From Thermus oshimai DSM 12092 (GTDB lineage Bacteria; Deinococcota; Deinococci; Deinococcales; Thermaceae): DNA of 64,000 nt. Within the stretch, counting starts at the first letter, position 1. Every line of letters begins with the position of its first letter. Below the pieces are notes generated by a model. The model saw nothing but the letters and a program-made list of their open reading frames with translations. It did no database searches and was not told the DNA's origin. This document shows positions 1 to 64,000 of this stretch, one piece after another. The stretch lies in contig NZ_KB890614.1 of NCBI RefSeq assembly GCF_000373145.1, positions 62,001 through 126,000 on the forward strand, in the 5' to 3' direction. The position numbers were made by a program, and so were the translations under genes.

Positions 1-138
1 GGGGTACATGAAGATGCGCTGGTACCAGCAGAGCTCGCAGGGCAGGAAAAGCCGCACCTCGGAGTAGTAGAGGCTGCCTAAGGTGGCCACCAGGGCCACG
101 GTCCAGGCGAAGGCCAGGAGGAGGGGTCCGCGCTTCAT
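1..138 (-). CDS. DsbB/BdbC-family disulfide bond formation protein (3' part missing)
   Basis: Only the first 46 codons lie in the window; the gene continues past base 1. The peptide starts with a short positive end and a hydrophobic helix, then carries a CELCWYQRI stretch. The CxxC followed by WYQR is the hallmark of the first periplasmic loop of DsbB/BdbC, the quinone-linked membrane oxidase that re-oxidises DsbA-type thiol oxidases. The ATG at 136-138 is the only sensible start. Whether the second cysteine pair and the remaining membrane helices are present cannot be seen. Confidence 0.8.
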
Positions 139-156
139 CCTCTATAGCCTACCCGT

Positions 157-1071
157 TTAGGCCTCCAAGAGGGCCTCCACGAAGGCCTCGGGGTCAAAGG
201 GCTGGAGGTCCTCCGGCCCCTCCCCCACGCCGATGAAGCGCACGGGCACCTTCAGGGCCTCCACCACCTGGACCACCACCCCTCCCTTGGCCGTGCCGTC
301 CAGCTTGGTGACGATGACCCCCGTAAGCCCTACCGCCTCGTGGAAGCGCTTGGCCTGCTCCAGGCCGTTTTGGCCCGTGACCGCGTCCAAGACCAGCCAG
401 ACCTCCCCCGGCTCCCCGGGGTCCGCCTTATGGATGGCCCGCTTCACCTTCTTGAGCTCCTCCATGAGCCCCCCCTTGGTGTGGAGGCGGCCCGCGGTGT
501 CCAGGAGGAGGAGGTCGTAGCCCCGGGCCCTCCTGGCGGTGGCGGCGTCAAAGGCTAAGGCGGCGGGGTCGGCCCCTTCCTGGCCCTGGATCACGGGGAG
601 GCCAAGCCGCTCCGCCCACTCCACAAGCTGGGCGCTCCCCGCGGCCCGGAAGGTGTCCCCCGCCCCCAGGAGGACCTTCTTCCCCAGGTTCCGGTAGTAG
701 TGCCCCAGCTTGGCCACGGTGGTGGTCTTGCCCACCCCGTTCACCCCCACCACCATGACCACGTGCCCCTTGGGCTCCACCGCCTTGGGGGTTTGGGGCT
801 TAAAGCCAAGCCGCCTGAGGGTGGCCCGCCGCTCCTCAGGCTCCAGCATCTGGACGAGCTTTTCCTTCACCGCCTCCTTCAGGTCCTTCCGCCCCGAGGC
901 CCGGAGGGCCTCCAGGAGCTCCTCCGTGGCCCTAAGGCCCACGTCCGCCGCGAGGAGGGCGGTTTCCAGCTCCTCCAAGACCTCCTCGGGGTTGCCCCCC
1001 CAGGGGATGGCGCTGAGGAGCCTTTCCCGGGTTTTGGCGAGCCCCGCCTTAAGCCGGTCAAAAAAGCCCAT
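157..1071 (-). CDS. ftsY: Signal recognition particle receptor FtsY
   Basis: 304 aa SRP-family GTPase that docks the SRP-ribosome complex at the inner membrane. A short N-terminal helical part (about residues 1-90) is followed by the NG domain with the P-loop GVNGVGKTTT, the DTFRAAG insertion-box motif, DTAGRLH (G3) and TKLDG (G4). The long acidic A domain of E. coli FtsY is absent, as in Thermus and many other bacteria. It starts 3 nt after the stop of the upstream secreted-protein gene, so it is probably cotranscribed with it and with gltX. Confidence 0.95.
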   Translation of the reverse strand: MGFFDRLKAGLAKTRERLLSAIPWGGNPEEVLEELETALLAADVGLRATEELLEALRASGRKDLKEAVKEKLVQMLEPEERRATLRRLGFKPQTPKAVEPKGHVVMVVGVNGVGKTTTVAKLGHYYRNLGKKVLLGAGDTFRAAGSAQLVEWAERLGLPVIQGQEGADPAALAFDAATARRARGYDLLLLDTAGRLHTKGGLMEELKKVKRAIHKADPGEPGEVWLVLDAVTGQNGLEQAKRFHEAVGLTGVIVTKLDGTAKGGVVVQVVEALKVPVRFIGVGEGPEDLQPFDPEAFVEALLEA

Positions 1072-1074
1072 GGC

Positions 1075-1518
1075 TTAGCGGAAGTTGGCCCCGAAGGCCA
1101 GGCGCCAGGTCTTGGGCCAGTCCCCGAAGCCGTAGACGTAGCTCCCCTCCAGGAAGAAGCCGGTGGTGGGGTCCAAGAGGGCCTCGAGGCCCCCGGTGAA
1201 GCCCACCCCCAAGGTGGAGGGGCCCTGGAAGGCCAGCACCCCCCCAAGCCCCCCGCCCAGGTAGGGGAGGAGGCCCCGGAGGGTGGGGTCGTAGCGGCCC
1301 AGGTCGGGCTTGAAGAGGAGCTCCCCCGAGGCGAAAAGCCCAGGTGCAGCGGGGGCGAGCTCCAGGAGGAGCCTCCCCGAGAGGTTTTCCCTTAGGCGGT
1401 TTTCCACCCCGGCCCCGAAGGTGAGGCCCAAGGCCTCCCCGTAGCCGAAGCGGAGGCTTAGGGCGCTTTGGGCCGAGGCCAGGCCGAAAAGGAGAAGGAG
1501 GGCGAAAAGGCGCCGCAT
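1075..1518 (-). CDS. Small secreted protein of unknown function
   Basis: 147 aa with a clear signal peptide (Arg-Arg, a Leu-rich core, then LASAQ as the cleavage region). The mature part is rich in Gly and alternating hydrophobic residues, as in small outer-membrane beta-barrels, but I recognise no family. The ATG at 1518 is chosen over an in-frame ATG at 1539 because a TATACT box lies 6 nt before it and the signal peptide begins there. It lies between gltX and ftsY on the same strand. Confidence 0.65.
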   Translation of the reverse strand: MRRLFALLLLFGLASAQSALSLRFGYGEALGLTFGAGVENRLRENLSGRLLLELAPAAPGLFASGELLFKPDLGRYDPTLRGLLPYLGGGLGGVLAFQGPSTLGVGFTGGLEALLDPTTGFFLEGSYVYGFGDWPKTWRLAFGANFR

Positions 1519-1524
1519 GCCCTT

Positions 1525-1530
1525 AGTATA
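1525..1530 (-). promoter_or_regulatory. -10 box for the secreted-protein gene (leaderless)
   Basis: TATACT on the minus strand, 6 nt before the ATG at 1518. That spacing puts the transcription start at or next to the start codon. No convincing -35 was seen. Confidence 0.55.
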
Positions 1531-1535
1531 CGGCT

Positions 1536-2945
1536 TCACAAACCGAGGGCCCGCTCCAGCCGCGCCAGGACCCGCGCCCGGCCGAGAAGGGCCAGGATCT
1601 CAAAGAGCCCCGGGGTTTCCAAGGAGCCCGTGACCGCGGCCCGGAGGGGCTGGGCCACTTGAGCGAGCTTAAGCCCCTTCTCCCCGGCAAAGCCCCGGAG
1701 GAGGGCCTCCAGGGCCTCCTCCCGCCAGTCCTCCAGGGCCCGTAGGCGGGGGAGGAGTTCTACGAGGAGCCCTTTTCCCTCCTCCAGCTTGGCCTGGGCC
1801 TTTTCCGAGAAGGGGTAGTCCTCGGTGAAGAGGTAGGGGGCCTTCTCGGGCAGCTCCTTCAGGGTGTCAAACCGGGGGCGCATGAGCTCCACCGCCCGGA
1901 GGAGGTAGCGCTCGTCCGGCCAGGAGAACCCCCGGGCCTGGAGGAAGGGCTTCACCCTCTCCGCCACCTCCTCCAGGGGGAGGACCTCCCGGATGTACTT
2001 CCCGTTCATCCAGCGGAGCTTCTCCAGGTCAAAGACCGGCCCCCCCAGGGAGACCCGCTCCCAGGTGAAGGCGGCCATCATCTCCTCCAGGGTGAAGATC
2101 TCCCGCCCGTCGGGCATGGAGAAGCCCATGAGGGAGAGGTAGTTCCTGAGGGCCTCGGGCAAAAACCCCTCCGCCCGGTACCAGTCCAAGGAGGTGTGGC
2201 TTTTGCGCTTGGAGATCTTGGTCTTGTCCGGGTTCCTCAGCAGGGGCATGTGGTAGAACTTGGGGACCTCCCAGCCGAAGGCCCGGTAGAGGAGGACGTG
2301 GATGGGGGTGGACACCAGCCACTCCTCGGCCCGGATCACGTCCGTGACCCCCATGAGGTGGTCGTCCACCACGTTGGCCAGGTGGTAGGTGGGGTAGCCG
2401 TCGGACTTGAGAAGGACCACGTCGGGGATCTCCGCGTTGTCGTAGGCCACCACCCCCCTAAGCTCGTCCCGCACCTCCGTGACCCCCGGCCTGGGCACCT
2501 TGAGCCGGATCACGTGGGGTTCCCCCCGCCTGGCCCGCTCCTCCGCCTCCTCGGGGGGGATGTTCCGGGCCCGGCCGTCGTAGCCCCCCTTCTCCTTGCG
2601 GATCCTCTCCAGTTCCTCCGGGGTCTCGAAGGCCCGGTAGGCAAAGCCCCGCCTGAGGAGCTCCTCCGCGTGGGTGCGGTAGAGGGGAAGCCTTTCCGAC
2701 TGCCGGTAGGGTCCGTGGGGCCCCCCGATGTCCGGCCCCTCGTCGTAGGGGATGCCGAGCCACTTGAGGGCGGCCAGGATGCGCTCCTCGGCCCCGGGCA
2801 CGTAGCGGGCCCGGTCCGTGTCCTCTATGCGCACGATGAAGCGCCCCCCGTTTTTCTTGGCCCAGACGTAGTTGAAGATGGCGATGTAGGCCGTGCCCAC
2901 GTGGGGGTCGCCGGTGGGGCTTGGGGCGATGCGGGTGACCACCAT
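1536..2945 (-). CDS. gltX: Glutamyl-tRNA synthetase
   Basis: 469 aa class I aminoacyl-tRNA synthetase that charges tRNA-Glu. The HIGH-type motif is in PSPTGDPHVGTAY near the N terminus and the KMSKS-type loop is KISKR, followed by KSHTS. The length matches the roughly 468 aa of Thermus GluRS. It is divergent from lptB across 54 bp and is followed on the same strand by the small secreted protein and ftsY. Confidence 0.95.
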   Translation of the reverse strand: MVVTRIAPSPTGDPHVGTAYIAIFNYVWAKKNGGRFIVRIEDTDRARYVPGAEERILAALKWLGIPYDEGPDIGGPHGPYRQSERLPLYRTHAEELLRRGFAYRAFETPEELERIRKEKGGYDGRARNIPPEEAEERARRGEPHVIRLKVPRPGVTEVRDELRGVVAYDNAEIPDVVLLKSDGYPTYHLANVVDDHLMGVTDVIRAEEWLVSTPIHVLLYRAFGWEVPKFYHMPLLRNPDKTKISKRKSHTSLDWYRAEGFLPEALRNYLSLMGFSMPDGREIFTLEEMMAAFTWERVSLGGPVFDLEKLRWMNGKYIREVLPLEEVAERVKPFLQARGFSWPDERYLLRAVELMRPRFDTLKELPEKAPYLFTEDYPFSEKAQAKLEEGKGLLVELLPRLRALEDWREEALEALLRGFAGEKGLKLAQVAQPLRAAVTGSLETPGLFEILALLGRARVLARLERALGL

Positions 2946-2999
2946 ACCTCGCCCATTATCTCATCCGGGGCTAAAGGCTGGGCTTTAGGCTAAGGGGTA

Positions 3000-3728
3000 A
3001 TGGACGGGGAGCTTAGGGCGGAAGGCCTAAGAAAGCGCTACGGCCCCAAGGAGGTGGTGAGGGGGGTGGACCTCTTCCTGAAGCGGGGGGAGATCGTGGC
3101 CCTCTTCGGGCCCAACGGGGCGGGGAAGACCACCACCTTCTACATGGTGGTGGGCTTTATCCGGCCCACCGCGGGGCGCATCTTCCTGAAAGGCCAGGAG
3201 GTGGGGGGGCTACCCATGTACAAGAGGGCGCGGCTCGGCCTCGGGTACCTCCCCCAGGAGCCCAGCGCCTTCCGGCGGATGACCGCCTTGGAAAACCTCT
3301 TGGCCATCCTGGAGTTCCAGCCCCTTTCTAAAAAGGAAAGGCTGGAAAAGGCCAAGGCCCTTTTGGAGGAGCTGGCCATCTACCACCTAAAGGACCGCTA
3401 CGCCTACAGCCTCTCGGGGGGGGAGAGGCGGAGGCTGGAGATCGCCCGGGCCCTTTCCACCGACCCCGACTTCATCCTCCTGGACGAGCCCTTCACGGGG
3501 GTAGACCCCAAGAACGTGCGGGAGATCCAAAAGGTCATCGCCGAGCTCCGGGAAAGGCGGGGGGTGGGGGTCTTCATCACCGACCACGCGGTGCGGGAAA
3601 CCCTGGCCATCACCGACCGGGTCTACGTGATGTACGACGGGGCCATCCTCTTCCACGGGGACCCCAAGACCTTCGCCCTGGACCAGGGGGTGAGGCGGCA
3701 CTACCTGGGCGAGGACTACGAGCTGTAG
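3000..3728 (+). CDS. lptB: LptB-like ABC transporter ATPase
   Basis: 242 aa. The Walker A is GPNGAGKTT, the Q-loop is YLPQEPS, the signature is LSGGERRR, Walker B is FILLDEPF and the switch histidine is in TDHAVRE. The overall pattern, including [10 protein letters not shown], is that of LptB, the ATPase driving export of outer-membrane glycolipid. Thermus has an outer membrane but not classical LPS, so the cargo is uncertain. The stop codon touches the start of the DUF3084 gene, so the two are likely cotranscribed. Confidence 0.85.
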
Positions 3729-5138
3729 ATGACCTTCTGGGCGCTTCTCCTCCTCATTCTGTTCCTTTCTGCCCTGGTGGCCTACCTGGGGGACCGGGTG
3801 GCCAAGTGGGCGGGGAAGCGCCACCTGCGCTTTTTCCGCCTCCGACCCCGCCAGACGGCCACCCTGGTGGCGGTCCTCACGGGGGTGGGCATCGCCCTCC
3901 TCTCCTACCTGGGGTTCCTCCTGGTCTTCAAGGAGGCGCGGCAGACCATCCTCGAGGCCCAGGCCGTCCGCCAGGAGCGGGACCGCCTGAAGGAGGAGGT
4001 CCGGGCCCTAAGGGAAAGCCAAAAGGCCATGGAGGCGGAGGCCTCGAGGGCCCTAGCGGAGCTCAACGCCCTGAGGGGGGAGCGGCGGGAGCTCCTGGAG
4101 GCCCTGGAGCGGGGGGAGGCCTTGAGGCGCGCCCTGGCGAAGGAGGCGGAGGGGCTTAAGGCCGAGGCGGAGGCCTTAAGGGCGGAACGGGACCGCCTGA
4201 AGGCCGAGCGGGACCGCCTCCAGGGGGAAGCGGAGGCTTTGGAGGCCAAGCTTTCTTCCCTGGAGGCGGAGCTTTCCGCCAAGGAGGCCCGGGCCAGGGC
4301 CCTAGAAGCAAGACTAGAAAAACTCCAAAAGGAATCCCAGGCCCTGGAGGCCGAGCGGAAGGCCCTCCTTAGGGCCCGGGCCAGGCTGGAGGGGGATGTG
4401 GCGGAGCTAAAAGGCCTCCTCCTCCAGGTCCAACGGGAAAAGGCCCACCTGGAGGAGGAGGCAAAGGCCCTGCGGGAGGCCCTAGCCAAGAGCCGGGAGG
4501 AGCTCCGCCGCGCGGAGGAGCGGCTTAGGGACCTTGTGGTCCAGGCCCAGGTGCTGGAAGGGCAAAGGGGACAGCTCTCCCTCAACCTGGCCCGCCTGGC
4601 CCAGGGGCTGGACCTGGGGGCGGCGGTGCTCAAAGAGGGGGAGGGGCGGGAGGTCCTCCTGAGGGAGGCGGAGCGGCGGGCCCGGGCCTTGGGCTTTCGG
4701 GGGGCCGAGCTCCTGCCCCTGGAGCTTCCAGGCCCGGGGGTGGTGGTCCTGGAGGGCGCGGGCTACCGGGAGGGCCTCCTCCAGGTCCAGGGCCGCTTTT
4801 ACCCCGCCAAGAAGGCCTTTGCCCAGGGGGAGGTTCTGGCCAGCGCCACCTTCCGCCTTACGGGCGAGGCCCAGGCCCGGGAGGCCCTGGAGGCCTTGGG
4901 AAAGCGGGCCCAGGCCCGGCTCCTGGAGGCCGGCTTCCCCCCGGAGTACGCCGCCTTCCCCACCCCCGAGGCCCTGGCCCAGGGCCTAAGCCTCCTCCGG
5001 GGGCGGCGGGGGGTGGTCCGGGTGGGGGTGGTGGTGGAGGCCGAGGCCTGGACTTGGGAGCGGCCCCTTCTCTCCTTCCGCCTCCTGGGGGGGCCGCCGG
5101 GCCCGGAGGTACCGGTCCCGACCCGCCAGGTCCCTTAG
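3729..5138 (+). CDS. DUF3084-type membrane-anchored coiled-coil protein
   Basis: 469 aa. Two N-terminal membrane segments (about 1-20 and 40-65) flank a basic loop. A long Ala/Glu/Arg-rich coiled coil (about 70-280) follows, then a globular C-terminal part (about 290-460). This is the layout of DUF3084 proteins of cyanobacteria and Deinococcus-Thermus, whose role is unknown. The ATG follows the lptB stop directly. The last 153 bp overlap the convergent prmC. Confidence 0.75.
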   Translation: MTFWALLLLILFLSALVAYLGDRVAKWAGKRHLRFFRLRPRQTATLVAVLTGVGIALLSYLGFLLVFKEARQTILEAQAVRQERDRLKEEVRALRESQKAMEAEASRALAELNALRGERRELLEALERGEALRRALAKEAEGLKAEAEALRAERDRLKAERDRLQGEAEALEAKLSSLEAELSAKEARARALEARLEKLQKESQALEAERKALLRARARLEGDVAELKGLLLQVQREKAHLEEEAKALREALAKSREELRRAEERLRDLVVQAQVLEGQRGQLSLNLARLAQGLDLGAAVLKEGEGREVLLREAERRARALGFRGAELLPLELPGPGVVVLEGAGYREGLLQVQGRFYPAKKAFAQGEVLASATFRLTGEAQAREALEALGKRAQARLLEAGFPPEYAAFPTPEALAQGLSLLRGRRGVVRVGVVVEAEAWTWERPLLSFRLLGGPPGPEVPVPTRQVP

Positions 5139-5897
5139 GACCGCCACCTCCTCCCAGCCCCTCGCCCTGAGCTCCCCCGCCAGGAGGTGGACGTTTTCCG
5201 GGGCGAGCTCCAGGAGGAGGTACCCCCCGGGCTTCAGGGCCTGCCAGGCCTCCTCCGCCAGGGGCCGGGCCACGGAAAGCCCCTCTTCGCCCGCGTAGAG
5301 GGCCTGGGGGTTCTCGTAGCGGAGCTCTTTGGGGGCCTCTTCCCGGTAGGCCTCGGGCAGGTAGGGGGGGTTGCTCACCAGGAGGTCCAGGTCCCTTAGC
5401 CCTCCCGTGAGGGGGGCCTGGTGGAAGATCACCTCGAGGCCCAGCCTCCGGGCGTTCTCCCGGGCCAGGGCCAGGGCCTTGGGGTCTATTTCCGTGGCGT
5501 GGACCTCCGCCTCGGGGAGATGGACCTTCAGGGCCAAGGCGATGGCCCCGCTCCCCGTGCCCACGTCCAGGATGCGCGCCGCCCGGGGGAGGGGAAGCCT
5601 TAGGGCCAGCTCCACCAGCCCCTCCGTTTCCGGACGGGGGATGAGCACCCCTTCCTCCACCCTGAGGGGGAGGCCGAAGAACTCCACCTCCCCCAGAAGG
5701 TACTGGAGGGGGTAGCCTTGGAGGCGCTTTTCCAGGAGGCGAAGGGCCTTCTCCTCCGCCTCCTTAGGCACCTCCCGGGCTAGGAGGGCTTCTAAGCGGC
5801 CCTTCCCCAGGGCCAGGGCTAGGAGGTCCAGGGCCTCGGCCTCGGGAAGGCCCGCCGCCCTAAGCCTCCTCCGCAGGCGTCCCAGAAGCCCCGCCAC
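4986..5897 (-). CDS. prmC: Release factor glutamine methyltransferase PrmC (HemK)
   Basis: SAM-dependent methyltransferase that methylates the GGQ glutamine of release factors. It has an N-terminal helical domain, LDVGTGSGAIALAL (SAM motif I) and the catalytic NPPY in VSNPPYLP. The family normally ends near the DLAGRDRYLRA region. Here about 34 further Pro/His-rich residues follow, encoded antisense to the 3' end of the DUF3084 gene, which suggests a lost stop codon. Its start overlaps the end of jag by 38 nt. Confidence 0.88.
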   Translation of the reverse strand: MAGLLGRLRRRLRAAGLPEAEALDLLALALGKGRLEALLAREVPKEAEEKALRLLEKRLQGYPLQYLLGEVEFFGLPLRVEEGVLIPRPETEGLVELALRLPLPRAARILDVGTGSGAIALALKVHLPEAEVHATEIDPKALALARENARRLGLEVIFHQAPLTGGLRDLDLLVSNPPYLPEAYREEAPKELRYENPQALYAGEEGLSVARPLAEEAWQALKPGGYLLLELAPENVHLLAGELRARGWEEVAVLRDLAGRDRYLRARRPPQEAEGEKGPLPSPGLGLHHHPHPDHPPPPPEEA

Positions 5898-6447
5898 GGG
5901 GGTAGACCACCACGTGCCGCTCCTCCCTTTCCCCCTGGCTTTCCGTGGTCACCTGGGGGTGCTCCTTGAGGAGCATGTGCACCAGGCGCCTTTCCGAAGG
6001 GCGCATGGGGGGAAGGGGGAGGGGTTTTCCCGTCCTTATCACCGTCTCCGCCGCCTCTTGCGCCAGGCGGCGGATCTTCTCCTCCCGGCGCTTGCGGTAG
6101 CCCGCCGCGTCCAGCTGCACCCGGTAGGCCCCGCCGAAGGTCTTGGCCAGCACCACCCCCGCCAGGTACTCCACGGCCCTCAGGGTCTTGCCCTCCTTGC
6201 CGATGAAGCGGCCCAAGTCCCCCCCCTTGACCTCCACCTTGAAGAGGGTTTCCTCCTGGCGCACCTCCACGTAGTGGGCGGGGTCCAGGCGGAGGAGGAG
6301 GCCCACCAGGAACTCCTCCAGAACTTCCTTGGGGCCTTTGGATTTGGGCTCCTTCCCCGTTTCCTTAAGCTCCACCCCAATGGGGCCCTCCTCCAGGACC
6401 CCCAGGTCGGAAAGGAGCTCGTCAATGTTCTTCTTGCGCTCGTCCAT
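5860..6447 (-). CDS. jag: Jag/KhpB RNA-binding protein (KH plus R3H)
   Basis: 195 aa. A short acidic Jag-type N terminus is followed by a KH domain (GRFIGKEGKTLRAVEYL) and an R3H domain (MRPSERRLVHMLLKEHP). KhpB/Jag binds RNA, usually with KhpA, and is commonly located next to yidC, as here: the yidC stop is 11 nt upstream. It belongs to the rpmH/rnpA-yidD-yidC-jag-prmC operon. Confidence 0.9.
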   Translation of the reverse strand: MDERKKNIDELLSDLGVLEEGPIGVELKETGKEPKSKGPKEVLEEFLVGLLLRLDPAHYVEVRQEETLFKVEVKGGDLGRFIGKEGKTLRAVEYLAGVVLAKTFGGAYRVQLDAAGYRKRREEKIRRLAQEAAETVIRTGKPLPLPPMRPSERRLVHMLLKEHPQVTTESQGEREERHVVVYPRGGASGTPAEEA

Positions 6448-6458
6448 GCCCCTTTAGT

Positions 6459-7745
6459 TTACGCCTTCAGGGGGGCCAGGCTCCGGTTGATGAGCCACTG
6501 CTGGACGAGCCCGATGAGGTTGGAGAGCACCCAGTACAGGGTCACCCCGGAGGGGAACTGGAGCACCAGGAAGATGAAGATCAGGTTCATGAAGAGGCTT
6601 TGCCGGATGAGGTCCTTGTTCCCGTGGGCGGAGAGCCAGGTGGAGAGGAAGGTGCTGGCCACGTAGAGGGCGGGGAGGACGTAGAAGGGGTCGGGGAGGG
6701 CCAGGTCGGGGATCCAGAGGAAGCCCTGCCCGAACTCGTAGTTGGCGATGACCTTCCAGAGGATGAAGAGGATGGGCATCTGGATGAAAAGGGGCAGGCA
6801 CCCGGCCGCGGGGTTCACCTTGTGCTCCTGGTAGAGCTTCATGGTGGCCTCCGCCCGCTTTTCCGGGTCGTCCTTGTACTTCTCGTTGATCTTCTGGATG
6901 AGGGGCTGGAGGCGCTGCATCTCCGCCATGCTCTTGAACTGCTGGTGCATGAGGGGCCAGAGGAGGAGGCGCACCAGGAGGGTGAGGACGAGGATGGCCA
7001 AGGCCCAGCTTCCCGTGTAGCGGAAGGCCCACTCCATCACGTAGAGGAGGCCTAAGGAGAGCTGGCCCCAGATGTTGGGCTGGAAGAGGCCGGGAAGCCC
7101 CTGGAGGCCTTCCACGTGGAAGCGCACCAGCTCGTTCTGGCCCCCATAGACCCTAAGGACCTCCCCCGGGGCCAGGCTCACCTCCGCCTTCTGGCCCACC
7201 AGCTTGGCCGGGAACCCTTCCCAGGCCACCAGGGCGTAGCCCGCCTTGGGCCGGGTCTGGAAGGCCAGGTAGACCGCCTCGCCCTCCCCGCTTGTTGCGG
7301 GGCTTTGGGCCCCTTGGAGGAGGATTTTGGGCGTCCCATTGGCGCTTAGGGCGAGGGTAAGGGGGAAGTCCGCCTGGACCTCCACCGTGTACCGGCCCTT
7401 TTGGATGGTGTAGGTGAGGGTGCCTTCTTGGCCCTTAAAGCGGGCGATGAGGCGGCCATCCTCCTCTTTGAACTCCGCCCCTTGGGCCTGGAAGCCCACG
7501 GGGGCCACCACCGGCCCCCCCTGGGCCAGGCTCGGGGCCCGGGTGTAGTCGGAGAAGGCGGTGCCCTTGTAGGTCTTCACGTACCAGCCCAGGACCTCCC
7601 CGCTGGGGGTGAAGGCCAGGTCCATGAGGTTGGTCTCGGCCACCCTTTCGGCCCGGCCGTCCCCGTTCACGTCCGCCTCTTTGAAGCGGGCCTCGAGGCC
7701 CAGGGCCAACCCCAAAAGGGCGAAGAGGGCGAGGAGCCGCCTCAC
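6459..7745 (-). CDS. yidC: Membrane protein insertase YidC
   Basis: 428 aa Oxa1/YidC-family insertase. It begins with a signal-anchor ([16 protein letters not shown] when the GTG is read as Met), has a periplasmic domain of about 210 residues, then the conserved five-helix core with the cytosolic loop [16 protein letters not shown]. The GTG at 7745 is chosen because it overlaps the yidD stop as GTGA and starts exactly at the signal-anchor. Longer upstream in-frame starts would run through yidD. Confidence 0.92.
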
Positions 7746-7990
7746 CGCCCCACCCCCTTGACTTTTTTGGGAGGAAAGACCAGGGGCACAGGGTCCAGGC
7801 CCCCAGGGTGCAAGGGGTGGCAGCGGAGGATCCGCCTTACAGCGAGGTAGCTTCCCCAAAAGGCCCCGTGCCGCTCCAGGGCCTCCAGGGCGTAGGCCGA
7901 GCAGGTGGGGTGGAAGCGGCAGATTTTGGGCTTTAGGGGCGAGAGGAAACGCCGGTAGAACTTGACCAGAAGGAGGAGAAACCCACGCAC
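7742..7990 (-). CDS. yidD: Membrane protein insertion efficiency factor YidD
   Basis: 82 aa. The family motif [19 protein letters not shown] is intact, after an N-terminal amphipathic helix. YidD assists YidC-dependent insertion at the cytoplasmic membrane. It starts 5 nt after the rnpA stop and its stop overlaps the yidC start. The 3' end is Pro-rich and slightly longer than the core family. Confidence 0.92.
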
Positions 7991-7995
7991 GGGGC

Positions 7996-8451
7996 CTATT
8001 GTACCAGCCCGCTTTTCTTCAGAGCCCGCGTGAGGTCCTGGAAGAGCTCGGCGAAGCCCGCCTCCCGGGCCTCCGGGGTGGCCACCAGGAGGAGGTGGGC
8101 CCGGGGCAGGTGGAGGCGGCGGAGGATCTCCCTCAGGCGGCGCTTCACCCGGTTCCGCACCACCGCCTTGCCCACCTTCTTGGACACCACGATGCCCACC
8201 CGGAGCTCCGGGGCGGGAAGCCAGCGGACGGTGACGTACCGCCCCCGCCCGGTCCGCCCCTGGCGGAGGCGCCGGAAGGCGCTGTCCCCCTTAAGGCTCT
8301 TTAGCGGTGCACCCTGGGCGTGAGCCGCCAGCGGCCCTTCTGCCGCCTGCGCTTCAGCACCTTGCGCCCCCCGGGGGTGCGCATCCTGGCCCGGAAGCCG
8401 TGGGTCTTGGCCCGTTTCCTGCGGTTGGGTTGCCAGGTCCTTTTCATCCAT
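7996..8451 (-). CDS. rnpA: RNase P protein component (extended; contains rpmH out of frame)
   Basis: 151 aa. The C-terminal ~100 residues are a normal RNase P protein, with the RNR signature [17 protein letters not shown]. The first ~50 residues are a low-complexity Gln/Pro/Ala extension encoded over rpmH in another frame. The ATG at 8451 lies 4 nt before the rpmH ATG and both share one Shine-Dalgarno. This arrangement was described for Thermus species (Feltens et al. 2003). An upstream in-frame start would lie inside the promoter region and is rejected. Confidence 0.9.
8301..8447 (-). CDS. rpmH: Ribosomal protein L34
   Basis: 48 aa, very basic, beginning [20 protein letters not shown], which is unmistakable L34. 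The whole gene lies inside the 5' part of rnpA in a different frame. Its start is 4 nt downstream of the rnpA start, so ribosomes entering at a single SD must choose between the two ATGs. The C terminus ends LTPRVHR. Confidence 0.97.
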
Positions 8452-8460
8452 CTCCCTCCC
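8452..8460 (-). promoter_or_regulatory. Shared ribosome binding site for rnpA and rpmH
   Basis: The minus strand reads GGGAGGGAG directly before ATGGATG. The spacing to the second ATG (rpmH) is more normal than to the first (rnpA), consistent with much more L34 than RNase P protein being made. Confidence 0.75.
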
Positions 8461-8488
8461 TTGGGGCCTAGCCCCCGATACCCCGAAG

Positions 8489-8518
8489 AGTGTACCATAG
8501 ACCCCTGGCCAGGCCCAA
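8489..8518 (-). promoter_or_regulatory. Promoter of the rpmH/rnpA-yidD-yidC operon
   Basis: Minus strand: TTGGGC at 8518-8513, an 18-nt spacer, then TACACT at 8494-8489, about 40 nt upstream of the shared RBS. It is divergent from the liv operon promoter. Confidence 0.6.
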
Positions 8519-8566
8519 CCCCCGGGATGGATTCGGTGTAACGTTTTTTCGCGGGCGTGCATAGGA

Positions 8567-8596
8567 TTGACATCCTTTTGTGGCCCCTGCTATACT
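8567..8596 (+). promoter_or_regulatory. Strong sigma-A promoter of the liv operon
   Basis: A perfect TTGACA at 8567-8572, an 18-nt spacer, then TATACT at 8591-8596. A Shine-Dalgarno (GGGAGG near 8615-8620) and a GTG start follow, so this transcript has a short leader. Confidence 0.85.
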
Positions 8597-8626
8597 CCCC
8601 GGCAAACGGTCGTTAGGGAGGCAGGC

Positions 8627-9388
8627 GTGGCCCAGCTTCAGGTGGAGAACATCACCCTTACCTTTGGGGGGCTTGCGGCGCTGAGCGGGGTCTCCCTGGA
8701 GGTGGAACGGGGCGAGCTGGTCTCGGTCATCGGCCCCAACGGGGCGGGGAAGACGAGCCTTCTAAACTGCATCTCCGGCTTCTACCACCCCCAGCGAGGA
8801 CGCATCCTCTTTGAGGGGCACGACCTCACCCGGGCCACCCCCCACGAGGTGACCCGCAAGGGGATCGCCCGGGCCTTTCAGAACATCGAGCTCTTCTCGG
8901 GGCTCACCGTCTTGGAAAACCTCCTCCTGGCCCGCCACACCCACCTCCGCTACGGCCTCTTCGGGGCGGGCCTCTTCTACGGCCGGGCCCTGAAGGAGGA
9001 GGTGGAGAACCGCAAGGCGGTGGAGGAGGTCATAGACTTCATGGAGCTCGAGGCCTACCGCAAAGCCCCCGTGGGCAACCTCCCCTACGGGGTGAGGAAG
9101 CGGGTGGAGGTGGCCCGGGCCCTGGCCCTTTCCCCCAAGCTCCTCCTTCTGGACGAGCCCATGGCGGGGATGACCCTGGAGGAGAAGGAGGACATGGTCC
9201 GCTTCATCCTGGAGATCCGCGCCCGGGGGACCACCGTGGTCCTCATCGAGCACGACCTAGGGGTGGTCATGGACATCTCCGACCGCATCTACGTTCTGGA
9301 CTTCGGCCAGGTCATCGCCGAGGGTGCCCCGGAGGCCGTGGCCAAAAACCCCCGGGTCCAGGAGGCCTACCTGGGGGTGGAAGCGTGA
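8627..9388 (+). CDS. livG: Branched-chain-type ABC transporter ATPase (LivG)
   Basis: 253 aa. Walker A is [16 protein letters not shown], Walker B is LLLLDEPMAGM and the C terminus carries the LivG pattern GAPEAVAKNPRVQEAYLG. The ABC signature region is divergent (VGNLPYGVRKRVEVARAL), as in many LivG proteins. The GTG at 8627 has GGGAGG upstream and matches the usual LivG length. First gene of a six-gene uptake operon; overlaps the next gene by 4 nt (GTGA). Confidence 0.9.
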   Translation: MAQLQVENITLTFGGLAALSGVSLEVERGELVSVIGPNGAGKTSLLNCISGFYHPQRGRILFEGHDLTRATPHEVTRKGIARAFQNIELFSGLTVLENLLLARHTHLRYGLFGAGLFYGRALKEEVENRKAVEEVIDFMELEAYRKAPVGNLPYGVRKRVEVARALALSPKLLLLDEPMAGMTLEEKEDMVRFILEIRARGTTVVLIEHDLGVVMDISDRIYVLDFGQVIAEGAPEAVAKNPRVQEAYLGVEA

Positions 9389-11313
9389 TCCGGCCCTCTT
9401 ACGAGCTCAAGCGCTACACCCTGCCCCAGCTCCTCCGCCTCAGGGCCCTGGAGGAGGGGGACCGGGTGGCCTTGAGGGAGAAGGACCTCGGCATATGGAA
9501 CGAGATCACCTACGCCGAGTACTACGAGAAGGTCCTCCTCTTCGCCCACGGCCTCCTCTCCCTGGGCTTCAACCCGGGGGACCGGCTCGCCATCCTCGCG
9601 GACAACATCCCCGAGTGGCTCTACGCGGAGCTTGGGGCCCAGGCCGTAAGGGGGATCAGCGTGGGGGTGTACCAGAGCAGCCTTCCCCCCGAGATCGCCT
9701 ACATGCTCACCTACACCGGGGCCAGCATCGTCCTGGCGGAGGACCAGGAGCAGGTGGACAAGCTCTACGAGATCAGAAACGAGATCCCCCAGGTGCGCCA
9801 CGTGATCTACGAGGATGAGAAGGGCATGGGGGGCTACCGGGACCCCTGGCTCCTTTCCTTCCAGGAGGTCCTGGAACGGGGCCGGGAGCACCGCACGAAA
9901 CACCCCGAGGCGGTGGAAAAGCTCCTCCTCTCCGCCAGCCCCGAGGAGGTCTGCCACCTCTCCTCCACCTCCGGCACCACCGGCCGCCCCAAGGCGGCCA
10001 TGCTCCGCCACCGGAACATGGTCCATATGGGCGTGGCCCTGCAGGAGGTGGACCCTTTGGCGCCCACGGACGACTACCTCTCCTTCCTGCCCCTCGCCTG
10101 GATCGGGGAGCAGATGATGTCCGTGGCCATGGCCCTCACCGGGGGGTTCGCGGTGAACTTCCCCGAGGCGGTGGAGACGGCCATGCACGACCTTAAAGAG
10201 ATCGGACCCCACGTGATGTTCAGCCCCCCCAGGGTCTGGGAGAGCATCCAGAGCAACATCTTCGTGCGCATCTCCGAAAGCCCCCGCTTTAACCGCTTCG
10301 TCTACGAAAGGCTTCTAAGGATAGGCTACCGGGCGGCGGAGTACCGCATGCGGGGGAGGCCCATGCCCCTCGCTTTGCGCCTCGCCTACTGGCTTTCCGA
10401 CCAGCTCCTCTTCAAGCCCCTTAGGGACCAGTTGGGTTTCCTGCGCCTCAGGCGGGCCTACACGGGGGGGGCCGCCCTGGGCCCCGACACCTTCCGCTTC
10501 TTCCACGCCATCGGGGTGAACCTCAAGCAGATCTACGGGCAGACGGAGATCATCGGCATCGCCTTCGTCCACCGGGATGGGGACATCCGCTACGACACCG
10601 TGGGCAAGCCCATCCCCGGCACCGAGGTCAGGATCAGCGAGGAAGGGGAGATCCTCTGCCGCTCGGACGCGGTCTGCGCGGGGTACTGGGAGCGGCCGGA
10701 GGCCACGGCGGAAACCTTCCGGGAGGGGTGGCTCCACACGGGGGACGCGGGCTACCTCACGGAGGACGGCCACCTGGTGGTCATAGACCGCCTCAGCGAC
10801 GTGATGCGCACCCAAAGCGGGGAGATCTTCAGCCCCCAGTTTGTGGAGAACAAGCTCAAGTTCAGCCCCTACATCAAGGAGGCGGTGGTCTTTGGGGACC
10901 GCAAGCCCTACCTGGCCGCCTTCCTCAACGTGGACCCCCAGACCGTGGGCAAGTGGGCGGAGGACCGGGGCCTGGCCTACACCACCTACCTGGACCTCTC
11001 CACCAAGCCCGAGGTGGCCGAGCTCATCCAGAAGGAGGTGGAGCGGGTGAACCGGGACCTGCCCGAGACCCTTAAGGTGCGCCGCTTCCTCCTCCTGCCC
11101 AAGCTTTTGGACGCGGACGATGAGGAGCTCACCCGCACGGGCAAGGTGCGGCGGGGCCTCATCGCGAGGAAGTACGGCCCCCTGGTGGAGGCCCTCTACT
11201 CGGGGCAGGAGGAGGCGGAGGTGGAGACGGAGTTCCGTTACCAAGACGGCACCGTCCAGCGCGTTAGGGCGCGGGTGCCCGTCCTGACCTTAGGGGAGGG
11301 GGTGCCGGCGTGA
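9385..11313 (+). CDS. AMP-dependent acyl-CoA synthetase / ligase
   Basis: 642 aa ANL-superfamily enzyme of the long-chain acyl-CoA synthetase (FAA1-like) type. The A3 motif reads STSGTTGRPKAAM; also present are YGQTEIIG, a GWLHTGDAGYL motif and a C-terminal domain. It would activate a carboxylic acid with ATP to an acyl-AMP and then acyl-CoA. It sits inside the liv-type transporter operon with 4-nt overlaps on both sides, so the transporter and ligase probably handle the same organic acid. The substrate cannot be read from sequence. Confidence 0.88.
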   Translation: MIRPSYELKRYTLPQLLRLRALEEGDRVALREKDLGIWNEITYAEYYEKVLLFAHGLLSLGFNPGDRLAILADNIPEWLYAELGAQAVRGISVGVYQSSLPPEIAYMLTYTGASIVLAEDQEQVDKLYEIRNEIPQVRHVIYEDEKGMGGYRDPWLLSFQEVLERGREHRTKHPEAVEKLLLSASPEEVCHLSSTSGTTGRPKAAMLRHRNMVHMGVALQEVDPLAPTDDYLSFLPLAWIGEQMMSVAMALTGGFAVNFPEAVETAMHDLKEIGPHVMFSPPRVWESIQSNIFVRISESPRFNRFVYERLLRIGYRAAEYRMRGRPMPLALRLAYWLSDQLLFKPLRDQLGFLRLRRAYTGGAALGPDTFRFFHAIGVNLKQIYGQTEIIGIAFVHRDGDIRYDTVGKPIPGTEVRISEEGEILCRSDAVCAGYWERPEATAETFREGWLHTGDAGYLTEDGHLVVIDRLSDVMRTQSGEIFSPQFVENKLKFSPYIKEAVVFGDRKPYLAAFLNVDPQTVGKWAEDRGLAYTTYLDLSTKPEVAELIQKEVERVNRDLPETLKVRRFLLLPKLLDADDEELTRTGKVRRGLIARKYGPLVEALYSGQEEAEVETEFRYQDGTVQRVRARVPVLTLGEGVPA

Positions 11314-12203
11314 GCTTTTTCCTGCAGGTCCTCCTTTCCGGGGTGGTGCTGGGTCTCGTCTACGCCCTGGCCGCCTTGGGGTTTGTGCTCATCTACAAGG
11401 CCAGCCGGGTGGTGAACTTCGCCCAGGGGCAGTTCATCGCCATCGGGGCCTTCACCGCCTACTTCGCCGCGGTCTCCTTGGGGCTTCCTTTCCTGCTGGC
11501 CGCGGCCTTGGCCCTGGCCTTCACCGCCCTTTTGGGCTTTGGGGTGGAGCGGGTTTTCCTGAAGCGCATGGTGGGCCAGCCCATCATCGCGGTGATCATG
11601 GCCACCATCGGCCTGGCCTCCCTCCTAGACGGCCTCATCCACCTCACCCCCTTTGGGGCGGGCAACTTCAGCTACCCCCCCTTCTTGCCGGCCGGGGGCG
11701 TGGCCTTCTTGGGGGTGCAGATCTCCTACGCCCAGCTCTTGGCGGTGGCCTTCACCCTGGTCTTCCTCCTCCTCTTCACCTGGTTCTTCCAGCGCTCCAC
11801 CCTGGGCATCGCCATGCGCAGCGTGGCCGACGACCAGATGGCCTCCATGAGCCTGGGGGTTTCTGTGGAAAAGGTCTTCGCTCTGGCCTGGGCGGCCGCG
11901 GGGCTTACGGCCGCCGCGGCGGGGCTCGTGGTGGGCACCATCTCCGGCTTGAACCTGGACGGGCTGGTCCACATCGGCCTCAAGGTCTTCCCCGTGGTCA
12001 TCCTGGGGGGGCTGGACTCCATCCCCGGGGCGGTGGTGGCGGGCATCCTCATCGGGGTGCTGGAGAACCTGGCCGCGGGCTACCTGGACGCTTACGTCCC
12101 CGGCGGGGGGACGCGGGACGTCTTCCCCTTCCTGGTCCTCTTGTTGGTCCTCTGGTTCAAGCCCCATGGCCTTTTCGGCACGGAGGAGATTGAGCGCGTA
12201 TGA
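11310..12203 (+). CDS. livH: Branched-chain-type ABC transporter permease (LivH)
   Basis: 297 aa with about eight hydrophobic segments. The N terminus (GLVYALAALGFVLIYKASRV, then NFAQGQF) is typical of LivH, and the coupling-helix region is near SVADDQMASMSLGV. The GTG start overlaps the ligase stop by 4 nt, and the stop overlaps the livM start. Acts in the cytoplasmic membrane with LivM, LivG and LivF. Confidence 0.92.
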   Translation: MSFFLQVLLSGVVLGLVYALAALGFVLIYKASRVVNFAQGQFIAIGAFTAYFAAVSLGLPFLLAAALALAFTALLGFGVERVFLKRMVGQPIIAVIMATIGLASLLDGLIHLTPFGAGNFSYPPFLPAGGVAFLGVQISYAQLLAVAFTLVFLLLFTWFFQRSTLGIAMRSVADDQMASMSLGVSVEKVFALAWAAAGLTAAAAGLVVGTISGLNLDGLVHIGLKVFPVVILGGLDSIPGAVVAGILIGVLENLAAGYLDAYVPGGGTRDVFPFLVLLLVLWFKPHGLFGTEEIERV

Positions 12204-13267
12204 AGAACCCTTGGGCCCAGACCGGCAACTACAAGACCCGCTACGAGGAGGACGCCTCCATCTTCGCCACCCACCGGGAGCTCGTTTCCCTCCTGCTTTT
12301 CCTGGGGGCCCTTTTGGTCCTGCCCCAGCTTCTGGCCCGGACCCAGGTCTTCATCCTGGACCTCATCCTGGTCTACAGCATCGCGGTGCTCGGCCTCAAC
12401 ATCACCACGGGCTACGCGGGGCTCATCAACATCGGCCAGGCGGCCTTCATGGGGGTGGGGGCCTACACCGCGGCCCTCCTCGCCCCCTTGGGCCTGCCCT
12501 TCTGGCTCGTCCTGCCCTTGGGGGGGGTGGTGGCGGCCTTCTTCGGCTATTTGGTGGGCATCCCAAGCCTCAGGGTGAAGCACCTCTACCTGGCCCTGGC
12601 CACCCTGGCCTTCCAGGTGATCTTTGAGTGGAGCGTGGGCCACCTGCCCCTTTTGCGCCAAGGGGGGGCCATGGAGATGCCCCGGGTGGCCTTCTTCGGC
12701 TACGAGGTGGGGTTTCGCAACCACTACCATTTTTGGTACTACGTGAGCCTGGCCCTCCTTGTGGGCCTGGCCCTCTTTTGGCGCAACCTCCTCCGCACCA
12801 AGTACGGCCGCGCGTTGGTGGCGGTGCGGGACAACGACCGGGCCGCGGACGCCATGGGCATGGACCCGGGCCGGACCAAGCTGTTCGCCTTCGCCCTGGG
12901 GGCCTTTTACGCGGGGGTGGCCGGGGTGCTCTACGCCTACCTTTCCCGGGCGGTGGTGATTGAGGACTACACCTTTGCGGTTTCCATCAAGCTCCTGGCC
13001 ATGGCCATCGTGGGGGGGTTGGGCACCCTGGTGGGGAGTTTCCTGGGCCCCCTTTTCCTGGAGCTTTTGGACGTGAACATGGAGGCCCTGTCCCAGGCCA
13101 TCAAGGCCCTGGGCTTCAGCGTGGCGGGGGTGGACGTGGCCAGCGCGCTTCGTCCTTTGGTCTTCGGGCTCGTGATCCTGCTCTTCCTTATGTTTGAGCC
13201 CCGGGGGCTTTACAACTGGTGGCGTCTGGTGCGAAGCTACCTTCGCACCTGGCCGTTTAAGTACTAG
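12200..13267 (+). CDS. livM: Branched-chain-type ABC transporter permease (LivM)
   Basis: 355 aa, polytopic. It contains the LivM hallmark NITTGYAGLINIGQAAFMGV and the EAA-like loop VRDNDRAADAMGMDPGRTKL. A soluble stretch of about 30 residues precedes the first helix. ATGA overlap with livH; the binding-protein gene starts 8 nt downstream. Confidence 0.92.
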   Translation: MKNPWAQTGNYKTRYEEDASIFATHRELVSLLLFLGALLVLPQLLARTQVFILDLILVYSIAVLGLNITTGYAGLINIGQAAFMGVGAYTAALLAPLGLPFWLVLPLGGVVAAFFGYLVGIPSLRVKHLYLALATLAFQVIFEWSVGHLPLLRQGGAMEMPRVAFFGYEVGFRNHYHFWYYVSLALLVGLALFWRNLLRTKYGRALVAVRDNDRAADAMGMDPGRTKLFAFALGAFYAGVAGVLYAYLSRAVVIEDYTFAVSIKLLAMAIVGGLGTLVGSFLGPLFLELLDVNMEALSQAIKALGFSVAGVDVASALRPLVFGLVILLFLMFEPRGLYNWWRLVRSYLRTWPFKY

Positions 13268-13275
13268 AGGGAGGG

Positions 13276-14484
13276 ATGGGTATGCAGAAGCGGTGGCTAG
13301 GCGTTTTAGCGGCGGCGGGGCTGGCCTTGGGCCAGCAGCAGGTGACCCTGTTCTGGTCGGGGGCCATCACCGGGCCCACCTCGGACGCGGGGGCGCCTTA
13401 CGGGGCGGCGGTGGAGGACTACTGCCGGTACGCCAACGAGCGGAAGCTCATTCCCGGGGTGGTCCTGAACTGCGTGGTGCGGGACGACCAGTACAACAAC
13501 GCCAACACCCAGCGCTTCTTTGAGGAGGCGGTGGACCGGTTCAAGATCCCCCTCTTCCTCTCCTACGCCACGGGGGCCAACCTGCAGCTTAAGCCCCTGA
13601 TCCAGGAGCTGAAGATTCCCACCATCCCCGCCTCCATGCACGTGGAGCTGGTGGATCCTCCCAACAACGATTACTTCTTCATCCCCACCTCCACCTACTC
13701 CGAGCAGGTGGTGGCCCTGTTGGAGTACATCGCCAAGCAGAAGAAGGGGGCCAAGGTGGCCCTGGTGGTCAACCCCTCGCCCTTCGGCCGGGCCCCGGTG
13801 GCGGACGCCCGGAAAGCGGCCCAGCAGCTGGGCCTCCAGATTGTGGACGTGCAGGAGGTGGGCGGGGGCAACCTGGACAACACCGCCCTCCTGAAGCGCC
13901 TCGAGGCCCAGGGGGTGGAGTACATCGTCCACCAGAACGTGGCCGGGCCCGTGGCCAACATCCTGAAAGACGCCAAGCGCCTGGGCCTGGACAAGAAGAT
14001 CAAGCAGCTGGGGGCCCATTACACCGGGGGTCCCGACCTCATCAACCTGGCGGGGGACGCGGCGGAGGGCTTCCTCTGGGCCACCAGCTTCTACATGTAC
14101 GAGGAGGACGCCGCGGGCATCCAGCTGCAGAAGGAGCTGGGCAAGAAGTACGGCCGCCCGGAGGCCATCGTGCGCAGCACCAACTACACCAACGGGATGC
14201 TGGCCGCGGCCATCGCGGTGGAGGCCATGCGCCGGGCCCAGGAGCGGTTCAAGCGCATCACCCACGAGACCGTGTACCAGGCCATCATCGGCATGAACGG
14301 CCCCAACGCCTTCAAGCCGGGCTTTGCCGTTTCCACCAAGCAAGGGATTGAGATTGACTTCACCAGGAGCGAGCACACCGGCGCGGAGGGCCTCCGGATC
14401 CTCGAGGCCAAGGGGGGCCGGTTCGTCCCCGTGACCGAGCCCTTCACCTCGGCCCTCTTCCGCAAGGTCCACTACGGCAAGTAG
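13276..14484 (+). CDS. ABC transporter substrate-binding protein (LivK-like)
   Basis: 402 aa periplasmic-binding-protein type I fold. The signal peptide runs to about residue 20 (cleavage near ALGQQ). The mature N terminus VTLFWSGAITGPTSDAG is the ligand-contacting start of this family, and two cysteines (CRYANE and NCVVRD) may form a disulfide. An internal ATG six bases later (13282) is an equally good start. This subgroup usually binds organic or aromatic acids as well as amino acids; the ligand is not assigned. A terminator-like hairpin follows. Confidence 0.88.
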   Translation: MGMQKRWLGVLAAAGLALGQQQVTLFWSGAITGPTSDAGAPYGAAVEDYCRYANERKLIPGVVLNCVVRDDQYNNANTQRFFEEAVDRFKIPLFLSYATGANLQLKPLIQELKIPTIPASMHVELVDPPNNDYFFIPTSTYSEQVVALLEYIAKQKKGAKVALVVNPSPFGRAPVADARKAAQQLGLQIVDVQEVGGGNLDNTALLKRLEAQGVEYIVHQNVAGPVANILKDAKRLGLDKKIKQLGAHYTGGPDLINLAGDAAEGFLWATSFYMYEEDAAGIQLQKELGKKYGRPEAIVRSTNYTNGMLAAAIAVEAMRRAQERFKRITHETVYQAIIGMNGPNAFKPGFAVSTKQGIEIDFTRSEHTGAEGLRILEAKGGRFVPVTEPFTSALFRKVHYGK

Positions 14485-14495
14485 CCCTTAGACCT

Positions 14496-14524
14496 GGGGG
14501 TGGGGAAACCCCCACCCCCCTTTT
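14496..14524 (+). terminator. Intra-operon terminator-like hairpin after the binding-protein gene
   Basis: GGGGGTGGGG pairs with CCCCACCCCC around a 4-nt loop, followed by TTTT. Placed between the binding-protein gene and livF, it could cause partial termination and so keep the binding protein in excess, a common pattern in ABC operons. Confidence 0.65.
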
Positions 14525-14531
14525 CCCAGCC

Positions 14532-15353
14532 ATGACCCCGGTCCGACCCGAAGACCTCGGCCCCATCCTTCTTTTGGTCAACAACATAGAGGTGGTGTAC
14601 CACGACATCATCCAGGTCCTCAGGGGGGTCTCCCTCAAGGTGCCCGAGGGGCGGATCACCGCCCTCCTAGGCCCCAACGGCGCGGGGAAGACCACCACCT
14701 TGAGGGCCATCTCCGGCCTCCTCATCCCCGAGGACGGGGAGGTGGTGCGGGGGGAGATCCTCTATGGGGGGAAGCCCATCCACAACCGCCCCCCCGAGGA
14801 GATCGTCCGCCTGGGGATCGTCCAGGTGCTGGAGGGGCGGCGCGTCTTCAAGCACCTCACCGTGGAGGAGAACCTCCGGGTGGGCACCCTGGTGCGGGGG
14901 GGGCGGGCCGGGGAGGAGCTGGAGCGCATCTACCACTACTTCCCTCGCCTAGCCGAGCTCCGCCACCGCCTGGCGGGGTACTGCTCCGGGGGGGAGCAGC
15001 AGATGATCGCCATCGGCCGCGCCCTCCTCACCAGGCCCAGGCTCCTCCTCCTGGACGAGCCCTCCTTGGGCCTTGCCCCCCTTTTGGTGCGGGAGATCTT
15101 TGACATCGTGGCCCGGGTGAACGCGGAGGAGGGGGTCACGGTCTTGGTGGTGGAGCAGAACGCCCGCATGGCCCTTTCCGTGGCCCACTACGGCTACATC
15201 ATGGAGACGGGGCGCATCGTCCTGGAGGGGAGCCGGGAGGACCTCTTGGAGAACCCGGACGTGCAGGAGTTCTACCTGGGGGTGGCCAAGGGCGGGGGGC
15301 GGAAGAGCTTCAAGGAGGTGAAGGCCTACAAAAGGCGCAAGCGCTTCATGTGA
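14532..15353 (+). CDS. livF: Branched-chain-type ABC transporter ATPase (LivF)
   Basis: 273 aa. Walker A is [16 protein letters not shown], the signature region is YCSGGEQQM, Walker B is LLLLDEPSLGLAP and the H-loop region is VVEQNARMAL, all typical of LivF. A basic tail of about 25 residues (rich in Lys/Arg, ending KRRKRFM) extends beyond the usual end. It closes the uptake operon. Confidence 0.9.
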   Translation: MTPVRPEDLGPILLLVNNIEVVYHDIIQVLRGVSLKVPEGRITALLGPNGAGKTTTLRAISGLLIPEDGEVVRGEILYGGKPIHNRPPEEIVRLGIVQVLEGRRVFKHLTVEENLRVGTLVRGGRAGEELERIYHYFPRLAELRHRLAGYCSGGEQQMIAIGRALLTRPRLLLLDEPSLGLAPLLVREIFDIVARVNAEEGVTVLVVEQNARMALSVAHYGYIMETGRIVLEGSREDLLENPDVQEFYLGVAKGGGRKSFKEVKAYKRRKRFM

Positions 15354-15357
15354 GGCC

Positions 15358-15386
15358 TTGACGGGATATTGAAAAGTTATTATCAT
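15358..15386 (+). promoter_or_regulatory. Promoter with Zur/Fur-like element for the metal ABC operon
   Basis: TTGACG at 15358-15363, a 17-nt spacer and TATCAT at 15381-15386, 6 nt before the GTG start, so the transcript is probably leaderless. An AT-rich GAAAAGTTATTATCAT (15371-15386) overlaps the -10 and resembles half of the E. coli Zur box. Repression by a Zur/Fur-family regulator is inferred, not shown. Confidence 0.5.
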
Positions 15387-15392
15387 CAGGGG

Positions 15393-16133
15393 GTGTGGGC
15401 CCTCGAGGCGGAAGGCCTTTCCGTGCGCTTTGGGGACTTTGTGGCCCTGGAGGGGGTTTCCCTGAAGGTCCCCGAAGGGGCCTTCGTGGCGGTCATCGGC
15501 CCCAACGGGGCGGGGAAGAGCACCCTCTTGAAGGCCTTTCTGGGCCTGGTCCCCTTTAGGGGAGAGGTACGGCTTTTTGGCCATCCCCTTCGGGCGGTGG
15601 ACCCCAAGCGCATCGGCTACGTGCCCCAGATCAAGACCTTTGACCGCACCTTTCCCGCCCTGAGCCTGGAGCTGGTGGCCACGGGGCTAAGGCCCACCTG
15701 GCCCTTCCGCTTGGGGAGGGAGGCGCGCGCCTTGGCCCTGGAGGCCCTGAGGCGGGTGGGGGCGGAGGACCTGGCGGAGCGCCCCCTGGGGCGGCTTTCC
15801 GGGGGGCAGCTGCAACGGGTGTACCTGGCCCGGGCCCTGGTGCGCCGGCCCAAGCTCCTCCTCCTGGACGAGCCCGCCACGGGGGTGGACCGGGTGGGGG
15901 AGGTGGACCTCTACCGCTACCTCGAGGCCTACCAGGCGGAGACCGGGGCCACGGTCCTCATGATCACCCACGACCTGGACGCGGCCCACCACGCGAGCCA
16001 CGTGCTCGTCCTGAACCGAAAGGTCATCGGCTTCGGGCCCCCGGAGCGGGCCCTTTCCGAGGCCTGCCTGCGCCAGGCCTTCGGCCACCTGGGGCATGCG
16101 CATGGGGTTTACGCGGGGGGCAAGGATGCTTGA
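15393..16133 (+). CDS. Metal-ion ABC transporter ATPase (ZnuC/MntB-like)
   Basis: 246 aa. Walker A is GPNGAGKSTLLKAFLG, the Q-loop region is IGYVPQIKTFDRTFP, the signature is LSGGQLQRV and Walker B is LLLLDEPATGVD. The pattern, including QIKTFDRTFP and the His-rich C terminus (HLGHAHGVY), is that of zinc/manganese uptake ATPases. The GTG at 15393 is chosen from the leaderless promoter spacing and because the ABC domain begins there. It overlaps the permease by 8 nt. Confidence 0.85.
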   Translation: MWALEAEGLSVRFGDFVALEGVSLKVPEGAFVAVIGPNGAGKSTLLKAFLGLVPFRGEVRLFGHPLRAVDPKRIGYVPQIKTFDRTFPALSLELVATGLRPTWPFRLGREARALALEALRRVGAEDLAERPLGRLSGGQLQRVYLARALVRRPKLLLLDEPATGVDRVGEVDLYRYLEAYQAETGATVLMITHDLDAAHHASHVLVLNRKVIGFGPPERALSEACLRQAFGHLGHAHGVYAGGKDA

Positions 16134-16932
16134 GGCCCTGGCCTACCCTTTCTTCCAGCGGGCCCTTCTCGCGGGGCTTGGGGTGGCCCTTTTCGCCGGC
16201 TTCCTAAGCCCCTTCGTGGTGCAAAGGCGGCTTTCCTTCCTGGGGGATGGCCTGGCCCACGCGGCCTTCGCCGGGGTGGCCCTGGGGCTTTTCCTAAGGG
16301 AGGAGCCCCTCTACCTGGCCCTCCCCTTCACCCTCCTGGTGGCCCTCCTCATCACCTGGGTCAAGGAGAAAACCCCCCTTTCCGAGGACACGGCCATCGG
16401 GGTGTTCTTCGCCCTCTCCGTGGCCTTGGGGGCGGTCTTCCTCTCCCGGGCCCGGGGGTACGTGGGGGACGCCATGGGCTACCTCTTCGGTTCCCTCCTC
16501 TTCGTGGGGCCCCAGGACCTTTTGGCCTTGGGGCTTCTCCTCCTCTTCCTCCTCCTTTTCCTCCCCCTGTGGGGGGCCTGGGCCTACGCCACCTTAGACC
16601 GGGAGCTGGCCCAGGCGGACCGGCTTCCCGTGGTCCTTCACGACTACCTCCTCTCCGCCTTGGTGGCCCTGGGCCTGGTGCTGGCGGTGAAGCTGGTGGG
16701 GGCCATCCTGGTGGCCGCTTTTCTGGTCATCCCCGGGGCCACGGGGAGGCTTCTGGCCCGCACCTTCGCGGGCATGACCCTCCTTTCCCTGGGCCTGGCC
16801 CTCCTGGCCACCCTCTTAGGCCTCCTCGTGGCCTTCCTCCTGGACCTGCCCAGCGGGGCCAGCATCGTCCTGGTCCAGACCCTCCTCTTCGCCCTAGCCC
16901 TCTTTAAACCCGTATTCTCAGGCGGAAAATAG
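16126..16932 (+). CDS. Metal-ion ABC transporter permease (ZnuB/MntC-like)
   Basis: 268 aa with about eight hydrophobic helices. It carries the family pattern FVVQRRLSFLGDGLAHAAFAG and the C-terminal KLVGAILVAAFLVIPGA. The ATG at 16126 has a purine-rich RBS inside the preceding gene. The partner metal-binding lipoprotein is not in this window, so it must be encoded elsewhere. Confidence 0.87.
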   Translation: MLEALAYPFFQRALLAGLGVALFAGFLSPFVVQRRLSFLGDGLAHAAFAGVALGLFLREEPLYLALPFTLLVALLITWVKEKTPLSEDTAIGVFFALSVALGAVFLSRARGYVGDAMGYLFGSLLFVGPQDLLALGLLLLFLLLFLPLWGAWAYATLDRELAQADRLPVVLHDYLLSALVALGLVLAVKLVGAILVAAFLVIPGATGRLLARTFAGMTLLSLGLALLATLLGLLVAFLLDLPSGASIVLVQTLLFALALFKPVFSGGK

Positions 16933-16935
16933 GCG

Positions 16936-16941
16936 TATACT
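16936..16941 (+). promoter_or_regulatory. -10 box of the Rrf2-iscS operon (leaderless)
   Basis: TATACT, 6 nt before the ATG at 16948. No good -35 is visible, so an activator or an extended -10 may compensate. Confidence 0.6.
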
Positions 16942-16947
16942 GAGGGC

Positions 16948-17391
16948 ATGTGGGTGTCCACGAAGGCCCAGTACGGCCTGCGCGCCCTGGTGGAGATCGG
17001 CCTCCGCGCGCCCCAGGCGGTGCCCCTCAAGGAGGTGGCCGAGGCCCAGGGCATCAGCCTCCACTACCTGGAGCAGATCGCCGCCCAGCTCCGCCGCGCG
17101 GGCTTCATCCGTTCCGTGCGCGGGGCCAAGGGGGGGTACCGCCTGGCCCGCCCCCCCGAGCGGGTCACCGCCCTCGAGGTGGTGGAGGCCCTGGAGGGGA
17201 GCCTGGCCCCCGTGTCCTGCATTGAGGACCCGGAAAGCTGCGCCAAGGTGGGCCAGTGCTCCACGGAGCTCCTCTGGAAACGGGTGGACCTGGCCATGCG
17301 GGGGGTTTTGGGGGGCACCACCCTCCAGGACCTCATAGAGGAGCGGAAGCTTCTGGAGGCCAAGAGGCTCATCCAGCTGGAGGCTTCCTAG
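16948..17391 (+). CDS. Rrf2-family transcriptional regulator
   Basis: 147 aa. The N-terminal winged helix is typical (KAQYGLRALVEIGLR; LKEVAEAQGISLHYLEQI; VRGAKGGYRLARPPE). Three cysteines in the dimerisation-helix region (SCIEDPESCAKVGQC, about residues 91-104) match the iron-sulfur ligands of IscR/RsrR-type members. It sits 6 nt upstream of a cysteine desulfurase, so it probably senses Fe-S status and controls that operon and itself. CymR-type sulfur control is a less likely alternative. Confidence 0.85.
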   Translation: MWVSTKAQYGLRALVEIGLRAPQAVPLKEVAEAQGISLHYLEQIAAQLRRAGFIRSVRGAKGGYRLARPPERVTALEVVEALEGSLAPVSCIEDPESCAKVGQCSTELLWKRVDLAMRGVLGGTTLQDLIEERKLLEAKRLIQLEAS

Positions 17392-17397
17392 ATCGCC

Positions 17398-18534
17398 ATG
17401 GAGCGCAGGGAGCGGGGGATTTACCTGGACTACGCCGCCACCACCCCCCTGGACCCGGAGGTGGCCGAGGCCATGCGGGAGGTGGAGGGGGTCTTCGGCA
17501 ACCCCTCCAGCGTGCACCGCTTCGGCCAGAGGGCGCGAAGGGTGCTGGAGGAGGCCCGGGAGCGGATCGCTCACCTCCTTGCGGCCTCCCCCAGGGAGCT
17601 CGTCTTCACCGGCTCGGGCTCGGAGGCGGACGCCCTGGCCCTTTTGGGGGTGGCCCTGGCCCGGGGGCGGGGGCACGTGGTGAGCACGGAGGTGGAGCAC
17701 GCCGCCGTTTTGGGGGCCCTAAGCCTTCTTGAGCGCCTGGGCTTTTCCGTGACCCGCCTGAAGCCGGACCGGGAGGGGATGGTCTACCCCGAACAGCTGG
17801 AGGAGGCCCTCCGCCCCGACACCTTTCTGGTGAGCGTGATGCTGGCGGGCAACGAGACGGGGGCCCTTTACCCCGTTCGGGCCTTCGCGGAGGTGGCCCA
17901 CCGCCACGGGGCCCTCTTCCACACGGACGCGGTGCAGGCCGTGGGCCAGGTGCCCGTGAGCTTTTCTGAGCTTGGGGTGGACCTCCTCTCCTTCAGCGCC
18001 CACAAGTTCTACGGCCCCAAGGGCATCGGGGGGCTTTTGGTGCGCCGGGGGGTGAGCCTTTACCCCCTGGTGCCGGGCAAGCAGGAGGGGGGCAGGCGGG
18101 GGGGGACCCCAAGCCCCGTCCTGGCCCACGGGATGGCGGTGGCCCTGGAGAAGGCCCTAAGGCTCCTCCCCGAGGAGTCGGAGAGGCTTAGGGCCCTAAG
18201 GGACCGCCTCGAGGCCGGCCTCCTCTCCGTGGAGGGGGTGGAGCTTAACGGCCCCAGGGAGGGGCGGCTTCCCAAGATCACCAACGTCACCGTGAAGGGG
18301 GCGGACGGGGAGACCCTCCTTCTCGCCATGGACTTCCTGGGGGTGGCCGTCTCCTCGGGCTCGGCCTGCAGCGCGGGGAGCCTCGAGCCCTCCCACGTCC
18401 TCCTGGCCATGGGCCGCACCCCCAAGGAGGCCCGGGCCTCCTTGCGCTTCTCCCTGGGCCGCTTCACCACGGAAGAGGAGGTGGAGGAGGCCATAGGGGT
18501 CTTCCGGGAGGCGGTGGAGAGGGCCAGGGCCTAG
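17398..18534 (+). CDS. iscS: Cysteine desulfurase (IscS/NifS-like)
   Basis: 378 aa PLP enzyme that transfers sulfur from cysteine for Fe-S cluster and tRNA thiolation. It has LDYAATTPLDPEV at the N terminus, the PLP-lysine region SFSAHKFYGPKGIGG and the catalytic-Cys loop SSGSACSAGSLEPSHVL. Class I (IscS-like) features predominate. It is cotranscribed with the Rrf2 regulator. No iscU or sufU follows; aroA comes next, after a hairpin. Confidence 0.9.
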   Translation: MERRERGIYLDYAATTPLDPEVAEAMREVEGVFGNPSSVHRFGQRARRVLEEARERIAHLLAASPRELVFTGSGSEADALALLGVALARGRGHVVSTEVEHAAVLGALSLLERLGFSVTRLKPDREGMVYPEQLEEALRPDTFLVSVMLAGNETGALYPVRAFAEVAHRHGALFHTDAVQAVGQVPVSFSELGVDLLSFSAHKFYGPKGIGGLLVRRGVSLYPLVPGKQEGGRRGGTPSPVLAHGMAVALEKALRLLPEESERLRALRDRLEAGLLSVEGVELNGPREGRLPKITNVTVKGADGETLLLAMDFLGVAVSSGSACSAGSLEPSHVLLAMGRTPKEARASLRFSLGRFTTEEEVEEAIGVFREAVERARA

Positions 18535-18537
18535 GTA

Positions 18538-18565
18538 CCCCGCCGGAGCACCTGCTCCGGCGGGG
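18538..18565. terminator. 13-bp perfect hairpin after iscS
   Basis: CCCCGCCGGAGCA, a 2-nt CC, then the exact complement. It lies 4 nt after the iscS stop. No U-tract follows, so it is either a Thermus-style terminator or a symmetrical protein-binding site. Confidence 0.5.
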
Positions 18566-18614
18566 GCCCCCAAGCTCAAAGGCGATGGGGTTTCCCACCG
18601 GCTTCGGTGCCCGG

Positions 18615-18620
18615 TAGACT
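18615..18620 (+). promoter_or_regulatory. -10 box of the aroA-cmk operon
   Basis: TAGACT, 7 nt before the aroA ATG, consistent with a leaderless mRNA. Confidence 0.5.
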
Positions 18621-18627
18621 CTAGGGC

Positions 18628-19917
18628 ATGAACCGGCCCTTTTTGGACCTCAAGGCGGAAGGCCCCTTAAGGGGGGTCTTGAGGGTCCCCGGGGACAAGT
18701 CCGTGACCCACCGGGGCCTCATGCTCCTGGCCCTAAGCGAGGGGGAGGGGCGGCTCCTTTACCCCTTGAAGGCGGGGGACACCCTCTCCACCGCCAAGGC
18801 CATGGCCGCCCTGGGGGCGGAGATCGCGGAGGAGGGCCCCCACTTCCGCGTCCGGGGGGTGGGGCTCCGCCTGAAGGAGCCCGAGGACGTCATAGACTGC
18901 GGGAACGCGGGGACCCTCATGCGCCTCCTCCTCGGCCTCCTGGCCGGGCAGGAGGGGCTTTTCGCCGTCCTCACCGGGGATGCCTCCTTAAGGCGGAGGC
19001 CCATGGGCCGGGTGGTGGAGCCCCTGAGGGCCATGGGGGCCCGGATTGAGGGGCGGGAAGGGGGGAGGAGGGCCCCCTTGGCCGTGCGGGGGGTGCCCCT
19101 CCGGGGCCTCCGCTACACCCTCCCCGTGCCCAGCGCCCAGGTGAAAAGCGCCCTCCTCCTGGCGGGCCTCTTCGCGGAAGGGGTGACGGAGGTGGAGGAG
19201 CCCGTCCCCACCCGGGACCACACGGAGAGGCTCTTCCTGCACTTCGGCCTGCCCCTGGAGAAGGAGGGCCCCCGGGTGCGCACCCGTCCTGCGGAGCCCT
19301 TCCCCGCGCGGGACCTTATTGTGCCTGGGGACTTCTCCAGCGCCGCGTTTTTCCTGGTGGCGGCCCTCCTGGTGCCGGGTTCGGAGGTGACCCTCGAGGG
19401 GGTGGGCCTGAACCCCACCCGCACCGGCCTCCTAAAGGTCCTAAAGGCCATGGGGGCGGACCTGGAGTGGCGGGTGGAGGAGGGGGAGGGTGGGGAGCCC
19501 GTGGGCTGGGTGCGGGCCCGGCATAGCCCCTTAAAAGGGGTTTCCGTGGATCCCAGCCTCATCCCCCTCATGGTGGACGAGGTGCCCGTCCTGGCCGCGG
19601 CCGCCGCCTGGGCGGAAGGGGAGACCCACATCCCGAACCTTTCCGAGCTCCGGGTGAAGGAGTCGGACCGGGTTTCGGCCATCGCCCAGAACCTCCGCGC
19701 CCTGGGGGTGGAGGTGGAGGAGGGGCCGGACTGGCTCAGGATCCGGGGGGGCGGGGTGCGGCCTGGGGCGGTGGAGCCCTTCCACGACCACCGCATCGCC
19801 ATGGCCTTCGCCGTGGCGGGGTTGCCCGTGGGGGTTAGGGTCTACGAGCCCCAGTGGGCGGAGATCTCCTATCCGGGCTTCTTTGAGGACCTGAAGAGGC
19901 TATGCGCGGCATCGTGA
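18628..19917 (+). CDS. aroA: 5-enolpyruvylshikimate-3-phosphate synthase
   Basis: 429 aa, shikimate pathway. [16 protein letters not shown] at the N terminus and [11 protein letters not shown] with [11 protein letters not shown] are the active-site signatures. [11 protein letters not shown] and the C-terminal [12 protein letters not shown] complete the family pattern. GNAGTLMR rather than GNAGTAMR suggests a class II-like enzyme. The 3' end overlaps cmk by 16 nt. Confidence 0.95.
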
Positions 19918-20516
19918 CCATCGACGGCCCCTCGGCCTCGGGGAAGAGCACGGTGGCGAGGAGGGTGGCGGAGGCCTTGGGGGTGCCCTACCTCTCCAGC
20001 GGCCTCCTCTACCGGGCCGCGGCCTACCTGGCCCTCCGCCACGGGGTGGACCCAGAGGACGAACAGGCCCTCCTCGCCCTCTTGGAGGGGAAGGGGGTGC
20101 GCCTCGAGGCCGACCGCGTCCTCCAGAACGGGGAGGACCTCACCCCCTTCCTCCACACCCCGGAGGTGGACCGCCTCGTCTCCCAGGTGGCCCGGAAGGA
20201 GGGGGTTCGGGCCTGGGTGAACGCCAGGCTCAAGGAGGTCCCCCCGCCCTTCGTGGCCGAGGGGCGGGACATGGGCACCGCGGTCTTCCCCCAAGCCCCC
20301 CACAAGTTCTACCTCACCGCCCGCCCCGAGGTGCGGGCGAGAAGGCGGGCCAAGGAAAGGCCCCAGGCCTTTGAGGAGGTGCTCCGGGAGCTCCTGGCGC
20401 GGGACGAGAAGGACCGGCGCCAAAGCGCCCCCGCGCCGGACGCGCTGGTCATTGACACCAGCGAGATGGGCCTGGAAGAGGTGGTGGCCCGCATCCTGGA
20501 GCACCTTAGGGACTAG
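19902..20516 (+). CDS. cmk: Cytidylate kinase
   Basis: 204 aa P-loop kinase phosphorylating CMP and d[23 protein letters not shown] is the P-loop, [10 protein letters not shown] the CMP-binding region, and [15 protein letters not shown] is characteristic of Cmk. It overlaps aroA, so translation is likely coupled. The aroA-cmk pairing occurs in many bacteria. Confidence 0.93.
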
Positions 20517-20549
20517 GGGTATGGGGCAAGCTGCGGTGGGGTATTGACC

Positions 20550-21323
20550 ATGGTGCCCGGGGCCAAGGCCAGGCCGGTGCAGGAGTTCTTAAACGTCCTC
20601 CTCTACCGCCCCTTGGCCCACCTCCTGGTCCGCCTCCTCCTCCCCACCCCGGTCAAACCCCCCCATCTCGTCCTCTTCCACACCGCCCTGGTCCTCCTCG
20701 CGGCGGGGCTCATCCTTAGGGGGGAGGACCTCATGGCCGCCCTTCTCCTCCAGCTCAAGACCGTGTTGGACAACGCCGACGGCCAGCTGGCCCGGCTCAG
20801 GGGGGAGGTTTCCGAGCTCGGCCGGTATCTGGACACGGAAATGGACTTCCTGGGCAACCTGGCCCTTTTCCTCGCCCTGGGGGCGAGGACGGGGGAGGTG
20901 GGCCTGGCCCTCCTGGCCTTTTTGGCCTTCACCTTGGCCCAGTCCTTTGACTTCAACCTGGAAAGGCTCTACCGGGAGGCCCGGGGAGAGGCCTTCAGGG
21001 ACTCTCCTGAAGAGCAAAAGACCCCCCTTCTCACCCTCCTCCAGGGCCTCTACGCCCTCCTCTTCGCCCCCCAGGACCGGGCCATCCGGGCCCTGGAGCG
21101 CTTCCTCCAGGGGCGCTTGGGCCTAGACCCCTTGCGCTTTTGGGACGAGGCCGCCCTGGCGGGGGTGGTGAACCTGGGGCTTTCCACCCAGCTCTTCTTC
21201 CTGGGGCTTTTCCTGGCCTTGGGGCAACCTAGGGCCTACCTTACCTTCGCCCTCCTCCAGGCCCTGTATCTTGGGGCCTGGTACCTATGGCGGATCGTCC
21301 GGAGCATCCCATCCCCACGGTAG
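20550..21323 (+). CDS. CDP-alcohol phosphatidyltransferase family membrane protein
   Basis: 257 aa with several hydrophobic helices. The family motif is complete: DNADGQLARLRGEVSELGRY followed by LDTEMDF, i.e. DGxxAR(x8)GxxxDxxxD. Such enzymes move a phosphoalcohol from a CDP-alcohol to an acceptor in the membrane, in phospholipid or phosphoinositol synthesis. The substrate is not assigned. The ATG at 20550 is preferred to a TTG six bases earlier. The 3' end overlaps the Nudix gene by 37 nt. Confidence 0.8.
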   Translation: MVPGAKARPVQEFLNVLLYRPLAHLLVRLLLPTPVKPPHLVLFHTALVLLAAGLILRGEDLMAALLLQLKTVLDNADGQLARLRGEVSELGRYLDTEMDFLGNLALFLALGARTGEVGLALLAFLAFTLAQSFDFNLERLYREARGEAFRDSPEEQKTPLLTLLQGLYALLFAPQDRAIRALERFLQGRLGLDPLRFWDEAALAGVVNLGLSTQLFFLGLFLALGQPRAYLTFALLQALYLGAWYLWRIVRSIPSPR

Positions 21324-21697
21324 GGGCTTTGGTGGAAAGGGAGGGGCGGGTCCTCCTGGTGAGGACGGCCAAGTGGCGGGGGCTTTGGGGCGTCCCCGGG
21401 GGGAAGGTGGAGTGGGGGGAGGCCCTGGAGGAGGCCCTTCGGCGGGAGATCCGGGAGGAGGTGGGCCTAACGCTTTCGGAAATCCGCTTCGCCCTCCTCC
21501 AGGAGGCCCGTTTTAGCGAGGAGTTCTATAGGCCCACCCACATGCTCCTCATCAACTACTTCGCCCGAGGGGAAGGGGAGGTGCGGCCGAATGGGGAGAT
21601 CCTGGAGTGGGCCTGGGTGGAGCCGGAAAAGGGCCTTTCCTACCCCCTCAACCGTTTCACCCGGACCCTCCTTGAGGCCTACCTGGAGGGCGCATGA
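21287..21697 (+). CDS. Nudix hydrolase (ADP-ribose pyrophosphatase-like)
   Basis: 136 aa. The Nudix box is intact (GGKVEWGEALEEALRREI, then REEVGL), with EVGLTLSEIR after it. The family splits nucleoside-diphosphate-linked substrates; ADP-ribose is a guess from general similarity. It overlaps both neighbours, so it is translated as part of a chain with the CDP-alcohol transferase and the SDR. Confidence 0.85.
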   Translation: MADRPEHPIPTVGALVEREGRVLLVRTAKWRGLWGVPGGKVEWGEALEEALRREIREEVGLTLSEIRFALLQEARFSEEFYRPTHMLLINYFARGEGEVRPNGEILEWAWVEPEKGLSYPLNRFTRTLLEAYLEGA

Positions 21698-22398
21698 GGG
21701 TGGCCCTGGTCACGGGCAGCGCCAAGGGCATCGGCCGGGCCATCCTCCTGGCCCTGGCCCGGGAGGGCTACCATGTCTGCGTCCACTACCGCACCTCCGA
21801 GGCCCTGGCCGAGGCCACGCGGGCCGAGGCGGAGGCCCTGGGGGTGAAGGCCATCAAGGTGCGGGCCGACCTCACCCGGGAGGAGGAGGTGGCCCTTTTG
21901 GTGGAGGAGGTGCGCTACCACCTGGGGGGGGTAGGGGTCCTGGTGAACAACGTGGGGGACTACCTCTACAAGCCCATTGAGGAGGTGACCCTGGAGGAGT
22001 GGCGCTGGATCCTGGACACCAACCTCACCGCCACCTTCCTCCTCACCCAAAAGGTGCTGCCCCTCATGGTGGCCCAAGGGTTCGGCCGCATCGTGAACCT
22101 GGGCTACGCGGGGGCCACGAACCTCCTGGCCCGGCCTCACATCACCCCCTACGTCATCGCCAAGACGGGGGTGGTCCTCTACACCAAGGCCATCGCCAAG
22201 CGCTTCGCCATGAGTGGGATCACCGCCAACGTGGTGGCCCCGGGGGTGGCGGAGAACTCCATCTCCAAGCCCCTGCACGAGATCCCCATGGGGCGGCTCG
22301 CCTTTCTTGAGGAGATCGCCCGCACCGTGGTCTTCCTGGTGAACGAGCCCTACCTCACGGGGCAGGTCCTGGAGGTGGCGGGGGGGTGGAACCTTTGA
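21694..22398 (+). CDS. Short-chain dehydrogenase/reductase (FabG-like)
   Basis: 234 aa Rossmann enzyme. The cofactor loop is VTGSAKGIGRA and NNVGDY matches the NNAG motif. The YxxxK pair is in PYVIAKTGVVL. The serine of the triad is expected near NLGYAGATN, where no Ser lies at the usual place (Gly-Tyr-Ala-Gly-Ala), so activity may differ from classical FabG. It overlaps the Nudix gene by 4 nt. Substrate unknown. Confidence 0.82.
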   Translation: MRVALVTGSAKGIGRAILLALAREGYHVCVHYRTSEALAEATRAEAEALGVKAIKVRADLTREEEVALLVEEVRYHLGGVGVLVNNVGDYLYKPIEEVTLEEWRWILDTNLTATFLLTQKVLPLMVAQGFGRIVNLGYAGATNLLARPHITPYVIAKTGVVLYTKAIAKRFAMSGITANVVAPGVAENSISKPLHEIPMGRLAFLEEIARTVVFLVNEPYLTGQVLEVAGGWNL

Positions 22399-22403
22399 GG
22401 CCA

Positions 22404-22429
22404 CCCCGCCGTATTGCGCTACGGTGGGG
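22404..22429 (+). terminator. Hairpin after the SDR gene
   Basis: CCCCGCCGTA, loop TTGCGC, TACGGTGGGG: a 10-bp stem with one G-T pair, 5 nt past the SDR stop. No U-tract follows. Confidence 0.45.
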
Positions 22430-22478
22430 AAGGGGCTTGGGAGGACCGGCCCTTTAGAGCGCATCATGGAGTAGGGCC

Positions 22479-22616
22479 ATGGGCCGGAACCTCGCCCCAA
22501 GGCTTACCGAGGACCTGGTGCGCCGGGCGCGGGCCCTGGGGGCACGGGTGGTTTGGAGCGAGGACCTTAACCCCCAGGACTACGGGGGCCTGCGGGTGAA
22601 AAACCCCTTCCCGTGA
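22479..22616 (+). pseudogene. C-terminal remnant of a PIN-domain (VapC-like) toxin
   Basis: An open frame of only 45 codons. Its end (VVWSEDLN, QDYGGLRV, KNPF) matches the last strand-helix-strand of PIN-domain ribonucleases, which typically end in a SEDL...G(x)n-G-V/L-x-V-x-NPF pattern. The N-terminal two thirds, including the first catalytic acidic residues, are absent upstream, where the SDR gene ends. No antitoxin is adjacent. It is best read as a decayed toxin fragment; a genuine short peptide is less likely. Confidence 0.6.
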
Positions 22617-22629
22617 TAGCCTAGCCTAC

Positions 22630-23604
22630 GTGGACACGCTTGCCGACCCCCAGTACTGGGAGAAGATGCGCCTGGTGGCCGAGGTTCTGAAGGCCCTCGA
22701 GGGCCCCATCTACATCGCCACCCATGTGGACCCCGACGGGGATGCCATCGGAAGCTCCCTGGGGCTTTACCGGGCCCTAAAGGCCTTGGGCAAGGAGGCC
22801 TACTGGGTGGCGGAGCCCCCCCGCTTCCTCCGCTTCCTGGCCAAGGAGGAGGAGTACGCGGACCCCGTGGATAAGCTCCCCCCCGGGGCCACCCTGGTGG
22901 CCCTGGACGCCGCCGACCCCAGCCGGGTGGTGGGGGCGCCGGTGGAGGGGTTCGTGATCAACATTGACCACCACGGCACCAACCCCCGCTTCGGCCAGCT
23001 GGCCGTGGTGGAGCCCACCAAGGCCGCCACGGCCCAGATGGTGAAGGAGCTCATTGACCTCCTGGGCGTGCCCTGGACGGAGGAGCTGGCCACCCCCGTG
23101 CTCACCGGCATCGTCACCGACACCGGCAACTTCCGCTTCGCCAACACCACCCCGGAGGTCCTAAGGGTGGCGGCGGAGCTCCTCTCCTACGGGGTGAGGC
23201 TTTCCGAGATCACCGACCGCCTCCAGTACCGCCCGCCCGTGTACTACCAGGGGCTTGGGGCGGTGCTTTCCACCCTGCGCCTGCACTTTGGGGGCCTTTT
23301 GGTCACCGCCCACCTCCCGGAGGACGTGGACATCCCCGAGGAGGACTCCGACGGCTTCGTGGGGGTCATCCGCTACGTGGAGGGGAGCCTGGTGGCCGTC
23401 TACCTGAGGCGCAAAGGGGAGGGGATCAAGGTTTCCATCCGCTCCCGGGGCGGGGTTTCCGCCCAGAACATCGCCCTGAAGCTGGGGGGCGGGGGGCACG
23501 TGCCCGCGGCGGGGGCCACCCTCGAGGGCCTGGGCCTGGAGGAGGCCTACGAGCGGGTGCTGGAGGCGGTGGCGGAGGAGCTGAGGCGGGCGGGGTACCT
23601 TTAG
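22630..23604 (+). CDS. nrnA: DHH-family phosphoesterase (NrnA-like oligoribonuclease / pAp phosphatase)
   Basis: 324 aa. The DHH domain has THVDPDGDAIGSSLGL and the DHH triad in NIDHHGTN; the DHHA1 domain ends with GGGGHVPAAGATL. NrnA degrades short oligoribonucleotides and 3'-phosphoadenosine 5'-phosphate; Thermus has a characterised homologue. The GTG start has a TAGCCT box 7 nt upstream. The 3' end overlaps the convergent ApgM gene by 4 nt. Confidence 0.88.
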   Translation: MDTLADPQYWEKMRLVAEVLKALEGPIYIATHVDPDGDAIGSSLGLYRALKALGKEAYWVAEPPRFLRFLAKEEEYADPVDKLPPGATLVALDAADPSRVVGAPVEGFVINIDHHGTNPRFGQLAVVEPTKAATAQMVKELIDLLGVPWTEELATPVLTGIVTDTGNFRFANTTPEVLRVAAELLSYGVRLSEITDRLQYRPPVYYQGLGAVLSTLRLHFGGLLVTAHLPEDVDIPEEDSDGFVGVIRYVEGSLVAVYLRRKGEGIKVSIRSRGGVSAQNIALKLGGGGHVPAAGATLEGLGLEEAYERVLEAVAEELRRAGYL

Positions 23605-24821
23605 GCCCCGTACTTGGCGAGCCGCCCCGCGTGGGCCAGGAGGAGGGGCATGAGCTCCACCCCCCTAAGGTGCCCGAGGCTTCCCTTCAGGGCCTCCCCT
23701 TCCGTGAAGCGCCTGGCCTCGTCCCTCCTCAGATAGGGGGCCTTGAGGAGGAGGGGCACGGGGTGCCAGGAGTGGGCCTTGAGGGCCGCGGGGGTGGAGT
23801 GGTCCCCGGTGAGGGCCAAGACCGTGGGCCCTAGGGCGAGGAGCTCGGGCAGAAGGGCGTCAAAGCGCTCTATCTCCCCCACCTTCCCCCAGAAGTCCCC
23901 GTCCTCCCCCTTGGCGTCCGTCTTCTTGAAGTGGAGGTAGAAGAAGTCGTAGCGGTCCCAGTTCTCCCGTAGGGTCCTGAGCTTCCCCTCGTGGGCGTCC
24001 CCCTCCCCCTCCACGGGGAGGACCTCCATGCCCACCAGGCTGGCCAGGCCCTTGTACATGGGGTAGCTGGCGATGGCCGCCGCCCGCAGGCCGTAGACCT
24101 CCCCCATGCTGGGGAAGCTTGGGCGCTTGGAAGCCCCCCGGAAGAGGGCCCCGTTCAGCTTGGGCTCGTCCCTTAACACCTCCCGGATCCGTTCGGAGAG
24201 GAGGCCCACGAGGCGGGCGGTGCGCTCCGCCCCCGCCTCCAGGGCCCGGGCGGGGAGGGGTTTGAGGCCCGCCTTCTGGGGATCGGTGTCCGTCACCGCG
24301 TCGGAAAGCCCTTCCCCCCGGAGGACCACCAGGAACCGGTGCTCGCTTTCCGTGTAGAAGTGGACCTCCACGTCCTCCAGCCGGGGGATGGCCTCCTGGA
24401 GCCGGGCCACCACCCTTCGGTTCTCCTCCGTGCTGGGCCGGCCGGCCCGGCGGTCCAGCACGGTGCCGTCAGGGGCCAGGGTGGCGAAGTTCCCCCTTAG
24501 GGCCACGTCCCCCTCCCGGAAGTCCGCCCCTAGGCCCAGGGCGCTGAGGGCCCCCCGGCCCACCAGGAAGCGGAAGGGGTCGTAGCCGAAAAGGGCCAGG
24601 TGGCCGGGGCCCGATCCGGGGGCCAGGCCGGGGTACACGGGGGTGAGGAGGCCTAAGGCGCTTTCCTCCGCCAGGCGGTCTAGGTTGGGGGTTCTGGCGG
24701 CCTCGAGCTCCGTGGGGCCTCCGGGCTCCAGGGGCAGCCCCCCCACCCCGTCCAGGACCACCAGGAGGATCTTGCTCTCCGAGGCCTGCATCAGTTCTTG
24801 GAAGATGGGGAAGAGGTCCAT
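23601..24821 (-). CDS. apgM: 2,3-bisphosphoglycerate-independent phosphoglycerate mutase, archaeal type (ApgM)
   Basis: 406 aa alkaline-phosphatase-superfamily enzyme. It has LLVVLDGVGGLP (first metal site), the phospho-acceptor serine in PGSGPGHLALFGYDP and a late GDHSTPAALKAHSWHPVP metal site. These features are those of the short archaeal-type iPGM, which converts 3- to 2-phosphoglycerate. In a CO2-fixing cell it would drain the RuBisCO product toward pyruvate. A TAAAAT box lies 6 nt before the ATG. Confidence 0.92.
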   Translation of the reverse strand: MDLFPIFQELMQASESKILLVVLDGVGGLPLEPGGPTELEAARTPNLDRLAEESALGLLTPVYPGLAPGSGPGHLALFGYDPFRFLVGRGALSALGLGADFREGDVALRGNFATLAPDGTVLDRRAGRPSTEENRRVVARLQEAIPRLEDVEVHFYTESEHRFLVVLRGEGLSDAVTDTDPQKAGLKPLPARALEAGAERTARLVGLLSERIREVLRDEPKLNGALFRGASKRPSFPSMGEVYGLRAAAIASYPMYKGLASLVGMEVLPVEGEGDAHEGKLRTLRENWDRYDFFYLHFKKTDAKGEDGDFWGKVGEIERFDALLPELLALGPTVLALTGDHSTPAALKAHSWHPVPLLLKAPYLRRDEARRFTEGEALKGSLGHLRGVELMPLLLAHAGRLAKYGA

Positions 24822-24827
24822 GGCGAG

Positions 24828-24833
24828 ATTTTA
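24828..24833 (-). promoter_or_regulatory. -10 box of apgM (leaderless)
   Basis: Minus strand TAAAAT, 6 nt before the ATG at 24821. Confidence 0.55.
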
Positions 24834-24834
24834 A

Positions 24835-24858
24835 CCCCGCCGCTCACAAGCGGCGGGG
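24835..24858 (-). terminator. Terminator of the subtilase gene
   Basis: A 10-bp perfect stem (CCCCGCCGCT / AGCGGCGGGG) with a 4-nt loop, 17 nt past the subtilase stop. On the minus strand it is followed by TTAAAAT, which doubles as the apgM -10. Confidence 0.6.
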
Positions 24859-24875
24859 CGAGGGGGCTTAAGGGC

Positions 24876-26402
24876 TTATCGGGCCGCGCGGTCCGCGTCC
24901 ACTAGCCCGTGGCCGAAGAGCTGGCGCTGGCCTAGGTTCTCCGCGGTGGCCTTCAGGTGGGCCCGCACCTCCCCCGGGGTCCACGTGGGGTGGAGGGCCT
25001 TCACCAGCCCCGCCACCGCGGCCACATGGGGGCTTGCCATGGAGGTGCCCGCGTACCAGGCATAGGCCGGGGTGGTCTCGTTCACGATGACGGTGGAGAG
25101 GATGAGGTGGTAGTGCCAGCCCGCAGGGCGCTCATTGCTGGGCCTCGCGCACCAGGTGACCCCGTTCTCGTCCAGGCCGCAGTCCCCTCCAGGGGCGGCC
25201 AGGTCCACCGCCGCGCCGTAGTTGGAGTAGAAGGCCAGCACGTCCTGGCCGGGCTCGGCGTTCAGGGTTTCGGGGGTGGGGTAAGGGTACTGCCACAAGG
25301 GGGTGGCGGTGCCGGTGGCGGAGACGGAGATCACCGTGGGGAGGTCCGAGGGGATGTGGACGAGAACGCCGTTGGCGTTCTCCCCGGCGTTCCCCGCGGA
25401 GGCCACGATGACGGTGCCCATCTGGTTGGCGTACTTCATCACCCGGTCCCAGGCCACCAGGGCGGCCACGTCCTCCCGGTTGCGGGTGTCCAGGGTGCCC
25501 CCCAGGCTCATGTTGATGACCGCGTACCCCTTCCGGGCCGCGTCCAGGATGGCCTCAAAGATGGGCCCGTCAAAGGCGCCCACGTCGTCCACCTCTTCGT
25601 TCCCCACGGTGTAGTGAATCCGGTCAAAGACCTTGTAGGCCGCCAGGCGCAGGCCCGGGGCCACCCCCACCACCCGGCCCCCCCCAAAGCGGGCGGCCAC
25701 CGTGCCCGCCACGTGGGTGCCGTGGGCCTCGTACATCACCGAGGGGGCGGGGGTGCAGGGGTTCTCAGGGTCTATGGGCCGGTCAAAGTCTATCCAGAGG
25801 CTGTACTTGGGGTAGCTGGGGGTGGCGCTGGGCCCGCCCACCTCCTGGCAGTAGTTGGTGGCCACGAAGTCCACGATCTGGCCTTGGAGGTCCGGGTGGT
25901 TGTCCATGATCCCGGTGTCCAGGATGGCCACCGTGGCCTGGGCCTGGGCTTCCAGGGGAATCCGGGCCCAGACCTCGGGGGCCTTGATCCGGCGGATGTC
26001 CCACTGCCAGCGGTAGAGGGTGTCCGCTGGGGTGGGGGCCCCGTAGGTTTCCTCGGTTTCCAGGACCATCTCCCGCTTGGGGAGGGCGTAGCGGTGCTCT
26101 ACCCCCACGCTGAGGACCCGAGGGTCCCGGGCCAGGCGCTGGGCCGCCTGGGGGCTGGCCTGGACCACCAGGGTGCCGATGGGCTCCAGGGCCTTAAGCA
26201 CCCGCGCCCCCTGGCCTTCCGCCCAGGCCCGGGCCCCCGCGGGGAGGGTTTCCGCGCGGAAGACCACCAGGTAGCGCCGGGCCTCTTGGGGCTTGGCGCT
26301 CATAGGGGCAAGCCCAGGGCCCTCTCCGGCCGGCTGGGTGCAGGCCCAAAGCCCCATGCCCAGTAGACCGAGAATGCCAATAAACGCCCAACGAATCTTC
26401 AT
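24876..26402 (-). CDS. Subtilisin-family (S8) serine protease, predicted lipoprotein
   Basis: 508 aa. The signal peptide ends in a lipobox (LWAC, Cys21), so the protein is probably lipid-anchored outside the cytoplasmic membrane. An I9-type propeptide (about 42-105) precedes the catalytic domain. The triad is Asp162 (LDTGIMDNHP), His227 (HGTHVAGTV) and Ser454 (GTSMASPHVA), with oxyanion Asn338 (SAGNAG). Four extra cysteines may form disulfides. Unlike secreted aqualysin it has no C-terminal domain. An AGGAGG RBS precedes the ATG; the gene is divergent from proS. Confidence 0.9.
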   Translation of the reverse strand: MKIRWAFIGILGLLGMGLWACTQPAGEGPGLAPMSAKPQEARRYLVVFRAETLPAGARAWAEGQGARVLKALEPIGTLVVQASPQAAQRLARDPRVLSVGVEHRYALPKREMVLETEETYGAPTPADTLYRWQWDIRRIKAPEVWARIPLEAQAQATVAILDTGIMDNHPDLQGQIVDFVATNYCQEVGGPSATPSYPKYSLWIDFDRPIDPENPCTPAPSVMYEAHGTHVAGTVAARFGGGRVVGVAPGLRLAAYKVFDRIHYTVGNEEVDDVGAFDGPIFEAILDAARKGYAVINMSLGGTLDTRNREDVAALVAWDRVMKYANQMGTVIVASAGNAGENANGVLVHIPSDLPTVISVSATGTATPLWQYPYPTPETLNAEPGQDVLAFYSNYGAAVDLAAPGGDCGLDENGVTWCARPSNERPAGWHYHLILSTVIVNETTPAYAWYAGTSMASPHVAAVAGLVKALHPTWTPGEVRAHLKATAENLGQRQLFGHGLVDADRAAR

Positions 26403-26441
26403 GAGCCACCTCCTAAAGGGGCAGGTCTATCTTACACCGGG

Positions 26442-27888
<1,447 letters not shown>

Positions 27889-27889
<1 letters not shown>

Positions 27890-29625
27890 TGCGGGTCCTG
27901 GGGCACAGGATCTACTGGCGCTGGTACGGGGAGGTCCTCCTGGAGGGGGGCCTCCTCCTCCGCATGAGCGGGGACGCGGCCAAGTGGCTTAGGCCCGGGG
28001 ACCGGGTGCGCCTGGAAACGGAGGAGAAAAAGCCCATTCTGGGCTTTGACGAGTACGCCCTCTCCGGCGCCTTTCCCATCTGGCCCCCTTTTGAGAAGAC
28101 TTTAGAGCATGTGCGGGAAGGCCCCCTGGGAGGCGAGGCCTACCGCTACCGCCTGAGGGTGCGGGAGGCGGTCTACGAGGGGGACTTCGAGGCCATCGCC
28201 GAGCTGGAGCAGTACCACTACGCCTCGGAGAAGGAGGTGGTGGCCCTTTGGGCCTGCCCCCGCTGCCACAGGACCCTTCTCGCCAACAGCAAGCCCCTGT
28301 GCGACTGCGGGGGCGAGGCCCGCCTCAAGGAGATCCGGGGCTCCACCCCGGCGAGCCGCTTCCTGGTGCTGGAGCTCCGGGAGCGCCTCCCCTTTGAGCC
28401 CAGAATCCTCGGCTACCTCCGCCTGGACCCCCCCATCCCCCGCATGCACCGGAAGACCCCGGAAGGGGTGGAGCGGAACATCCGGGAGCGGATCTTCCCT
28501 CCGGACTGGTTCCACCCCACCTACGAGGGGGGGGCGGATTGGGAGGAAAGGCTCGCCCGGGTGGAGACCGCCGCGGCCCGCATCGCCCGGGTGGTGGTCC
28601 ACCCCGACTACCGCTCGGAGGGGTTTGGGGCCCTTCTCGTGGAGATGGCCTTGGCCTGGGCCCGGGAGCGGGGGGCCCCCGAGGGGCGGCGGGCCAAGCA
28701 CCTGGTCTACACCATCGCCCAGATGGCCCGCTACCACCCCTTCTTTGAACGGGTGGGCTTCCGCTACCTCTTTGACACCGCCTCGGGCCGGCCCGTCCTG
28801 GCCTACCCCCTCACGGAGGAGGCCCAGGCCCACCTGGAGCGCTTCCTCCAGGAAGACCCCTACGCCCGGGCCCACGGGGGGCGGCTTTTCCGCCCCCGCT
28901 ACGGCCGGGTGGAGGGGCTTAAAGCGCCCATCCGCCTGGAAGGGGTGCGCAAGGGCTACCGGAGCCTTTTGGACCTGAAGGCCCTTTCCAAGGAGGTGGA
29001 GGAGGCCCTCCTCGCCTTTGGGGTCAGGGCCCGAAGGCTGGAGCGGCTGGTCCTGAAGGGGGTGGACCTCACCATCCCCCCCGGGGCCCTGGTGGTCCTC
29101 TCGGGGGCCAGCGGGGCGGGGAAGACCACCCTGCTCCGCCTCCTCCTGGGGGAACCCCCCGAGGAGGGAAAGGTCATCCTCCCCCCGGGCCGCCTCGCCG
29201 CCCACATCCCGGGGGAGGTGGAGGAGCCTCTTGGGGACCTCCCCATCCTGGAGCGGGTGTACGGGGAGATGGGGGACGTGGGGGCGGCCATAGAGGTCCT
29301 GAACCGGGTGGGCCTTTCCGACGCCGTGCTCTACCGGGCCCGGCCCAAGGAGCTTTCCACTGGGCAAAGGGAGCGCTTCCGCCTGGCCCTTCTCCTCGCC
29401 AAGCGGCCCGACCTCCTCCTTATCGACGAGCTCGCCGCGCACCTGGACGTGCCCACCGCCCGCCGGGTGGCCCTGGGCCTTTCCAAGCTCCTGCGGGCGG
29501 CGGGGATCACCCTGGTGGCCGCCACCCACCGGCCTGAGGTGGTGCAGGCCCTGGACCCGGACCTCCTGGTCTACGTGGGCTACGGGGGGGTTATGGCCGT
29601 ACCTCGGAGAGGTCCACGAACATGA
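27889..29625 (+). CDS. ABC-ATPase fused to a GNAT acetyltransferase domain (COG2401-like)
   Basis: 578 aa, function unknown. An N-terminal domain of about 120 residues is followed by a zinc-ribbon-like CPRC...CDC (Cys123, 126, 138, 140). A GNAT-type domain (about 155-310) has the acetyl-CoA motif VVVHPDYRSEGFGALLVEMA. A C-terminal ABC ATPase follows, with GASGAGKTT (406-414), signature LSTGQ (489-493) and Walker B LLLIDE (509-514). There are no membrane segments, so it is not a transporter. ATG overlaps the proS stop (TGATG). Such fusions are known mainly from archaea; a role in RNA or nucleotide modification is speculation. Confidence 0.8.
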
Positions 29626-29956
29626 CCCGCCCGGGTCTTTTCGGCACGTAGAGGGGGCGCTCGTAGCGGAAGGCGTTTTCCAAGACCCAGGCGAAGAGGG
29701 GCTCCTCCCCGGCGTAGGCCCGGAGGAAGGCCTCCTCCGCGCGGTGCTTTTCCCCGTGGGCCAAAAGCTCCTCCACGGTAAAGGGCCCCTCCACCCCCAC
29801 CAGGTCCGCCTGGCCGATGAGCCAGCCCCGGCTTACGATGCCCAAGGGCCCCCGGTGGCGGGCCCTCCGCTTGCGGAGCTCCCAGGTCTTCTTCCCGTCC
29901 ACGATGAGGCTGGCGTAGGGCTCCTTTACGATGAGCCCCAGTTTGGGCCGTTCCAC
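29591..29956 (-). CDS. ASCH-domain protein
   Basis: 121 aa single-domain protein. The N-terminal pattern VKEPYASLIVDGKKTWELRK and a central Gly-rich strand are those of ASCH domains, a PUA-like RNA-binding fold; one branch (YqfB) hydrolyses N4-acetylcytidine. The catalytic residues of that branch cannot be assigned with confidence here. It is convergent with the ABC-GNAT gene (35-nt overlap) and divergent from nth over 23 bp. The GTG start is 6 nt after a TACAAT box. Confidence 0.75.
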   Translation of the reverse strand: MERPKLGLIVKEPYASLIVDGKKTWELRKRRARHRGPLGIVSRGWLIGQADLVGVEGPFTVEELLAHGEKHRAEEAFLRAYAGEEPLFAWVLENAFRYERPLYVPKRPGRVMFVDLSEVRP

Positions 29957-29962
29957 CTTTTC

Positions 29963-29972
29963 ATTGTAGAGT
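29963..29972. promoter_or_regulatory. Overlapping divergent -10 boxes between the ASCH gene and nth
   Basis: TACAAT on the minus strand (29968-29963) lies 6 nt before the ASCH GTG. TAGAGT on the plus strand (29967-29972) lies 7 nt before the nth GTG. They share two bases, so both cannot be melted by polymerase at once. Confidence 0.5.
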
Positions 29973-29979
29973 TGGGGGC

Positions 29980-30633
29980 GTGGGTTGCCCTAGGGAAGGC
30001 CTAGAGGAGAAGAAGGCACGGGCCCAGGCCATCCTGAAGGCCCTGAGAGGGGCCTACCCCAAGGCCCGCACGGAGCTCCACCACGAAAACCCCTTCCAGC
30101 TCCTCGTGGCCACGGTCCTTTCCGCCCAGGCCACGGACAAAAGCGTGAACCAGGCCACCCCGGCCCTCTTCGCCCGCTTCCCCACCCCAGAGGCCCTGGC
30201 GGAGGCGAGGGCGGAGGAGGTGGAGCCCTACATAAAGCGCATCGGGCTTTACCGCACCAAGGCGAGAAATCTCGTGGCCCTGGCGAGGAGGCTGGTGGAG
30301 GAGCACGGGGGGGAGGTCCCCCGGGACAAGAAGGCCCTGATGCGCCTCCCCGGGGTGGGGTGGAAGACGGCCACCGTGGTGCTGGGGGTCTTGGGGGTGC
30401 CGGGGATTGCGGTGGACACCCACGTGGCCCGCCTCGCCCGGAGGCTATGCCTTTCCCAGGCCAAGCGCCCGGAAAAGATCGGGGCCGACCTCGAGGCCCT
30501 CTTCCCCAAGGAGGACTGGGTCTTCGTCCACCACGCCCTGGTCCTCCACGGCCGCTACGTCTGCACCGCAAGGAAGCCCAAGTGCGCCGCCTGCCCGCTC
30601 GCCCCCCACTGCCCCAGCCGGGAGGGGGCGTGA
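29980..30633 (+). CDS. nth: Endonuclease III
   Basis: 217 aa HhH-GPD DNA glycosylase/AP lyase for oxidised pyrimidines. The helix-hairpin-helix LPGVGWKTATVVLG holds the catalytic Lys, and VDTHVARLARRL holds the catalytic Asp. The C-terminal [4Fe-4S] ligand set is Cx6Cx2Cx5C (CTARKPKCAACPLAPHC). The GTG start is supported by the -10 spacing. Its TGA overlaps the next gene's GTG. Confidence 0.93.
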   Translation: MGCPREGLEEKKARAQAILKALRGAYPKARTELHHENPFQLLVATVLSAQATDKSVNQATPALFARFPTPEALAEARAEEVEPYIKRIGLYRTKARNLVALARRLVEEHGGEVPRDKKALMRLPGVGWKTATVVLGVLGVPGIAVDTHVARLARRLCLSQAKRPEKIGADLEALFPKEDWVFVHHALVLHGRYVCTARKPKCAACPLAPHCPSREGA

Positions 30634-31733
30634 TACCGAGGCTCCTCCTCGCCAGCTTCCTCTGGTCCTTGGGGGCCAACCTGGTCTACTTCTTCCTGAA
30701 CTTCCACCTCGAGGCCCTGGGCTTCTCCCGCGAGGCCATCGGCCTGGCCCAGGCCCTCCTGGTGGGGGTGGGGGTGGTCTTCGCCCTACCCTTGGCCTGG
30801 CTCATCCCCAAGCTGGGGTACCTGAGGAGCTTCTACCTGGCCTTGGCTCTCGCCCTTCTCGGCGGGGGGCTCCTCACCCTGGGCCTCCTCCCCCTCCTGG
30901 GCGTGGCCCTCTACGGCCTGGCGGGGGCGGCGCTCCAGGGGGCTTTGCCCGCCCTCCTCGCCCGGGTGGTGCCCGAGGGGGAGAGGGTCCGGGTCTTTAG
31001 CCTCCAGGCGGCCCTCACCACCGCCACCGGCTTCCTCTCCACCCTCCTCGCCGGCTTCCTCTCCGACCTCCTGGGGGCCCGCTCCGTCCTCCCCTTCGCC
31101 CTGCCCTTTTTCCTCCTGGCCCTCCCCTTCGTCCGTGGGGTGGCGGAGGGGCAGGGGGGCATCCCCCGGTTTGGGGGGCGGTTTGGGCTTTGGCTTAGGC
31201 TCTTCCTCCCCAACGCGGTCATCGCCTTTGGGGCGGGGCTTGTCATCCCCTTTTTGAACCTGTACCTAAAGGAGAAGTTCGGCCTCACCTACGGGGCCAC
31301 GGGGTTCGTCTTCGCCCTCTCCTCCTTGGCCACGGGCCTCGCCATGCTCCTCCAGCCCCTTCTGGTGCGCCGGGTGGGAGGGGTGGGGGCGGTGGTCCTG
31401 GTCCAGGCCCTCTCCCTCCCCTTCCTGGCCGCCCTGGCCTGGGCCCCGTGGCTTTCCCTGGTGACCCTGGCCCTTTTGGTGCGGGGGGCCCTGATGAACG
31501 CCGCGGGGCCGGTCTACGCCGCGCTGGTGACGGAGCGGCTTAGGGAGGAGGAGCGCCCCGGCTTTTTCCTCATGGAAGGGGCCCTTTGGAGCCTTCTCTT
31601 CGCTTTGGGAAGCGCCCTTTCCGGGATGGTCCAGGAAGCCTTGGGCCTCACGGCCTTCCACTACCTCTTCGCCACCACCCTCACCCTCTACGCCCTGGGC
31701 ATCGCCCTCTGGCCCTGGGCCTTCCGGCGCTAA
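30630..31733 (+). CDS. Major facilitator superfamily transporter
   Basis: 367 aa, about 10-12 hydrophobic helices, with LGFSREAIGLAQALLVG near the N terminus and a central soluble loop (VAEGQGGIPRFGGR). The GTG start overlaps the nth stop as GTGA; longer upstream starts would run through nth. No substrate is suggested by sequence. The stop lies within the -10 box of moeA. Confidence 0.8.
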   Translation: MIPRLLLASFLWSLGANLVYFFLNFHLEALGFSREAIGLAQALLVGVGVVFALPLAWLIPKLGYLRSFYLALALALLGGGLLTLGLLPLLGVALYGLAGAALQGALPALLARVVPEGERVRVFSLQAALTTATGFLSTLLAGFLSDLLGARSVLPFALPFFLLALPFVRGVAEGQGGIPRFGGRFGLWLRLFLPNAVIAFGAGLVIPFLNLYLKEKFGLTYGATGFVFALSSLATGLAMLLQPLLVRRVGGVGAVVLVQALSLPFLAALAWAPWLSLVTLALLVRGALMNAAGPVYAALVTERLREEERPGFFLMEGALWSLLFALGSALSGMVQEALGLTAFHYLFATTLTLYALGIALWPWAFRR

Positions 31734-31736
31734 ACT
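31731..31736 (+). promoter_or_regulatory. -10 box of moeA
   Basis: TAAACT, 7 nt before the moeA ATG; its first three bases are the stop codon of the MFS gene. Confidence 0.45.
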
Positions 31737-31743
31737 GGGGCCT

Positions 31744-32958
31744 ATGCGGACGAACCTTAGCGTGGAAGAGGCCCTGGAACTGGTCTTGGAGGAGGCCCGC
31801 TTTGAGCCCGAAAAGGAGGTCCTTCCCCTACCCGAGGCCTTTGGCCGCGTCCTGGCGGAAGACCTGGTCTCTTTGGTGGACCACCCCGACCAGGACGACA
31901 CCGCCATAGACGGCTACGCCTGCCGGGAGGAGGACACCCTCTCGGCCTCCCCGGAAAACCCCGTGCGCCTTAGGGTGGTGGGGGAGGCCCCCGCGGGGAA
32001 GCCCTTCCTGGGGGAGGTGAAAAGGGGGGAGGCGGTGGCGGTCTACACCGGGGCCCCCATCCCCACGGGGGCGGACGCGGTGGTGCGGGTGGAGGACACG
32101 AAAAGGGAAGGGGAGTGGGTCCTCCTCTATGCCCCCGCGAGCCCCAAGGACATCCGGCCCAGGGGGGACGACCTGAAGAAGGGGGAGGTCTACCTCCGCC
32201 GGGGGGACCTCCTCACCCCGGGCCGCCTGGCCCTGGCCGCGGCCATGGGCCACCCCCGCCTTCCGGTGTTCCGGAGGCCCCGGGTGGGCATCCTCTCCAC
32301 GGGGGACGAGGTGGTGGAGCCGGGGGAGCCCCTGCCCTTTGGGGGGGTGTACAACTCCAACGCCTACGGGCTCCTCGGCCTGGTGCGGGAGGCCGGGGGG
32401 GAGCCCGTCCTCCTGGGGAAGGTCCCCGACGACCCCAAGCGGCTCCTTGCCGCCCTGGAAGCCGCCCTGCCCCTGGACCTCCTCCTCACCTCCGGGGGGG
32501 TGTCCATGGGGGCCTACGATGTGGTGCGCCGGGTCTTGGAGGAGGAGGGGGAGGTGGTCTTCTGGAAGGTGCGCCAGCAGCCGGGGGGGCCCCTTCTCCT
32601 GGCCCGGCTTAGGGGGGTGCCGGTTTTGGGCCTCCCCGGAAACCCCGTCTCCAGCCTGGTGACCTTTTTCCTCTACGGCCGCCCCTTCCTCTTCCGCCTC
32701 TTGAAGCGCACCGAGGCCCCTTACGGGACCCTTAAGGCCCGGGCCCTTACCCCCTTCAAGGGGGCCAAGGGGAAGAAGGTCTTCCGCCGGGGGGTGCTCT
32801 CCTTTGAGGAGGGGCCGGTGGTGCGCACCACCGGGAACCAGTCCAGCGGGGTCCTGCGCTCCATGGCCTTTGGCAACGTCCTGGTGGTCCTCCCCCCGGA
32901 CCGGGACCTCGAGGCCGGGGAGGAGGCCACCGTCATCCCCTTGACTTTTGTTCCTTGA
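31744..32958 (+). CDS. moeA: Molybdopterin molybdenumtransferase MoeA
   Basis: 404 aa. N-terminal MoeA pattern with DDTAIDGYA, then GAPIPTGADAVVRVED, the MPT-binding domain with STGDEVVEPG and TSGGVSMGAYD, and PGNPVSS before the C-terminal barrel. MoeA inserts molybdate into adenylylated molybdopterin. No other Mo-cofactor gene is in the window. Confidence 0.93.
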   Translation: MRTNLSVEEALELVLEEARFEPEKEVLPLPEAFGRVLAEDLVSLVDHPDQDDTAIDGYACREEDTLSASPENPVRLRVVGEAPAGKPFLGEVKRGEAVAVYTGAPIPTGADAVVRVEDTKREGEWVLLYAPASPKDIRPRGDDLKKGEVYLRRGDLLTPGRLALAAAMGHPRLPVFRRPRVGILSTGDEVVEPGEPLPFGGVYNSNAYGLLGLVREAGGEPVLLGKVPDDPKRLLAALEAALPLDLLLTSGGVSMGAYDVVRRVLEEEGEVVFWKVRQQPGGPLLLARLRGVPVLGLPGNPVSSLVTFFLYGRPFLFRLLKRTEAPYGTLKARALTPFKGAKGKKVFRRGVLSFEEGPVVRTTGNQSSGVLRSMAFGNVLVVLPPDRDLEAGEEATVIPLTFVP

Positions 32959-33040
32959 ATCACTAACCTAAGAAGGTTTACGGGCATCCCCCTCTTCCTC
33001 CTTGGGCGTGCGGGTGAGGCCCGGAAAGGAACCGAAGAGG

Positions 33041-34567
33041 ATGGAGTTTGCCAACTTTCCCTTGAAGCCGGAGATCCTGGAGGCCCTAAAGGCCAAGGGC
33101 ATCTTTGCCCCCACCCCCATTCAGGCCGCCGCGTTGCCCATCGCCCTGGACGGGCGGGACCTCATCGGCCAGGCCCGCACGGGCACGGGCAAGACCCTGG
33201 CCTTCGCCCTGCCCATCGCCGAGCGCCTGGCCCCCTCTTCCGAGCGGGGCCGCCCCCCCAGGGCCCTGGTCCTCACCCCCACCCGGGAGCTGGCCCTGCA
33301 GGTGGCGGAGGAGGTGGCCTCCGTGGCCCCCCACCTCAAGGTGGTGGCCGTCTACGGGGGCACCGGCTACGGCAAGCAAAAGGAGGCCCTGGCCCGGGGG
33401 GCCGACGTGGTGGTGGCCACCCCCGGGCGGGCCCTGGACTATTTGGAGCAGGGGGTCTTGGACCTCTCCCGGGTGGAGATCGCCGTCTTGGACGAGGCGG
33501 ACGAGATGCTCTCCATGGGGTTTGAGGAGGAGGTGGAAAGGCTTCTTTCCGCCACCCCCAAGGAGCGCCAGACCCTCCTCTTCTCCGCCACCCTGCCCTC
33601 CTGGGCCCGGAAGCTTTCCGAGCGCTACATGCGCGCCCCCGTGCTCATCAACGTGGTGAGGGAGGAGGGGGTGACCTACCAGGAGGAGGCCATCCTGGCC
33701 CCCACCGACCGCCTGGGCCTCCTTTCCGACCTCCTCTTTGTGAAGGCCCCCAAGCGGGCCATCGTCTTCACCTCCACCAAGCGGGAAACGGAGGAGGTGG
33801 CCGCGGGCCTCCTCCAGGCGGGCCACCCCGCCCGGGCCATCCACGGGGACCTTTCCCAGTCGGACCGGGAGCGGGTCCTGAAGGCCTTCCGGGAGGGGGA
33901 GGTGCGCGTTCTCGTGGCCACGGACGTGGCCGCCCGGGGCCTGGACATCCCCGAGGTGGACCTGGTGGTCCACTACCGCCTGCCCCAAAGCCCCGAGGCC
34001 TACCAGCACCGCTCCGGACGCACGGGCCGGGCCGGGCGGGGGGGCGAGGTGGTGGCCTTCTATGGCCCTAGGGAGAAGCGGGAGCTCATGGCCCTGGAAA
34101 AGGCCGTGGGCCGCACCTTCCGCCGGGTGAACCCCCCCACGCCGGAGGAGGTCTTGGAGGCCAAATGGCAACACCTCCTGGCCCGCCTGGCCGGGGTGCC
34201 GGAGCGGGACTACAAGCTCTACCTGGACTTCGCCCAGCGCCTTTTCGCCGAGGGGCGGGTGGAGGTGGTGGCGGCCCTCATGGCCCTCCTCCTGGGCGGG
34301 GCCCCCAAGGAGAAGAGCCTCCTCACGGGGGAGGAGGGCTGGCGCACCTTTAAGGCCACCGGGGCCCGGCTCACCCTGCCCCGCCTGGTGGCCCTCCTCA
34401 AGGAGCGGGGCCTCGAGGTGGGGAAGATCCTCGAGGCGGAGGACGGCTTCTACGTAGACCTCCGCCCCCAGGATCTTCCCAAGCTCAGCCAGCTCCAGGG
34501 CCTTCGCCTGGAGCAGGCCAAGCGGGTGGAGGGGGTTTTGGCGGCCCCTGGCCCGAAAAGGCGCTAG
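33041..34567 (+). CDS. hera: DEAD-box RNA helicase Hera
   Basis: 508 aa. Motif Q FPLKPEILEAL..PTPIQ; motif I ARTGTGKT; Ia PTRELALQ; II DEADEML (VLDEADE); III FSATLPSWA; VI YQHRSGRTGRAGRGG. A dimerisation domain and an RNA-binding domain follow (about 370-508), and the sequence closely tracks the published T. thermophilus Hera, which binds RNase P RNA and 23S hairpins. The ATG at 33041 has a GAAGAGG RBS and matches the Hera N terminus; an earlier in-frame start is rejected. Confidence 0.95.
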   Translation: MEFANFPLKPEILEALKAKGIFAPTPIQAAALPIALDGRDLIGQARTGTGKTLAFALPIAERLAPSSERGRPPRALVLTPTRELALQVAEEVASVAPHLKVVAVYGGTGYGKQKEALARGADVVVATPGRALDYLEQGVLDLSRVEIAVLDEADEMLSMGFEEEVERLLSATPKERQTLLFSATLPSWARKLSERYMRAPVLINVVREEGVTYQEEAILAPTDRLGLLSDLLFVKAPKRAIVFTSTKRETEEVAAGLLQAGHPARAIHGDLSQSDRERVLKAFREGEVRVLVATDVAARGLDIPEVDLVVHYRLPQSPEAYQHRSGRTGRAGRGGEVVAFYGPREKRELMALEKAVGRTFRRVNPPTPEEVLEAKWQHLLARLAGVPERDYKLYLDFAQRLFAEGRVEVVAALMALLLGGAPKEKSLLTGEEGWRTFKATGARLTLPRLVALLKERGLEVGKILEAEDGFYVDLRPQDLPKLSQLQGLRLEQAKRVEGVLAAPGPKRR

Positions 34568-34590
34568 AGCGCCAAGCCATACAAAAGGAG

Positions 34591-34617
34591 CCCACCTCCC
34601 CCTTAGGGGGAGGTGGG
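34591..34617. terminator. Terminator between hera and tRNA-Arg (both directions)
   Basis: A 12-bp perfect stem (CCCACCTCCCCC / GGGGGAGGTGGG) with a 3-nt loop. On the minus strand it is followed by CTCCTTTTG, so it suits tRNA-Arg best; it may also stop hera transcripts. Confidence 0.75.
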
Positions 34618-34620
34618 GCT

Positions 34621-34697
34621 TGGTGCGCCCGGAGGGATTCGAACCCCCGGCCTAGGGCTTAGGAAGCCCCCGCTCTATCCTGCTGAGCTACGGGCGC
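34621..34697 (-). tRNA. tRNA-Arg (anticodon CCU)
   Basis: 77 nt including the encoded CCA. The acceptor stem is GCGCCCG/CGGGCGC, the D-stem GCTC/GAGC, and the anticodon loop TTCCTAA gives CCT for AGG codons. The T-loop is TTCGAAT. A promoter and a terminator flank it. Confidence 0.95.
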
Positions 34698-34711
34698 CCA
34701 CACCTTTGGCG

Positions 34712-34740
34712 ATTCTAGCACCCGGGAAGGGCGAAGGCAA
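34712..34740 (-). promoter_or_regulatory. Promoter of tRNA-Arg
   Basis: Minus strand TTGCCT at 34740-34735, a 17-nt spacer, and TAGAAT at 34717-34712, about 14 nt before the tRNA 5' end. Confidence 0.7.
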
Positions 34741-34752
34741 GGCGTATAGTTT

Positions 34753-34781
34753 TTTCCGGGGCTAAGGGCCCTTTGTATAAG
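34753..34781 (+). promoter_or_regulatory. Possible weak promoter of the tkt operon
   Basis: TATAAG at 34776-34781 with a poor TTTCCG 17 nt upstream. The transcript would have a leader of about 65 nt before a good RBS (GGAGGGA). A weak core promoter would fit activation by CbbR, but no clear LysR box was found. Confidence 0.3.
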
Positions 34782-34851
34782 GGAGCTTTTATGGATGCCC
34801 CGGAGGGCTTGGCTTGTGCCCGGCCTCACGCGCCCTTAGCCTGGAGGGAAG

Positions 34852-36807
34852 ATGACCGAGACCAAAGACCTAGCCGCCCTTTCGGTGAACGCCATCCGCT
34901 TTTTGGCCATAGACGCCGTGGAGAAGGCGAGAAGCGGCCACCCCGGCATGCCCATGGCCATGGCCCCCCTGGCCTACCTCCTCTTCCGGGAGGTCCTGCG
35001 CCACCACCCCGAAGACCCCTTGTGGCCGGACCGGGACCGGTTCGTCCTCTCCGCAGGGCACGGCTCCATGCTCCTTTATGCCGTCCTCCACCTCACGGGC
35101 TACGACCTTCCCCTGGAGGAGCTCCAGCGCTTCCGCCAATGGGGCTCCAAGACCCCCGGCCACCCCGAGCGGGGCCACACCCCAGGGGTGGAGGTGACCA
35201 CGGGGCCCTTGGGCCAGGGGATCTCCACCGCGGTGGGCCTGGCCTTGGCGGAGAAGAAGCTCGCCCTGGAGTTCAACCGCCCGGGGCACACGGTGGTGGA
35301 CCACTGGACCTACGTCCTGGCCTCGGACGGGGACCTGATGGAGGGGGTTTCCGGGGAGGCGAGCTCTTTGGCGGGCACCTGGGGGCTTTCCAAGCTCATC
35401 GTCTTCTGGGACGACAACCGCATCTCCATTGACGGCCCCACGGACCTGGCCTTCACGGAGGACGTCCTCGCCCGCTACCGGGCCTACGGCTGGCAGACCC
35501 TGAGGGTGGAGGACGCCAACGACCTCTCCGCCCTCCAGCACGCCCTACGGCTCGCCCAGCTGGACGAGCGGCCCACCCTCATCGCCGTGCGGAGCCACAT
35601 CGGCTACGGCTCCCCCAAGCAGGACTCCCACAAGGCCCATGGGGAGCCCTTGGGGCCGGAGGCGGTGGAGGCCACCCGCAAGGCCCTGGGCTGGCCCTAC
35701 CCGCCTTTCGTGGTGCCGGAGGAGGTCTACCGCCACATGGACATGCGCCCGAGGGGCCGGGCCCTGAAGGAGGAATGGGAAAGGCGCCTCGAGGCCTACG
35801 CCAAGGCCTACCCTGACCTCTACGAGGAGCTCCTCCGCCGCCTCAAGGGGGAGCTACCCCCCTTGCCCGAAACCCCTCCCGCCTTTGACAAGCCCGTGGC
35901 CACCCGGGCGGCAAGCGGCCGCACCCTGGACGAGATCGCCCCCAGGATGCCCGAGCTCCTTGGGGGTAGCGCCGACCTCACCCCCTCCAACAACACCCAG
36001 GCCAAGGGGATGGCGGACTTTTCCCGGGAGAACCCTTCCGGCCGCTACCTCCACTTCGGGGTGCGGGAGCACGCCATGGGGGCCATCCTGAACGGGCTCA
36101 ACCTCCACGGGGGGTATAGGGCCTACGGGGGGACCTTCCTGGTCTTCTCCGACTACATGCGCCCCGCCCTCCGCCTTGCCGCCCTCATGGGGACCCCCAC
36201 GGTCTTTGTCTTCACCCACGACTCCATCGCCCTTGGGGAGGACGGCCCCACCCACCAGCCCGTGGAGCACCTCATGGCCCTGAGGGCCATGCCGGACCTT
36301 TGGGTGATCCGTCCCGCGGACGCCCACGAGACCTTCTACGCCTGGCAGGTGGCCTTGAGGCGGAAGGAAGGCCCCACCGCCCTCATCCTCACCCGCCAGG
36401 CGGTGCCCCTCCTTTCCCCGGAGAAGGCGAAAGGGCTCCTAAAGGGCGGGTACGTCCTGGAGGAGGACGAGGAGCCCGAGGGCATCCTGGTGGCCACGGG
36501 GAGCGAGGTCCACCTGGCCCTCAGGGCCAAGGCCCTCCTGAACGGAAAGGGGCGGCGGGTGCGGGTGGTGAGCCTGCCTTCTTGGGAGCTCTTTGAGGCC
36601 CAGCCTGCGGAGTACCGGGAGCAGGTTCTCCCCAAAGGGCTTCCCACGGTGGCGGTGGAGGCGGGGGCCAGCTTGGGCTGGGAGCGGTACGCCCATAGGG
36701 CAGTGGGCCTGGACCGCTTCGGGGCCAGCGCCCCCTACCCCGAGGTCTACGAGCGCCTGGGCTTCACCCCGGAGCGGGTGGCGGAGGCCTTGGAAGAGCT
36801 CCTATGA
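34852..36807 (+). CDS. tkt: Transketolase (Calvin cycle)
   Basis: 651 aa thiamine-diphosphate enzyme. The N-terminal [20 protein letters not shown], the ThDP-binding motif [15 protein letters not shown] and the C-terminal [20 protein letters not shown] are all present. In the Calvin cycle it regenerates xylulose-5-P, erythrose-4-P and ribose-5-P; it also serves the pentose phosphate pathway. First gene of the upstream cbb operon; the next gene overlaps by 4 nt. A purine-rich RBS precedes the ATG. Confidence 0.94.
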
Positions 36808-37496
36808 GGTTCTGGGTGGACCCCCTACCCCGCCCTGGGGCCTACCGGGAGGTGGCCATCGTGGTGGACGTGATCCGGGCCACCACCACCGCGGGGGTCT
36901 ACCTGGAGGCGGGGGCCGAGGCTCTGGTCCTGGCCCCCTCCCTCGAGGCCGCCCGGGCCCTCAGGCGCCCGGGGGAGGTCCTGGCGGGGGAGGTGGGGGG
37001 GCTTAGGCCCGAGGGGTTTGACCTGGGGAACTCCCCCAAGGAGGCGGAGGGGGTCCGGGGCCGGACGGTGGTCATGGCCACCACCAACGGCACCCGGGCG
37101 GCCCACGCGGTCAAGGGGGCCCGGGCCATCCTCTTGGGATCGTTGCAGAACGCCTCCAGCGTGGCCCAAAAGGCCTCGGAGCTGGGGGAGGAGGTGGCCC
37201 TGGTGGCCGCGGGCAAGGAGGGCCAGGTGGCCTTGGACGACCTCTACGCCGTGGGGGTCATCGGGGCTAGGCTGTTGGCCCTGGGGTTCCGGCCCGAAGG
37301 GGAGATGGCCCATCTGGCCCTCTTCCTGGCCCAGAGCCCGCCTTTGGAGGTCCTTTGGGTTTCCGAGGCCGCCCAGGCCCTGGAGCGGGTGGGCCTGGGG
37401 GCGGACGTGGCCCTGTGCGCCCAGGTGGACCGCCACGGGGTGGTGCCCGTCTTCCAGGGCTTCCGGGACGGGGGGATGGTTTTCGGGAGGGGCTGA
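36804..37496 (+). CDS. ComB-family (2-phosphosulfolactate phosphatase-like) protein
   Basis: 230 aa. The pattern [43 protein letters not shown] and [17 protein letters not shown] is the ComB phosphatase family. ComB acts in coenzyme M synthesis in methanogens, but bacterial homologues are often of unknown substrate. Its place between tkt and an aldolase, with overlaps on both sides, suggests it dephosphorylates a phosphorylated acid or sugar linked to the Calvin cycle. That is inference; phosphoglycolate would be one candidate. Confidence 0.8.
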
Positions 37497-38302
37497 TGCT
37501 CTTGAGCCTAAAAGAGGTCCTCCCCGAGAAGGGCCGGGCGGTGGGGGCCTTTGACGTGGTGGGCCTGGAGTGGGCGGAGGCGGTCTTGGAGGGGGCGGAA
37601 ACCCTGGGCCTGCCCGTGATCCTCAGCGTGGCCCCCCACCTGGGGGGGCCGCCCCTCCCCGCCCTGGCCCCCGGCCTCCGCCACCTGGCGGAGGCGGCCC
37701 GGGTGCCCGTGGCCCTCCACCTGGACCACGGGGAAACCCTAGAGGAGGTGGTGGAGGCCCTGCGCCTGGGGTTTACGGGGGTGATGCTGGACGGAAGCCA
37801 CCTCCCCTTGGAGGAGAACATCCGCCTCACCCGCCTGGCGGTGGAGGTGGCCCGGGCCTTCGGCGCGGGGGTGGAGGGGGAGGTGGGGGTGGTGCCGGGC
37901 CACTACGGCCCCGGGGAGGACCGGGAGGCCCCCCTCTACACCGACCCCCTCGAGGCCGAGCGCTACCTGGCGGAAACAGGGGTGGACGCCCTGGCGGTGA
38001 GCATCGGCACCCGGCACGGCCTCTACAAGGGGCCCACCCGGCTCAACCTCCCCCTTCTGGAGCGCCTTTCCGCCCTCCCCGTGCCCCTGGTGCTCCACGG
38101 GGCTTCGGGGCTTAGCCCCGAGGAGTACCGGGCCCTGGTGCAGAGGGGCATCCGCAAGATCAACCTCTACGCCGACCTGGCCCTGGAGGCGGCCCGGGCC
38201 CTGAGGGAGGTTTCGGGGGAAGGCTACTTGGACCTCATGGCGGGGATGAAGGAGGCCCTGAAGGGGCTCGCCATGGCCCGGATGCGCCTATGGTGGGGGT
38301 AA
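37496..38302 (+). CDS. Class II ketose-bisphosphate aldolase (GatY/KbaY-like)
   Basis: 268 aa zinc aldolase. The zinc and active-site motifs are VALHLDHGETLEEVVEAL, GVMLDGSHLPLEEN, EGEVGVVPG, LVLHGASGLSPEE and KINLYADL. It is shorter and more GatY/KbaY-like than the second aldolase at 46.7 kb. TGATG links it to the comB-like gene. In this cluster it could act on fructose- or sedoheptulose-bisphosphate; having two aldolases suggests a split of these roles. Confidence 0.85.
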   Translation: MLLSLKEVLPEKGRAVGAFDVVGLEWAEAVLEGAETLGLPVILSVAPHLGGPPLPALAPGLRHLAEAARVPVALHLDHGETLEEVVEALRLGFTGVMLDGSHLPLEENIRLTRLAVEVARAFGAGVEGEVGVVPGHYGPGEDREAPLYTDPLEAERYLAETGVDALAVSIGTRHGLYKGPTRLNLPLLERLSALPVPLVLHGASGLSPEEYRALVQRGIRKINLYADLALEAARALREVSGEGYLDLMAGMKEALKGLAMARMRLWWG

Positions 38303-39042
38303 AGGCCCTGCTCTTGGACCTGGACGGCACCCTGGCGGAGACGGAGGAGCTCCACCGGGAGGCCTTCAACCGCGCCTTCCGGGAGGCGGGCCTCCCCTTC
38401 TCCTGGGACCGGCCCCTCTACAAGGCCCTTCTGGAGGTGACGGGGGGCAAGGAGCGCATCGCCCACTTCCTCCGCTCCTTCCCGGATGCCCCCCGGCTTT
38501 CCGAGGAGGCCCTAACCCGCCTGCACCAGCGGAAAAACGCCCTCTACGAGGCCCTTCTTCGGGAGGAGGGGGCCCCTTTGCGCCCGGGGGTGCGAAGGCT
38601 TCTGGGGGAGGCCCGGGAGGCGGGGCTCCTCTTGGCCCTGGTCACCACCACCAGCCCGGAGAACGCCCGGGCCTTTTTGGAGACCAGCGGGCTAAAGGGG
38701 GTCTTTCACCTGGTCCTGGCGGGGGACATCGTGCCCCGCAAGAAGCCCGACCCCGCCATCTACCACCTGGCCCGAAGGGAGCTGGGCCTAGGGGAGGGGG
38801 AGGGGGTGGCGGTGGAGGACTCCCGGAACGGCCTCCTCTCCGCCCGGGGGGCGGGCTTCCCGGTGCTCATCACCCCGGGGCTCTACACCGCGGACCAGGA
38901 CTTTTCCGAGGCCCAAGGGGTGGCGGAGCACCTGGGGGAGCCGGGGCACCCGGCCCGGTTCCTCCAGGGCCCCCGGGCGGGGGAAAGGGGAGTGGTGGAC
39001 CTGGACTACCTGGAGGAGGTGAGGGGATGGTGGAGCACCTGA
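38290..39042 (+). CDS. cbbY: CbbY-type HAD phosphatase
   Basis: 250 aa HAD hydrolase. Motif I is LLLDLDGTLAETEELHREAF (Asp10 nucleophile, Asp12 acid/base), with TGGKERIAHFLR in the cap, motif II VTTTS, Lys in RKKPDPAIY and motif IV VEDSRNG. The TLAETEELH and TGGKER signatures are those of CbbY, which removes the inhibitor xylulose-1,5-bisphosphate released from RuBisCO by CbbX. Overlaps both neighbours. An unusual tail of about 30 residues ends the protein. Confidence 0.88.
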   Translation: MVGVKALLLDLDGTLAETEELHREAFNRAFREAGLPFSWDRPLYKALLEVTGGKERIAHFLRSFPDAPRLSEEALTRLHQRKNALYEALLREEGAPLRPGVRRLLGEAREAGLLLALVTTTSPENARAFLETSGLKGVFHLVLAGDIVPRKKPDPAIYHLARRELGLGEGEGVAVEDSRNGLLSARGAGFPVLITPGLYTADQDFSEAQGVAEHLGEPGHPARFLQGPRAGERGVVDLDYLEEVRGWWST

Positions 39043-39332
39043 TCGTCTTCAACGCGGAGGCGAGCCCGGAGGAGGTGCGGCGCATGGTGGCCGAGGCCAA
39101 GGCGGTCCTCACCCAGATTCCTGGGGTCTTGGGCCTGCGCTACGGGGAGGCCCTGAGCCCGGGGGCCCGGTACCGGTACTGGCTTTCCGTGGTCTTTGCG
39201 GGGCCGGAGGTGGTGGAGGTCTACCGGGACCACCCCCTGCACGTGGACTTCGCCAACCGGGTCTTCCGGCCCATGGCCAAGGACCGCATCACCACCGACT
39301 ACCTGGTCCTGGAGGGGCCATGCGCACCCTGA
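39027..39332 (+). CDS. Dabb-family (A/B barrel) small protein
   Basis: 101 aa. The start MVEHLIVFNAEASPEEVRRM and the DHPLHVDFANRVFRPMA block are typical of stress-responsive dimeric alpha-beta barrel (Dabb) proteins. The molecular role is unknown. It overlaps cbbY and the next small gene, so it is translated as part of the cbb operon. Confidence 0.75.
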   Translation: MVEHLIVFNAEASPEEVRRMVAEAKAVLTQIPGVLGLRYGEALSPGARYRYWLSVVFAGPEVVEVYRDHPLHVDFANRVFRPMAKDRITTDYLVLEGPCAP

Positions 39333-39592
39333 CCTATCGGGAGGCCGAGCCCCAGGCCCTGAAGGTGCTGGTGGACGGGGTAGGGGAGGGCCTGGTCCTC
39401 CTGGGGGAGGGGGGTTACTACGCCCTCTACTACTTCTTTGGCCTCTACGGGCGGAAGGCCCCCGACCCCGAGGAAACCCCCGACTGGGTGGAGGGCCCAA
39501 GGCCCAGCCCAGAGGGCTTCCGGGAGCCCTACGACCAGGCGAAGTGGTTGGAGGCCAACGGGTATATGCTCTTCATCAACGAGTCCAAGTAG
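39320..39592 (+). CDS. Uncharacterised 90-aa protein, paralogue 1
   Basis: I do not recognise a family. The protein is small, acidic and aromatic-rich, with no signal peptide or membrane helix. It shares a layout with the next gene: an N-terminal E-A...A...VL.DG.G..LVL segment, then GYYALYYF, a Pro-rich stretch, W.EGP, PY...K.LE and an F.N end. It overlaps the Dabb gene by 13 nt. Its location between cbbY and cbbR suggests a Calvin-cycle accessory role, but nothing more can be claimed. Confidence 0.65.
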   Translation: MRTLTYREAEPQALKVLVDGVGEGLVLLGEGGYYALYYFFGLYGRKAPDPEETPDWVEGPRPSPEGFREPYDQAKWLEANGYMLFINESK

Positions 39593-39603
39593 GAGGGGGA
39601 AGG

Positions 39604-39873
39604 ATGGAGTACGCGGAGATGCCCTACGAGGAGGCCAGGAAGCGGGCGGTGAGGGTGCTGGAGGACGGCTATGGGGACGCGGTGGTCCTTAAGGACGAGC
39701 ACGGCTACTGGGCCTTGTACTACTTCTACTGGGCCCAGACCCCGCCCCCTGCGGCCACCCCCCACTGGATGGAGGGCCCCCTGGGGGAGGTGGGGGCCAT
39801 CCGCTCCCCTTACGAGATGAAGAAGTTCCTGGAAGAGGTGGGAGAGCCCGATTTCCTCAACGATGTAGACTAA
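39604..39873 (+). CDS. Uncharacterised 89-aa protein, paralogue 2
   Basis: A paralogue of the preceding gene: YEEARKRAVRVLEDGYGDAV, then GYWALYYFYW, a Pro-rich spacer, HWMEGPLGE, SPYEMKKFLEEVG and FLND. The ATG at 39604 follows an AGGAGGGGGAAGG RBS, 11 nt after the first copy. Soluble, acidic, no known domain. Tandem duplication followed by divergence is the simplest origin. Confidence 0.65.
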   Translation: MEYAEMPYEEARKRAVRVLEDGYGDAVVLKDEHGYWALYYFYWAQTPPPAATPHWMEGPLGEVGAIRSPYEMKKFLEEVGEPDFLNDVD

Positions 39874-39877
39874 CCCT

Positions 39878-40318
39878 GTGAGGCGGGACGCCTACCGCAT
39901 CCTCCAGGCCACGGAGACGGTCATCTACCTCTTCGCGGGCTTCCTCATCGCCGCCGGGGCGGCCATCCTCCTCCTCACCACCCTGCTGGAGGGGGTGGAG
40001 AACCTCCTGGCGGGGCGGTACCACGAGGTGGCCCTCACCCTTCTGGACCGGGTCCTCCTGGCCCTGATGCTGGCGGAGATCCTCTACACCCTGGTGCGCT
40101 TCGCCCGGGAGGGGAGCCTCGAGGCCACCCCCTTCCTCATCATCGGCATCATCGCCGCGGTGCGCCGGGTCCTGGTGCTCACCGCGGAGGCGGTGGAGAA
40201 GTTTGACCTCAGCGACCCCGCGTTTATGGCCGTCCTGGCGGAGCTCGGCCTCCTGGCCCTTCTGGTGGTGGCCTTCGCCCTGGCCATCCGCCTGGTCAAG
40301 AGCCTAGAAGGGCGATGA
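39878..40318 (+). CDS. PsiE-like small membrane protein
   Basis: 146 aa with four predicted helices. LLDRVLLALMLAEILYTLV and ATPFLIIGIIAAVRRVLVLT match the phosphate-starvation-inducible PsiE family. Function is unknown; a link to phosphate supply would fit a pathway that cycles phosphorylated sugars, but that is conjecture. The GTG start is 5 nt past the previous stop. The 3' end overlaps the convergent cbbR by 23 nt. Confidence 0.75.
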   Translation: MRRDAYRILQATETVIYLFAGFLIAAGAAILLLTTLLEGVENLLAGRYHEVALTLLDRVLLALMLAEILYTLVRFAREGSLEATPFLIIGIIAAVRRVLVLTAEAVEKFDLSDPAFMAVLAELGLLALLVVAFALAIRLVKSLEGR

Positions 40319-41201
40319 GGGCCTGGGCCGCGGGGTTGGCCACGTTCCTGGGGTAGACCAGCCAGAAAATGCGCCGGAGCTCCCCCACGGGCTCCTCCAG
40401 CCTCAGGGCCCGGAGGTTGCCCACCTTGAGGTTGGGCTGGATCACCACCCGGCTCACGATGCCCACCCCTGCCCCGGCCATGACCAGGCGCTTGGTCACC
40501 TCGTTGTTGTCCGTGTAGAAGGTGGGCTTGAGCTCCAGACCCGCCTGCTCAAAAGCCCGCTCCAGGACCCGCCAGGTCATGGAGCCCGGCTTGCGCACCA
40601 CCAGGCTCTCCTGGGCCAGCCAGGTGGGGGGCACGGTGCTCCGGTTCGCCCAGGGGTGCTCGGGGGGGACGATGAGGACCAGCTCGTCCTCGTAGAAAAG
40701 CCGCCGGTCGTACCCCTCCCAGCCCTCCACGCCCTCGAGGATGGCGAACTCCAGCTCCCCCATCCGGAGCCGCTCCGCCAGGCGCTCGGAGCTTCCGCTT
40801 TCCAGGTGCACCCGGATCCCCGGGTGCTCTTGGTGGAAGCGCTTGAGGAAGGTGGGCACCACGTAGGTGGCCATGGTGGTGGAGGCCCCAAAGGTCACCT
40901 CCCCCAGCTCCAGGCGGCCCATGGCCTGGGAGACCCGCTGGAACCCCTCCAGGGCCTGGACCACCCGCCGGGCCTCGGGGAGGAGGGCCTCCCCCACCCG
41001 GGAGAGGACCAGGTGCCGCCCCTGCCGCTCAAAGAGGGGGTGGCCCACCTGCTCCTCCAGGGTCCTCAGGTACTGGCTCACCGCGGGCTGGGTGATGCCC
41101 AAGGCCAAGGCCGCCCGGCCCACCCCTCCTTCCTCCACCACCGTGACGAAGACCCGTAATGCCGCGGGGTTGGGCAGTTTAGCGTTTTTAGATATGAGCA
41201 T
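40296..41201 (-). CDS. cbbR: LysR-family regulator, probable CbbR
   Basis: 301 aa. The N-terminal winged HTH is FVTVVEEGGVGRAALALGITQPAVSQYLRTLEEQ. The effector domain begins near EVTFGASTTMATYVVPTFL and contains VRKPGSMTW and AGAGVGIVSR. Divergent location next to glpX-cbbLS makes CbbR by far the likeliest identity; CbbR activates cbb operons in response to metabolites such as RuBP, ATP or NADPH. The ATG at 41201 is preferred to a GTG at 41252 because a TATACC box lies just upstream of it and the family N terminus fits. Confidence 0.85.
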   Translation of the reverse strand: MLISKNAKLPNPAALRVFVTVVEEGGVGRAALALGITQPAVSQYLRTLEEQVGHPLFERQGRHLVLSRVGEALLPEARRVVQALEGFQRVSQAMGRLELGEVTFGASTTMATYVVPTFLKRFHQEHPGIRVHLESGSSERLAERLRMGELEFAILEGVEGWEGYDRRLFYEDELVLIVPPEHPWANRSTVPPTWLAQESLVVRKPGSMTWRVLERAFEQAGLELKPTFYTDNNEVTKRLVMAGAGVGIVSRVVIQPNLKVGNLRALRLEEPVGELRRIFWLVYPRNVANPAAQALIALLGS

Positions 41202-41239
41202 GGGCTTATGGTATAGCCCAAAACATATGATTGCAATAA
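41201..41239 (-). promoter_or_regulatory. cbbR promoter and candidate CbbR operator
   Basis: Minus-strand TATACC (41215-41210) lies 8 nt before the cbbR ATG, with TTATTG (41239-41234) 18 nt upstream. A 20-bp inverted repeat with perfect 6-bp arms, TGGGCT-N8-AGCCCA (41201-41220), covers the -10 and the first base of the start codon. That suits autorepression by the LysR protein. Confidence 0.5.
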
Positions 41240-41259
41240 TAAAACCCCCCACCTAAGGT
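41231..41259 (+). promoter_or_regulatory. Promoter of the glpX-cbbLSX-prk-rpe-fba operon
   Basis: TTGCAA (41231-41236), a 17-nt spacer and TAAGGT (41254-41259), 6 nt before the glpX ATG, so glpX is probably leaderless. The -35 lies inside the palindrome ATTGCAAT (41230-41237) and overlaps the cbbR -35, the expected geometry for a CbbR-controlled divergent promoter. Confidence 0.65.
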
Positions 41260-41265
41260 AAGCGC

Positions 41266-42245
41266 ATGGCTATGCCTACGCGCAACCTGGGTCTGGACCT
41301 CATGCGGGCCACGGAGGCCGCCGCCTTAGCCTCCGCCCGCTGGGTGGGCCTGGGGAACAAGGAGGAGGGGGACCGGGCCGCGGTGGAGGCCATGCGCCTC
41401 ATCCTTTCCAGCCTGGACTTCCGGGCCCGGGTGGTCATCGGCGAGGGGGAGAAGGACCGGGCCCCCATGCTCTATAACGGCGAGGAGCTGGGCCAGGGGG
41501 AGGGCCCCTTCTGGGACCTGGCGGTGGACCCCGTGGAGGGCACCCGGCTTCTCGCCCTGGGGCGCCCCGGGGCCATCAGCGTCCTGGCCGCGGCCCCCGA
41601 GGGCACCCTCTTCAACCCGGGGCCGGGGTTCTACGCTGCCAAGCTGGTGGTGGGCCCGGAGGCCCGGGAGGCCATCGACCTGAAGGCCTCGGCGGCGGAC
41701 AACCTCAAGGAGATCGCCCGGGCCCTGAAGCGCTCGGTGCGGGAGCTTACGGTCTTCGTCCTGGACAAGCCCCGGCACGCCCGGCTCATAGAGGAGATCC
41801 GCTACGCGGGGGCCCGCATCACCCTCCAGACGGACGGGGACGTGGCCGGGGCCCTGGCCGCGGTGCTTCCGGGAACGGGGGTGGACGTCCTCATGGGCAC
41901 CGGGGGGACCCCGGAGGGGGTCATCGCCGCGGTGGCCGTGCGGGCCCTGGGGGGCGGGATGCAGATGCGCCTGGACCCCCAGAGCGAGGAGGAGCGCTGG
42001 AACCTGATCCACGCGGGGTTTGACCTGGAAAAGGTGTACACCCTGGAGGAGCTCTGCCGGGCGGAGGACACCCACTTCGCCGCCACCGGCATCACCGATG
42101 GGCCCTTCCTGAGGGGCGTGCGCTACGGGGCGCAGGAGGCCTGGACGGAGAGCCTGGTCATCCGCGGGGCCACCCGCACCCTGCGCAAGGTGGAGGCCCG
42201 GCACCGGCTTGAGAAGCTTCGGGGCATCAGCCCCGTGGCCTACTG

Positions 42246-42246
<1 letters not shown>
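41266..42246 (+). CDS. glpX: Class II fructose-1,6-bisphosphatase (GlpX), possible bifunctional FBPase/SBPase
   Basis: 326 aa, Li-sensitive metal phosphatase. It has VVIGEGEKDRAPMLYNGEEL, the metal site in LAVDPVEGTR (DPLEGT in most relatives), GTGGTPEGVIAAVAVRALGG and the lysine/arginine-rich C terminus. Cyanobacterial GlpX enzymes act on both fructose- and sedoheptulose-bisphosphate, which would cover both phosphatase steps of the Calvin cycle here because no other SBPase gene is seen. Operon partner of RuBisCO, 15 nt upstream of cbbL. Confidence 0.92.
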
Positions 42247-43707
<1,461 letters not shown>

Positions 43708-43719
43708 AAGGAGGAAGCC

Positions 43720-44151
43720 ATGCGGATCACCCAAGGAACCTTCTCTTACCTGCCCGACCTGACGGACGAGGAAATTCGGCTTCAGATTGAGTACATCATC
43801 AAGAACGGCTGGGCGGTCTCCATCGAGTACACCGACGACCCCCACCCCTACAACGTCTACTGGAACATGTGGGGCCTGCCCATGTTTGACCTGGAGGACG
43901 CCGCCCCCGCCTTCTACGAGTTCCAGAAGTGCCGGGAGGCCTTCCCCAACCACTACATCAAGATCAACGGCTACGACCCCTCCCCCATGTGGCAGGCCCA
44001 GCGGGTGTCCTTCATCGCCCACCGGCCCAAGGTGGAGGAGCCGGGCTTCCGCCTGCACCGGCAGCTTTACTCGGACGGGAGGCGGCTTAAGTACACCCTC
44101 GAGGCCTACGCCACCATGAGGCCTGAGGGGCAGCGCTACCAGGAGGAGTAA
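43720..44151 (+). CDS. cbbS: RuBisCO small subunit
   Basis: 143 aa. It starts MRITQGTFSYLPDLTDEEI and contains IEYTDDPHPYNVYWNMWGLP, both typical of red-type small subunits. The C-terminal extension (HRQLYSDGRRLKYTLEAYA) corresponds to the beta-hairpin that fills the central channel in red-type holoenzymes. 12 nt after cbbL with an AAAAGGAGG RBS. Confidence 0.97.
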   Translation: MRITQGTFSYLPDLTDEEIRLQIEYIIKNGWAVSIEYTDDPHPYNVYWNMWGLPMFDLEDAAPAFYEFQKCREAFPNHYIKINGYDPSPMWQAQRVSFIAHRPKVEEPGFRLHRQLYSDGRRLKYTLEAYATMRPEGQRYQEE

Positions 44152-44160
44152 CGGTCCTCT

Positions 44161-44185
44161 GGGGGAGGCTTTTGGGGCCTCCCCC
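44161..44185 (+). terminator. Attenuator-like hairpin between cbbS and cbbX
   Basis: GGGGGAGGC and GCCTCCCCC form a 9-bp stem with a 7-nt loop, 9 nt after the cbbS stop, followed by TACCTTT. The operon continues, so it probably causes partial termination or protects the 3' end of the cbbLS mRNA, favouring RuBisCO over activase. Confidence 0.6.
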
Positions 44186-44203
44186 TACCTTTAAGGAGGC
44201 GGC

Positions 44204-45082
44204 ATGGGAGAGGAAAAGGCCCTGGCCCTGGTGAAAAACCCCGAGGTGGAGGCGGTCCTCGAGGCCCTGGACAAGGAGCTGGTGGGCCTGGCCCCGGTGA
44301 AGCGGCGCATCCGGGAGATCGCCGCCTACCTCTCCGTGGACAAGCTCCGCCGGGAGCTTAACCTGGTGGCCGACCGCCCCACCCTGCACATGGCCTTCGT
44401 GGGGCCGCCGGGCACGGGCAAGACCACGGTGGCCATGCGCATGGCCACCATCCTCCACCGCCTGGGCTACATCCGCCGCGACCACCTGGTGGTGGCCAGC
44501 CGGGACGACCTGGTGGGCCAGTACATCGGCCACACCGCCCCCAAGACCAAGGAGGTCTTGAAGCGGGCCATGGGGGGGGTGCTCTTCATTGACGAGGCCT
44601 ACAGCCTCTACCGGGCGGAGAACGAGCGGGACTACGGCCAGGAGACCATAGAGATCCTCCTCCAGGTGATGGAGAACCAGCGGGAGGACCTGGTGGTCAT
44701 CCTGGCGGGGTACAAGGACCGCATGGAGGAGTTCTTCGCCCTGAACCCCGGGATGCGTTCCCGCATCGCCCACCACATTGAGTTCCCCCCCTATAACCTG
44801 GAAGAACTCTACCAGATTGGCCTGATCATGCTGGAGAAGCAGGGGTACCGCCTCACTCCCGAGGCCGAGGTGGCCTTTAAGGAGTACCTGGAGCGGCGGA
44901 TGGAACGCCCCAACTTCGCCTACGCCAGGAGCGTGCGCAACGCCATAGATCGCTTCAAGCTCCGCCAGGCCTACCGCCTCTACCAGAAGGCGGGCCCCGT
45001 GACCCCCGAGGAGCTGGTGACCATCACCGCGGACGACATCTACGCCAGCTCCCTCTTTAAGGAGGAGGAGCATGCCCCATAG
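44204..45082 (+). CDS. cbbX: Red-type RuBisCO activase CbbX
   Basis: 292 aa AAA+ ATPase. Walker A is GPPGTGKTT (67-75), the pore loop is [10 protein letters not shown], Walker B is [13 protein letters not shown] (LFIDEA about 127-132) and sensor 1 is [10 protein letters not shown]. CbbX threads the RbcL C-terminal tail to release tight-binding sugar phosphates. Its presence confirms the red-type assignment. An AAGGAGG RBS precedes the ATG; its stop overlaps prk by 11 nt. Confidence 0.95.
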
Positions 45083-46037
45083 GCCCTTTATGCTCGGCAT
45101 CGCCGGGGACTCCGGGGCGGGGAAGACCACCCTGTCCAGCGGGGTGGCCCGGCTTCTCGGCGTGGAGCGGACCACCAACATCTGCGTGGACGACTACCAC
45201 AAGTACGATCGCAAGCAGCGGAAGGAACTGGGCATCACCCCCTTGAACCCGGCCTGCAACTACATGGACATCATGGAGCAGCACGTCCGGCTCCTTTCCG
45301 AGGGGGAACCCATCCTGAAGCCCGTCTACAACCACACCACCGGCACCTTTGACCCCCCGGTTTACGTGCCCGCCCCCCGGGCGGTGGAGGAGGGGGGGCG
45401 GCTCATCCCCCGGGTGGTGATCCTGGAGGGGCTCCTCACCCTCTTCTCCCCCGAGATGCGGGGCCGCTACCACCTCACGGTCTACCTGGACCCCGAGGAG
45501 GAGCTCCGCCGGGAGTGGAAGGTGAAGCGGGACGTGGCCAAGCGGGGCTACACCCCCGAGGAGGTCCTGGCGGACATAGAGCGGCGCATGCCCGACTCCC
45601 GGGCCTTCATCTGGCCCCAGAAGGCCCACGCGGACATCATCGTCCGCTTCTACCGCCCCCCGGGGTACGATCCGGAAAACCCCAGCACCCTGAACGTCCG
45701 CATCACCCTGAAGCACACCCTTCCCCGGCTGGACCTCTCCGAGGTCCTCCACTCCGCCTACGAGGACGAGGCCCTGATCCGGCTGGAGGCCCGCAAGGAA
45801 GCGGACATCCTGGACATCACCGGCAACGTCCGCCCCGAGCAGGCCCAGACCTTTGAGCGCATCATCTGGGAGCACCTAGGCCACCACGCGGAGCACTTTG
45901 ACCCCAGCCTGGTGGGCACCTTCTGGGACAAAGCGGGGCAGAGCTACCCCCTGGCCCTGACCCAGCTCATCATCGCCTACTACCTGGTTAAGATGCGGGA
46001 GCTGGCCATCGAGCGGGGGCACCTGCGGGTGGCCTAG
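45072..46037 (+). CDS. prk: Phosphoribulokinase, class II (plant/cyanobacterial type)
   Basis: 321 aa, makes ribulose-1,5-bisphosphate from ribulose-5-phosphate. The P-loop is [12 protein letters not shown], followed by [19 protein letters not shown] and [14 protein letters not shown], all class II features; proteobacterial class I enzymes look different. The P-loop Cys16 of the plant enzyme is Ala16 here, while the cysteine before DDYH is kept, so thioredoxin regulation as in chloroplasts is unlikely. It overlaps cbbX by 11 nt and is followed by rpe. Confidence 0.93.
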
Positions 46038-46046
46038 GAGGCAAGG

Positions 46047-46715
46047 ATGCTGAAGTTCGCGCCCTCCATCCTCACGGCGGACCTTTCCCGGCTGGCCGAG
46101 GCCATCGGGGAGGCGGAGGCGGCGGGGGTGGACTGGATCCACCTGGACGTGATGGACGGGGTCTTCGTCCCCAACCTCACCTTCGGCCCCCTCCTGGTGG
46201 AGGCGGTGCGCCGGGTGACCGCCCTGCCCCTGGATGTCCACCTCATGATCGTGAGCCCGGAGCGCTACCTCGAGGACTTCGCCCGGGCGGGGGCCGACCT
46301 CATCACCGTCCACTACGAGGCCACCCCCCACGCCCACCGGGCGGTCCAGAAGATCAAGGAGCTGGGGAAGAAGGCGGGGCTGGCCATCAACCCGGCCACG
46401 CCCCTGGAGGCCTTTGAACCCCTTCTCCCCGAGCTGGACCTGGCCCTCCTCATGAGCGTGAACCCGGGGTTTGGAGGGCAGAAGTACATCCCCCGCTCCA
46501 CCGAGAGGCTCCGCCGGCTCAAGGCCATGCGGGACGCCCTCAACCCCAGGTGCCTCATAGAGGTGGACGGGGGGGTGAACCTGTCCACCGTGGCCGAGGT
46601 CTACCGGGCAGGGGCCGACGTGGCGGTGGCGGGGAGCGCGCTTTTCAACGATAGGCCGGTGGCGGAAAACCTTAAGGCGCTAAAGGAGGTTCTCTATGCC
46701 CTTGGTGGTCGGTAA
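46047..46715 (+). CDS. rpe: Ribulose-phosphate 3-epimerase
   Basis: 222 aa TIM barrel. FAPSILTADLSRLAEAI, HLDVMDGVFVPNLTFGP, HLMIVSPERYLEDFARAGAD, VNPGFGGQKYIP and EVDGGVN are all diagnostic. It regenerates ribulose-5-phosphate for Prk. A GGAGG RBS precedes the ATG; it overlaps fba by 20 nt. Confidence 0.95.
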   Translation: MLKFAPSILTADLSRLAEAIGEAEAAGVDWIHLDVMDGVFVPNLTFGPLLVEAVRRVTALPLDVHLMIVSPERYLEDFARAGADLITVHYEATPHAHRAVQKIKELGKKAGLAINPATPLEAFEPLLPELDLALLMSVNPGFGGQKYIPRSTERLRRLKAMRDALNPRCLIEVDGGVNLSTVAEVYRAGADVAVAGSALFNDRPVAENLKALKEVLYALGGR

Positions 46716-47619
46716 GGAAGTGCTGGACAAGGCTCGGCGGGAAGGCTACGCGGTCCCCAGCTTCAACACCAACAACCTGGAGATCACCCAGGCCATCCTG
46801 GAGGTGGCCGAGGAGCTTAGGGCCCCGGTCTTCATTCAGGTTTCCGACGGGGCCCGCAAGTACGCGGGCATGGACAACCTGGCCAACCTGGTGAAGGACA
46901 TGGCAAGCCGCGTCCGGGTGCCCGTGGTCTTGCACCTGGACCACGGGGCGGACTTCAAAATGGTCATGCAGGCCCTGCGGGCGGGCTTCACCAGCGTGAT
47001 GATCGACGCCAGCCACCACCCCTTCCACGAGAACGTGGCCGAGACCAAGAAGGTGGTGGAGGCGGCCCACGCGGTGGGGGTGAGCGTGGAGGCAGAGCTC
47101 GGCCGCCTCCAGGGTATAGAGGACAACATCCAAGTTTCCGAGGCGGAGGCCTTCCTCACCGACCCCGAGGAGGCGGAGCGCTTTGTGGCGGAAACGGGGA
47201 TTGACTACCTGGCCATCGCCATCGGCACCAGCCACGGGGCCTACAAGGGGAAGGGCCGGCCCTACATTGACCACAAGCGCCTGGAGGAGATCGCCAACCG
47301 GGTCTCCATCCCCCTGGTCCTCCACGGGGCCAGCGGGGTGCCCACCTGGCTCAAGGAGAAGCTCCTGGCCACGGGGGCCGAGCTCAAGGAGGCCACGGGC
47401 ATCCACGACGAGGACATCCGGAAGGCCATCCCCAACGGCATTGCCAAGATCAACATTGACACCGACCTGCGCCTGGCCATGACCCTGGGCATCCGGGAGG
47501 TGGTCACGCAGAACCCCAAGGAGTTCGACCCCCGGAAGATCATCGGCAAGGGGCGGGACTACCTCAAGATGGTCATCCGGGAGAAGTTTGAGCTCATGGG
47601 GACCGTGGGCCGGGCCTGA
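46696..47619 (+). CDS. fba: Class II fructose-bisphosphate aldolase
   Basis: 307 aa zinc aldolase resembling the Thermus aquaticus/caldophilus enzyme. VPSFNTNNLEITQAILE, VVLHLDHGADFKMVMQALRA, the EAELGRLQGIED segment, AIGTSHGAYKGKGRP, LVLHGASGVP and KINIDTDLRLA cover the metal and substrate sites. It would condense triose phosphates to fructose- and sedoheptulose-bisphosphate. RBS AAGGAGG lies inside rpe. The operon ends here; the aquaporin-like gene converges and overlaps by 26 nt. Confidence 0.93.
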   Translation: MPLVVGKEVLDKARREGYAVPSFNTNNLEITQAILEVAEELRAPVFIQVSDGARKYAGMDNLANLVKDMASRVRVPVVLHLDHGADFKMVMQALRAGFTSVMIDASHHPFHENVAETKKVVEAAHAVGVSVEAELGRLQGIEDNIQVSEAEAFLTDPEEAERFVAETGIDYLAIAIGTSHGAYKGKGRPYIDHKRLEEIANRVSIPLVLHGASGVPTWLKEKLLATGAELKEATGIHDEDIRKAIPNGIAKINIDTDLRLAMTLGIREVVTQNPKEFDPRKIIGKGRDYLKMVIREKFELMGTVGRA

Positions 47620-48292
47620 GGAGGAAGGCGGCCAGGCCCGCCCCGAGGAGGGGACCGAAGAGGGGCACCAGGGCGTAAGGGGAAGCGGCCCCTTCCGCCC
47701 CCAGGAGGGAGGCTAGGAGCCTGGGGCTTAGGTCCCGGGCGGGGTTGAGGGCGAAGCCCCCAGGCCCTCCCAGCCCGTACCCCACCCCGGCCACGGTGAG
47801 GCCTAGCCAAAGGGGTAGGAGGTGGGCCGGGCGGGCCTGAAGGACCACCGCCATGAGGGTGAAGGTGCCAAGGCTTCCTTCCAGGGGTAGGCCCCGCCGC
47901 CAGGGAGCAGGCTGGGGCCGGTGGAGAAGACGTTGGGCATCCCCTGGAGGAGGAGGCCCTCCCGGTAGGCCAAGTAGGCCCCTAGGGCCCCTAAAAACCC
48001 CCCCCAGGAACTGGCCCAGAAGATAGGGGAACACCTTGCCCCAAGGGAAAAGCCCCCTCAGGGCCAGGGCCAGGGTGACCGCGGGGTTAAGGTGGGCCTG
48101 GGAAAGGGGCCTCGCGCAGAGTACCCCCACCAGCACCCCCAGCCCCGAGCCCAGGGCCAGGGCGTCGTAGCCGAAGGCCTGGGGTCCGAGCCGTGGGGAA
48201 AGGGTGGCGTTGGCGGCGCTCCCCACGGTGAGGAGGACCAGGAGGAACGTGCCCAAGGCCTCCCCCAGGGCTTCCCGTTCTTTGGAACCCAT
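47594..48292 (-). pseudogene. Aquaporin/glycerol-facilitator-like protein with two compensating frameshifts
   Basis: A continuous 232-codon frame with the two MIP half-helix motifs HLNPAVT and LNPARDLSPRL. The middle (about 35 residues) is not membrane-like as read (GPRGLLGLPGGPPPPGDAQ). Reading that stretch in the neighbouring frame gives FLGGFLGALGAYLAYREGLL followed by QGMPNVFSTGPS, which is a normal MIP segment. The first slip is at an 8-base G run (coding strand, 48005-47998) and the frame returns near 47890-47910. It is either a damaged gene or two sequencing errors in homopolymers. A leaderless start (TAAAAT-N6-ATG) is intact. Confidence 0.7.
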
Positions 48293-48298
48293 GGGGTC

Positions 48299-48304
48299 AT
48301 TTTA
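48299..48304 (-). promoter_or_regulatory. -10 box of the aquaporin-like gene
   Basis: Minus strand TAAAAT, 6 nt before the ATG at 48292. Confidence 0.5.
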
Positions 48305-48337
48305 GGCAGGCAAGGGTCAGGGCAGGGTCATGGTGAA

Positions 48338-48361
48338 GCCCCCCGCCAAGAGGCGGGGGGC
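48338..48361 (-). terminator. Terminator of tRNA-Pro
   Basis: A 10-bp stem GCCCCCCGCC / GGCGGGGGGC with a 4-nt loop, 3 nt past the encoded CCA of tRNA-Pro. Only TT follows on the minus strand. Confidence 0.6.
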
Positions 48362-48364
48362 CTT

Positions 48365-48441
48365 TGGTCGGGGAGGCCGGATTTGAACCGACGACCACAC
48401 GCACCCCAAGCGTGTGCGCTACCAGGCTGCGCTACTCCCCG
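48365..48441 (-). tRNA. tRNA-Pro (anticodon GGG)
   Basis: 77 nt with encoded CCA. The acceptor stem is CGGGGAG/CTCCCCG, the D-stem GCGC/GCGC, anticodon stem CACGC/GCGTG with loop TTGGGGT (anticodon GGG, reads CCC), and the T-loop TTCAAAT. Confidence 0.95.
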
Positions 48442-48454
48442 GCGCGCAAAGCCT

Positions 48455-48483
48455 AGTCTAGCCTGCCCCCGGCCCTTCGTCAA
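48455..48483 (-). promoter_or_regulatory. Promoter of tRNA-Pro
   Basis: Minus strand TTGACG at 48483-48478, exactly 17 nt, then TAGACT at 48460-48455, about 13 nt before the tRNA 5' end. Confidence 0.8.
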
Positions 48484-48484
48484 G

Positions 48485-48490
48485 TAGACT
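48485..48490 (+). promoter_or_regulatory. -10 box of the cupin gene
   Basis: TAGACT, 6 nt before the ATG at 48497; leaderless spacing. Confidence 0.5.
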
Positions 48491-48496
48491 TGGGCT

Positions 48497-48814
48497 ATGG
48501 AGATCGCCGACCTGAAGCGCCTGGCCCGCTTTGACCCGGAGAAGCTGGCCAAGATTCCCGTTTTCCAGTCCGAGCGCATGTTCTATGACCTCTACGCCCT
48601 CCTTCCCGGGCAGGCCCAGAAGGTCCACGCCCATGAGGGCTCGGACAAGGCCTACTACGTCCTGGAGGGGGAGGTGGTGGTGCGCATTGGAGAGGAAGAG
48701 GCCCTCCTGGCCCCCGGGATGGCCGCCCTGGCCCGGGCGGGGGAGCCCCACGGGGTGCGGAACGAGTCCGCAAGCCCCGCCCTCCTCCTGGTGGTCATGG
48801 CCCCCCGGCCCTAG
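48497..48814 (+). CDS. Single-domain cupin protein
   Basis: 105 aa. The first cupin motif HAHEGSDKAYYVLEGEV has the two metal histidines and the Glu/Gly spacing; the second (GEPHGVRN) supplies another histidine. Such small cupins bind a metal and may act as enzymes or sensors; no substrate can be named. It is divergent from tRNA-Pro and precedes the histidine kinase gene by 45 nt. Confidence 0.8.
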   Translation: MEIADLKRLARFDPEKLAKIPVFQSERMFYDLYALLPGQAQKVHAHEGSDKAYYVLEGEVVVRIGEEEALLAPGMAALARAGEPHGVRNESASPALLLVVMAPRP

Positions 48815-48859
48815 GGCTTTCATCCCGTTTGCACAGCCCCCGGCTAAGCTAAAGGGGAA

Positions 48860-51025
48860 GTGCCGCAGGCCGCGCCCCCTACCGACCTCGCTTTTCTCTC
48901 CGAGCTTCTCCGCCGCTACCCCGTGCGGGTGGCCTTCCGGGGAGAGGTCCTGCCCGAGGGGCCCTTAAGGGGGGAGAAGCTTTGGGAGGAGGGGGAGGCG
49001 GCCCTTTACTGGGAGGGCCCGCCCCCCAGGCCCGAACTGCGGGAGGCCCTGATCCTTTCCTTCAAGGCCTTCTTGGAGGTCTGGCGCTTAAGGGAGCGGG
49101 AGCTTGCCCTCCTTAAGGCCCAGGGGGAGACGGGGCGGCTTTTTCGGCTCCTCCTCCACGAGGTGAAAAACCCCCTCATGAGCGTTCTTGGGGCGCTGGA
49201 GCTGGCCCTCGAGGACCCCGCCCTTACCCCCGAGCTCAAGGAACTCCTGGAGATCGCCCGCCGTTCTGCAGAACGCATCCGCATCCTCCTGGAGAAGGCC
49301 CAGGACTACCTGCGCCTAGGGGAGGGGGTGCGCCTGAGGAGCGAGCGGGTGGACCTGAAAGAGCTCCTCCTCCAGGGGGTGGAGGAGCTCAGGCCCTTGG
49401 CCCGCAGGAAGGGGGTGCGCCTGGAGGTGCGCCTTCCCCGGGAGGAGGCCTGGGTGTATGGGGACCGGGACTGGCTCTACCAGGCCTTTTTGAACGTCCT
49501 CAACAACGCGGTGAAGTACACCCCAGAGGGGGGCCGGGTCCTGGTCCGGCTCCTCAAGGGGGTGGACCGGTACGGGGTTGCGGTTTCCGACACCGGCCCC
49601 GGCATCCCCGAAGAGGAGCAGGCCAAGGTCTTTGAGCCCTTCTACCGGGCCTCCACCCGGGGGGAGGCGGAGGGGACGGGGCTCGGGCTCGCCTTGGTGA
49701 AGCGGGTCCTGGAGGCCCATGGGGGGGAGGTGCGCCTGAAAAGCCGTTTGGGGCGGGGCTCCACCTTTCTCCTCCTCCTTCCCCGGCCCAAGCCCGGCCG
49801 CAGGGCCCCCGTGGGGCGGCTTCTCCTCCTGGCCCTGGCCCTTCTCGCCCTGGCCCGGTTTCCCATCTACCCGGCTCCCCTGGGCTCCCGGGCCTTCGGG
49901 GAGGTCCCCGCGGGGGAGGTGGTGCGCCTTGGGGGGCTGGAGCTCGCCTTCAGCCCCGAAGCCCGGGGGGAGGCCCGGCGCTGGAGGAGCCTCTGGGGCG
50001 GGGGGGAAAGGGTACGGGTGGCCCTGGAGGCCGGGGGGGTGGAGGCGGTGCGCGAGGCCCCCGTGCCCCTCACCCTCTCCACCCCCGAGGGGGAGGTCAG
50101 GCCCACGGGCACCCACCTCCGCCTTTACCGGGAAGGGGAGGGGCGGGTCTCCCTCTACCGCGGGCGGGTGGCCTTGGGGAAGGAGCCCTTGCCGCAAGGG
50201 GAGGGGGCCCTTCTGGGCCAGGGGGTGAGGCGGAAGCTCCTCCCCGCGCCCCTGGTGCGCCCTGTGCCCGGGGCGGAGGGGGAGGTGGTCTTCCGCCTCC
50301 TGGGCCCTGAAGGGGCCAAGGGCTTCCGGGTGGAGGTGGGGAGCGGGGACCGGATCCTCCTTTCCGCCAAGGTGCAGGGGGCGGCCTTCACCTACCGCCC
50401 CCAGGCGGACCGGGTGAGCCAGGTGCGGGCCTTCGCCTGGGACGAGGTGGGCCTCGAGGGCTACCCCTCGGACCCCGTTTCCTTCCGGGAGCGGTTTAGC
50501 TTTTACGAGGGGAAAAAGCGCCTACCGCAGGACCCTGGGGGGGCCGAGACCTTCTTGAGGCGGGCGGTGGCCGTCTTCCCCGACGACGCGGAGGCCCTGG
50601 GGGAGCTGGCCTTCGCCCTTTACCTCCAGGGCCGCCACGGGGAGGCCAAGCCCCTTTACGAAAGGGCCCTCGCCCTTCTGGACGCCCCCGACATCCGGGT
50701 GCGCTACGCCCGCCTCCTCTACCACATGGGGCGGTACGGGGAGGCGGAGGAGAGCTACCGCCAGGTCCTCCTCCAGGACCCCGGCAACCTGGACGCCCGC
50801 TGGGGCCTGGCGGAGGTCCTCCTGGCCCTGGGCCGGGCGGGGGAGGCGGAGCTGCTCGCCCGCCAGGTCCTGGCCCTGAAGCCCGACTACCCCCTGGCCC
50901 GCTTCACCCTGGCCAAGGCCCTTCTGGAGAGGGGAAAGGCGGAGGAGGTCCGGAGGCTTCTCTTGGAGGAGCTCCGGCTGAACCCCGACCCCGAGGTCAG
51001 GGCCTTCCTGGAGCGCCTTCCCTAG
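48860..51025 (+). CDS. Histidine kinase with C-terminal FecR-like and TPR regions
   Basis: 721 aa. Cytoplasmic kinase part: H-box LLHEVKNPLMSVL (His100), N-box LNVLNNAVKYTPEGG (about 211-225), G1 SDTGPGIPEEE, F-box VFEPFYR and G2 GTGLGLALVKRV. One membrane helix follows (about 319-337). Then come an all-beta region with FecR pattern (TPEGEVRPTGTHLRLY, VSLYRGRVALG, about 345-490) and TPR-like repeats (about 575-721), predicted outside the membrane. A sensory output placed C-terminal to the kinase is unusual. The probable partner regulator is at 53.4 kb. GTG start. Confidence 0.8.
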   Translation: MPQAAPPTDLAFLSELLRRYPVRVAFRGEVLPEGPLRGEKLWEEGEAALYWEGPPPRPELREALILSFKAFLEVWRLRERELALLKAQGETGRLFRLLLHEVKNPLMSVLGALELALEDPALTPELKELLEIARRSAERIRILLEKAQDYLRLGEGVRLRSERVDLKELLLQGVEELRPLARRKGVRLEVRLPREEAWVYGDRDWLYQAFLNVLNNAVKYTPEGGRVLVRLLKGVDRYGVAVSDTGPGIPEEEQAKVFEPFYRASTRGEAEGTGLGLALVKRVLEAHGGEVRLKSRLGRGSTFLLLLPRPKPGRRAPVGRLLLLALALLALARFPIYPAPLGSRAFGEVPAGEVVRLGGLELAFSPEARGEARRWRSLWGGGERVRVALEAGGVEAVREAPVPLTLSTPEGEVRPTGTHLRLYREGEGRVSLYRGRVALGKEPLPQGEGALLGQGVRRKLLPAPLVRPVPGAEGEVVFRLLGPEGAKGFRVEVGSGDRILLSAKVQGAAFTYRPQADRVSQVRAFAWDEVGLEGYPSDPVSFRERFSFYEGKKRLPQDPGGAETFLRRAVAVFPDDAEALGELAFALYLQGRHGEAKPLYERALALLDAPDIRVRYARLLYHMGRYGEAEESYRQVLLQDPGNLDARWGLAEVLLALGRAGEAELLARQVLALKPDYPLARFTLAKALLERGKAEEVRRLLLEELRLNPDPEVRAFLERLP

Positions 51026-53405
51026 CCCAGGCCTCCCGGAAGCGGAAGTAGGCCGGCTTGAGCCTCAGGGCGAAGGAGGGGGTTTCCCACCCTTTCCAGG
51101 CGAACTGGGCCTCCCCGAGCCCCTCCACCCGTAAGCCCAGGCCGGGGATGGGGAGGGGCTCGGGGGCGTACCAGGCCCTGGGCCTCGAGGGGTCCGTGAG
51201 GAGGAGCATCCCCCAGGGCAGGCGGAGCTCCAGGAACTCCCCCAGGGCGTAGTCCGCGGTGGGGTCCCGGGCCCCTTCGGGGTCCCGTCCCCTCTTTAAG
51301 GCCCCCAGCTCGTAGACCTGCCGGGGGTAGTCCGTTCCGTCCCGCCCCGTGCGCCGCCGGTTGGGCTCCAGGAGGAAGGGCACGAAGGGGCCCCCGCCGG
51401 GCCGGGTGGGGCCGAGAAAGGTGAGGGCCTCCGTCCCCTCCCCCCCGGTGCGCACCTCCCGGAAGGGGTAGTAGCCCGCCTCCACCAGGAGCCGCCCCCC
51501 TTCCGCCCCCACCTCCAGGACGAACTCCGCTCCGAAGCCCGGCGCCACCTCCGCCCCGCCCGGGGCGGTGTCCAGGTGGAGCCGGAGGGGCAGGGGGCCC
51601 CCGTAGAGGAGCCATAGGTACTCGGGGTCGGTCCGGGCCTTGAGGAAGGCCCTTTCCCCCCTGAGGAGGAAGGGAACCTCTTCCCACTCTTCCCCCCTTC
51701 CGTCCAGCCTGGGGCCTCGAGGGGCAGTGGCCGCCAGGAGGCCGTAGTTCTCCTCGGGGTCCAGGAGGTTGTGCCAAAGAGGGTCCCGCTCCCGGTCCTC
51801 CCACTCCTGGAAAAGCCAGTTCCGTTTGAACCACTCGTCCAGGAAGCTGAAAAGGAGCCCTCCAGCGAGCCCCGCGGCCTCGATTTCTCGCCAGAGCCTG
51901 AGGTTCCGCTCCGCCTGATCCTCCTCGGAATGGCCCCCGTGGTGGAACCCCTGGGGCTGGAAGTGCGCGAGGCCCCGGCTGCTCGGCACTCCGTACTCCC
52001 CGATGAGGACAGGCTGCTCCCCGTGGTGGCGCTTGAGGTCCAGGAGGTAGCCGAAGTAGTTGGACCGCCCGAAAGGCCCCACCGCCTGGCCGTAGCCCGG
52101 GTCCAGGTTCAGGAAGTCGGGGTAGTAGGGGTAGGCGTGGTAGTTGGCGAAGACCGTGGCCGGGCTTCCCGGAAGGGGGCGGATGTTGCGGGCGTCCAGG
52201 CTCACCTCATCCTCGTTGTACGCCCGCAGGGGCACCCCCTCCACCCGTTCCCCCCGGGCCCGGCGGAGGGCCCTTTCTTCCTCTGCGGTGCTCTCCGTGG
52301 GGTGGTGGAGGGGGTCCAGGGTGGGCCAGTTGTTGAAACCCATGGGCCGCACGGTGCCGTAGGCCTCGGCCTCGTAGACGAGGAGGCGGTCCAGAACCTC
52401 GGCCATCCAGGCCTCAAAGGGGTTGGCCTCCGGCGCGGCCTCCAGAAAACGCCCCCGGTAGACCCGCCCCGGATGGGCCTGGTTGTAGCGGGCCACGGAG
52501 AAGGGTTCAAACTCCCGGCCCACGAGGAGGCCAAGCGTCCAAGGGGAGACGTCCGCCGTGTAGGCCCCTCCCGCGTGCCCTGGGCGTTTGGGGCGCAGGA
52601 GGTTGCCGTGGAGGGCATCCAACACGTCCCGCCCCTCAAGGAGGAACTCCTCCAGAAAGGCCCCCTCGTAGGAGGGGTAGCCCAGCTCCTCGGGCAGTTC
52701 CGTCCAGACCCCCTGGAAGAGGTAAAGGGGCCTTGGACGGGTGCGGTTGAGGCCGTGGAGGGCCCGGTAGAAGGCTGGGGGCAGGAGGGTGTAGACCCGC
52801 ACCGCGTTGGCCCCCATGGCCCAAAGGAGCTCCAGCCAGGCCCGGTAGAGGGCTTCCTCCTCAGGAAACTCCGCGGGAAAGCGCCCGGGCAGGGCCACCC
52901 CCAGGTTGACCCCCCGCACCAGAAGGGGCCTGTCCTCCACCCAAAAGCGCCCCCTTTCCGCCCGGAAGGGGACCCCAAGGGGGTGCAGGCGCCGCTTGGG
53001 CGAGGGAGGTGGAGGTGGAGGGAGGCCCCTTAGGATCTCCTCCGCGGGGGCGTAGCCCAGCCTAAAGGCGTAGTCCAAGGCGGCCCGGGCCCCCTCCAGA
53101 TCCCCCAGGGCCCTTAGGACGAGGCCCAGGCCATAGGCCGCCTCCCCCCCACCCTGGAGGGTGCCCACCAGGCGGCTGAAGGCGAAAAGGGCCTCTTCCA
53201 TCTCCCCTAGGCGGTAATGGGCGAACCCCGCAAGGAGGAGGGCCTCCGCAGGGGGGTCATACCCTTGGAGCAGAGGGGCCGCCTGTGCGAGCGCCCCCTC
53301 GAGGTCGCCGGCCCGGTAGGCCGCCCACCCCCCCTCCAAGGGGCTTGGCGCCCCCCAAGCGAGAGCTCCGGCCACCCATACGAGAACGAGGCTTTTACAC
53401 CGCAT
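50997..53405 (-). CDS. Secreted TPR plus glycoside-hydrolase-like (TIM-barrel) protein
   Basis: 802 aa. A signal peptide (1-18) is followed by TPR-like repeats (about 25-125) and a run of prolines (129-135). A TIM-barrel region follows with RGVNLGVALPGRF, WAMGANAVRVYTLLPP, NYHAYPYYPDFL and a nucleophile-like VLIGEYGVPSS (Glu470). A beta-rich C-terminal domain ends it. The barrel resembles cellulase/GH2-clan glycosidases; the substrate is unknown. It shares a divergent promoter with the response regulator and sits next to a polysaccharide synthase, so it may trim or process an exopolysaccharide. The 3' end overlaps the kinase gene by 29 nt. Confidence 0.7.
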   Translation of the reverse strand: MRCKSLVLVWVAGALAWGAPSPLEGGWAAYRAGDLEGALAQAAPLLQGYDPPAEALLLAGFAHYRLGEMEEALFAFSRLVGTLQGGGEAAYGLGLVLRALGDLEGARAALDYAFRLGYAPAEEILRGLPPPPPPSPKRRLHPLGVPFRAERGRFWVEDRPLLVRGVNLGVALPGRFPAEFPEEEALYRAWLELLWAMGANAVRVYTLLPPAFYRALHGLNRTRPRPLYLFQGVWTELPEELGYPSYEGAFLEEFLLEGRDVLDALHGNLLRPKRPGHAGGAYTADVSPWTLGLLVGREFEPFSVARYNQAHPGRVYRGRFLEAAPEANPFEAWMAEVLDRLLVYEAEAYGTVRPMGFNNWPTLDPLHHPTESTAEEERALRRARGERVEGVPLRAYNEDEVSLDARNIRPLPGSPATVFANYHAYPYYPDFLNLDPGYGQAVGPFGRSNYFGYLLDLKRHHGEQPVLIGEYGVPSSRGLAHFQPQGFHHGGHSEEDQAERNLRLWREIEAAGLAGGLLFSFLDEWFKRNWLFQEWEDRERDPLWHNLLDPEENYGLLAATAPRGPRLDGRGEEWEEVPFLLRGERAFLKARTDPEYLWLLYGGPLPLRLHLDTAPGGAEVAPGFGAEFVLEVGAEGGRLLVEAGYYPFREVRTGGEGTEALTFLGPTRPGGGPFVPFLLEPNRRRTGRDGTDYPRQVYELGALKRGRDPEGARDPTADYALGEFLELRLPWGMLLLTDPSRPRAWYAPEPLPIPGLGLRVEGLGEAQFAWKGWETPSFALRLKPAYFRFREAWAREGAPGRP

Positions 53406-53420
53406 TCACAGCGCGATGGG

Positions 53421-53427
53421 ATAATAC
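53421..53427. promoter_or_regulatory. Shared AT-rich -10 region of the divergent glycosidase and regulator genes
   Basis: On the plus strand TAATAC (53422-53427) is 5 nt before the regulator GTG. On the minus strand TATTAT (53426-53421) is 15 nt before the glycosidase ATG. The two -10 boxes are almost the same bases within a 27-bp gap, so expression of the two genes may be mutually exclusive. Confidence 0.45.
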
Positions 53428-53432
53428 CACAC

Positions 53433-53795
53433 GTGGCGAAGGTGCTGGTGGTGGAGGACGACCCCGTGGTGGCCCGGGTGCTGGAGATCGCCCTCAAGCG
53501 GGCGGGGCATGAGGTTCATCTGGTTTCCGACTTCCCCTTGGCCAAGAAGGCCCTGGACCAGGCCTGGGACGCCATCGTCTTGGATCTGAACCTCCCCGGG
53601 GGCTTTGGCCTGGACCTCCTCCGCCACCTGCGGCAGGAGCTGGGCCGGAGGACCCCGGTTTTTGTCCTCTCCGGGCTCAAGCAGGAGAAGACCCTTCTGG
53701 AGGCCTTGCGCCTAGGGGCCCAGGACTACCTCGCCAAGCCCTTTAGCCCCAATGAGCTTCTCCTCCGTCTGGAGCGGTATGTGGCGCAAGGGTGA
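53433..53795 (+). CDS. Single-domain response regulator (CheY-like receiver)
   Basis: 120 aa. The acidic pocket is VVEDDPVV, the phospho-acceptor Asp is in IVLDLNLPGGFG, the switch Ser is in VFVLSGLKQ and the conserved Lys in LAKPFSPNE. There is no output domain, so it must act by protein contact. GTG start directly after a -10 region. It overlaps the HEAT-repeat gene by 17 nt and is the probable partner of the histidine kinase at 48.9 kb. Confidence 0.85.
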   Translation: MAKVLVVEDDPVVARVLEIALKRAGHEVHLVSDFPLAKKALDQAWDAIVLDLNLPGGFGLDLLRHLRQELGRRTPVFVLSGLKQEKTLLEALRLGAQDYLAKPFSPNELLLRLERYVAQG

Positions 53796-54927
53796 ACGCC
53801 TCTACGCCCTTTTGGTCTTCCTGGTGGTGGCCCTGGAGGCCTACGCCCTGGCGGTCTTGGTGCTGGCCTTTTCCGCCCAGCTCTTTCGCCTAAGCGGGGC
53901 GCCTTCGGCTTGGAACGCCCTCCTTCAGGCCTTTTTCCTCACCGGGCTGGTCCTTTTGGTCCTTTCCGCTTACATCCTTGTCTACCACGTCTACACGATT
54001 CAAAAGGAGGCTCAGGACAGCGAGGCCTACCGCCGCTTTCTGGACCTCTTCACCGAGGCCCTCTTTACCGGGGGGGATCCCCCGCCCCCGCCCTGGCCCC
54101 CCGCCGCCTTGGAGGCCCTCCTTCACCTCCGGGAGACCTTGAAGGGGGAGATGGGGGAAAGGGTGGCGGACTGGCTCCGCCAAGCCCGCCCCCCTTGGGT
54201 TCCAAAGCTCAAGATGCGCTGGCCCGGCCGCTACGAGCGCCTCGAGGCCCTGGAGGCCCTGGGCCTGGCCCGCCTCCCCGAGACCCTGGAGGCCATCCTG
54301 CCCTACCTGCACCACCCCGACCCCATCCTCCGCCTGGCCGCGGCCCGGGCCGGGGCCAGGACCGCCCAGGGGGAAGGGGTCCTGCGCCTGGGGGAGGCCC
54401 TCCTTTCCGCGGGCCTCCCCCGGGGCGCGCTCTTGGAGGCCCTCCTCCTTCTGGAGGAACGGGCAGAGCCGGCGGCGGCCCTCCTCCTGGAAAGGGGGGG
54501 GAAGGAGGAGGCCTGGGCCGCCCTGGAGGCCATCGGCCGCCTCCGCCTCCACGCCCTGGGGGAGAAGGTTCTCCCTTTTCTGGAGGCGGAGGACCCCGAG
54601 CTCCAGGCCGCGGCCATGAGGGCCCTTCACCGCCTGGGCTACCCCCCGTTGGGGTATGAGGGGGCGGTGCTGGGGCTTCTTAGGTCGGGGGAGGAGTTCT
54701 TGCGCCTCCAGGCCGTCCGTCTCCTCCCCCTTCTGCCCCAAGCCCTCGCCCAAAGGGCCCTTTGGGAGGCCCTAAAGGACCCTTCCTTCTACGTGCGCCG
54801 GGCGGCGGCGGAGGCGCTTAGGGCCTTGGGCGGGGAGGCGCTGGAAGAGGCGGCCAAGACCCACCCCGACCCCTACGGGCGGGCCATGGCCGCCCAGGTC
54901 CTGCGGGAGGGGGCATGGAGGCCTTAG
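53779..54927 (+). CDS. Membrane-anchored HEAT-repeat protein
   Basis: 382 aa. Two N-terminal membrane helices (about 8-32 and 50-72) are followed by a cytoplasmic part rich in HEAT/armadillo-like helical repeats (for example PDPILRLAAARAGAR, DPELQAAAMRALHRLGY, DPSFYVRRAAAEALRALGG). Such repeats are protein-binding scaffolds. Translationally linked to the regulator upstream (17-nt overlap) and the glycosyltransferase downstream (13-nt overlap), so it may connect phospho-signalling to the synthase. The ATG at 53779 fits the first helix. Confidence 0.75.
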   Translation: MWRKGERLYALLVFLVVALEAYALAVLVLAFSAQLFRLSGAPSAWNALLQAFFLTGLVLLVLSAYILVYHVYTIQKEAQDSEAYRRFLDLFTEALFTGGDPPPPPWPPAALEALLHLRETLKGEMGERVADWLRQARPPWVPKLKMRWPGRYERLEALEALGLARLPETLEAILPYLHHPDPILRLAAARAGARTAQGEGVLRLGEALLSAGLPRGALLEALLLLEERAEPAAALLLERGGKEEAWAALEAIGRLRLHALGEKVLPFLEAEDPELQAAAMRALHRLGYPPLGYEGAVLGLLRSGEEFLRLQAVRLLPLLPQALAQRALWEALKDPSFYVRRAAAEALRALGGEALEEAAKTHPDPYGRAMAAQVLREGAWRP

Positions 54928-56345
54928 GGTGGTTTCTTTTCGCCTACCAGGTTTTCGTCCTCTACTACTTCGCCGTGCTCAACTTCCTCTACACCACCTT
55001 TACCTTCTTTGGCCTCAACATGGTGGCCCGCTACGCCCGGGAGCTTTCCGAGCTCTCCCTGAAAGACCTCCTGGAGCGGGAGGCCTACCTTCCCGTCTCC
55101 ATCCTGGTGCCCACCTACAACGAGGAGAAGACCATCGCCGCCTCCGTGCGCTCCTTCCTGGCCCTGCGCTACCCCGAGTTTGAGGTCATCGTGGTGGCGG
55201 ACGGGCCCAAGGACCGGACCCTGGAGGTCCTGAAGGAGGCCTTCGCCCTGGTGGAGGTGGACTGGGTCTACCGCCGGGCCCTCCCCACCAAGCCCATCCG
55301 CGCGGTGTACCGCTCCTTGGCCCACCCCAACCTCCTGGTGGTGGACAAGGAAAACGGAGGCAAGGCCGACGCCCTAAACGCCGGGCTCAACTTCGCCCGC
55401 TACCCCCTCTTCTGCGCCGTGGACGCGGACAGCCTCCTGGACCCCGAGGCCCTCCTCCGGGCCAGCCGCCTCTTTTTGGAGGACGAACGGGTCCTGGCGG
55501 TGGGGGGGACCATCCGCCCCCTGAACGGGGCCCGGGTGCGGGGGGGCGTGGTGGAGGAGCTCCGCCTGCCCCGGGGTTTCCTGGAGAAAATGCAGATCAT
55601 TGAGTACGCCCGGGCCTTCTTCCTGGGCCGGGCGGGCTGGAGCGCCATGGACGCCCTCCTCATCATCTCCGGGGCCTTCGGCATCTTCCGGCGGGAGGAG
55701 GCCTTGAGGGTGGGGGGGTACCGCACGGACACCGTGGGGGAGGACATGGAGCTGGTGGTCCGGCTCCACCGAAAGGCGCGGGAGGCGGGCCGGGACTACC
55801 GCGTCCTCTACACCCCAGACCCCATCTGCTACACCGAGGTGCCCTCGGACTGGGCCACCTTGAGGCGGCAGCGGAACCGCTGGCACCGGGGGCTTTGGGA
55901 GGTCCTTTTGGCCCACCGGGCCATGCTCTTCAACCCCCGCTACGGCCGGCTGGGGTTCGTGGCCCTGCCTTACTTCCTCTTCTTTGAGGCCCTGGGGCCG
56001 GTGGTGGAGGTCCTGGGGTACGCCCTCCTCCCGGTGTACGCCCTCTTGGGGTTTCTCAACCCCCCCTTTGCCCTCCTCTTCCTCCTCCTGGCCCTGGCCT
56101 ATGGGGTCCTCCTCTCCCAGCTTTCCGTGGGGGTGGAGGCCCTCCTCCTAAAGCGCTACCCGCGCCTTAAGGACCGGCTCGCCCTCCTCCTCCTTTCCCT
56201 CCTGGAGGGCCTGGGCTACCGCCAGCTTCTCGCCCTCGAGCGCTTCCTCGCCACCTTCCAGGTCCTAAGGAAGCGGGGGGAGTGGGGGGAGATGCGCCGC
56301 AAGGGCCTAGAGGCGCCGGAAGCCCAGGAGCATGAGAAGGCGTAG
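54915..56345 (+). CDS. Processive family-2 glycosyltransferase (PgaC/BcsA-like polysaccharide synthase)
   Basis: 476 aa. An N-terminal membrane helix, then the GT-A domain with SILVPTYNEE, ADG (Asp96), DAD (170-172), GED (275-277, in place of TED) and QRNRW (319-323). Four or so C-terminal helices (about 340-430) would form the translocation channel. The layout is that of poly-GlcNAc or cellulose-type synthases. No PilZ domain is present, so control by c-di-GMP is not evident; the upstream regulator and HEAT protein may serve instead. Confidence 0.85.
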   Translation: MEALGWFLFAYQVFVLYYFAVLNFLYTTFTFFGLNMVARYARELSELSLKDLLEREAYLPVSILVPTYNEEKTIAASVRSFLALRYPEFEVIVVADGPKDRTLEVLKEAFALVEVDWVYRRALPTKPIRAVYRSLAHPNLLVVDKENGGKADALNAGLNFARYPLFCAVDADSLLDPEALLRASRLFLEDERVLAVGGTIRPLNGARVRGGVVEELRLPRGFLEKMQIIEYARAFFLGRAGWSAMDALLIISGAFGIFRREEALRVGGYRTDTVGEDMELVVRLHRKAREAGRDYRVLYTPDPICYTEVPSDWATLRRQRNRWHRGLWEVLLAHRAMLFNPRYGRLGFVALPYFLFFEALGPVVEVLGYALLPVYALLGFLNPPFALLFLLLALAYGVLLSQLSVGVEALLLKRYPRLKDRLALLLLSLLEGLGYRQLLALERFLATFQVLRKRGEWGEMRRKGLEAPEAQEHEKA

Positions 56346-57476
56346 GCCCATGGAGGCCAGGATGGGGAGGTGGTAGGGGGTGGGGCCGAGGTGGAGGGCG
56401 GCGAGCTCCCCCGCGAGGAGGCTTCCCAGAAGGCCCCCAAGCCCCAGGGCCAGCCAGAACAGGGCCAGGTACCCGTTCCGGGCTTCCTTGGGGCTTTTGC
56501 CCAGGGCCAGGTTGGTGAGGGCGGGGTTGAGCCCGCTCCAGGCCAGGGCGTCCAGGAGGGCCGAGGCCCAGATGGGCCAGGGGAAGCCGGGCCGGCCCCA
56601 AAGCCAGAAAAGGGGCATGACCGCGGCCACCCCTCCCGTGAGGAGGAGGACCCGGCCGTGCCCAAGCCGGTCCGCCGCCCGCCCCCATAAGGGCCCGAAG
56701 GCCAGGCCGGAGAGGGCGGAGAGCACCGTCCAAAGCCCCACCTGGCCCAAAGAGAGCCCGCCCCACTGGAGGAAGTAGGGGATGACGTAGGGCCCCCCCA
56801 CCATCACCGCGGCGAACCAGCCGAGGACCAGAACGAGGTAGCGCCGGAAGCCCGCATCCCGCACCGCCCGCAGGACCTGGGGCCAGGGGGCCTCGGGGGG
56901 CGGGGCTTTGGGCTCGTGCTGGAGGGTGAGGAGCCACACGGAAAGGAGGCCGGCCCCCACCCCCACCCCCAGGACCAGGGGGTAGCCTGGCCCCCCCAGG
57001 GCGTCCAGCAGGTACCCCCCCGCCAGGTTCCCCAGGGTGCCCACCAGGCCCATGAGGGCGTTGCGCAGGCCGAAGTACCGCCCCCGCCGTTCCTCGGGCA
57101 CCAGGTCGGCCATCCAGCTGAGCCACAAGACCCCCACGGGGGCCGCCAGGAGCTGGCTGGCCCCGGCGATGGCCAGAAAGGCCGCCACCCGCCCTTCCCC
57201 CGGCCACAAGGGGAGGAAAAGGGCCAGGGCGAAAAGCCCCCGGGCCAGGAGGTTGAGGCGCACGGCCAGGGCCTTCCGGCTTCCCCGGAGGAAGAGGGCC
57301 AAGGGGGCGAGGAGCTGGGCCAGGAAGGGGAGGGCCCCCAGGGCGGCCAGGGCCCCCGGGCCCGCCCCCAGGTGCAGGGCGTAGCCCGTGGCGATGACCC
57401 CCGTGCTGAACTGGATGAAGAGGATGGCCAGGAGGCCTTCCAAAAGGGAGATCCTGAGGGACCGATGGGGCTCCAC
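56307..57476 (-). CDS. Major facilitator superfamily transporter
   Basis: 389 aa, about 12 hydrophobic helices. MFS loop motifs are recognisable (WMADLVPEERRGRYFGLRNA; GRAADRLGHGRVLL). The GTG at 57476 is chosen because a CATAAT box lies 6 nt upstream and the first helix begins soon after; a longer frame upstream overlaps the divergent gene. Substrate unknown. The 3' end overlaps the GT2 gene by 39 nt. Confidence 0.82.
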   Translation of the reverse strand: MEPHRSLRISLLEGLLAILFIQFSTGVIATGYALHLGAGPGALAALGALPFLAQLLAPLALFLRGSRKALAVRLNLLARGLFALALFLPLWPGEGRVAAFLAIAGASQLLAAPVGVLWLSWMADLVPEERRGRYFGLRNALMGLVGTLGNLAGGYLLDALGGPGYPLVLGVGVGAGLLSVWLLTLQHEPKAPPPEAPWPQVLRAVRDAGFRRYLVLVLGWFAAVMVGGPYVIPYFLQWGGLSLGQVGLWTVLSALSGLAFGPLWGRAADRLGHGRVLLLTGGVAAVMPLFWLWGRPGFPWPIWASALLDALAWSGLNPALTNLALGKSPKEARNGYLALFWLALGLGGLLGSLLAGELAALHLGPTPYHLPILASMGLRLLMLLGFRRL

Positions 57477-57482
57477 CCCCCG

Positions 57483-57488
57483 ATTATG
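57483..57488 (-). promoter_or_regulatory. -10 box of the MFS gene
   Basis: Minus strand CATAAT, 6 nt before the GTG at 57476; leaderless spacing. Confidence 0.45.
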
Positions 57489-57499
57489 CTTGAACCCGG

Positions 57500-57505
57500 T
57501 AAAAT
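57500..57505 (+). promoter_or_regulatory. -10 box of the nitronate monooxygenase-like gene
   Basis: TAAAAT, 7 nt before the ATG at 57513; leaderless spacing. Confidence 0.5.
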
Positions 57506-57512
57506 CTTCCCC

Positions 57513-58367
57513 ATGGAGACCGCCATCACCCGGATGCTGGGCCTGCGCTACCCCATCGTGGCCGCCCCCATGTTTCTGGTTTCCAACGCGCCCCTCCTCC
57601 AGGCGGTGGCCGAGGCCGGGGCCATCGGGGTCATCCCCAGCCTCAACTTCCGCACCCACCAGGCCTTTCGGGAGTTTCTGGAGGCCTTTCCCGAGGGGCT
57701 GAAGTTCGGCGTGAACCTGATCCTGAAGGACAACCCCCGCCTCGAGGAGGACCTACAGGCCGTGGTGGAACGGAAGGTCCCCTTGGTGGTCACCTCCCTG
57801 GGGGACCCCACCCGGGTGGTGGAGGCGGTGAAGGGCTACGGGGGCGTGGTCTGGTGCGACGTGGTGGGCCTCCGCCACGGAAAAAAGGCGGTGGAGGCCG
57901 GGGCCGACGCCCTGGTGGCCGTGGCCTGTGGGGCGGGGGGGCACGCGGGGCCGGTGAGCCCCTTCGTCCTGGGGCCCTGGCTTCGGGAGGAGCTCGGGGT
58001 GCCGGTCCTCATCGCCGGGGGGATCGCCACGGGGGCCCAGGTCCTGGCGGCCCTGGCCCTGGGGGATGGGGTCTACATCGGCACCCGCTTCATCGCCACC
58101 TTGGAGTCTGCGGCCCCCCTGGAGTACAAGGAGGCCCTCCTCCGCGCCCAGCCCGAGGACATCGTCTACACCCCCGAGGTGACCGGGGTGCCCGCCAACT
58201 TCCTCCGGGACTCCCTGGAGCGCTTCCGCCAGGGTGGGGGCAAGGCCTGGAAGGAGGTGTACTCCGCCGGGCACGGGGTGGCCTTCATCCGGGAGATCCC
58301 CTCGGCCAAGGCGGTGGTGGCCCGGCTGGTGGAGGAGTACGAAAGGGCCAAGGCCCGGCTGCCCTGA
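57513..58367 (+). CDS. Nitronate monooxygenase-like FMN enzyme
   Basis: 284 aa TIM barrel of the NMO/2-nitropropane dioxygenase family. It begins RMLGLRYPIVAAPMFLVSN; ACGAGGHAGPVSPF and LIAGGIATGAQVLAALALG form the FMN phosphate site, with GTRFIATLES following. The family oxidises nitronates or reduces quinones; the substrate is not assigned. The ATG at 57513 matches the family N terminus. Confidence 0.85.
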   Translation: METAITRMLGLRYPIVAAPMFLVSNAPLLQAVAEAGAIGVIPSLNFRTHQAFREFLEAFPEGLKFGVNLILKDNPRLEEDLQAVVERKVPLVVTSLGDPTRVVEAVKGYGGVVWCDVVGLRHGKKAVEAGADALVAVACGAGGHAGPVSPFVLGPWLREELGVPVLIAGGIATGAQVLAALALGDGVYIGTRFIATLESAAPLEYKEALLRAQPEDIVYTPEVTGVPANFLRDSLERFRQGGGKAWKEVYSAGHGVAFIREIPSAKAVVARLVEEYERAKARLP

Positions 58368-58374
58368 GGACGCC

Positions 58375-60093
58375 ATGCGGCGCCTGGTTCCCCTTCTCCT
58401 GGGGCTGGGCCTGGCCTGGGCCCAGTACGACCTGGTGGTCTACGGCGGCACCCCCCAAGGGGTGACGGCGGCCGTGGCCGCGGCGGAGGAGGGCCTAAAG
58501 GTCCTCCTCCTGGAGCCCTCGGACCGGCTGGGGGGCGTCCTCACCCGGGGGTGGCTGGCCACCTGGGACCTGGCGCGGGACAAGGAGGGCCTCCTCCAGG
58601 GGGGGCTTTTCCGGAAGCTCTACCAGCGCCTTGGGGGAGAGGCCTCCTTTGACGTGGCCGACGCGGAAGGGGCCCTAAGGGCCATGGCCGAGGGGGCGGG
58701 GGTGGAGGTGCGCCTCCAAGAGCCCCTTCTGGAGGCGGAGGTGGAGGAGGGGCGCCTTCTCGCCCTCAAGACCCCTTCGGGCCGCCTCGAGGCCCCCCTC
58801 TTCCTCGACGCCAGCGACACCGCCGAGCTGGCCTACCGTGCGGGGGCGGCCTTCACCCTGGGGCGGGAGGACACGGGGCTGGACCGGAGGCAGATGGCCG
58901 CCACCCTGGTCTTCCGCCTGGAGGGCGTTCCCTGGGGGGCGGTCTTCCTGGCCCTCAACTTTGAAGGCCAGGTGCGGCGCACAGGGGCAGGGGCCTGGGG
59001 CCGGAGCGGCTGGGGCTTCGCCGAGCTGGTGCGGGGCTACGCCCCGAGCGACCCCGCCCGCTTCCACCTCCGGGGCCTGAACCTGGCCCGCCAGGAGGAC
59101 GGGGGCCTTCTGGTGAACGCCCTCTTGCTCTTCGGGGTGGACGGCACCGACCCCCTTTCGGTGGAGGAGGCCCGGGCCCGGGCGGCCAAGGAGGCCGAGC
59201 GGGTGGTGGAGTACCTTAAGGCGAAAGACCCCCTGATCTTCGGCACCGCCCGCCTCTCGGGCACCGCCTTCGCCCTCTACCTGCGGGAAACCCGCCACCT
59301 CCAGGCCCTGTACCGCCTGAGGGCCGAGGAGGTCCTTTTGGGCAAGACCTTCCCCGACGCCGTGGCCTTAGGGGGCTACCCCCTGGACGGCCAGGCCTAC
59401 TTCCCCGGGGAAACCCCCTACCTCTTGGGAACCCCCGCGCCCTATGGGGTCCCTTTCCGCTCTCTGGTGCCCAAAGGCCTCAAAAACCTCCTGGTGGTCT
59501 CCCAGGCCGCGGGCTTTGACAGCGTGGCCGCCTTCTCCGCCCGGGTGGTGCCCTTAGGGATGGCCCTGGGGGAGGCCGCGGGGGTGGCCGCGGCCCTCCT
59601 CCGCCGGAGCCCCTGGACCGGCCTCCAGCCCACCCCCCTGCCCGACTTCGCCGCCTTCGCCGAGAGCCCCGGGGCCATCCGCAAGCTCCAGGAGAGGCTT
59701 CTTGCCCGGGGGGCCCGGCTTTTCCCGGCGGAAAAGCCCCCGGCCTCGGAGGAGGGGAAGCGGGGGTACAAGGAGGCCATAGCCCTCCTCCGGCGGGGCC
59801 TCTTCGCCGGGCCCTACCATCTGGAGGGGCGCTTGGGGCTGGGGGCCCCCATCCTCCTGGGGGACTTCCTGGCGAACCTCGAGCACTACTACCGCGCCCG
59901 GGGGCTGGAGGACCCCCTGAGGGTGGTCCTGAAGGCCCGGGAGCTCCACGCGGGGGCCCCCCTGCATCAGCCCCTGGAGCGCGCCCTCCTCAACCACCTC
60001 CTCCGGGCCCTGGGCGAGCCCCCCCTCCCTGGCCCCGAGGGCCCCATCTCCCGCGGGGAGGCGGCGGTCCTCCTCTTCCGGCTTCTGCCATAA
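58375..60093 (+). CDS. Secreted FAD-dependent oxidoreductase
   Basis: 572 aa. A signal peptide (about 1-16, LGLAWA) leads directly into a Rossmann FAD motif YDLVVYGGTPQGVTAAVAAA and LLLEPSDRLGG. DASDTAELAYRAGA and a late FDSVAAFSARVVPLGMALGE complete the FAD_oxidored (xanthan-lyase-annotated) family. The last ~70 residues, ending ISRGEAAVLLFRLLP, resemble an S-layer-homology segment that could anchor it to the cell surface. It starts 7 nt after the NMO-like gene. Export of a flavoprotein suggests a redox role outside the cytoplasm. Confidence 0.78.
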   Translation: MRRLVPLLLGLGLAWAQYDLVVYGGTPQGVTAAVAAAEEGLKVLLLEPSDRLGGVLTRGWLATWDLARDKEGLLQGGLFRKLYQRLGGEASFDVADAEGALRAMAEGAGVEVRLQEPLLEAEVEEGRLLALKTPSGRLEAPLFLDASDTAELAYRAGAAFTLGREDTGLDRRQMAATLVFRLEGVPWGAVFLALNFEGQVRRTGAGAWGRSGWGFAELVRGYAPSDPARFHLRGLNLARQEDGGLLVNALLLFGVDGTDPLSVEEARARAAKEAERVVEYLKAKDPLIFGTARLSGTAFALYLRETRHLQALYRLRAEEVLLGKTFPDAVALGGYPLDGQAYFPGETPYLLGTPAPYGVPFRSLVPKGLKNLLVVSQAAGFDSVAAFSARVVPLGMALGEAAGVAAALLRRSPWTGLQPTPLPDFAAFAESPGAIRKLQERLLARGARLFPAEKPPASEEGKRGYKEAIALLRRGLFAGPYHLEGRLGLGAPILLGDFLANLEHYYRARGLEDPLRVVLKARELHAGAPLHQPLERALLNHLLRALGEPPLPGPEGPISRGEAAVLLFRLLP

Positions 60094-60103
60094 TGGCGGC
60101 AGG

Positions 60104-60598
60104 GTGCTGGCCGTCTTGCTCCTCCCGGAGTTCAGCGAGCTGGAAGCCGCCCTTTTCCTCGAGGCCGCCCGCAGGCTCGGCCTTCCCGCCTACACCGTGG
60201 CCAAGGGGCGGAAGGGGACCCCGGCCCTGGCGGGCTCCGTCTGGACCCCCACCTACGCCTTCCCCGCGGCCCCCCCTCCTACGGCCCTCCTCATCCCCGC
60301 GGCCAGGCGGCCCGAGCGCATGGCCCAGGACCCCGCCTACCTGGACTTCCTCTCCGCCCTTTGGGAGGGGCTGGAGGCGGTCTTTTTGGGATCCAACGCC
60401 CACCTCTTCCTGGCGGAGGCGGGGCGGCTGCCCTCCCCCGTGGCCGCAGGGGGCGAGGTGGGGGAGGCCCTAAAGGCCCGGGGCTACGCCCTCCTGCCCG
60501 GGCCCTTCGCCCGCACGGGGAAGGTCTACGGCACCGCCGGCGGGCTTGCCCTCCTTTCCGCTTTGGCGGACTGGGTTGGGAAAGAGGTTGCCCTTTAA
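60104..60598 (+). CDS. DJ-1/PfpI-like protein lacking the nucleophilic cysteine
   Basis: 164 aa. The N terminus (VLLLPEFSELEAALFLEAA) and FLGSNAHLFLAEAGRLPSP follow the DJ-1/PfpI fold, in which the elbow normally reads C-x-G-A-x-x-LAEAG. Here the elbow is Gly-Ser-Asn-Ala-His, with no cysteine anywhere near, so it is probably a non-enzymatic member. GTG start 10 nt after the oxidoreductase stop. Confidence 0.6.
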   Translation: MLAVLLLPEFSELEAALFLEAARRLGLPAYTVAKGRKGTPALAGSVWTPTYAFPAAPPPTALLIPAARRPERMAQDPAYLDFLSALWEGLEAVFLGSNAHLFLAEAGRLPSPVAAGGEVGEALKARGYALLPGPFARTGKVYGTAGGLALLSALADWVGKEVAL

Positions 60599-60617
60599 GT
60601 TTGAACTCAAGTACACT
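60588..60617 (+). promoter_or_regulatory. Promoter and possible operator of the TetR gene
   Basis: TTGCCC (60588-60593), an 18-nt spacer and TACACT (60612-60617), 6 nt before the ATG. The spacer contains TTGA-AC-TCAA (60601-60610), a short dyad that could be the regulator's own site. Confidence 0.45.
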
Positions 60618-60623
60618 TTCCCC

Positions 60624-61220
60624 ATGGGCGTACGGGAGCACCAAAAGAAGCGCCGCCGGGAGCGGATCTTCCGCGCGGCCATGGAGCTTTTCCGCACCCG
60701 GGGCTTTCACGGGACCACCGCCACGGACATCGCCAAGGCGGCCCACGTTTCCCGGGGGACCTTCTTCAACTACTTCCCCTATAAGGAGGCCGTGCTTTTG
60801 GACTACGGGAGCCTCCTCCTTGCGGGCCTTAGGGAGGAGGTGCGGAAGCGCCTGGCCGGGGGGGAGGACCCCCTCGCCCTCCTCCGCCTCATCTTCGCCC
60901 GCCTGAGCGAGGCCACCCGCCAGGAAAAAGACCTCCTCCTCCCCCTCCTCTACGAGCTCTTAAACCCCGACCCCCTAAGGGCCAAGGCCGCCTTTGAGGC
61001 CCTGCCCCTGGGGGATCTTTTGGCGGAGGTGTTAAAGCCCTTAAGGGAAAAGGGGCTGGTGCGGCAGGACATGTCCTTGGAGCGCATGGGGCGCACCCTG
61101 GCGGACCTCTACTTCCTCTCCGCCCTGCGCTGGGCCGCCTACACCCCCCACCGGGACCTGGACCAGGAGATTGAGCGCTCCCTAAGGATCGGCCTCGAGG
61201 GCATCCTGGTCCGCCCCTAG
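60624..61220 (+). CDS. TetR-family transcriptional regulator
   Basis: 198 aa. The HTH is typical (IFRAAMELFRTRGFHGTTAT, then DIAKAAHVSRGTFFNYFPYKE). The C-terminal ligand domain has no recognisable subgroup. The ATG at 60624 fits the leaderless promoter and the family N terminus. It is convergent with murE (39-nt overlap). Targets are unknown; autoregulation is likely. Confidence 0.85.
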   Translation: MGVREHQKKRRRERIFRAAMELFRTRGFHGTTATDIAKAAHVSRGTFFNYFPYKEAVLLDYGSLLLAGLREEVRKRLAGGEDPLALLRLIFARLSEATRQEKDLLLPLLYELLNPDPLRAKAAFEALPLGDLLAEVLKPLREKGLVRQDMSLERMGRTLADLYFLSALRWAAYTPHRDLDQEIERSLRIGLEGILVRP

Positions 61221-62642
61221 GGCCTCCAGGGCCACCTTGCGCTCGTCCCAAGGCAGGGCGAGGAGGCCCCTTTCCAGGGTGCTTTCGTGCCCCTTGCCCG
61301 CGAGGAGCACCGTGTCCCCGGGCCGGGCCTCCCGGATGGCCCGGAAGATGGCCTCCTTGCGGTCCGGCACCAGCTCAAAGACCCCCTCCTCCTCCCGGGC
61401 CGAGCGGGCCAGGGCCTCGAGGATGGCCTCCAGGGGCTCCGTGCGGTGGTCCTCCTCGGTGAAGAAGGTCTTGTCCGCAAACCTAGCGGCCACCCGCCCG
61501 ATGTCCCGCCGGCGGTTCGGGTCCCTTTCCCCCGCGGCCCCCACCACCAGGAGGAGGCGGCCCTTTGTGGTCTTGCGCAAGGTTTTCAGGGCCTCCTCCA
61601 GGCTTTTCCCGGTGTGGGCGAAGTCAATGACCACCCGGAAGGGCACCCTTTGCACCACCTCCATCCGCCCCCTGACCCCCTTGAAGCTGGAAAGCCCCTC
61701 CAGCACTGCCCCAAGCCCCACCCCGAAGGCGAGGGCGGCGGCGGAGGCCGCCAGGGCGTTTTCCAGGTTGTAGGCCCCAAGGAGGGGCAAAAAGGCCTCC
61801 CCCCCGCCCCAAGGGGTTTCCAGACGGAAGCGAAGCCCCTCCGGCGTCTCCTTTAGGCCCTCCCCCCGCACCTCCCCCCCCTCGCCGAAGAGGAGGTGGG
61901 GCCGTGCTTTAAAGGCCTCCAGGTGGGGGAGCCTGGCGTTCAGCACGGCGAGCTCCGAGCGTTCCACCAGAAGGGCCTTGGCCCGGAAGTAGGCCTCCGG
62001 GGTGCCGTGGAGGTCCAGGTGGTCGTCGGGGTAGAAGCTCACGAAGACCCCCACCCGGTAGGAAAGCCCCTCCACCCGCTTCAAGGCCAGGGCGTGGCTG
62101 GAGACCTCCAGCACGGCCGCCTTCAGCCCCCGGTCCAGGGCCTCCCGCAGGAAGCCGTAGACCTCGGGGGCCTCGGGGGTGGTGAAGTGCCCGATGGGGG
62201 CTCGCTCCTCTTCCCCCAGGCGGAGGCCCACGGTGGAGAGGAGGGCGGAAGGGATGCCCCCCCGTTCCAGGAGGTGGTGGAGGAGGGCCGAGGTGGTGCT
62301 CTTCCCCTTGGACCCCGTGACCCCGAGGAGGGGAAGGGCCCGCTCCGGGTGGCCATGAAAGCGGGCGGAAAGCGCCGCCAGGGCCTTGCGGCCATCCTCC
62401 ACCCGGAGGTAGGGGACGGGGAGGGCGAGGGGCCTTTCCCCCACCACGGCGATGGCCCCCCGGCGGAGGGCCTCTTCTATGAAGTCGTGCCCGTCCAGGG
62501 GCTTCCGGTGGGGCAGGGGCACCCCGGGGACGGCCACGAAGACGTAGCCTTCCTCCACCCGCCTCGAGTCCAGGGTAAGCCCCCGCACGGGGAGGGGCGG
62601 GGCCTCTAGGCCGAAGGGGGCGAAGAGCTCCTTTAGGGTCAT
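61182..62642 (-). CDS. murE: UDP-N-acetylmuramyl-tripeptide synthetase MurE
   Basis: 486 aa Mur ligase. GVTGSKGKSTTSALLHHLL is the ATP loop, with YPDDHLDLHGTPEAY and DFAHTGKSLEEAL in the central domain. The position that selects diaminopimelate (DNPR) reads EEDHRTEP, so meso-DAP is not expected. Thermus peptidoglycan uses L-ornithine, which fits. The stop overlaps the convergent TetR gene; the start overlaps the deoxynucleoside kinase stop. Confidence 0.92.
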   Translation of the reverse strand: MTLKELFAPFGLEAPPLPVRGLTLDSRRVEEGYVFVAVPGVPLPHRKPLDGHDFIEEALRRGAIAVVGERPLALPVPYLRVEDGRKALAALSARFHGHPERALPLLGVTGSKGKSTTSALLHHLLERGGIPSALLSTVGLRLGEEERAPIGHFTTPEAPEVYGFLREALDRGLKAAVLEVSSHALALKRVEGLSYRVGVFVSFYPDDHLDLHGTPEAYFRAKALLVERSELAVLNARLPHLEAFKARPHLLFGEGGEVRGEGLKETPEGLRFRLETPWGGGEAFLPLLGAYNLENALAASAAALAFGVGLGAVLEGLSSFKGVRGRMEVVQRVPFRVVIDFAHTGKSLEEALKTLRKTTKGRLLLVVGAAGERDPNRRRDIGRVAARFADKTFFTEEDHRTEPLEAILEALARSAREEEGVFELVPDRKEAIFRAIREARPGDTVLLAGKGHESTLERGLLALPWDERKVALEALGADQDALEADP

Positions 62643-63238
62643 AGCCGCCTCCGGATCTCTTCCAGAAGTGCCCTCTGGGCCGCTTCGTCCTCCACGAAGT
62701 CCACCCGGTCCCCCTCCACCACGTACACGGGCGAAAGCCGCCAGGAGGCCACGAACTCCTCGTACAGCGCGTTTAGCCCCTGGAGGTAGGCCTCGGATAG
62801 GGCCTTCTCAAAGGGGCGGCCCCGCTTGGCGATGCGGCGCTTCAGGGTGGGGAGGCCCGCCCGGATGTAGACCAGGAGGTCGGGGGGGCGGAGGGTTGGG
62901 GCCACGCTCCGGTAGAGCTCCAGGTAGGTCCGCCAGTCCCGCTCCGAGAGGTGGCCCAGGCGGTGGAGGTGCTGGGCGAAGACCAGGGCGTCCTCGTGGA
63001 CGGTGCGGTCCTGCACCACCTTCCCCTCCTGCACCTCCTCTCGGTGCTGGCGCAGGCGGTGGGCCAGGAAGAAGACCTGGGAGTGGAAGGCGTACCGCCC
63101 CATGTCCCGGTAGAAGTCCTCCAGATAGGGGTTCTCGCTCACCGCCTCGTAGACCGGCCTTAGGCCGAAGGCCTCCGCCAGAAGGGCGGTGAGGGAGGTC
63201 TTGCCGCTTCCGATGTTTCCGGCCACCGCCAGGTACAT
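62639..63238 (-). CDS. Deoxynucleoside kinase 1
   Basis: 199 aa P-loop kinase. GNIGSGKTSLTALLAE is Walker A; VSENPYLEDFYRDMGRYAFH and VVQDRTVHEDALVFA (an ERS/DRS-type motif) are typical of the dCK/dGK family; GRPFEK is the LID region. These enzymes salvage deoxynucleosides. It is a tandem paralogue of the next gene, 8 nt away, and overlaps murE by 4 nt. Confidence 0.9.
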   Translation of the reverse strand: MYLAVAGNIGSGKTSLTALLAEAFGLRPVYEAVSENPYLEDFYRDMGRYAFHSQVFFLAHRLRQHREEVQEGKVVQDRTVHEDALVFAQHLHRLGHLSERDWRTYLELYRSVAPTLRPPDLLVYIRAGLPTLKRRIAKRGRPFEKALSEAYLQGLNALYEEFVASWRLSPVYVVEGDRVDFVEDEAAQRALLEEIRRRL

Positions 63239-63246
63239 AGGGCCTC

Positions 63247-63840
63247 CTAGAGGGCAAGCCTCTCCCGCACCAGCCCCACCACCCGCTCTAGGTCCTTCCC
63301 CCCGGGCCGGTAGTCCAGCCCCTCCGCCTCCAGGACCAGAAGGGGGTGGGGGTAGCGGGCGAAGTGGCGGTCGTAGGCCTGGAGGAGGGCCTCCAGGTAG
63401 CCGGGGTCCATGCCCCGCTCAAAGGGCCGCCCCCGGCGGGCGATGCGTTCCAGGAGGACGGGCACCGGGGCCCGCAGGTACAGGGTGAGGTCGGGCGGGG
63501 GGAGCCTTAGGGCGAGCTCCCGGTAGAGGTCCTGGTAGAGGTCCCACTCGGGGCCCTCGAGGGTGAGGCTGGCGAAGAGGGCGTCCTTGTCAAAGAGGTA
63601 GTCCGCCACCACCCCCCCGAAAAGCCGCCGCTGGGCCAGGGGCAAAAGCTGCCGGTAGCGGGAGAGGAGGAAGAAGACCTGGGTCTTGAAGGCGTAGCGG
63701 GCCCGGTCCTGGTAGAAGAGGGGCAGGAAGGGGTTTTCCTCCACCACCTCCAGAAGGGGCTCTAACCCCAGGGCCTCCGCCAGGGCCTTGGCCAGGGTGG
63801 TCTTGCCCACCCCGATGGGGCCTTCCACCGCCAGGTACAC
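63247..63840 (-). CDS. Deoxynucleoside kinase 2
   Basis: 197 aa paralogue of the neighbouring kinase: GPIGVGKTTLAKALAEAL, VEENPFLPLFYQDRARYAF, VVADYLFDKDALFA and GRPFERG. In Firmicutes paired dGK and dAK/dCK subunits have split specificity and may form heterodimers; the same is possible here. GTG start, 3 nt after the stop of the PDZ-protein gene. Confidence 0.9.
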   Translation of the reverse strand: MYLAVEGPIGVGKTTLAKALAEALGLEPLLEVVEENPFLPLFYQDRARYAFKTQVFFLLSRYRQLLPLAQRRLFGGVVADYLFDKDALFASLTLEGPEWDLYQDLYRELALRLPPPDLTLYLRAPVPVLLERIARRGRPFERGMDPGYLEALLQAYDRHFARYPHPLLVLEAEGLDYRPGGKDLERVVGLVRERLAL

Positions 63841-63843
63841 CCC

Positions 63844-64000
63844 TCACCTCCTGGGCCGGGCCACCATGGTGAGGGTGACCTCCAGCCTCCGGCCCTCCCG
63901 CCAAAGCTGCAGGCGCACCCGGTCCCCCGGGCGGTGGCGGGCCAGGAGGCGCACCACGTCGGCCTTGTCCTTTACCGCCTGGCCCTCCACCGCCAGGATC
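63844..64000 (-). CDS. C-terminal PDZ domain of an HtrA/DegQ-like protease (5' part missing)
   Basis: The last 51 complete codons of a gene that begins beyond base 64000. ILAVEGQAVKDKADVVRLLA, then PGDRVRLQLWREGRRLEVTL, is the second half of a PDZ domain of the HtrA type. The protease domain lies outside the window, so a different PDZ protein cannot be excluded. Confidence 0.65.
   Translation of the reverse strand, partial: ILAVEGQAVKDKADVVRLLARHRPGDRVRLQLWREGRRLEVTLTMVARPRR

Follow-up and report, generated by a model that had tools for sequence, protein, structure and literature searches.

A ComB-Family Protein of the Thermus Calvin-Cycle Gene Cluster Is a Candidate 2-Phosphoglycolate Phosphatase

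Introduction

What function does a ComB-family phosphatase serve among the Calvin-cycle genes of Thermus? 2-Phosphoglycolate is a harmful by-product of RubisCO reacting with oxygen, and one of the phosphatases that act on it, CbbZ, is a HAD protein. CbbZ is carried by the cbb operons of Cupriavidus (PMC7486775), and the phosphoglycolate phosphatase candidates of Synechocystis are HAD proteins (PMC6278635). The genus Thermus includes newly shown autotrophs, and the main text of the paper describing them mentions neither phosphosulfolactate, phosphoglycolate nor cbbY (PMC13019369). Literature searches found no work on 2-phosphosulfolactate phosphatase together with phosphoglycolate and, by title, nothing linking RubisCO with phosphosulfolactate.

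Here, we analyzed a stretch of 64,000 nucleotides from Thermus oshimai DSM 12092 (the window), in which a ComB-family gene, comB2, and a second class II aldolase gene, ald2, lie between tkt and cbbY. Profile searches, structure prediction and comparative genomics were used to assign candidate functions to both.

Results

Organization of the Calvin-Cycle Cluster

Four genes on the + strand overlap head to tail in the Thermus Calvin-cycle cluster: tkt (34852..36807; transketolase, TIGR00232, 867.7 bits, cut-off 682), comB2 (36804..37496), ald2 (37496..38302) and cbbY (38290..39042). The tkt/comB2 junction is an ATGA overlap, comB2/ald2 a TGATG overlap, and ald2/cbbY share 13 bases. Open reading frames, junction overlaps and Pfam matches thus bear out the positions and linkage of comB2 and ald2 given in the original prediction. 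Of the 14 Thermus genomes with RubisCO, 13, among them that of the window, have the same gene order (in the 14th, G020, the contig begins within cbbY), and this recurrence indicates that the order is not due to chance.

Downstream, also on the + strand, are genes for a Dabb-domain protein (39027..39332; PF07876, 48.1 bits) and two small proteins without a family, u90 (39320..39592) and u89 (39604..39873), which are paralogues by alignment. Pfam and NCBIfam profile searches gave no match for u90, and u89 occurs in 27 of 50 Thermaceae genomes, where it accompanies Calvin-cycle genes or persists as a remnant. A PsiE-family gene (39878..40318, +; PF06146, 35.6 bits, cut-off 23.9) is followed on the - strand by a LysR-type regulator in the CbbR position (40296..41252), assigned from its open reading frame and synteny; its Allomeiothermus silvanus counterpart is annotated as LysR family. 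In T. brevis PS18, the locus tags between transketolase (KQ693_12605) and the LysR gene (KQ693_12565), numbered in fives, would accommodate seven genes, the number present in the window. The remaining genes are on the + strand: glpX, class II fructose bisphosphatase (41266..42246; TIGR00330, 358 bits, cut-off 259); rbcL, form I RubisCO large subunit (42262..43707; 89% identity to the A. silvanus gene so annotated); rbcS (43720..44151; synteny and the annotation of the A. silvanus counterpart); cbbX, red-type RubisCO activase (44204..45082; PF00004 and PF17866, counterpart annotated CbbX); prk, phosphoribulokinase (45072..46037), and rpe, ribulose-phosphate epimerase (46047..46715), both with annotated counterparts in A. 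silvanus; and fba1 (46696..47619; TIGR01859, 387.9 bits, cut-off 343), a class II fructose-bisphosphate aldolase whose alignment shows the usual substrate residues.

ComB2 Is Predicted to Have the ComB Fold

ComB2 belongs to the ComB family (PF04029, 197.9 bits, cut-off 26.4) and is encoded by one of three PF04029 genes in the window's genome, the others being G000:C13:50993-51634 and C1:392286-392879. It scored below the cut-off of all eight matching NCBIfam ComB models (best NF010700, 236.5 against 332). The predicted structural model (pLDDT 95) has the ComB fold, with TM scores of 0.96 to 2z0j and 0.89 to 1vr0 and Foldseek E-values of 8e-28 and 1e-18, respectively. The motifs VDVIRAT, GFDxGNSP, TTNGT and AGKEG..DD are present in ComB2, with few substitutions in its relatives, and occur in similar form in structures 1vr0 and 2yyv. 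Predicted fold and motifs are therefore common to ComB2 and ComB, the 2-phosphosulfolactate phosphatase (PF04029; 1vr0, 2yyv and 2z0j/TTHA1438). At E 0.01, only ComB models matched the protein, and neither HAD nor PGP_bact (TIGR01449) models did. Intact comB2 copies are under purifying selection (median dN/dS 0.28; 55 pairs, 11 rows), a constraint weaker than that on rpe (0.08) and rbcL (0.04).

A Second comB Accompanies the Calvin Cycle in Thermaceae

Among 50 Thermaceae genomes, a second comB (>50% identical) was detected in all 25 readable Calvin-cycle carriers, G020 being unreadable and left out, and in none of the 24 non-carriers. It is intact in 22 carriers and broken in three (G001, G004 and G006), which retain the canonical comB and whose rbcL-to-fba1 genes contain no stop in the alignments, so comB2 is either dispensable in these genomes or was lost in assembly. 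One genome, G069, has comB2 and no RubisCO match; the contig that carries its cbbX, prk, rpe and fba1 genes begins just upstream of cbbX. RubisCO was probably lost there at the contig end, so that G069 is probably only an apparent exception to the pairing.

The association appears to be confined to one bacterial family, as no ComB was found at E<=10 near RubisCO in 80 loci outside Thermaceae (80 of 558 confirmed RubisCO loci), with a profile that detects the diverged third paralogue at 1.7e-12. A general ComB-RubisCO link across bacteria was not seen in these loci. The viral contigs searched contained no confirmed relative, and among 20 plasmid records with a ComB, only that of A. silvanus exceeded 50% identity. 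In one published cyanobacterial example, comB is linked as a moderate neighbour to petRP and petJ and not to RubisCO (PMC9252766).

The A. silvanus arrangement differs from that in Thermus. No comB lies between tkt and cbbY; instead, the plasmid-borne rbc operon ends in a comB copy, 24 bases 3' of fba1, that is 99% identical to the chromosomal comB of this organism. Of its 735 bases, 699 align to the chromosomal gene (693/699 identical), the match stops at the gene limits, and in the tree the operon copy falls within the canonical clade. On these sequence relationships, the A. silvanus gene is a recruitment separate from Thermus comB2, and ComB has joined Calvin-cycle genes at least twice in Thermaceae.

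Coenzyme M Metabolism

Family name and fold would suit a textbook 2-phosphosulfolactate phosphatase of sulfolactate/coenzyme M metabolism whose position in the cluster is incidental. However, this explanation is very improbable given the strict Calvin-cycle tie with its two or more recruitments and the distribution of ComA. All 27 Thermus genomes carry PF04029 and none has a match to the ComA profile (PF02679), which was positive in two of 14 control genomes, B. subtilis and M. jannaschii. Thus, unlike the ComB of coenzyme M biosynthesis, comB2 resides in a Calvin-cycle cluster and in a genus lacking a ComA match. We dismissed the coenzyme M role on the absence of ComA, and this genomic evidence favors the earlier suggestion that ComB has no such role here. 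Seven control genomes have a ComB-family gene and five of these, including Synechococcus, Thermotoga and Haloferax, have no ComA match; a name taken from coenzyme M may thus be a misnomer for many such proteins.

Candidate Phosphoglycolate Phosphatases

The cbbY product resembles xylulose-1,5-bisphosphatase CbbY in the PDB (4uar, 8e-51; 4uav, 8.9e-42), the next kind of protein following at 2.3e-17; by these matches it is nearest to characterized CbbY and not to other HAD phosphatases. CbbY is a HAD protein, whereas ComB2 is not. Six PGP_bact matches were detected in the window's genome, the cluster's CbbY among them and none over the cut-off, which was reached in just one of 14 control genomes; other HAD proteins could therefore carry out this reaction. 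The claim that the cluster holds no other phosphoglycolate phosphatase is consistent with these data, its HAD protein being CbbY-like.

2-Phosphoglycolate is the simplest 2-hydroxycarboxylic acid phosphate and is listed under EC 3.1.3.71. The known sugar-phosphate inhibitors of RubisCO carry their phosphates at chain ends. ComB is reported to act specifically on phosphates of 2-hydroxycarboxylic acids (PMC3087415). Together with co-occurrence, the lack of ComA matches in Thermus and the A. silvanus recruitment, this substrate class lends genomic support to the original prediction that ComB acts as a phosphoglycolate phosphatase complementing CbbY, and ComB2 is probably the 2-phosphoglycolate phosphatase of the cluster, beside a CbbY-type protein. 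In genomic slot and proposed reaction it would be similar to CbbZ/Gph of cbb operons (PMC7486775), but CbbZ/Gph is a HAD protein and ComB2 matches no HAD model.

Alternatively, ComB2 may be a RubisCO-linked phosphatase for another substrate, such as a misfire product or other phosphorylated hydroxy acid, with an unlinked HAD protein serving as phosphoglycolate phosphatase. The co-occurrence of comB2 with the Calvin cycle also fits this, several weak PGP_bact HAD matches are available per genome, and comB2 shares its block with a CbbY-type, inhibitor-clearing phosphatase. We nevertheless consider it rather unlikely, since the ComB substrate class has its phosphate on the 2-hydroxyl beside a carboxylate, as in phosphoglycolate, and the near-identity of the recruited A. 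silvanus copy to the general comB speaks against a narrow new substrate.

The neighborhood of canonical comB also bears on glycolate. Of 27 Thermus genomes, 16 have this gene no more than 10 kb from glcD, seven have the two on different contigs, and in four they lie far apart. In other genera, 22 of 23 canonical comB loci (flanks of roughly 3 kb at most) have no aceB or glc genes, and that of G071 has aceB at the locus edge. With such mixed distances and bare loci, the link between canonical comB and glycolate genes is suggestive and no proof.

The Second Aldolase

The product of ald2 is a class II aldolase (PF01116, 238.2 bits, cut-off 25.5) with intact catalytic Asp and metal-ligand His motifs. 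Its earlier description as GatY-like is loose: the GatY subfamily model NF009374 gave 175 bits against a cut-off of 383, and Ald2 exceeded no NCBIfam aldolase cut-off (20 matching models; best NF005288, 202.5 against 396).

It had further been proposed that Ald2 could be specialized for sedoheptulose bisphosphate (SBP). Assignment to an SBP- or FBP-type role in the cycle would agree with family and catalytic residues, with the overlaps of ald2 with comB2 and cbbY, and with the structure matches, the best of which by E-value are FBP aldolases (e.g., 1rvg and 7ncc). However, all 12 copies have NLYADLA in place of NIDTDLR and lack the DPR stretch. Ald2 thus has no counterparts of D255, R259, D278 and R280 of the Giardia aldolase, both arginines being missing in all 12 copies. 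In the Giardia enzyme, R259 and R280 bind FBP, R259A retains 0.0004% of kcat/Km, and the R259A/D278A double mutant retains 4% (PMC6692403). Two solved structures named as FBP aldolases, 7ncc and 7nc7, have Gln at the R259 position and keep the DPR stretch, so R259 is not universal and they count the other way on this residue. The YdjI-type class II aldolase 6ofu lacks the D255/R259 and DPR counterparts, as does Ald2, and has the highest target-normalized TM (0.91) among the 50 matches listed; identity is about 33%, and true FBP aldolases are equal or higher by E-value and query-normalized TM. In addition, the operon itself includes fba1, whose product is an ordinary class II aldolase that has these residues. 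Among 12 Calvin-cycle carriers outside Thermus, ald2 is in the gene block, the region examined, of one and absent from that of 11.

On residues and distribution, an SBP-specialized enzyme was judged unlikely, leaving this part of the original prediction unsupported, and the broader SBP- or FBP-type assignment is improbable as well. With the usual residues for holding a distal phosphate absent, Ald2 is more likely to condense DHAP with an aldehyde that has no terminal phosphate. SqiA structures rank high for Ald2, and a sulfosugar (SqiA-like) reading was considered for this reason.

Discussion

As a whole, the data are best explained, in our moderately confident view, by ComB2 as a recruited 2-phosphoglycolate phosphatase, with CbbY for clean-up, salvage of glycolate, and Ald2 as something other than an SBP aldolase. 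In the scheme that we infer, including substrate, pathway and metal, comB2 would encode a ComB-fold, probably Mg-dependent phosphatase recruited to the Thermaceae Calvin-cycle gene set, which would hydrolyze the 2-phosphoglycolate formed when RubisCO reacts with oxygen, yielding glycolate. A GlcDEF-type complex could then oxidize glycolate to glyoxylate, and malate synthase could convert this to malate; glcDEF and malate synthase genes are present elsewhere in the window's genome. In Cupriavidus, the glycerate pathway comes first, and glycolate dehydrogenase with malate synthase serves as a secondary route of salvage. CbbY would remove the inhibitor xylulose-1,5-bisphosphate, and with this clearance next door, tkt-comB2-cbbY reads as regeneration plus clean-up.

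A more speculative idea, which we regard as a long shot, is that Thermaceae possess a clean-up module for RubisCO that differs from that of the other autotrophs examined. It would comprise a ComB-fold phosphoglycolate phosphatase, CbbY, the Dabb protein and the ~90-residue paralogues u90 and u89, which accompany the Calvin cycle; in Thermus, Ald2 would join an unphosphorylated two-carbon aldehyde to DHAP and return it to the cycle; and the general comB of Thermus, often close to the genes for glycolate oxidase and malate synthase, would have the same housekeeping role in non-autotrophs.

If the phosphoglycolate role is true, it would give ComB-family proteins without ComA a testable job, and it would show that a RubisCO host is able to recruit an unrelated fold for phosphoglycolate removal. 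It would also account for how phosphoglycolate salvage begins in the newly shown Thermus autotrophs (PMC13019369).

Organization of the cluster

In the window (contig C13 of a Thermus genome, positions 62001-126000), tkt, the ComB-family gene comB2 (36804-37496), the class II aldolase gene ald2 (37496-38302), cbbY, a Dabb-domain gene (39027-39332), u90 (39320-39592) and u89 (39604-39873) lie in this order on the plus strand, and the first junctions of the run overlap; the original prediction had placed the comB2-ald2-cbbY stretch (36804-39042) correctly. A PsiE gene follows, then a LysR-type regulator on the opposite strand, and beyond it glpX-rbcL-rbcS-cbbX-prk-rpe-fba1, where fba1 (46696-47619) is the ordinary class II aldolase gene of the rbc operon. 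The HAD protein encoded by cbbY is close (E 8e-51) to R. sphaeroides CbbY, described as a xylulose bisphosphatase (PMC9833046).

The products of u90 and u89 are paralogues of ~90 residues for which Pfam and NCBIfam hold no family. Matches to u89 occur in 25/25 RubisCO-bearing genomes of the family and in G069 (see below), with fragments in G062, and dN/dS (0.11-0.14 for u90/u89) indicates stronger constraint than on comB2. The Dabb-domain gene accompanies the tkt-u89 block in most genomes with Calvin cycle genes (carriers). Among RubisCO loci from beyond the family (best 80 of 558), none had a match to u90/u89 or to the Dabb-domain protein.

ComB2 and its paralogues

ComB2 matches PF04029 with 197.9 bits and retains the family-wide motifs; its predicted model (pLDDT 95) resembles Thermus thermophilus structure 2z0j (TM 0.96) and Clostridium ComB 1vr0 (TM 0.89). 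The same genome has two further PF04029 genes, one canonical and one strongly diverged. Canonical comB is present in 27/27 Thermus genomes, although split in G024, where it lies in two frames (L066:4106-4812). The diverged third protein lacks the TTNGT motif (L003:1423-2139), and its gene adjoins genes that read as glycosyltransferase-like and ThiL-like.

Co-occurrence with the Calvin cycle

Form I RubisCO (matches of 86% identity or more; in G020, pieces of 83-98%) was found in 25 of the 50 family genomes, comprising 14/27 Thermus and 11/23 others. A second comB, i.e., a further copy >50% identical, could be read in 13 of these 14 Thermus genomes and in all 11 others; in the 14th, G020, the contig begins within cbbY. 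Ten of the 13 Thermus copies are intact, one is frameshifted (G001) and two have deletions (G004, G006). In the remaining 25 genomes, where RubisCO gave no match, only G069 has a second comB. With a completeness of 85% and a prk contig that starts at cbbX, G069 is probably a Calvin cycle carrier severed at a contig end. With G069 so counted, a second comB occurs in 25/25 readable carriers versus 0/24 non-carriers (Fisher p 1.6e-14; 4e-13 with G069 as non-carrier), and within Thermus in 13/13 versus 0/13 (p 1.9e-7), p values that overstate the association since related genomes are not independent.

The order tkt-comB2-cbbY-u90-u89 is conserved in 10 genomes of another genus, including G069; ald2 is absent from these blocks, and the Dabb gene was recognised in 8/10. 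In G058, G059 and G064, block and rbc operon lie well within separate contigs, which argues that comB2 is part of the gene set and not a mere passenger of one operon. They are also on different contigs in G056, but here the block ends close to a contig end and the two may be neighbours.

Several observations weigh against the role proposed for ComB2 (2-phosphoglycolate phosphatase, see below). The gene is broken in three strains (G001, G004, G006), where canonical comB could stand in, and by dN/dS it is under weaker constraint than rpe or rbcL. More generally, comB2, ald2 or cbbY is broken in G003, G001, G004 and G006 (L056, L061, L062, L064), with no stop from rbcL to fba1 in the alignments; either accessory genes are the first to decay or these are assembly errors. 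ComB was absent from the 80 outside RubisCO loci (1.53 Mb, 57 of them >20 kb; best 80 of 558 confirmed), 20 of which had a CbbY-type match, and in one published cyanobacterial example comB is near petRP and petJ (PMC9252766). The proposed role is therefore based on one bacterial family.

The second aldolase

The original prediction had ald2 specialise in sedoheptulose-bisphosphate (SBP). The LDHG, GTRHG and LHG motifs are retained in 12 copies, and FBP aldolases head the fold matches of ald2 by E-value; these copies, however, have NLYADLA at the site of fba1 NIDTDLR and lack the DPR stretch. In the Giardia aldolase, FBP is reportedly bound by R259 and R280, which salt bridges link into a network with D255 and D278; efficiency falls to 0.0004% in R259A and to 4% in the double mutant R259A/D278A (PMC6692403). 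Giardia residue numbers were placed on the Thermus motifs by motif pattern. The losses seen in ald2 are shared by E. coli YdjI; yet 7ncc and 7nc7, which are named FBP aldolases, lack the R259 counterpart too and retain DPR alone. SBP is probably not the substrate of Ald2. The gene is under purifying selection (dN/dS 0.21, 64/66 pairs). It is present in G071 and in 13 of the 14 Thermus genomes that have RubisCO, interrupted by a stop in G003 and by a frameshift close to its end in G004; G020 is the unreadable one. No match >51% identity exists in the 13 Thermus genomes that lack RubisCO.

Candidate substrate

ComA was not found in any of the 27 Thermus genomes, which leaves the textbook ComB substrate without a known source. 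ComB has been described as specific for phosphate esters of 2-hydroxycarboxylic acids (PMC3087415). 2-Phosphoglycolate, a product of RubisCO with oxygen, is the simplest ester of this class. It is named in EC entry 3.1.3.71, and ComB2 is proposed to be its phosphatase. In Cupriavidus, a phosphatase, CbbZ, is part of the cbb operons (PMC7486775); the HAD protein of the present cluster is CbbY-like. Malate synthase and glcDEF lie within 9 kb of canonical comB in the window's genome, in a group with an IclR regulator (L192:33-9668 = G000:C13:42032-51667); no more than 10 kb separate comB from glcD in 16/27 Thermus genomes. A glcD-like gene is present in 27/27, none above the model cut-off, which just 2/14 controls reached. 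In Cupriavidus, the malate synthase route is secondary to the glycerate pathway.

The paper on autotrophic T. brevis PS18 lists cycle enzymes, omitting the transketolase-to-LysR genes, and its main text mentions neither phosphoglycolate, phosphosulfolactate nor cbbY (PMC13019369); the main text of a second Thermus RubisCO paper lacks phosphosulfolactate, phosphoglycolate, aldolase and sedoheptulose (PMC5015936). We found no open-access paper tying ComB to phosphoglycolate or RubisCO.

Separate recruitment in A. silvanus

On the tree, the second comB copies of Thermus (with G071), the other genus and G058 may have one origin or several. A. silvanus DSM 9946 carries its Calvin cycle gene set on plasmid pMESIL01, with a CbbY-type gene directly after tkt and comB 24 bases after fba. 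Of the 735 bases of this comB, 699 match the chromosomal canonical gene, 693 identically; the match stops at the gene limits, and the tree pairs the two copies within the canonical clade (support 100/92). The picture would be no different if, instead of separate recruitment, an older linked copy had undergone gene conversion. Separate recruitment is a better argument than the co-occurrence p values, and by either route the gene set needs the ordinary ComB activity.

Follow-up and report, generated by a model that had tools for sequence, protein, structure and literature searches.

A tandem pair of small genes beside the Calvin-cycle genes

What do two small genes without recognizable relatives do among the genes of the Calvin-Benson-Bassham cycle? 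The question is raised by a stretch of 64,000 nucleotides of Thermus oshimai DSM 12092, called the window here. A first-pass annotation had claimed two adjacent paralogous reading frames in it, coding for acidic proteins of no known family. Both frames exist as claimed on the + strand and were characterized by ORF, alignment and selection analysis: gene A (39320..39592) encodes a protein of 90 aa and gene B (39604..39873) one of 89 aa, each with a pI of about 4.5. The motifs DG.G, GY(Y/W)ALYYF, W.EGP, and PY...K.LE, which were said to be shared, are present in both proteins in the same order, and A and B are 44% identical across 85 aligned residues (E 9e-21). Neither protein of the window contains a cysteine.

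The two genes are spaced by 11 nt (39593..39603, + strand). This gap carries the ribosome site of B, GGAGG, which starts inside the stop codon of A, and sites of the GGAGG type are found at A and B in nearly every genome. A tree of 50 sequences resolves A and B as distinct clades at 100/100 support, so that a single duplication preceded the radiation of the Thermaceae. Both copies are retained in every Calvin-cycle genome. The median pairwise dN/dS is 0.28 for A and likewise 0.28 for B; by this codon-based measure, both are evolving under purifying selection. The C-terminus of A, -NESK, and the C-terminal N-D-x-D residues of B, which read -ND(V/L)D, are invariant in 25 genomes. Being invariant though predicted to be disordered, the tail of A looks like a docking motif.

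A and B are real, selected genes of a single family. That they are chance ORFs or an annotation artefact can hardly be entertained: spurious ORFs are many in GC-rich DNA, but these two are conserved across four genera with the dN/dS, ribosome sites and fixed ends given above.

Family and fold searches

No known family accommodates the two proteins, as had been supposed: nothing was found for A or B at E<=1 in Pfam or NCBIfam. A Pfam scan of 16 A/B members at E<=10 returned a stray DUF4224 at 0.15 as its sole match, and a PHROGs search gave one weak match (0.16) and nothing usable. Against the A/B profile, PDB sequences reached a best E of only 0.8 and 1.7, i.e., no credible structure match. 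Among viral contigs no relative of A or B was found, and tblastn matches to primases of Pseudomonas phages (about 30% identity, E 0.01-0.1) were judged to be due to chance. A pattern scan with A as its seed, covering approximately 85,000 species genomes and reaching close relatives only, had only Thermus among the matches listed.

Neighboring or functionally adjacent proteins do not provide an origin either. Comparison by hhalign with Dabb, RbcS, PsiE, and DinB gave a probability below 1% in each case. The Dabb domain (PF07876), a stress-responsive A/B barrel, is small like A, and its gene adjoins and overlaps A; however, the profile comparison yields a probability of 0.4%, no Pfam match appears at E<=1, and A and B are thus neither members nor copies of this family.

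The AlphaFold2 model of A, based on a 16-row alignment, has a mean pLDDT of 89 and a pTM of 0.81. It predicts a fold of the order helix-strand-strand-strand-strand-helix, followed by disordered residues 86-90 (pLDDT <50). Fold searches of this model against PDB and BFVD revealed no match at E<=0.001 and common arrangements only; with a best Foldseek E of 0.9 and a best VIA-align Z of 3.5 there is no clear neighbor, which is not proof of a new fold. A natural, in-frame read-through chain A-stop-B (10 rows) was modeled at pLDDT 45 and pTM 0.33 with an uninformative interface, so that it is paralogy and co-retention that suggest a hetero-oligomer.

Gene neighborhood

The pair is part of the + strand run tkt-comB-fba1-cbbY-Dabb-A-B-psiE. 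The run begins with transketolase (tkt, 34852..36807); it proceeds through a gene of the ComB-like 2-phosphosulfolactate phosphatase family (PF04029, 36804..37496), a second copy of class II aldolase (fba1, 37496..38302; Pfam, locus comparison), cbbY (38290..39042) and the gene of a Dabb-domain protein (PF07876, 39027..39332; Pfam, 48 bits, locus comparison) to A and B, and ends downstream of B with a PsiE-like membrane protein (39878..40318; Pfam, locus comparison). The HAD phosphatase upstream is CbbY, an ortholog of xylulose-1,5-bisphosphate phosphatase, judged from its Pfam assignment and the nearest solved structures (PDB 4uar/4uas, E 8e-51). cbbY and the Dabb gene overlap by 16 nt, the Dabb gene and A by 13 nt.

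Convergent with this run is the gene of a LysR-family regulator (CbbR-like, 40296..41252, - strand). Beyond it, and divergent from it, lies a second run, glpX-rbcL-rbcS-cbbX-prk-rpe-fba (41266..47604, + strand; locus comparison), which encodes form I RuBisCO. The first-pass annotation had placed the pair inside the cbb operon. This holds for the run shared with tkt, cbbY, and the Dabb gene, but not for the rbcLS run, which is separate. A simple consensus scan of the + strand from 34600 to 42400 revealed no promoter-like sites, a result that says little for Thermus.

The composition of the run varies between lineages. The ComB-like gene is common to Thermus and Meiothermus. The second aldolase shares about 41% identity with the aldolase of the cbb run; it occurs in the complete Thermus clusters and the g5 genome only and is missing from the Meiothermus and Allomeiothermus clusters. 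The gene 3' of B is PsiE-like in Thermus and g5, of the DinB family in Allomeiothermus, and DUF3422 in most Meiothermus loci. The Dabb gene adjoins cbbY in 24 of the 27 pair-bearing genomes and is missing from G053, G055, and G062.

Distribution and co-variation with the Calvin cycle

Of 111 Deinococcota genomes searched with the A/B profile, 27 contain the pair; all of these are Thermaceae, and the two genes are in tandem every time. Strong matches to the form I RuBisCO large subunit are present in 25 of the 111 genomes, and each of these 25 carries the pair; weaker RuBisCO-like matches (<230 bits) outside the Thermaceae are not accompanied by it. Two genomes contain the pair but no RuBisCO. 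One of them, G069, is 85% complete and has a PRK ortholog close to a contig edge, so the missing RuBisCO is most likely an assembly gap. The other, G062, is 94% complete and has neither form I RuBisCO nor a PRK ortholog, and its pair is frame-broken, with a 1-nt deletion in A and a deletion of about 20 nt in B when compared with intact relatives. The reading frame of A is also broken in G020, which was set aside as a 65% complete assembly in 620 contigs with a split rbcL. The first-pass annotation had named, as evidence that would speak against a Calvin-cycle role, homologs widespread in genomes without RuBisCO and never near cbb genes; within the phylum, the opposite was found.

Contrasts (INDEPENDENCE) were scored on a tree built from the rpoB genes of 49 Thermaceae. 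The presence of form I RuBisCO and that of the pair change in the same direction in about eight of nine independent contrasts and in opposite directions in none. When the Calvin cycle (RuBisCO or PRK) is set against the intact pair, the trait vectors are identical (9/9 contrasts, sign test p 0.004). A and B thus show the phyletic co-occurrence with form I RuBisCO and PRK that is expected of an accessory dedicated to the Calvin cycle.

In Thermus, this co-occurrence could be explained by linkage alone, since PMC13019369 describes the cbb cluster as laterally mobile. In at least three Meiothermus genomes, G064, G059, and G058, however, the run from tkt to A-B does not share a contig with that of rbcLS; each lies at least tens of kb away from the contig ends, and both are retained. 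We therefore consider it very probable that the A-B pair is linked to the Calvin cycle at the genomic level. Of the accessory role that had been suggested for it, in assembly, metabolite handling or regulation, the association stands: the pair tracks form I RuBisCO and PRK in all contrasts, persists where it is unlinked from rbcLS, and is disrupted in the genome that has lost the cycle. What does not stand is a place in the same run as RuBisCO or a part as general companion of the enzyme. The latter follows from plasmids: a RuBisCO large subunit of 60-90% identity is encoded on 119 of them, and the pair occurs on a single one, pMESIL01 of Allomeiothermus, and is absent from the 118 others; the enzyme does not in itself require the pair.

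In Allomeiothermus silvanus both runs are located on pMESIL01 (L041), a plasmid of 348 kb that carries the entire Calvin-cycle cluster, with insertion sequences and toxin-antitoxin genes close by.

Alternative explanations

The most constant neighbor of the pair is cbbY, whether or not the Dabb gene is present and also where rbcLS lies elsewhere; wherever the contig allows a check, the pair adjoins cbbY and not rbcL. Judged by position, A and B could therefore just as well act on the cbbY/transketolase side. They might belong to, or assist, a module of CbbY and Dabb that clears inhibitory sugar phosphates, e.g., xylulose-1,5-bisphosphate (XuBP). We regard this as unlikely, though the constant cbbY-(Dabb)-A-B adjacency and the identity of the HAD protein as a CbbY ortholog fit it, and it is kept alive by the finding that XuBP forms faster with increasing temperature and is removed by CbbY as a repair enzyme (PMC10212915). 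Damage to the presumed partners nevertheless leaves the pair untouched. In G003, CbbY (L165 9995-10456) lacks about 97 aa of its interior through an in-frame deletion, and in G001 it is frameshifted, which may be a draft error since comB is also split there; both genomes nevertheless have intact A, B, and rbcL. The deletion in G003 beside intact RuBisCO, A, and B suggests that CbbY can be dispensable. Correspondingly, the Dabb gene is missing from the RuBisCO-bearing Meiothermus genomes G053 and G055, where A and B are intact, and comB gives only partial matches in G004 and G006 and a split one in G001. A and B are retained more strictly than comB, Dabb, psiE, and cbbY, which argues against mere subunits of CbbY or Dabb and weakens the case for an obligate partnership with either. 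CbbY, encoded directly upstream, resembles the pair in being bound to Calvin-cycle genomes, but it belongs to a different protein family and is outlasted by A and B in the two genomes in which it is damaged.

Regulation of flux is a further candidate, with A and B acting as a CP12-like clamp on PRK/GAPDH or as a co-effector of LysR. CP12 proteins are acidic, comprise about 80-90 aa and are tied to Calvin-cycle organisms. A and B are like them in size, acidity and Calvin-cycle association, including the strict tie to PRK-bearing genomes, and their gene run ends facing lysR. Yet no match to CP12 (PF02672) was obtained, neither at E<=1 in Pfam nor for the 16 members at E<=10; the regulatory cysteine pair(s) of CP12 have no counterpart in the cysteine-free proteins of the window, and A is predicted to be folded rather than disordered. 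We consider this role improbable as well. Hitch-hiking, i.e., a pair unrelated to CO2 fixation that is carried along by a mobile cbb cluster, appears decidedly improbable. The lateral mobility described in PMC13019369, the plasmid-borne cluster of Allomeiothermus, and a co-occurrence in Thermus that could be plain linkage are in line with it; co-retention in G064, G059, and G058 despite separation from rbcLS, the broken pair in G062 as the sole pair-bearing genome without RuBisCO and PRK, and retention stricter than that of comB, Dabb, psiE, and cbbY are not.

A proposed docking accessory

Over CbbY-side repair, a CP12-like regulator, and hitch-hiking, we favor a two-protein accessory that docks on an enzyme of the cycle. 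In our leading interpretation, held with slightly less than even confidence, A and B together serve the Calvin-Benson-Bassham cycle as a dedicated two-protein accessory specific to the Thermaceae. Like RbcX, Raf1, Raf2/acRAF, and CbbX, they would be accessory-type genes accompanying RuBisCO; unlike these, they were found only in Thermaceae and match none of the respective Pfam families. The fold searches with A, with the best Foldseek E and VIA Z given above, yielded no clear neighbor, a lack of match that is no disproof of a fold of this class.

More tentatively, A and B may form a hetero-oligomer that docks on a Calvin-cycle enzyme, a possible but less than probable arrangement. The two paralogs would have taken different jobs and, given their paralogy and co-retention, probably assemble with each other. 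Each protein would combine a small core of the alpha+beta type, for which only A has a confident prediction, with a flexible conserved tail. Either the tails (-NESK in A, -ND(V/L)D in B) or the aromatic and Pro-rich loop (GYYALYYF...P.W.EGP) would dock on the enzyme, for which RuBisCO, CbbX, or PRK are the likeliest candidates, and docking would stabilize or regulate it at high temperature. In its most specific form, the proposal is speculative and, taken as a whole, doubtful: A and B would be a new heteromeric RuBisCO/CbbX/PRK-binding factor that occurs in thermophilic Thermaceae alone and, by inserting its C-terminal tails into the enzyme, allows a form I RuBisCO system obtained by horizontal transfer to function near 65-70 C.

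With a retention as strict as that of RuBisCO and PRK, whereas cbbY, Dabb, and comB are damaged or lost in some genomes, the pair marks a piece still missing from a thermophilic Calvin cycle. If A and B indeed stabilize or regulate RuBisCO or PRK at 65-70 C, they would offer studies of heat-labile CO2 fixation a new tool.

Relation to reported autotrophy in Thermaceae

Autotrophy of Thermaceae was, according to PMC13019369, first demonstrated in 2026, via the Calvin cycle in T. brevis PS18 and other Thermus and together with a proteome. The role of A and B is thus directly testable in strains that are already grown autotrophically. The "7-gene" cbb cluster of that report corresponds to the run from glpX to fba; the words "hypothetical" and "Dabb" are absent from its main text, which does not mention the A and B genes. 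As it assigns the tags KQ693_12605 to tkt and KQ693_12565 to LysR, and exactly seven tags lie between these two as in the window, A would be KQ693_12580 and B KQ693_12575.

One Thermus genome that lacks both RuBisCO and the pair contains a truncated PRK remnant (G017:C4:104852-105691), which resembles the cbb remnants that the same report describes for T. scotoductus (PMC13019369).
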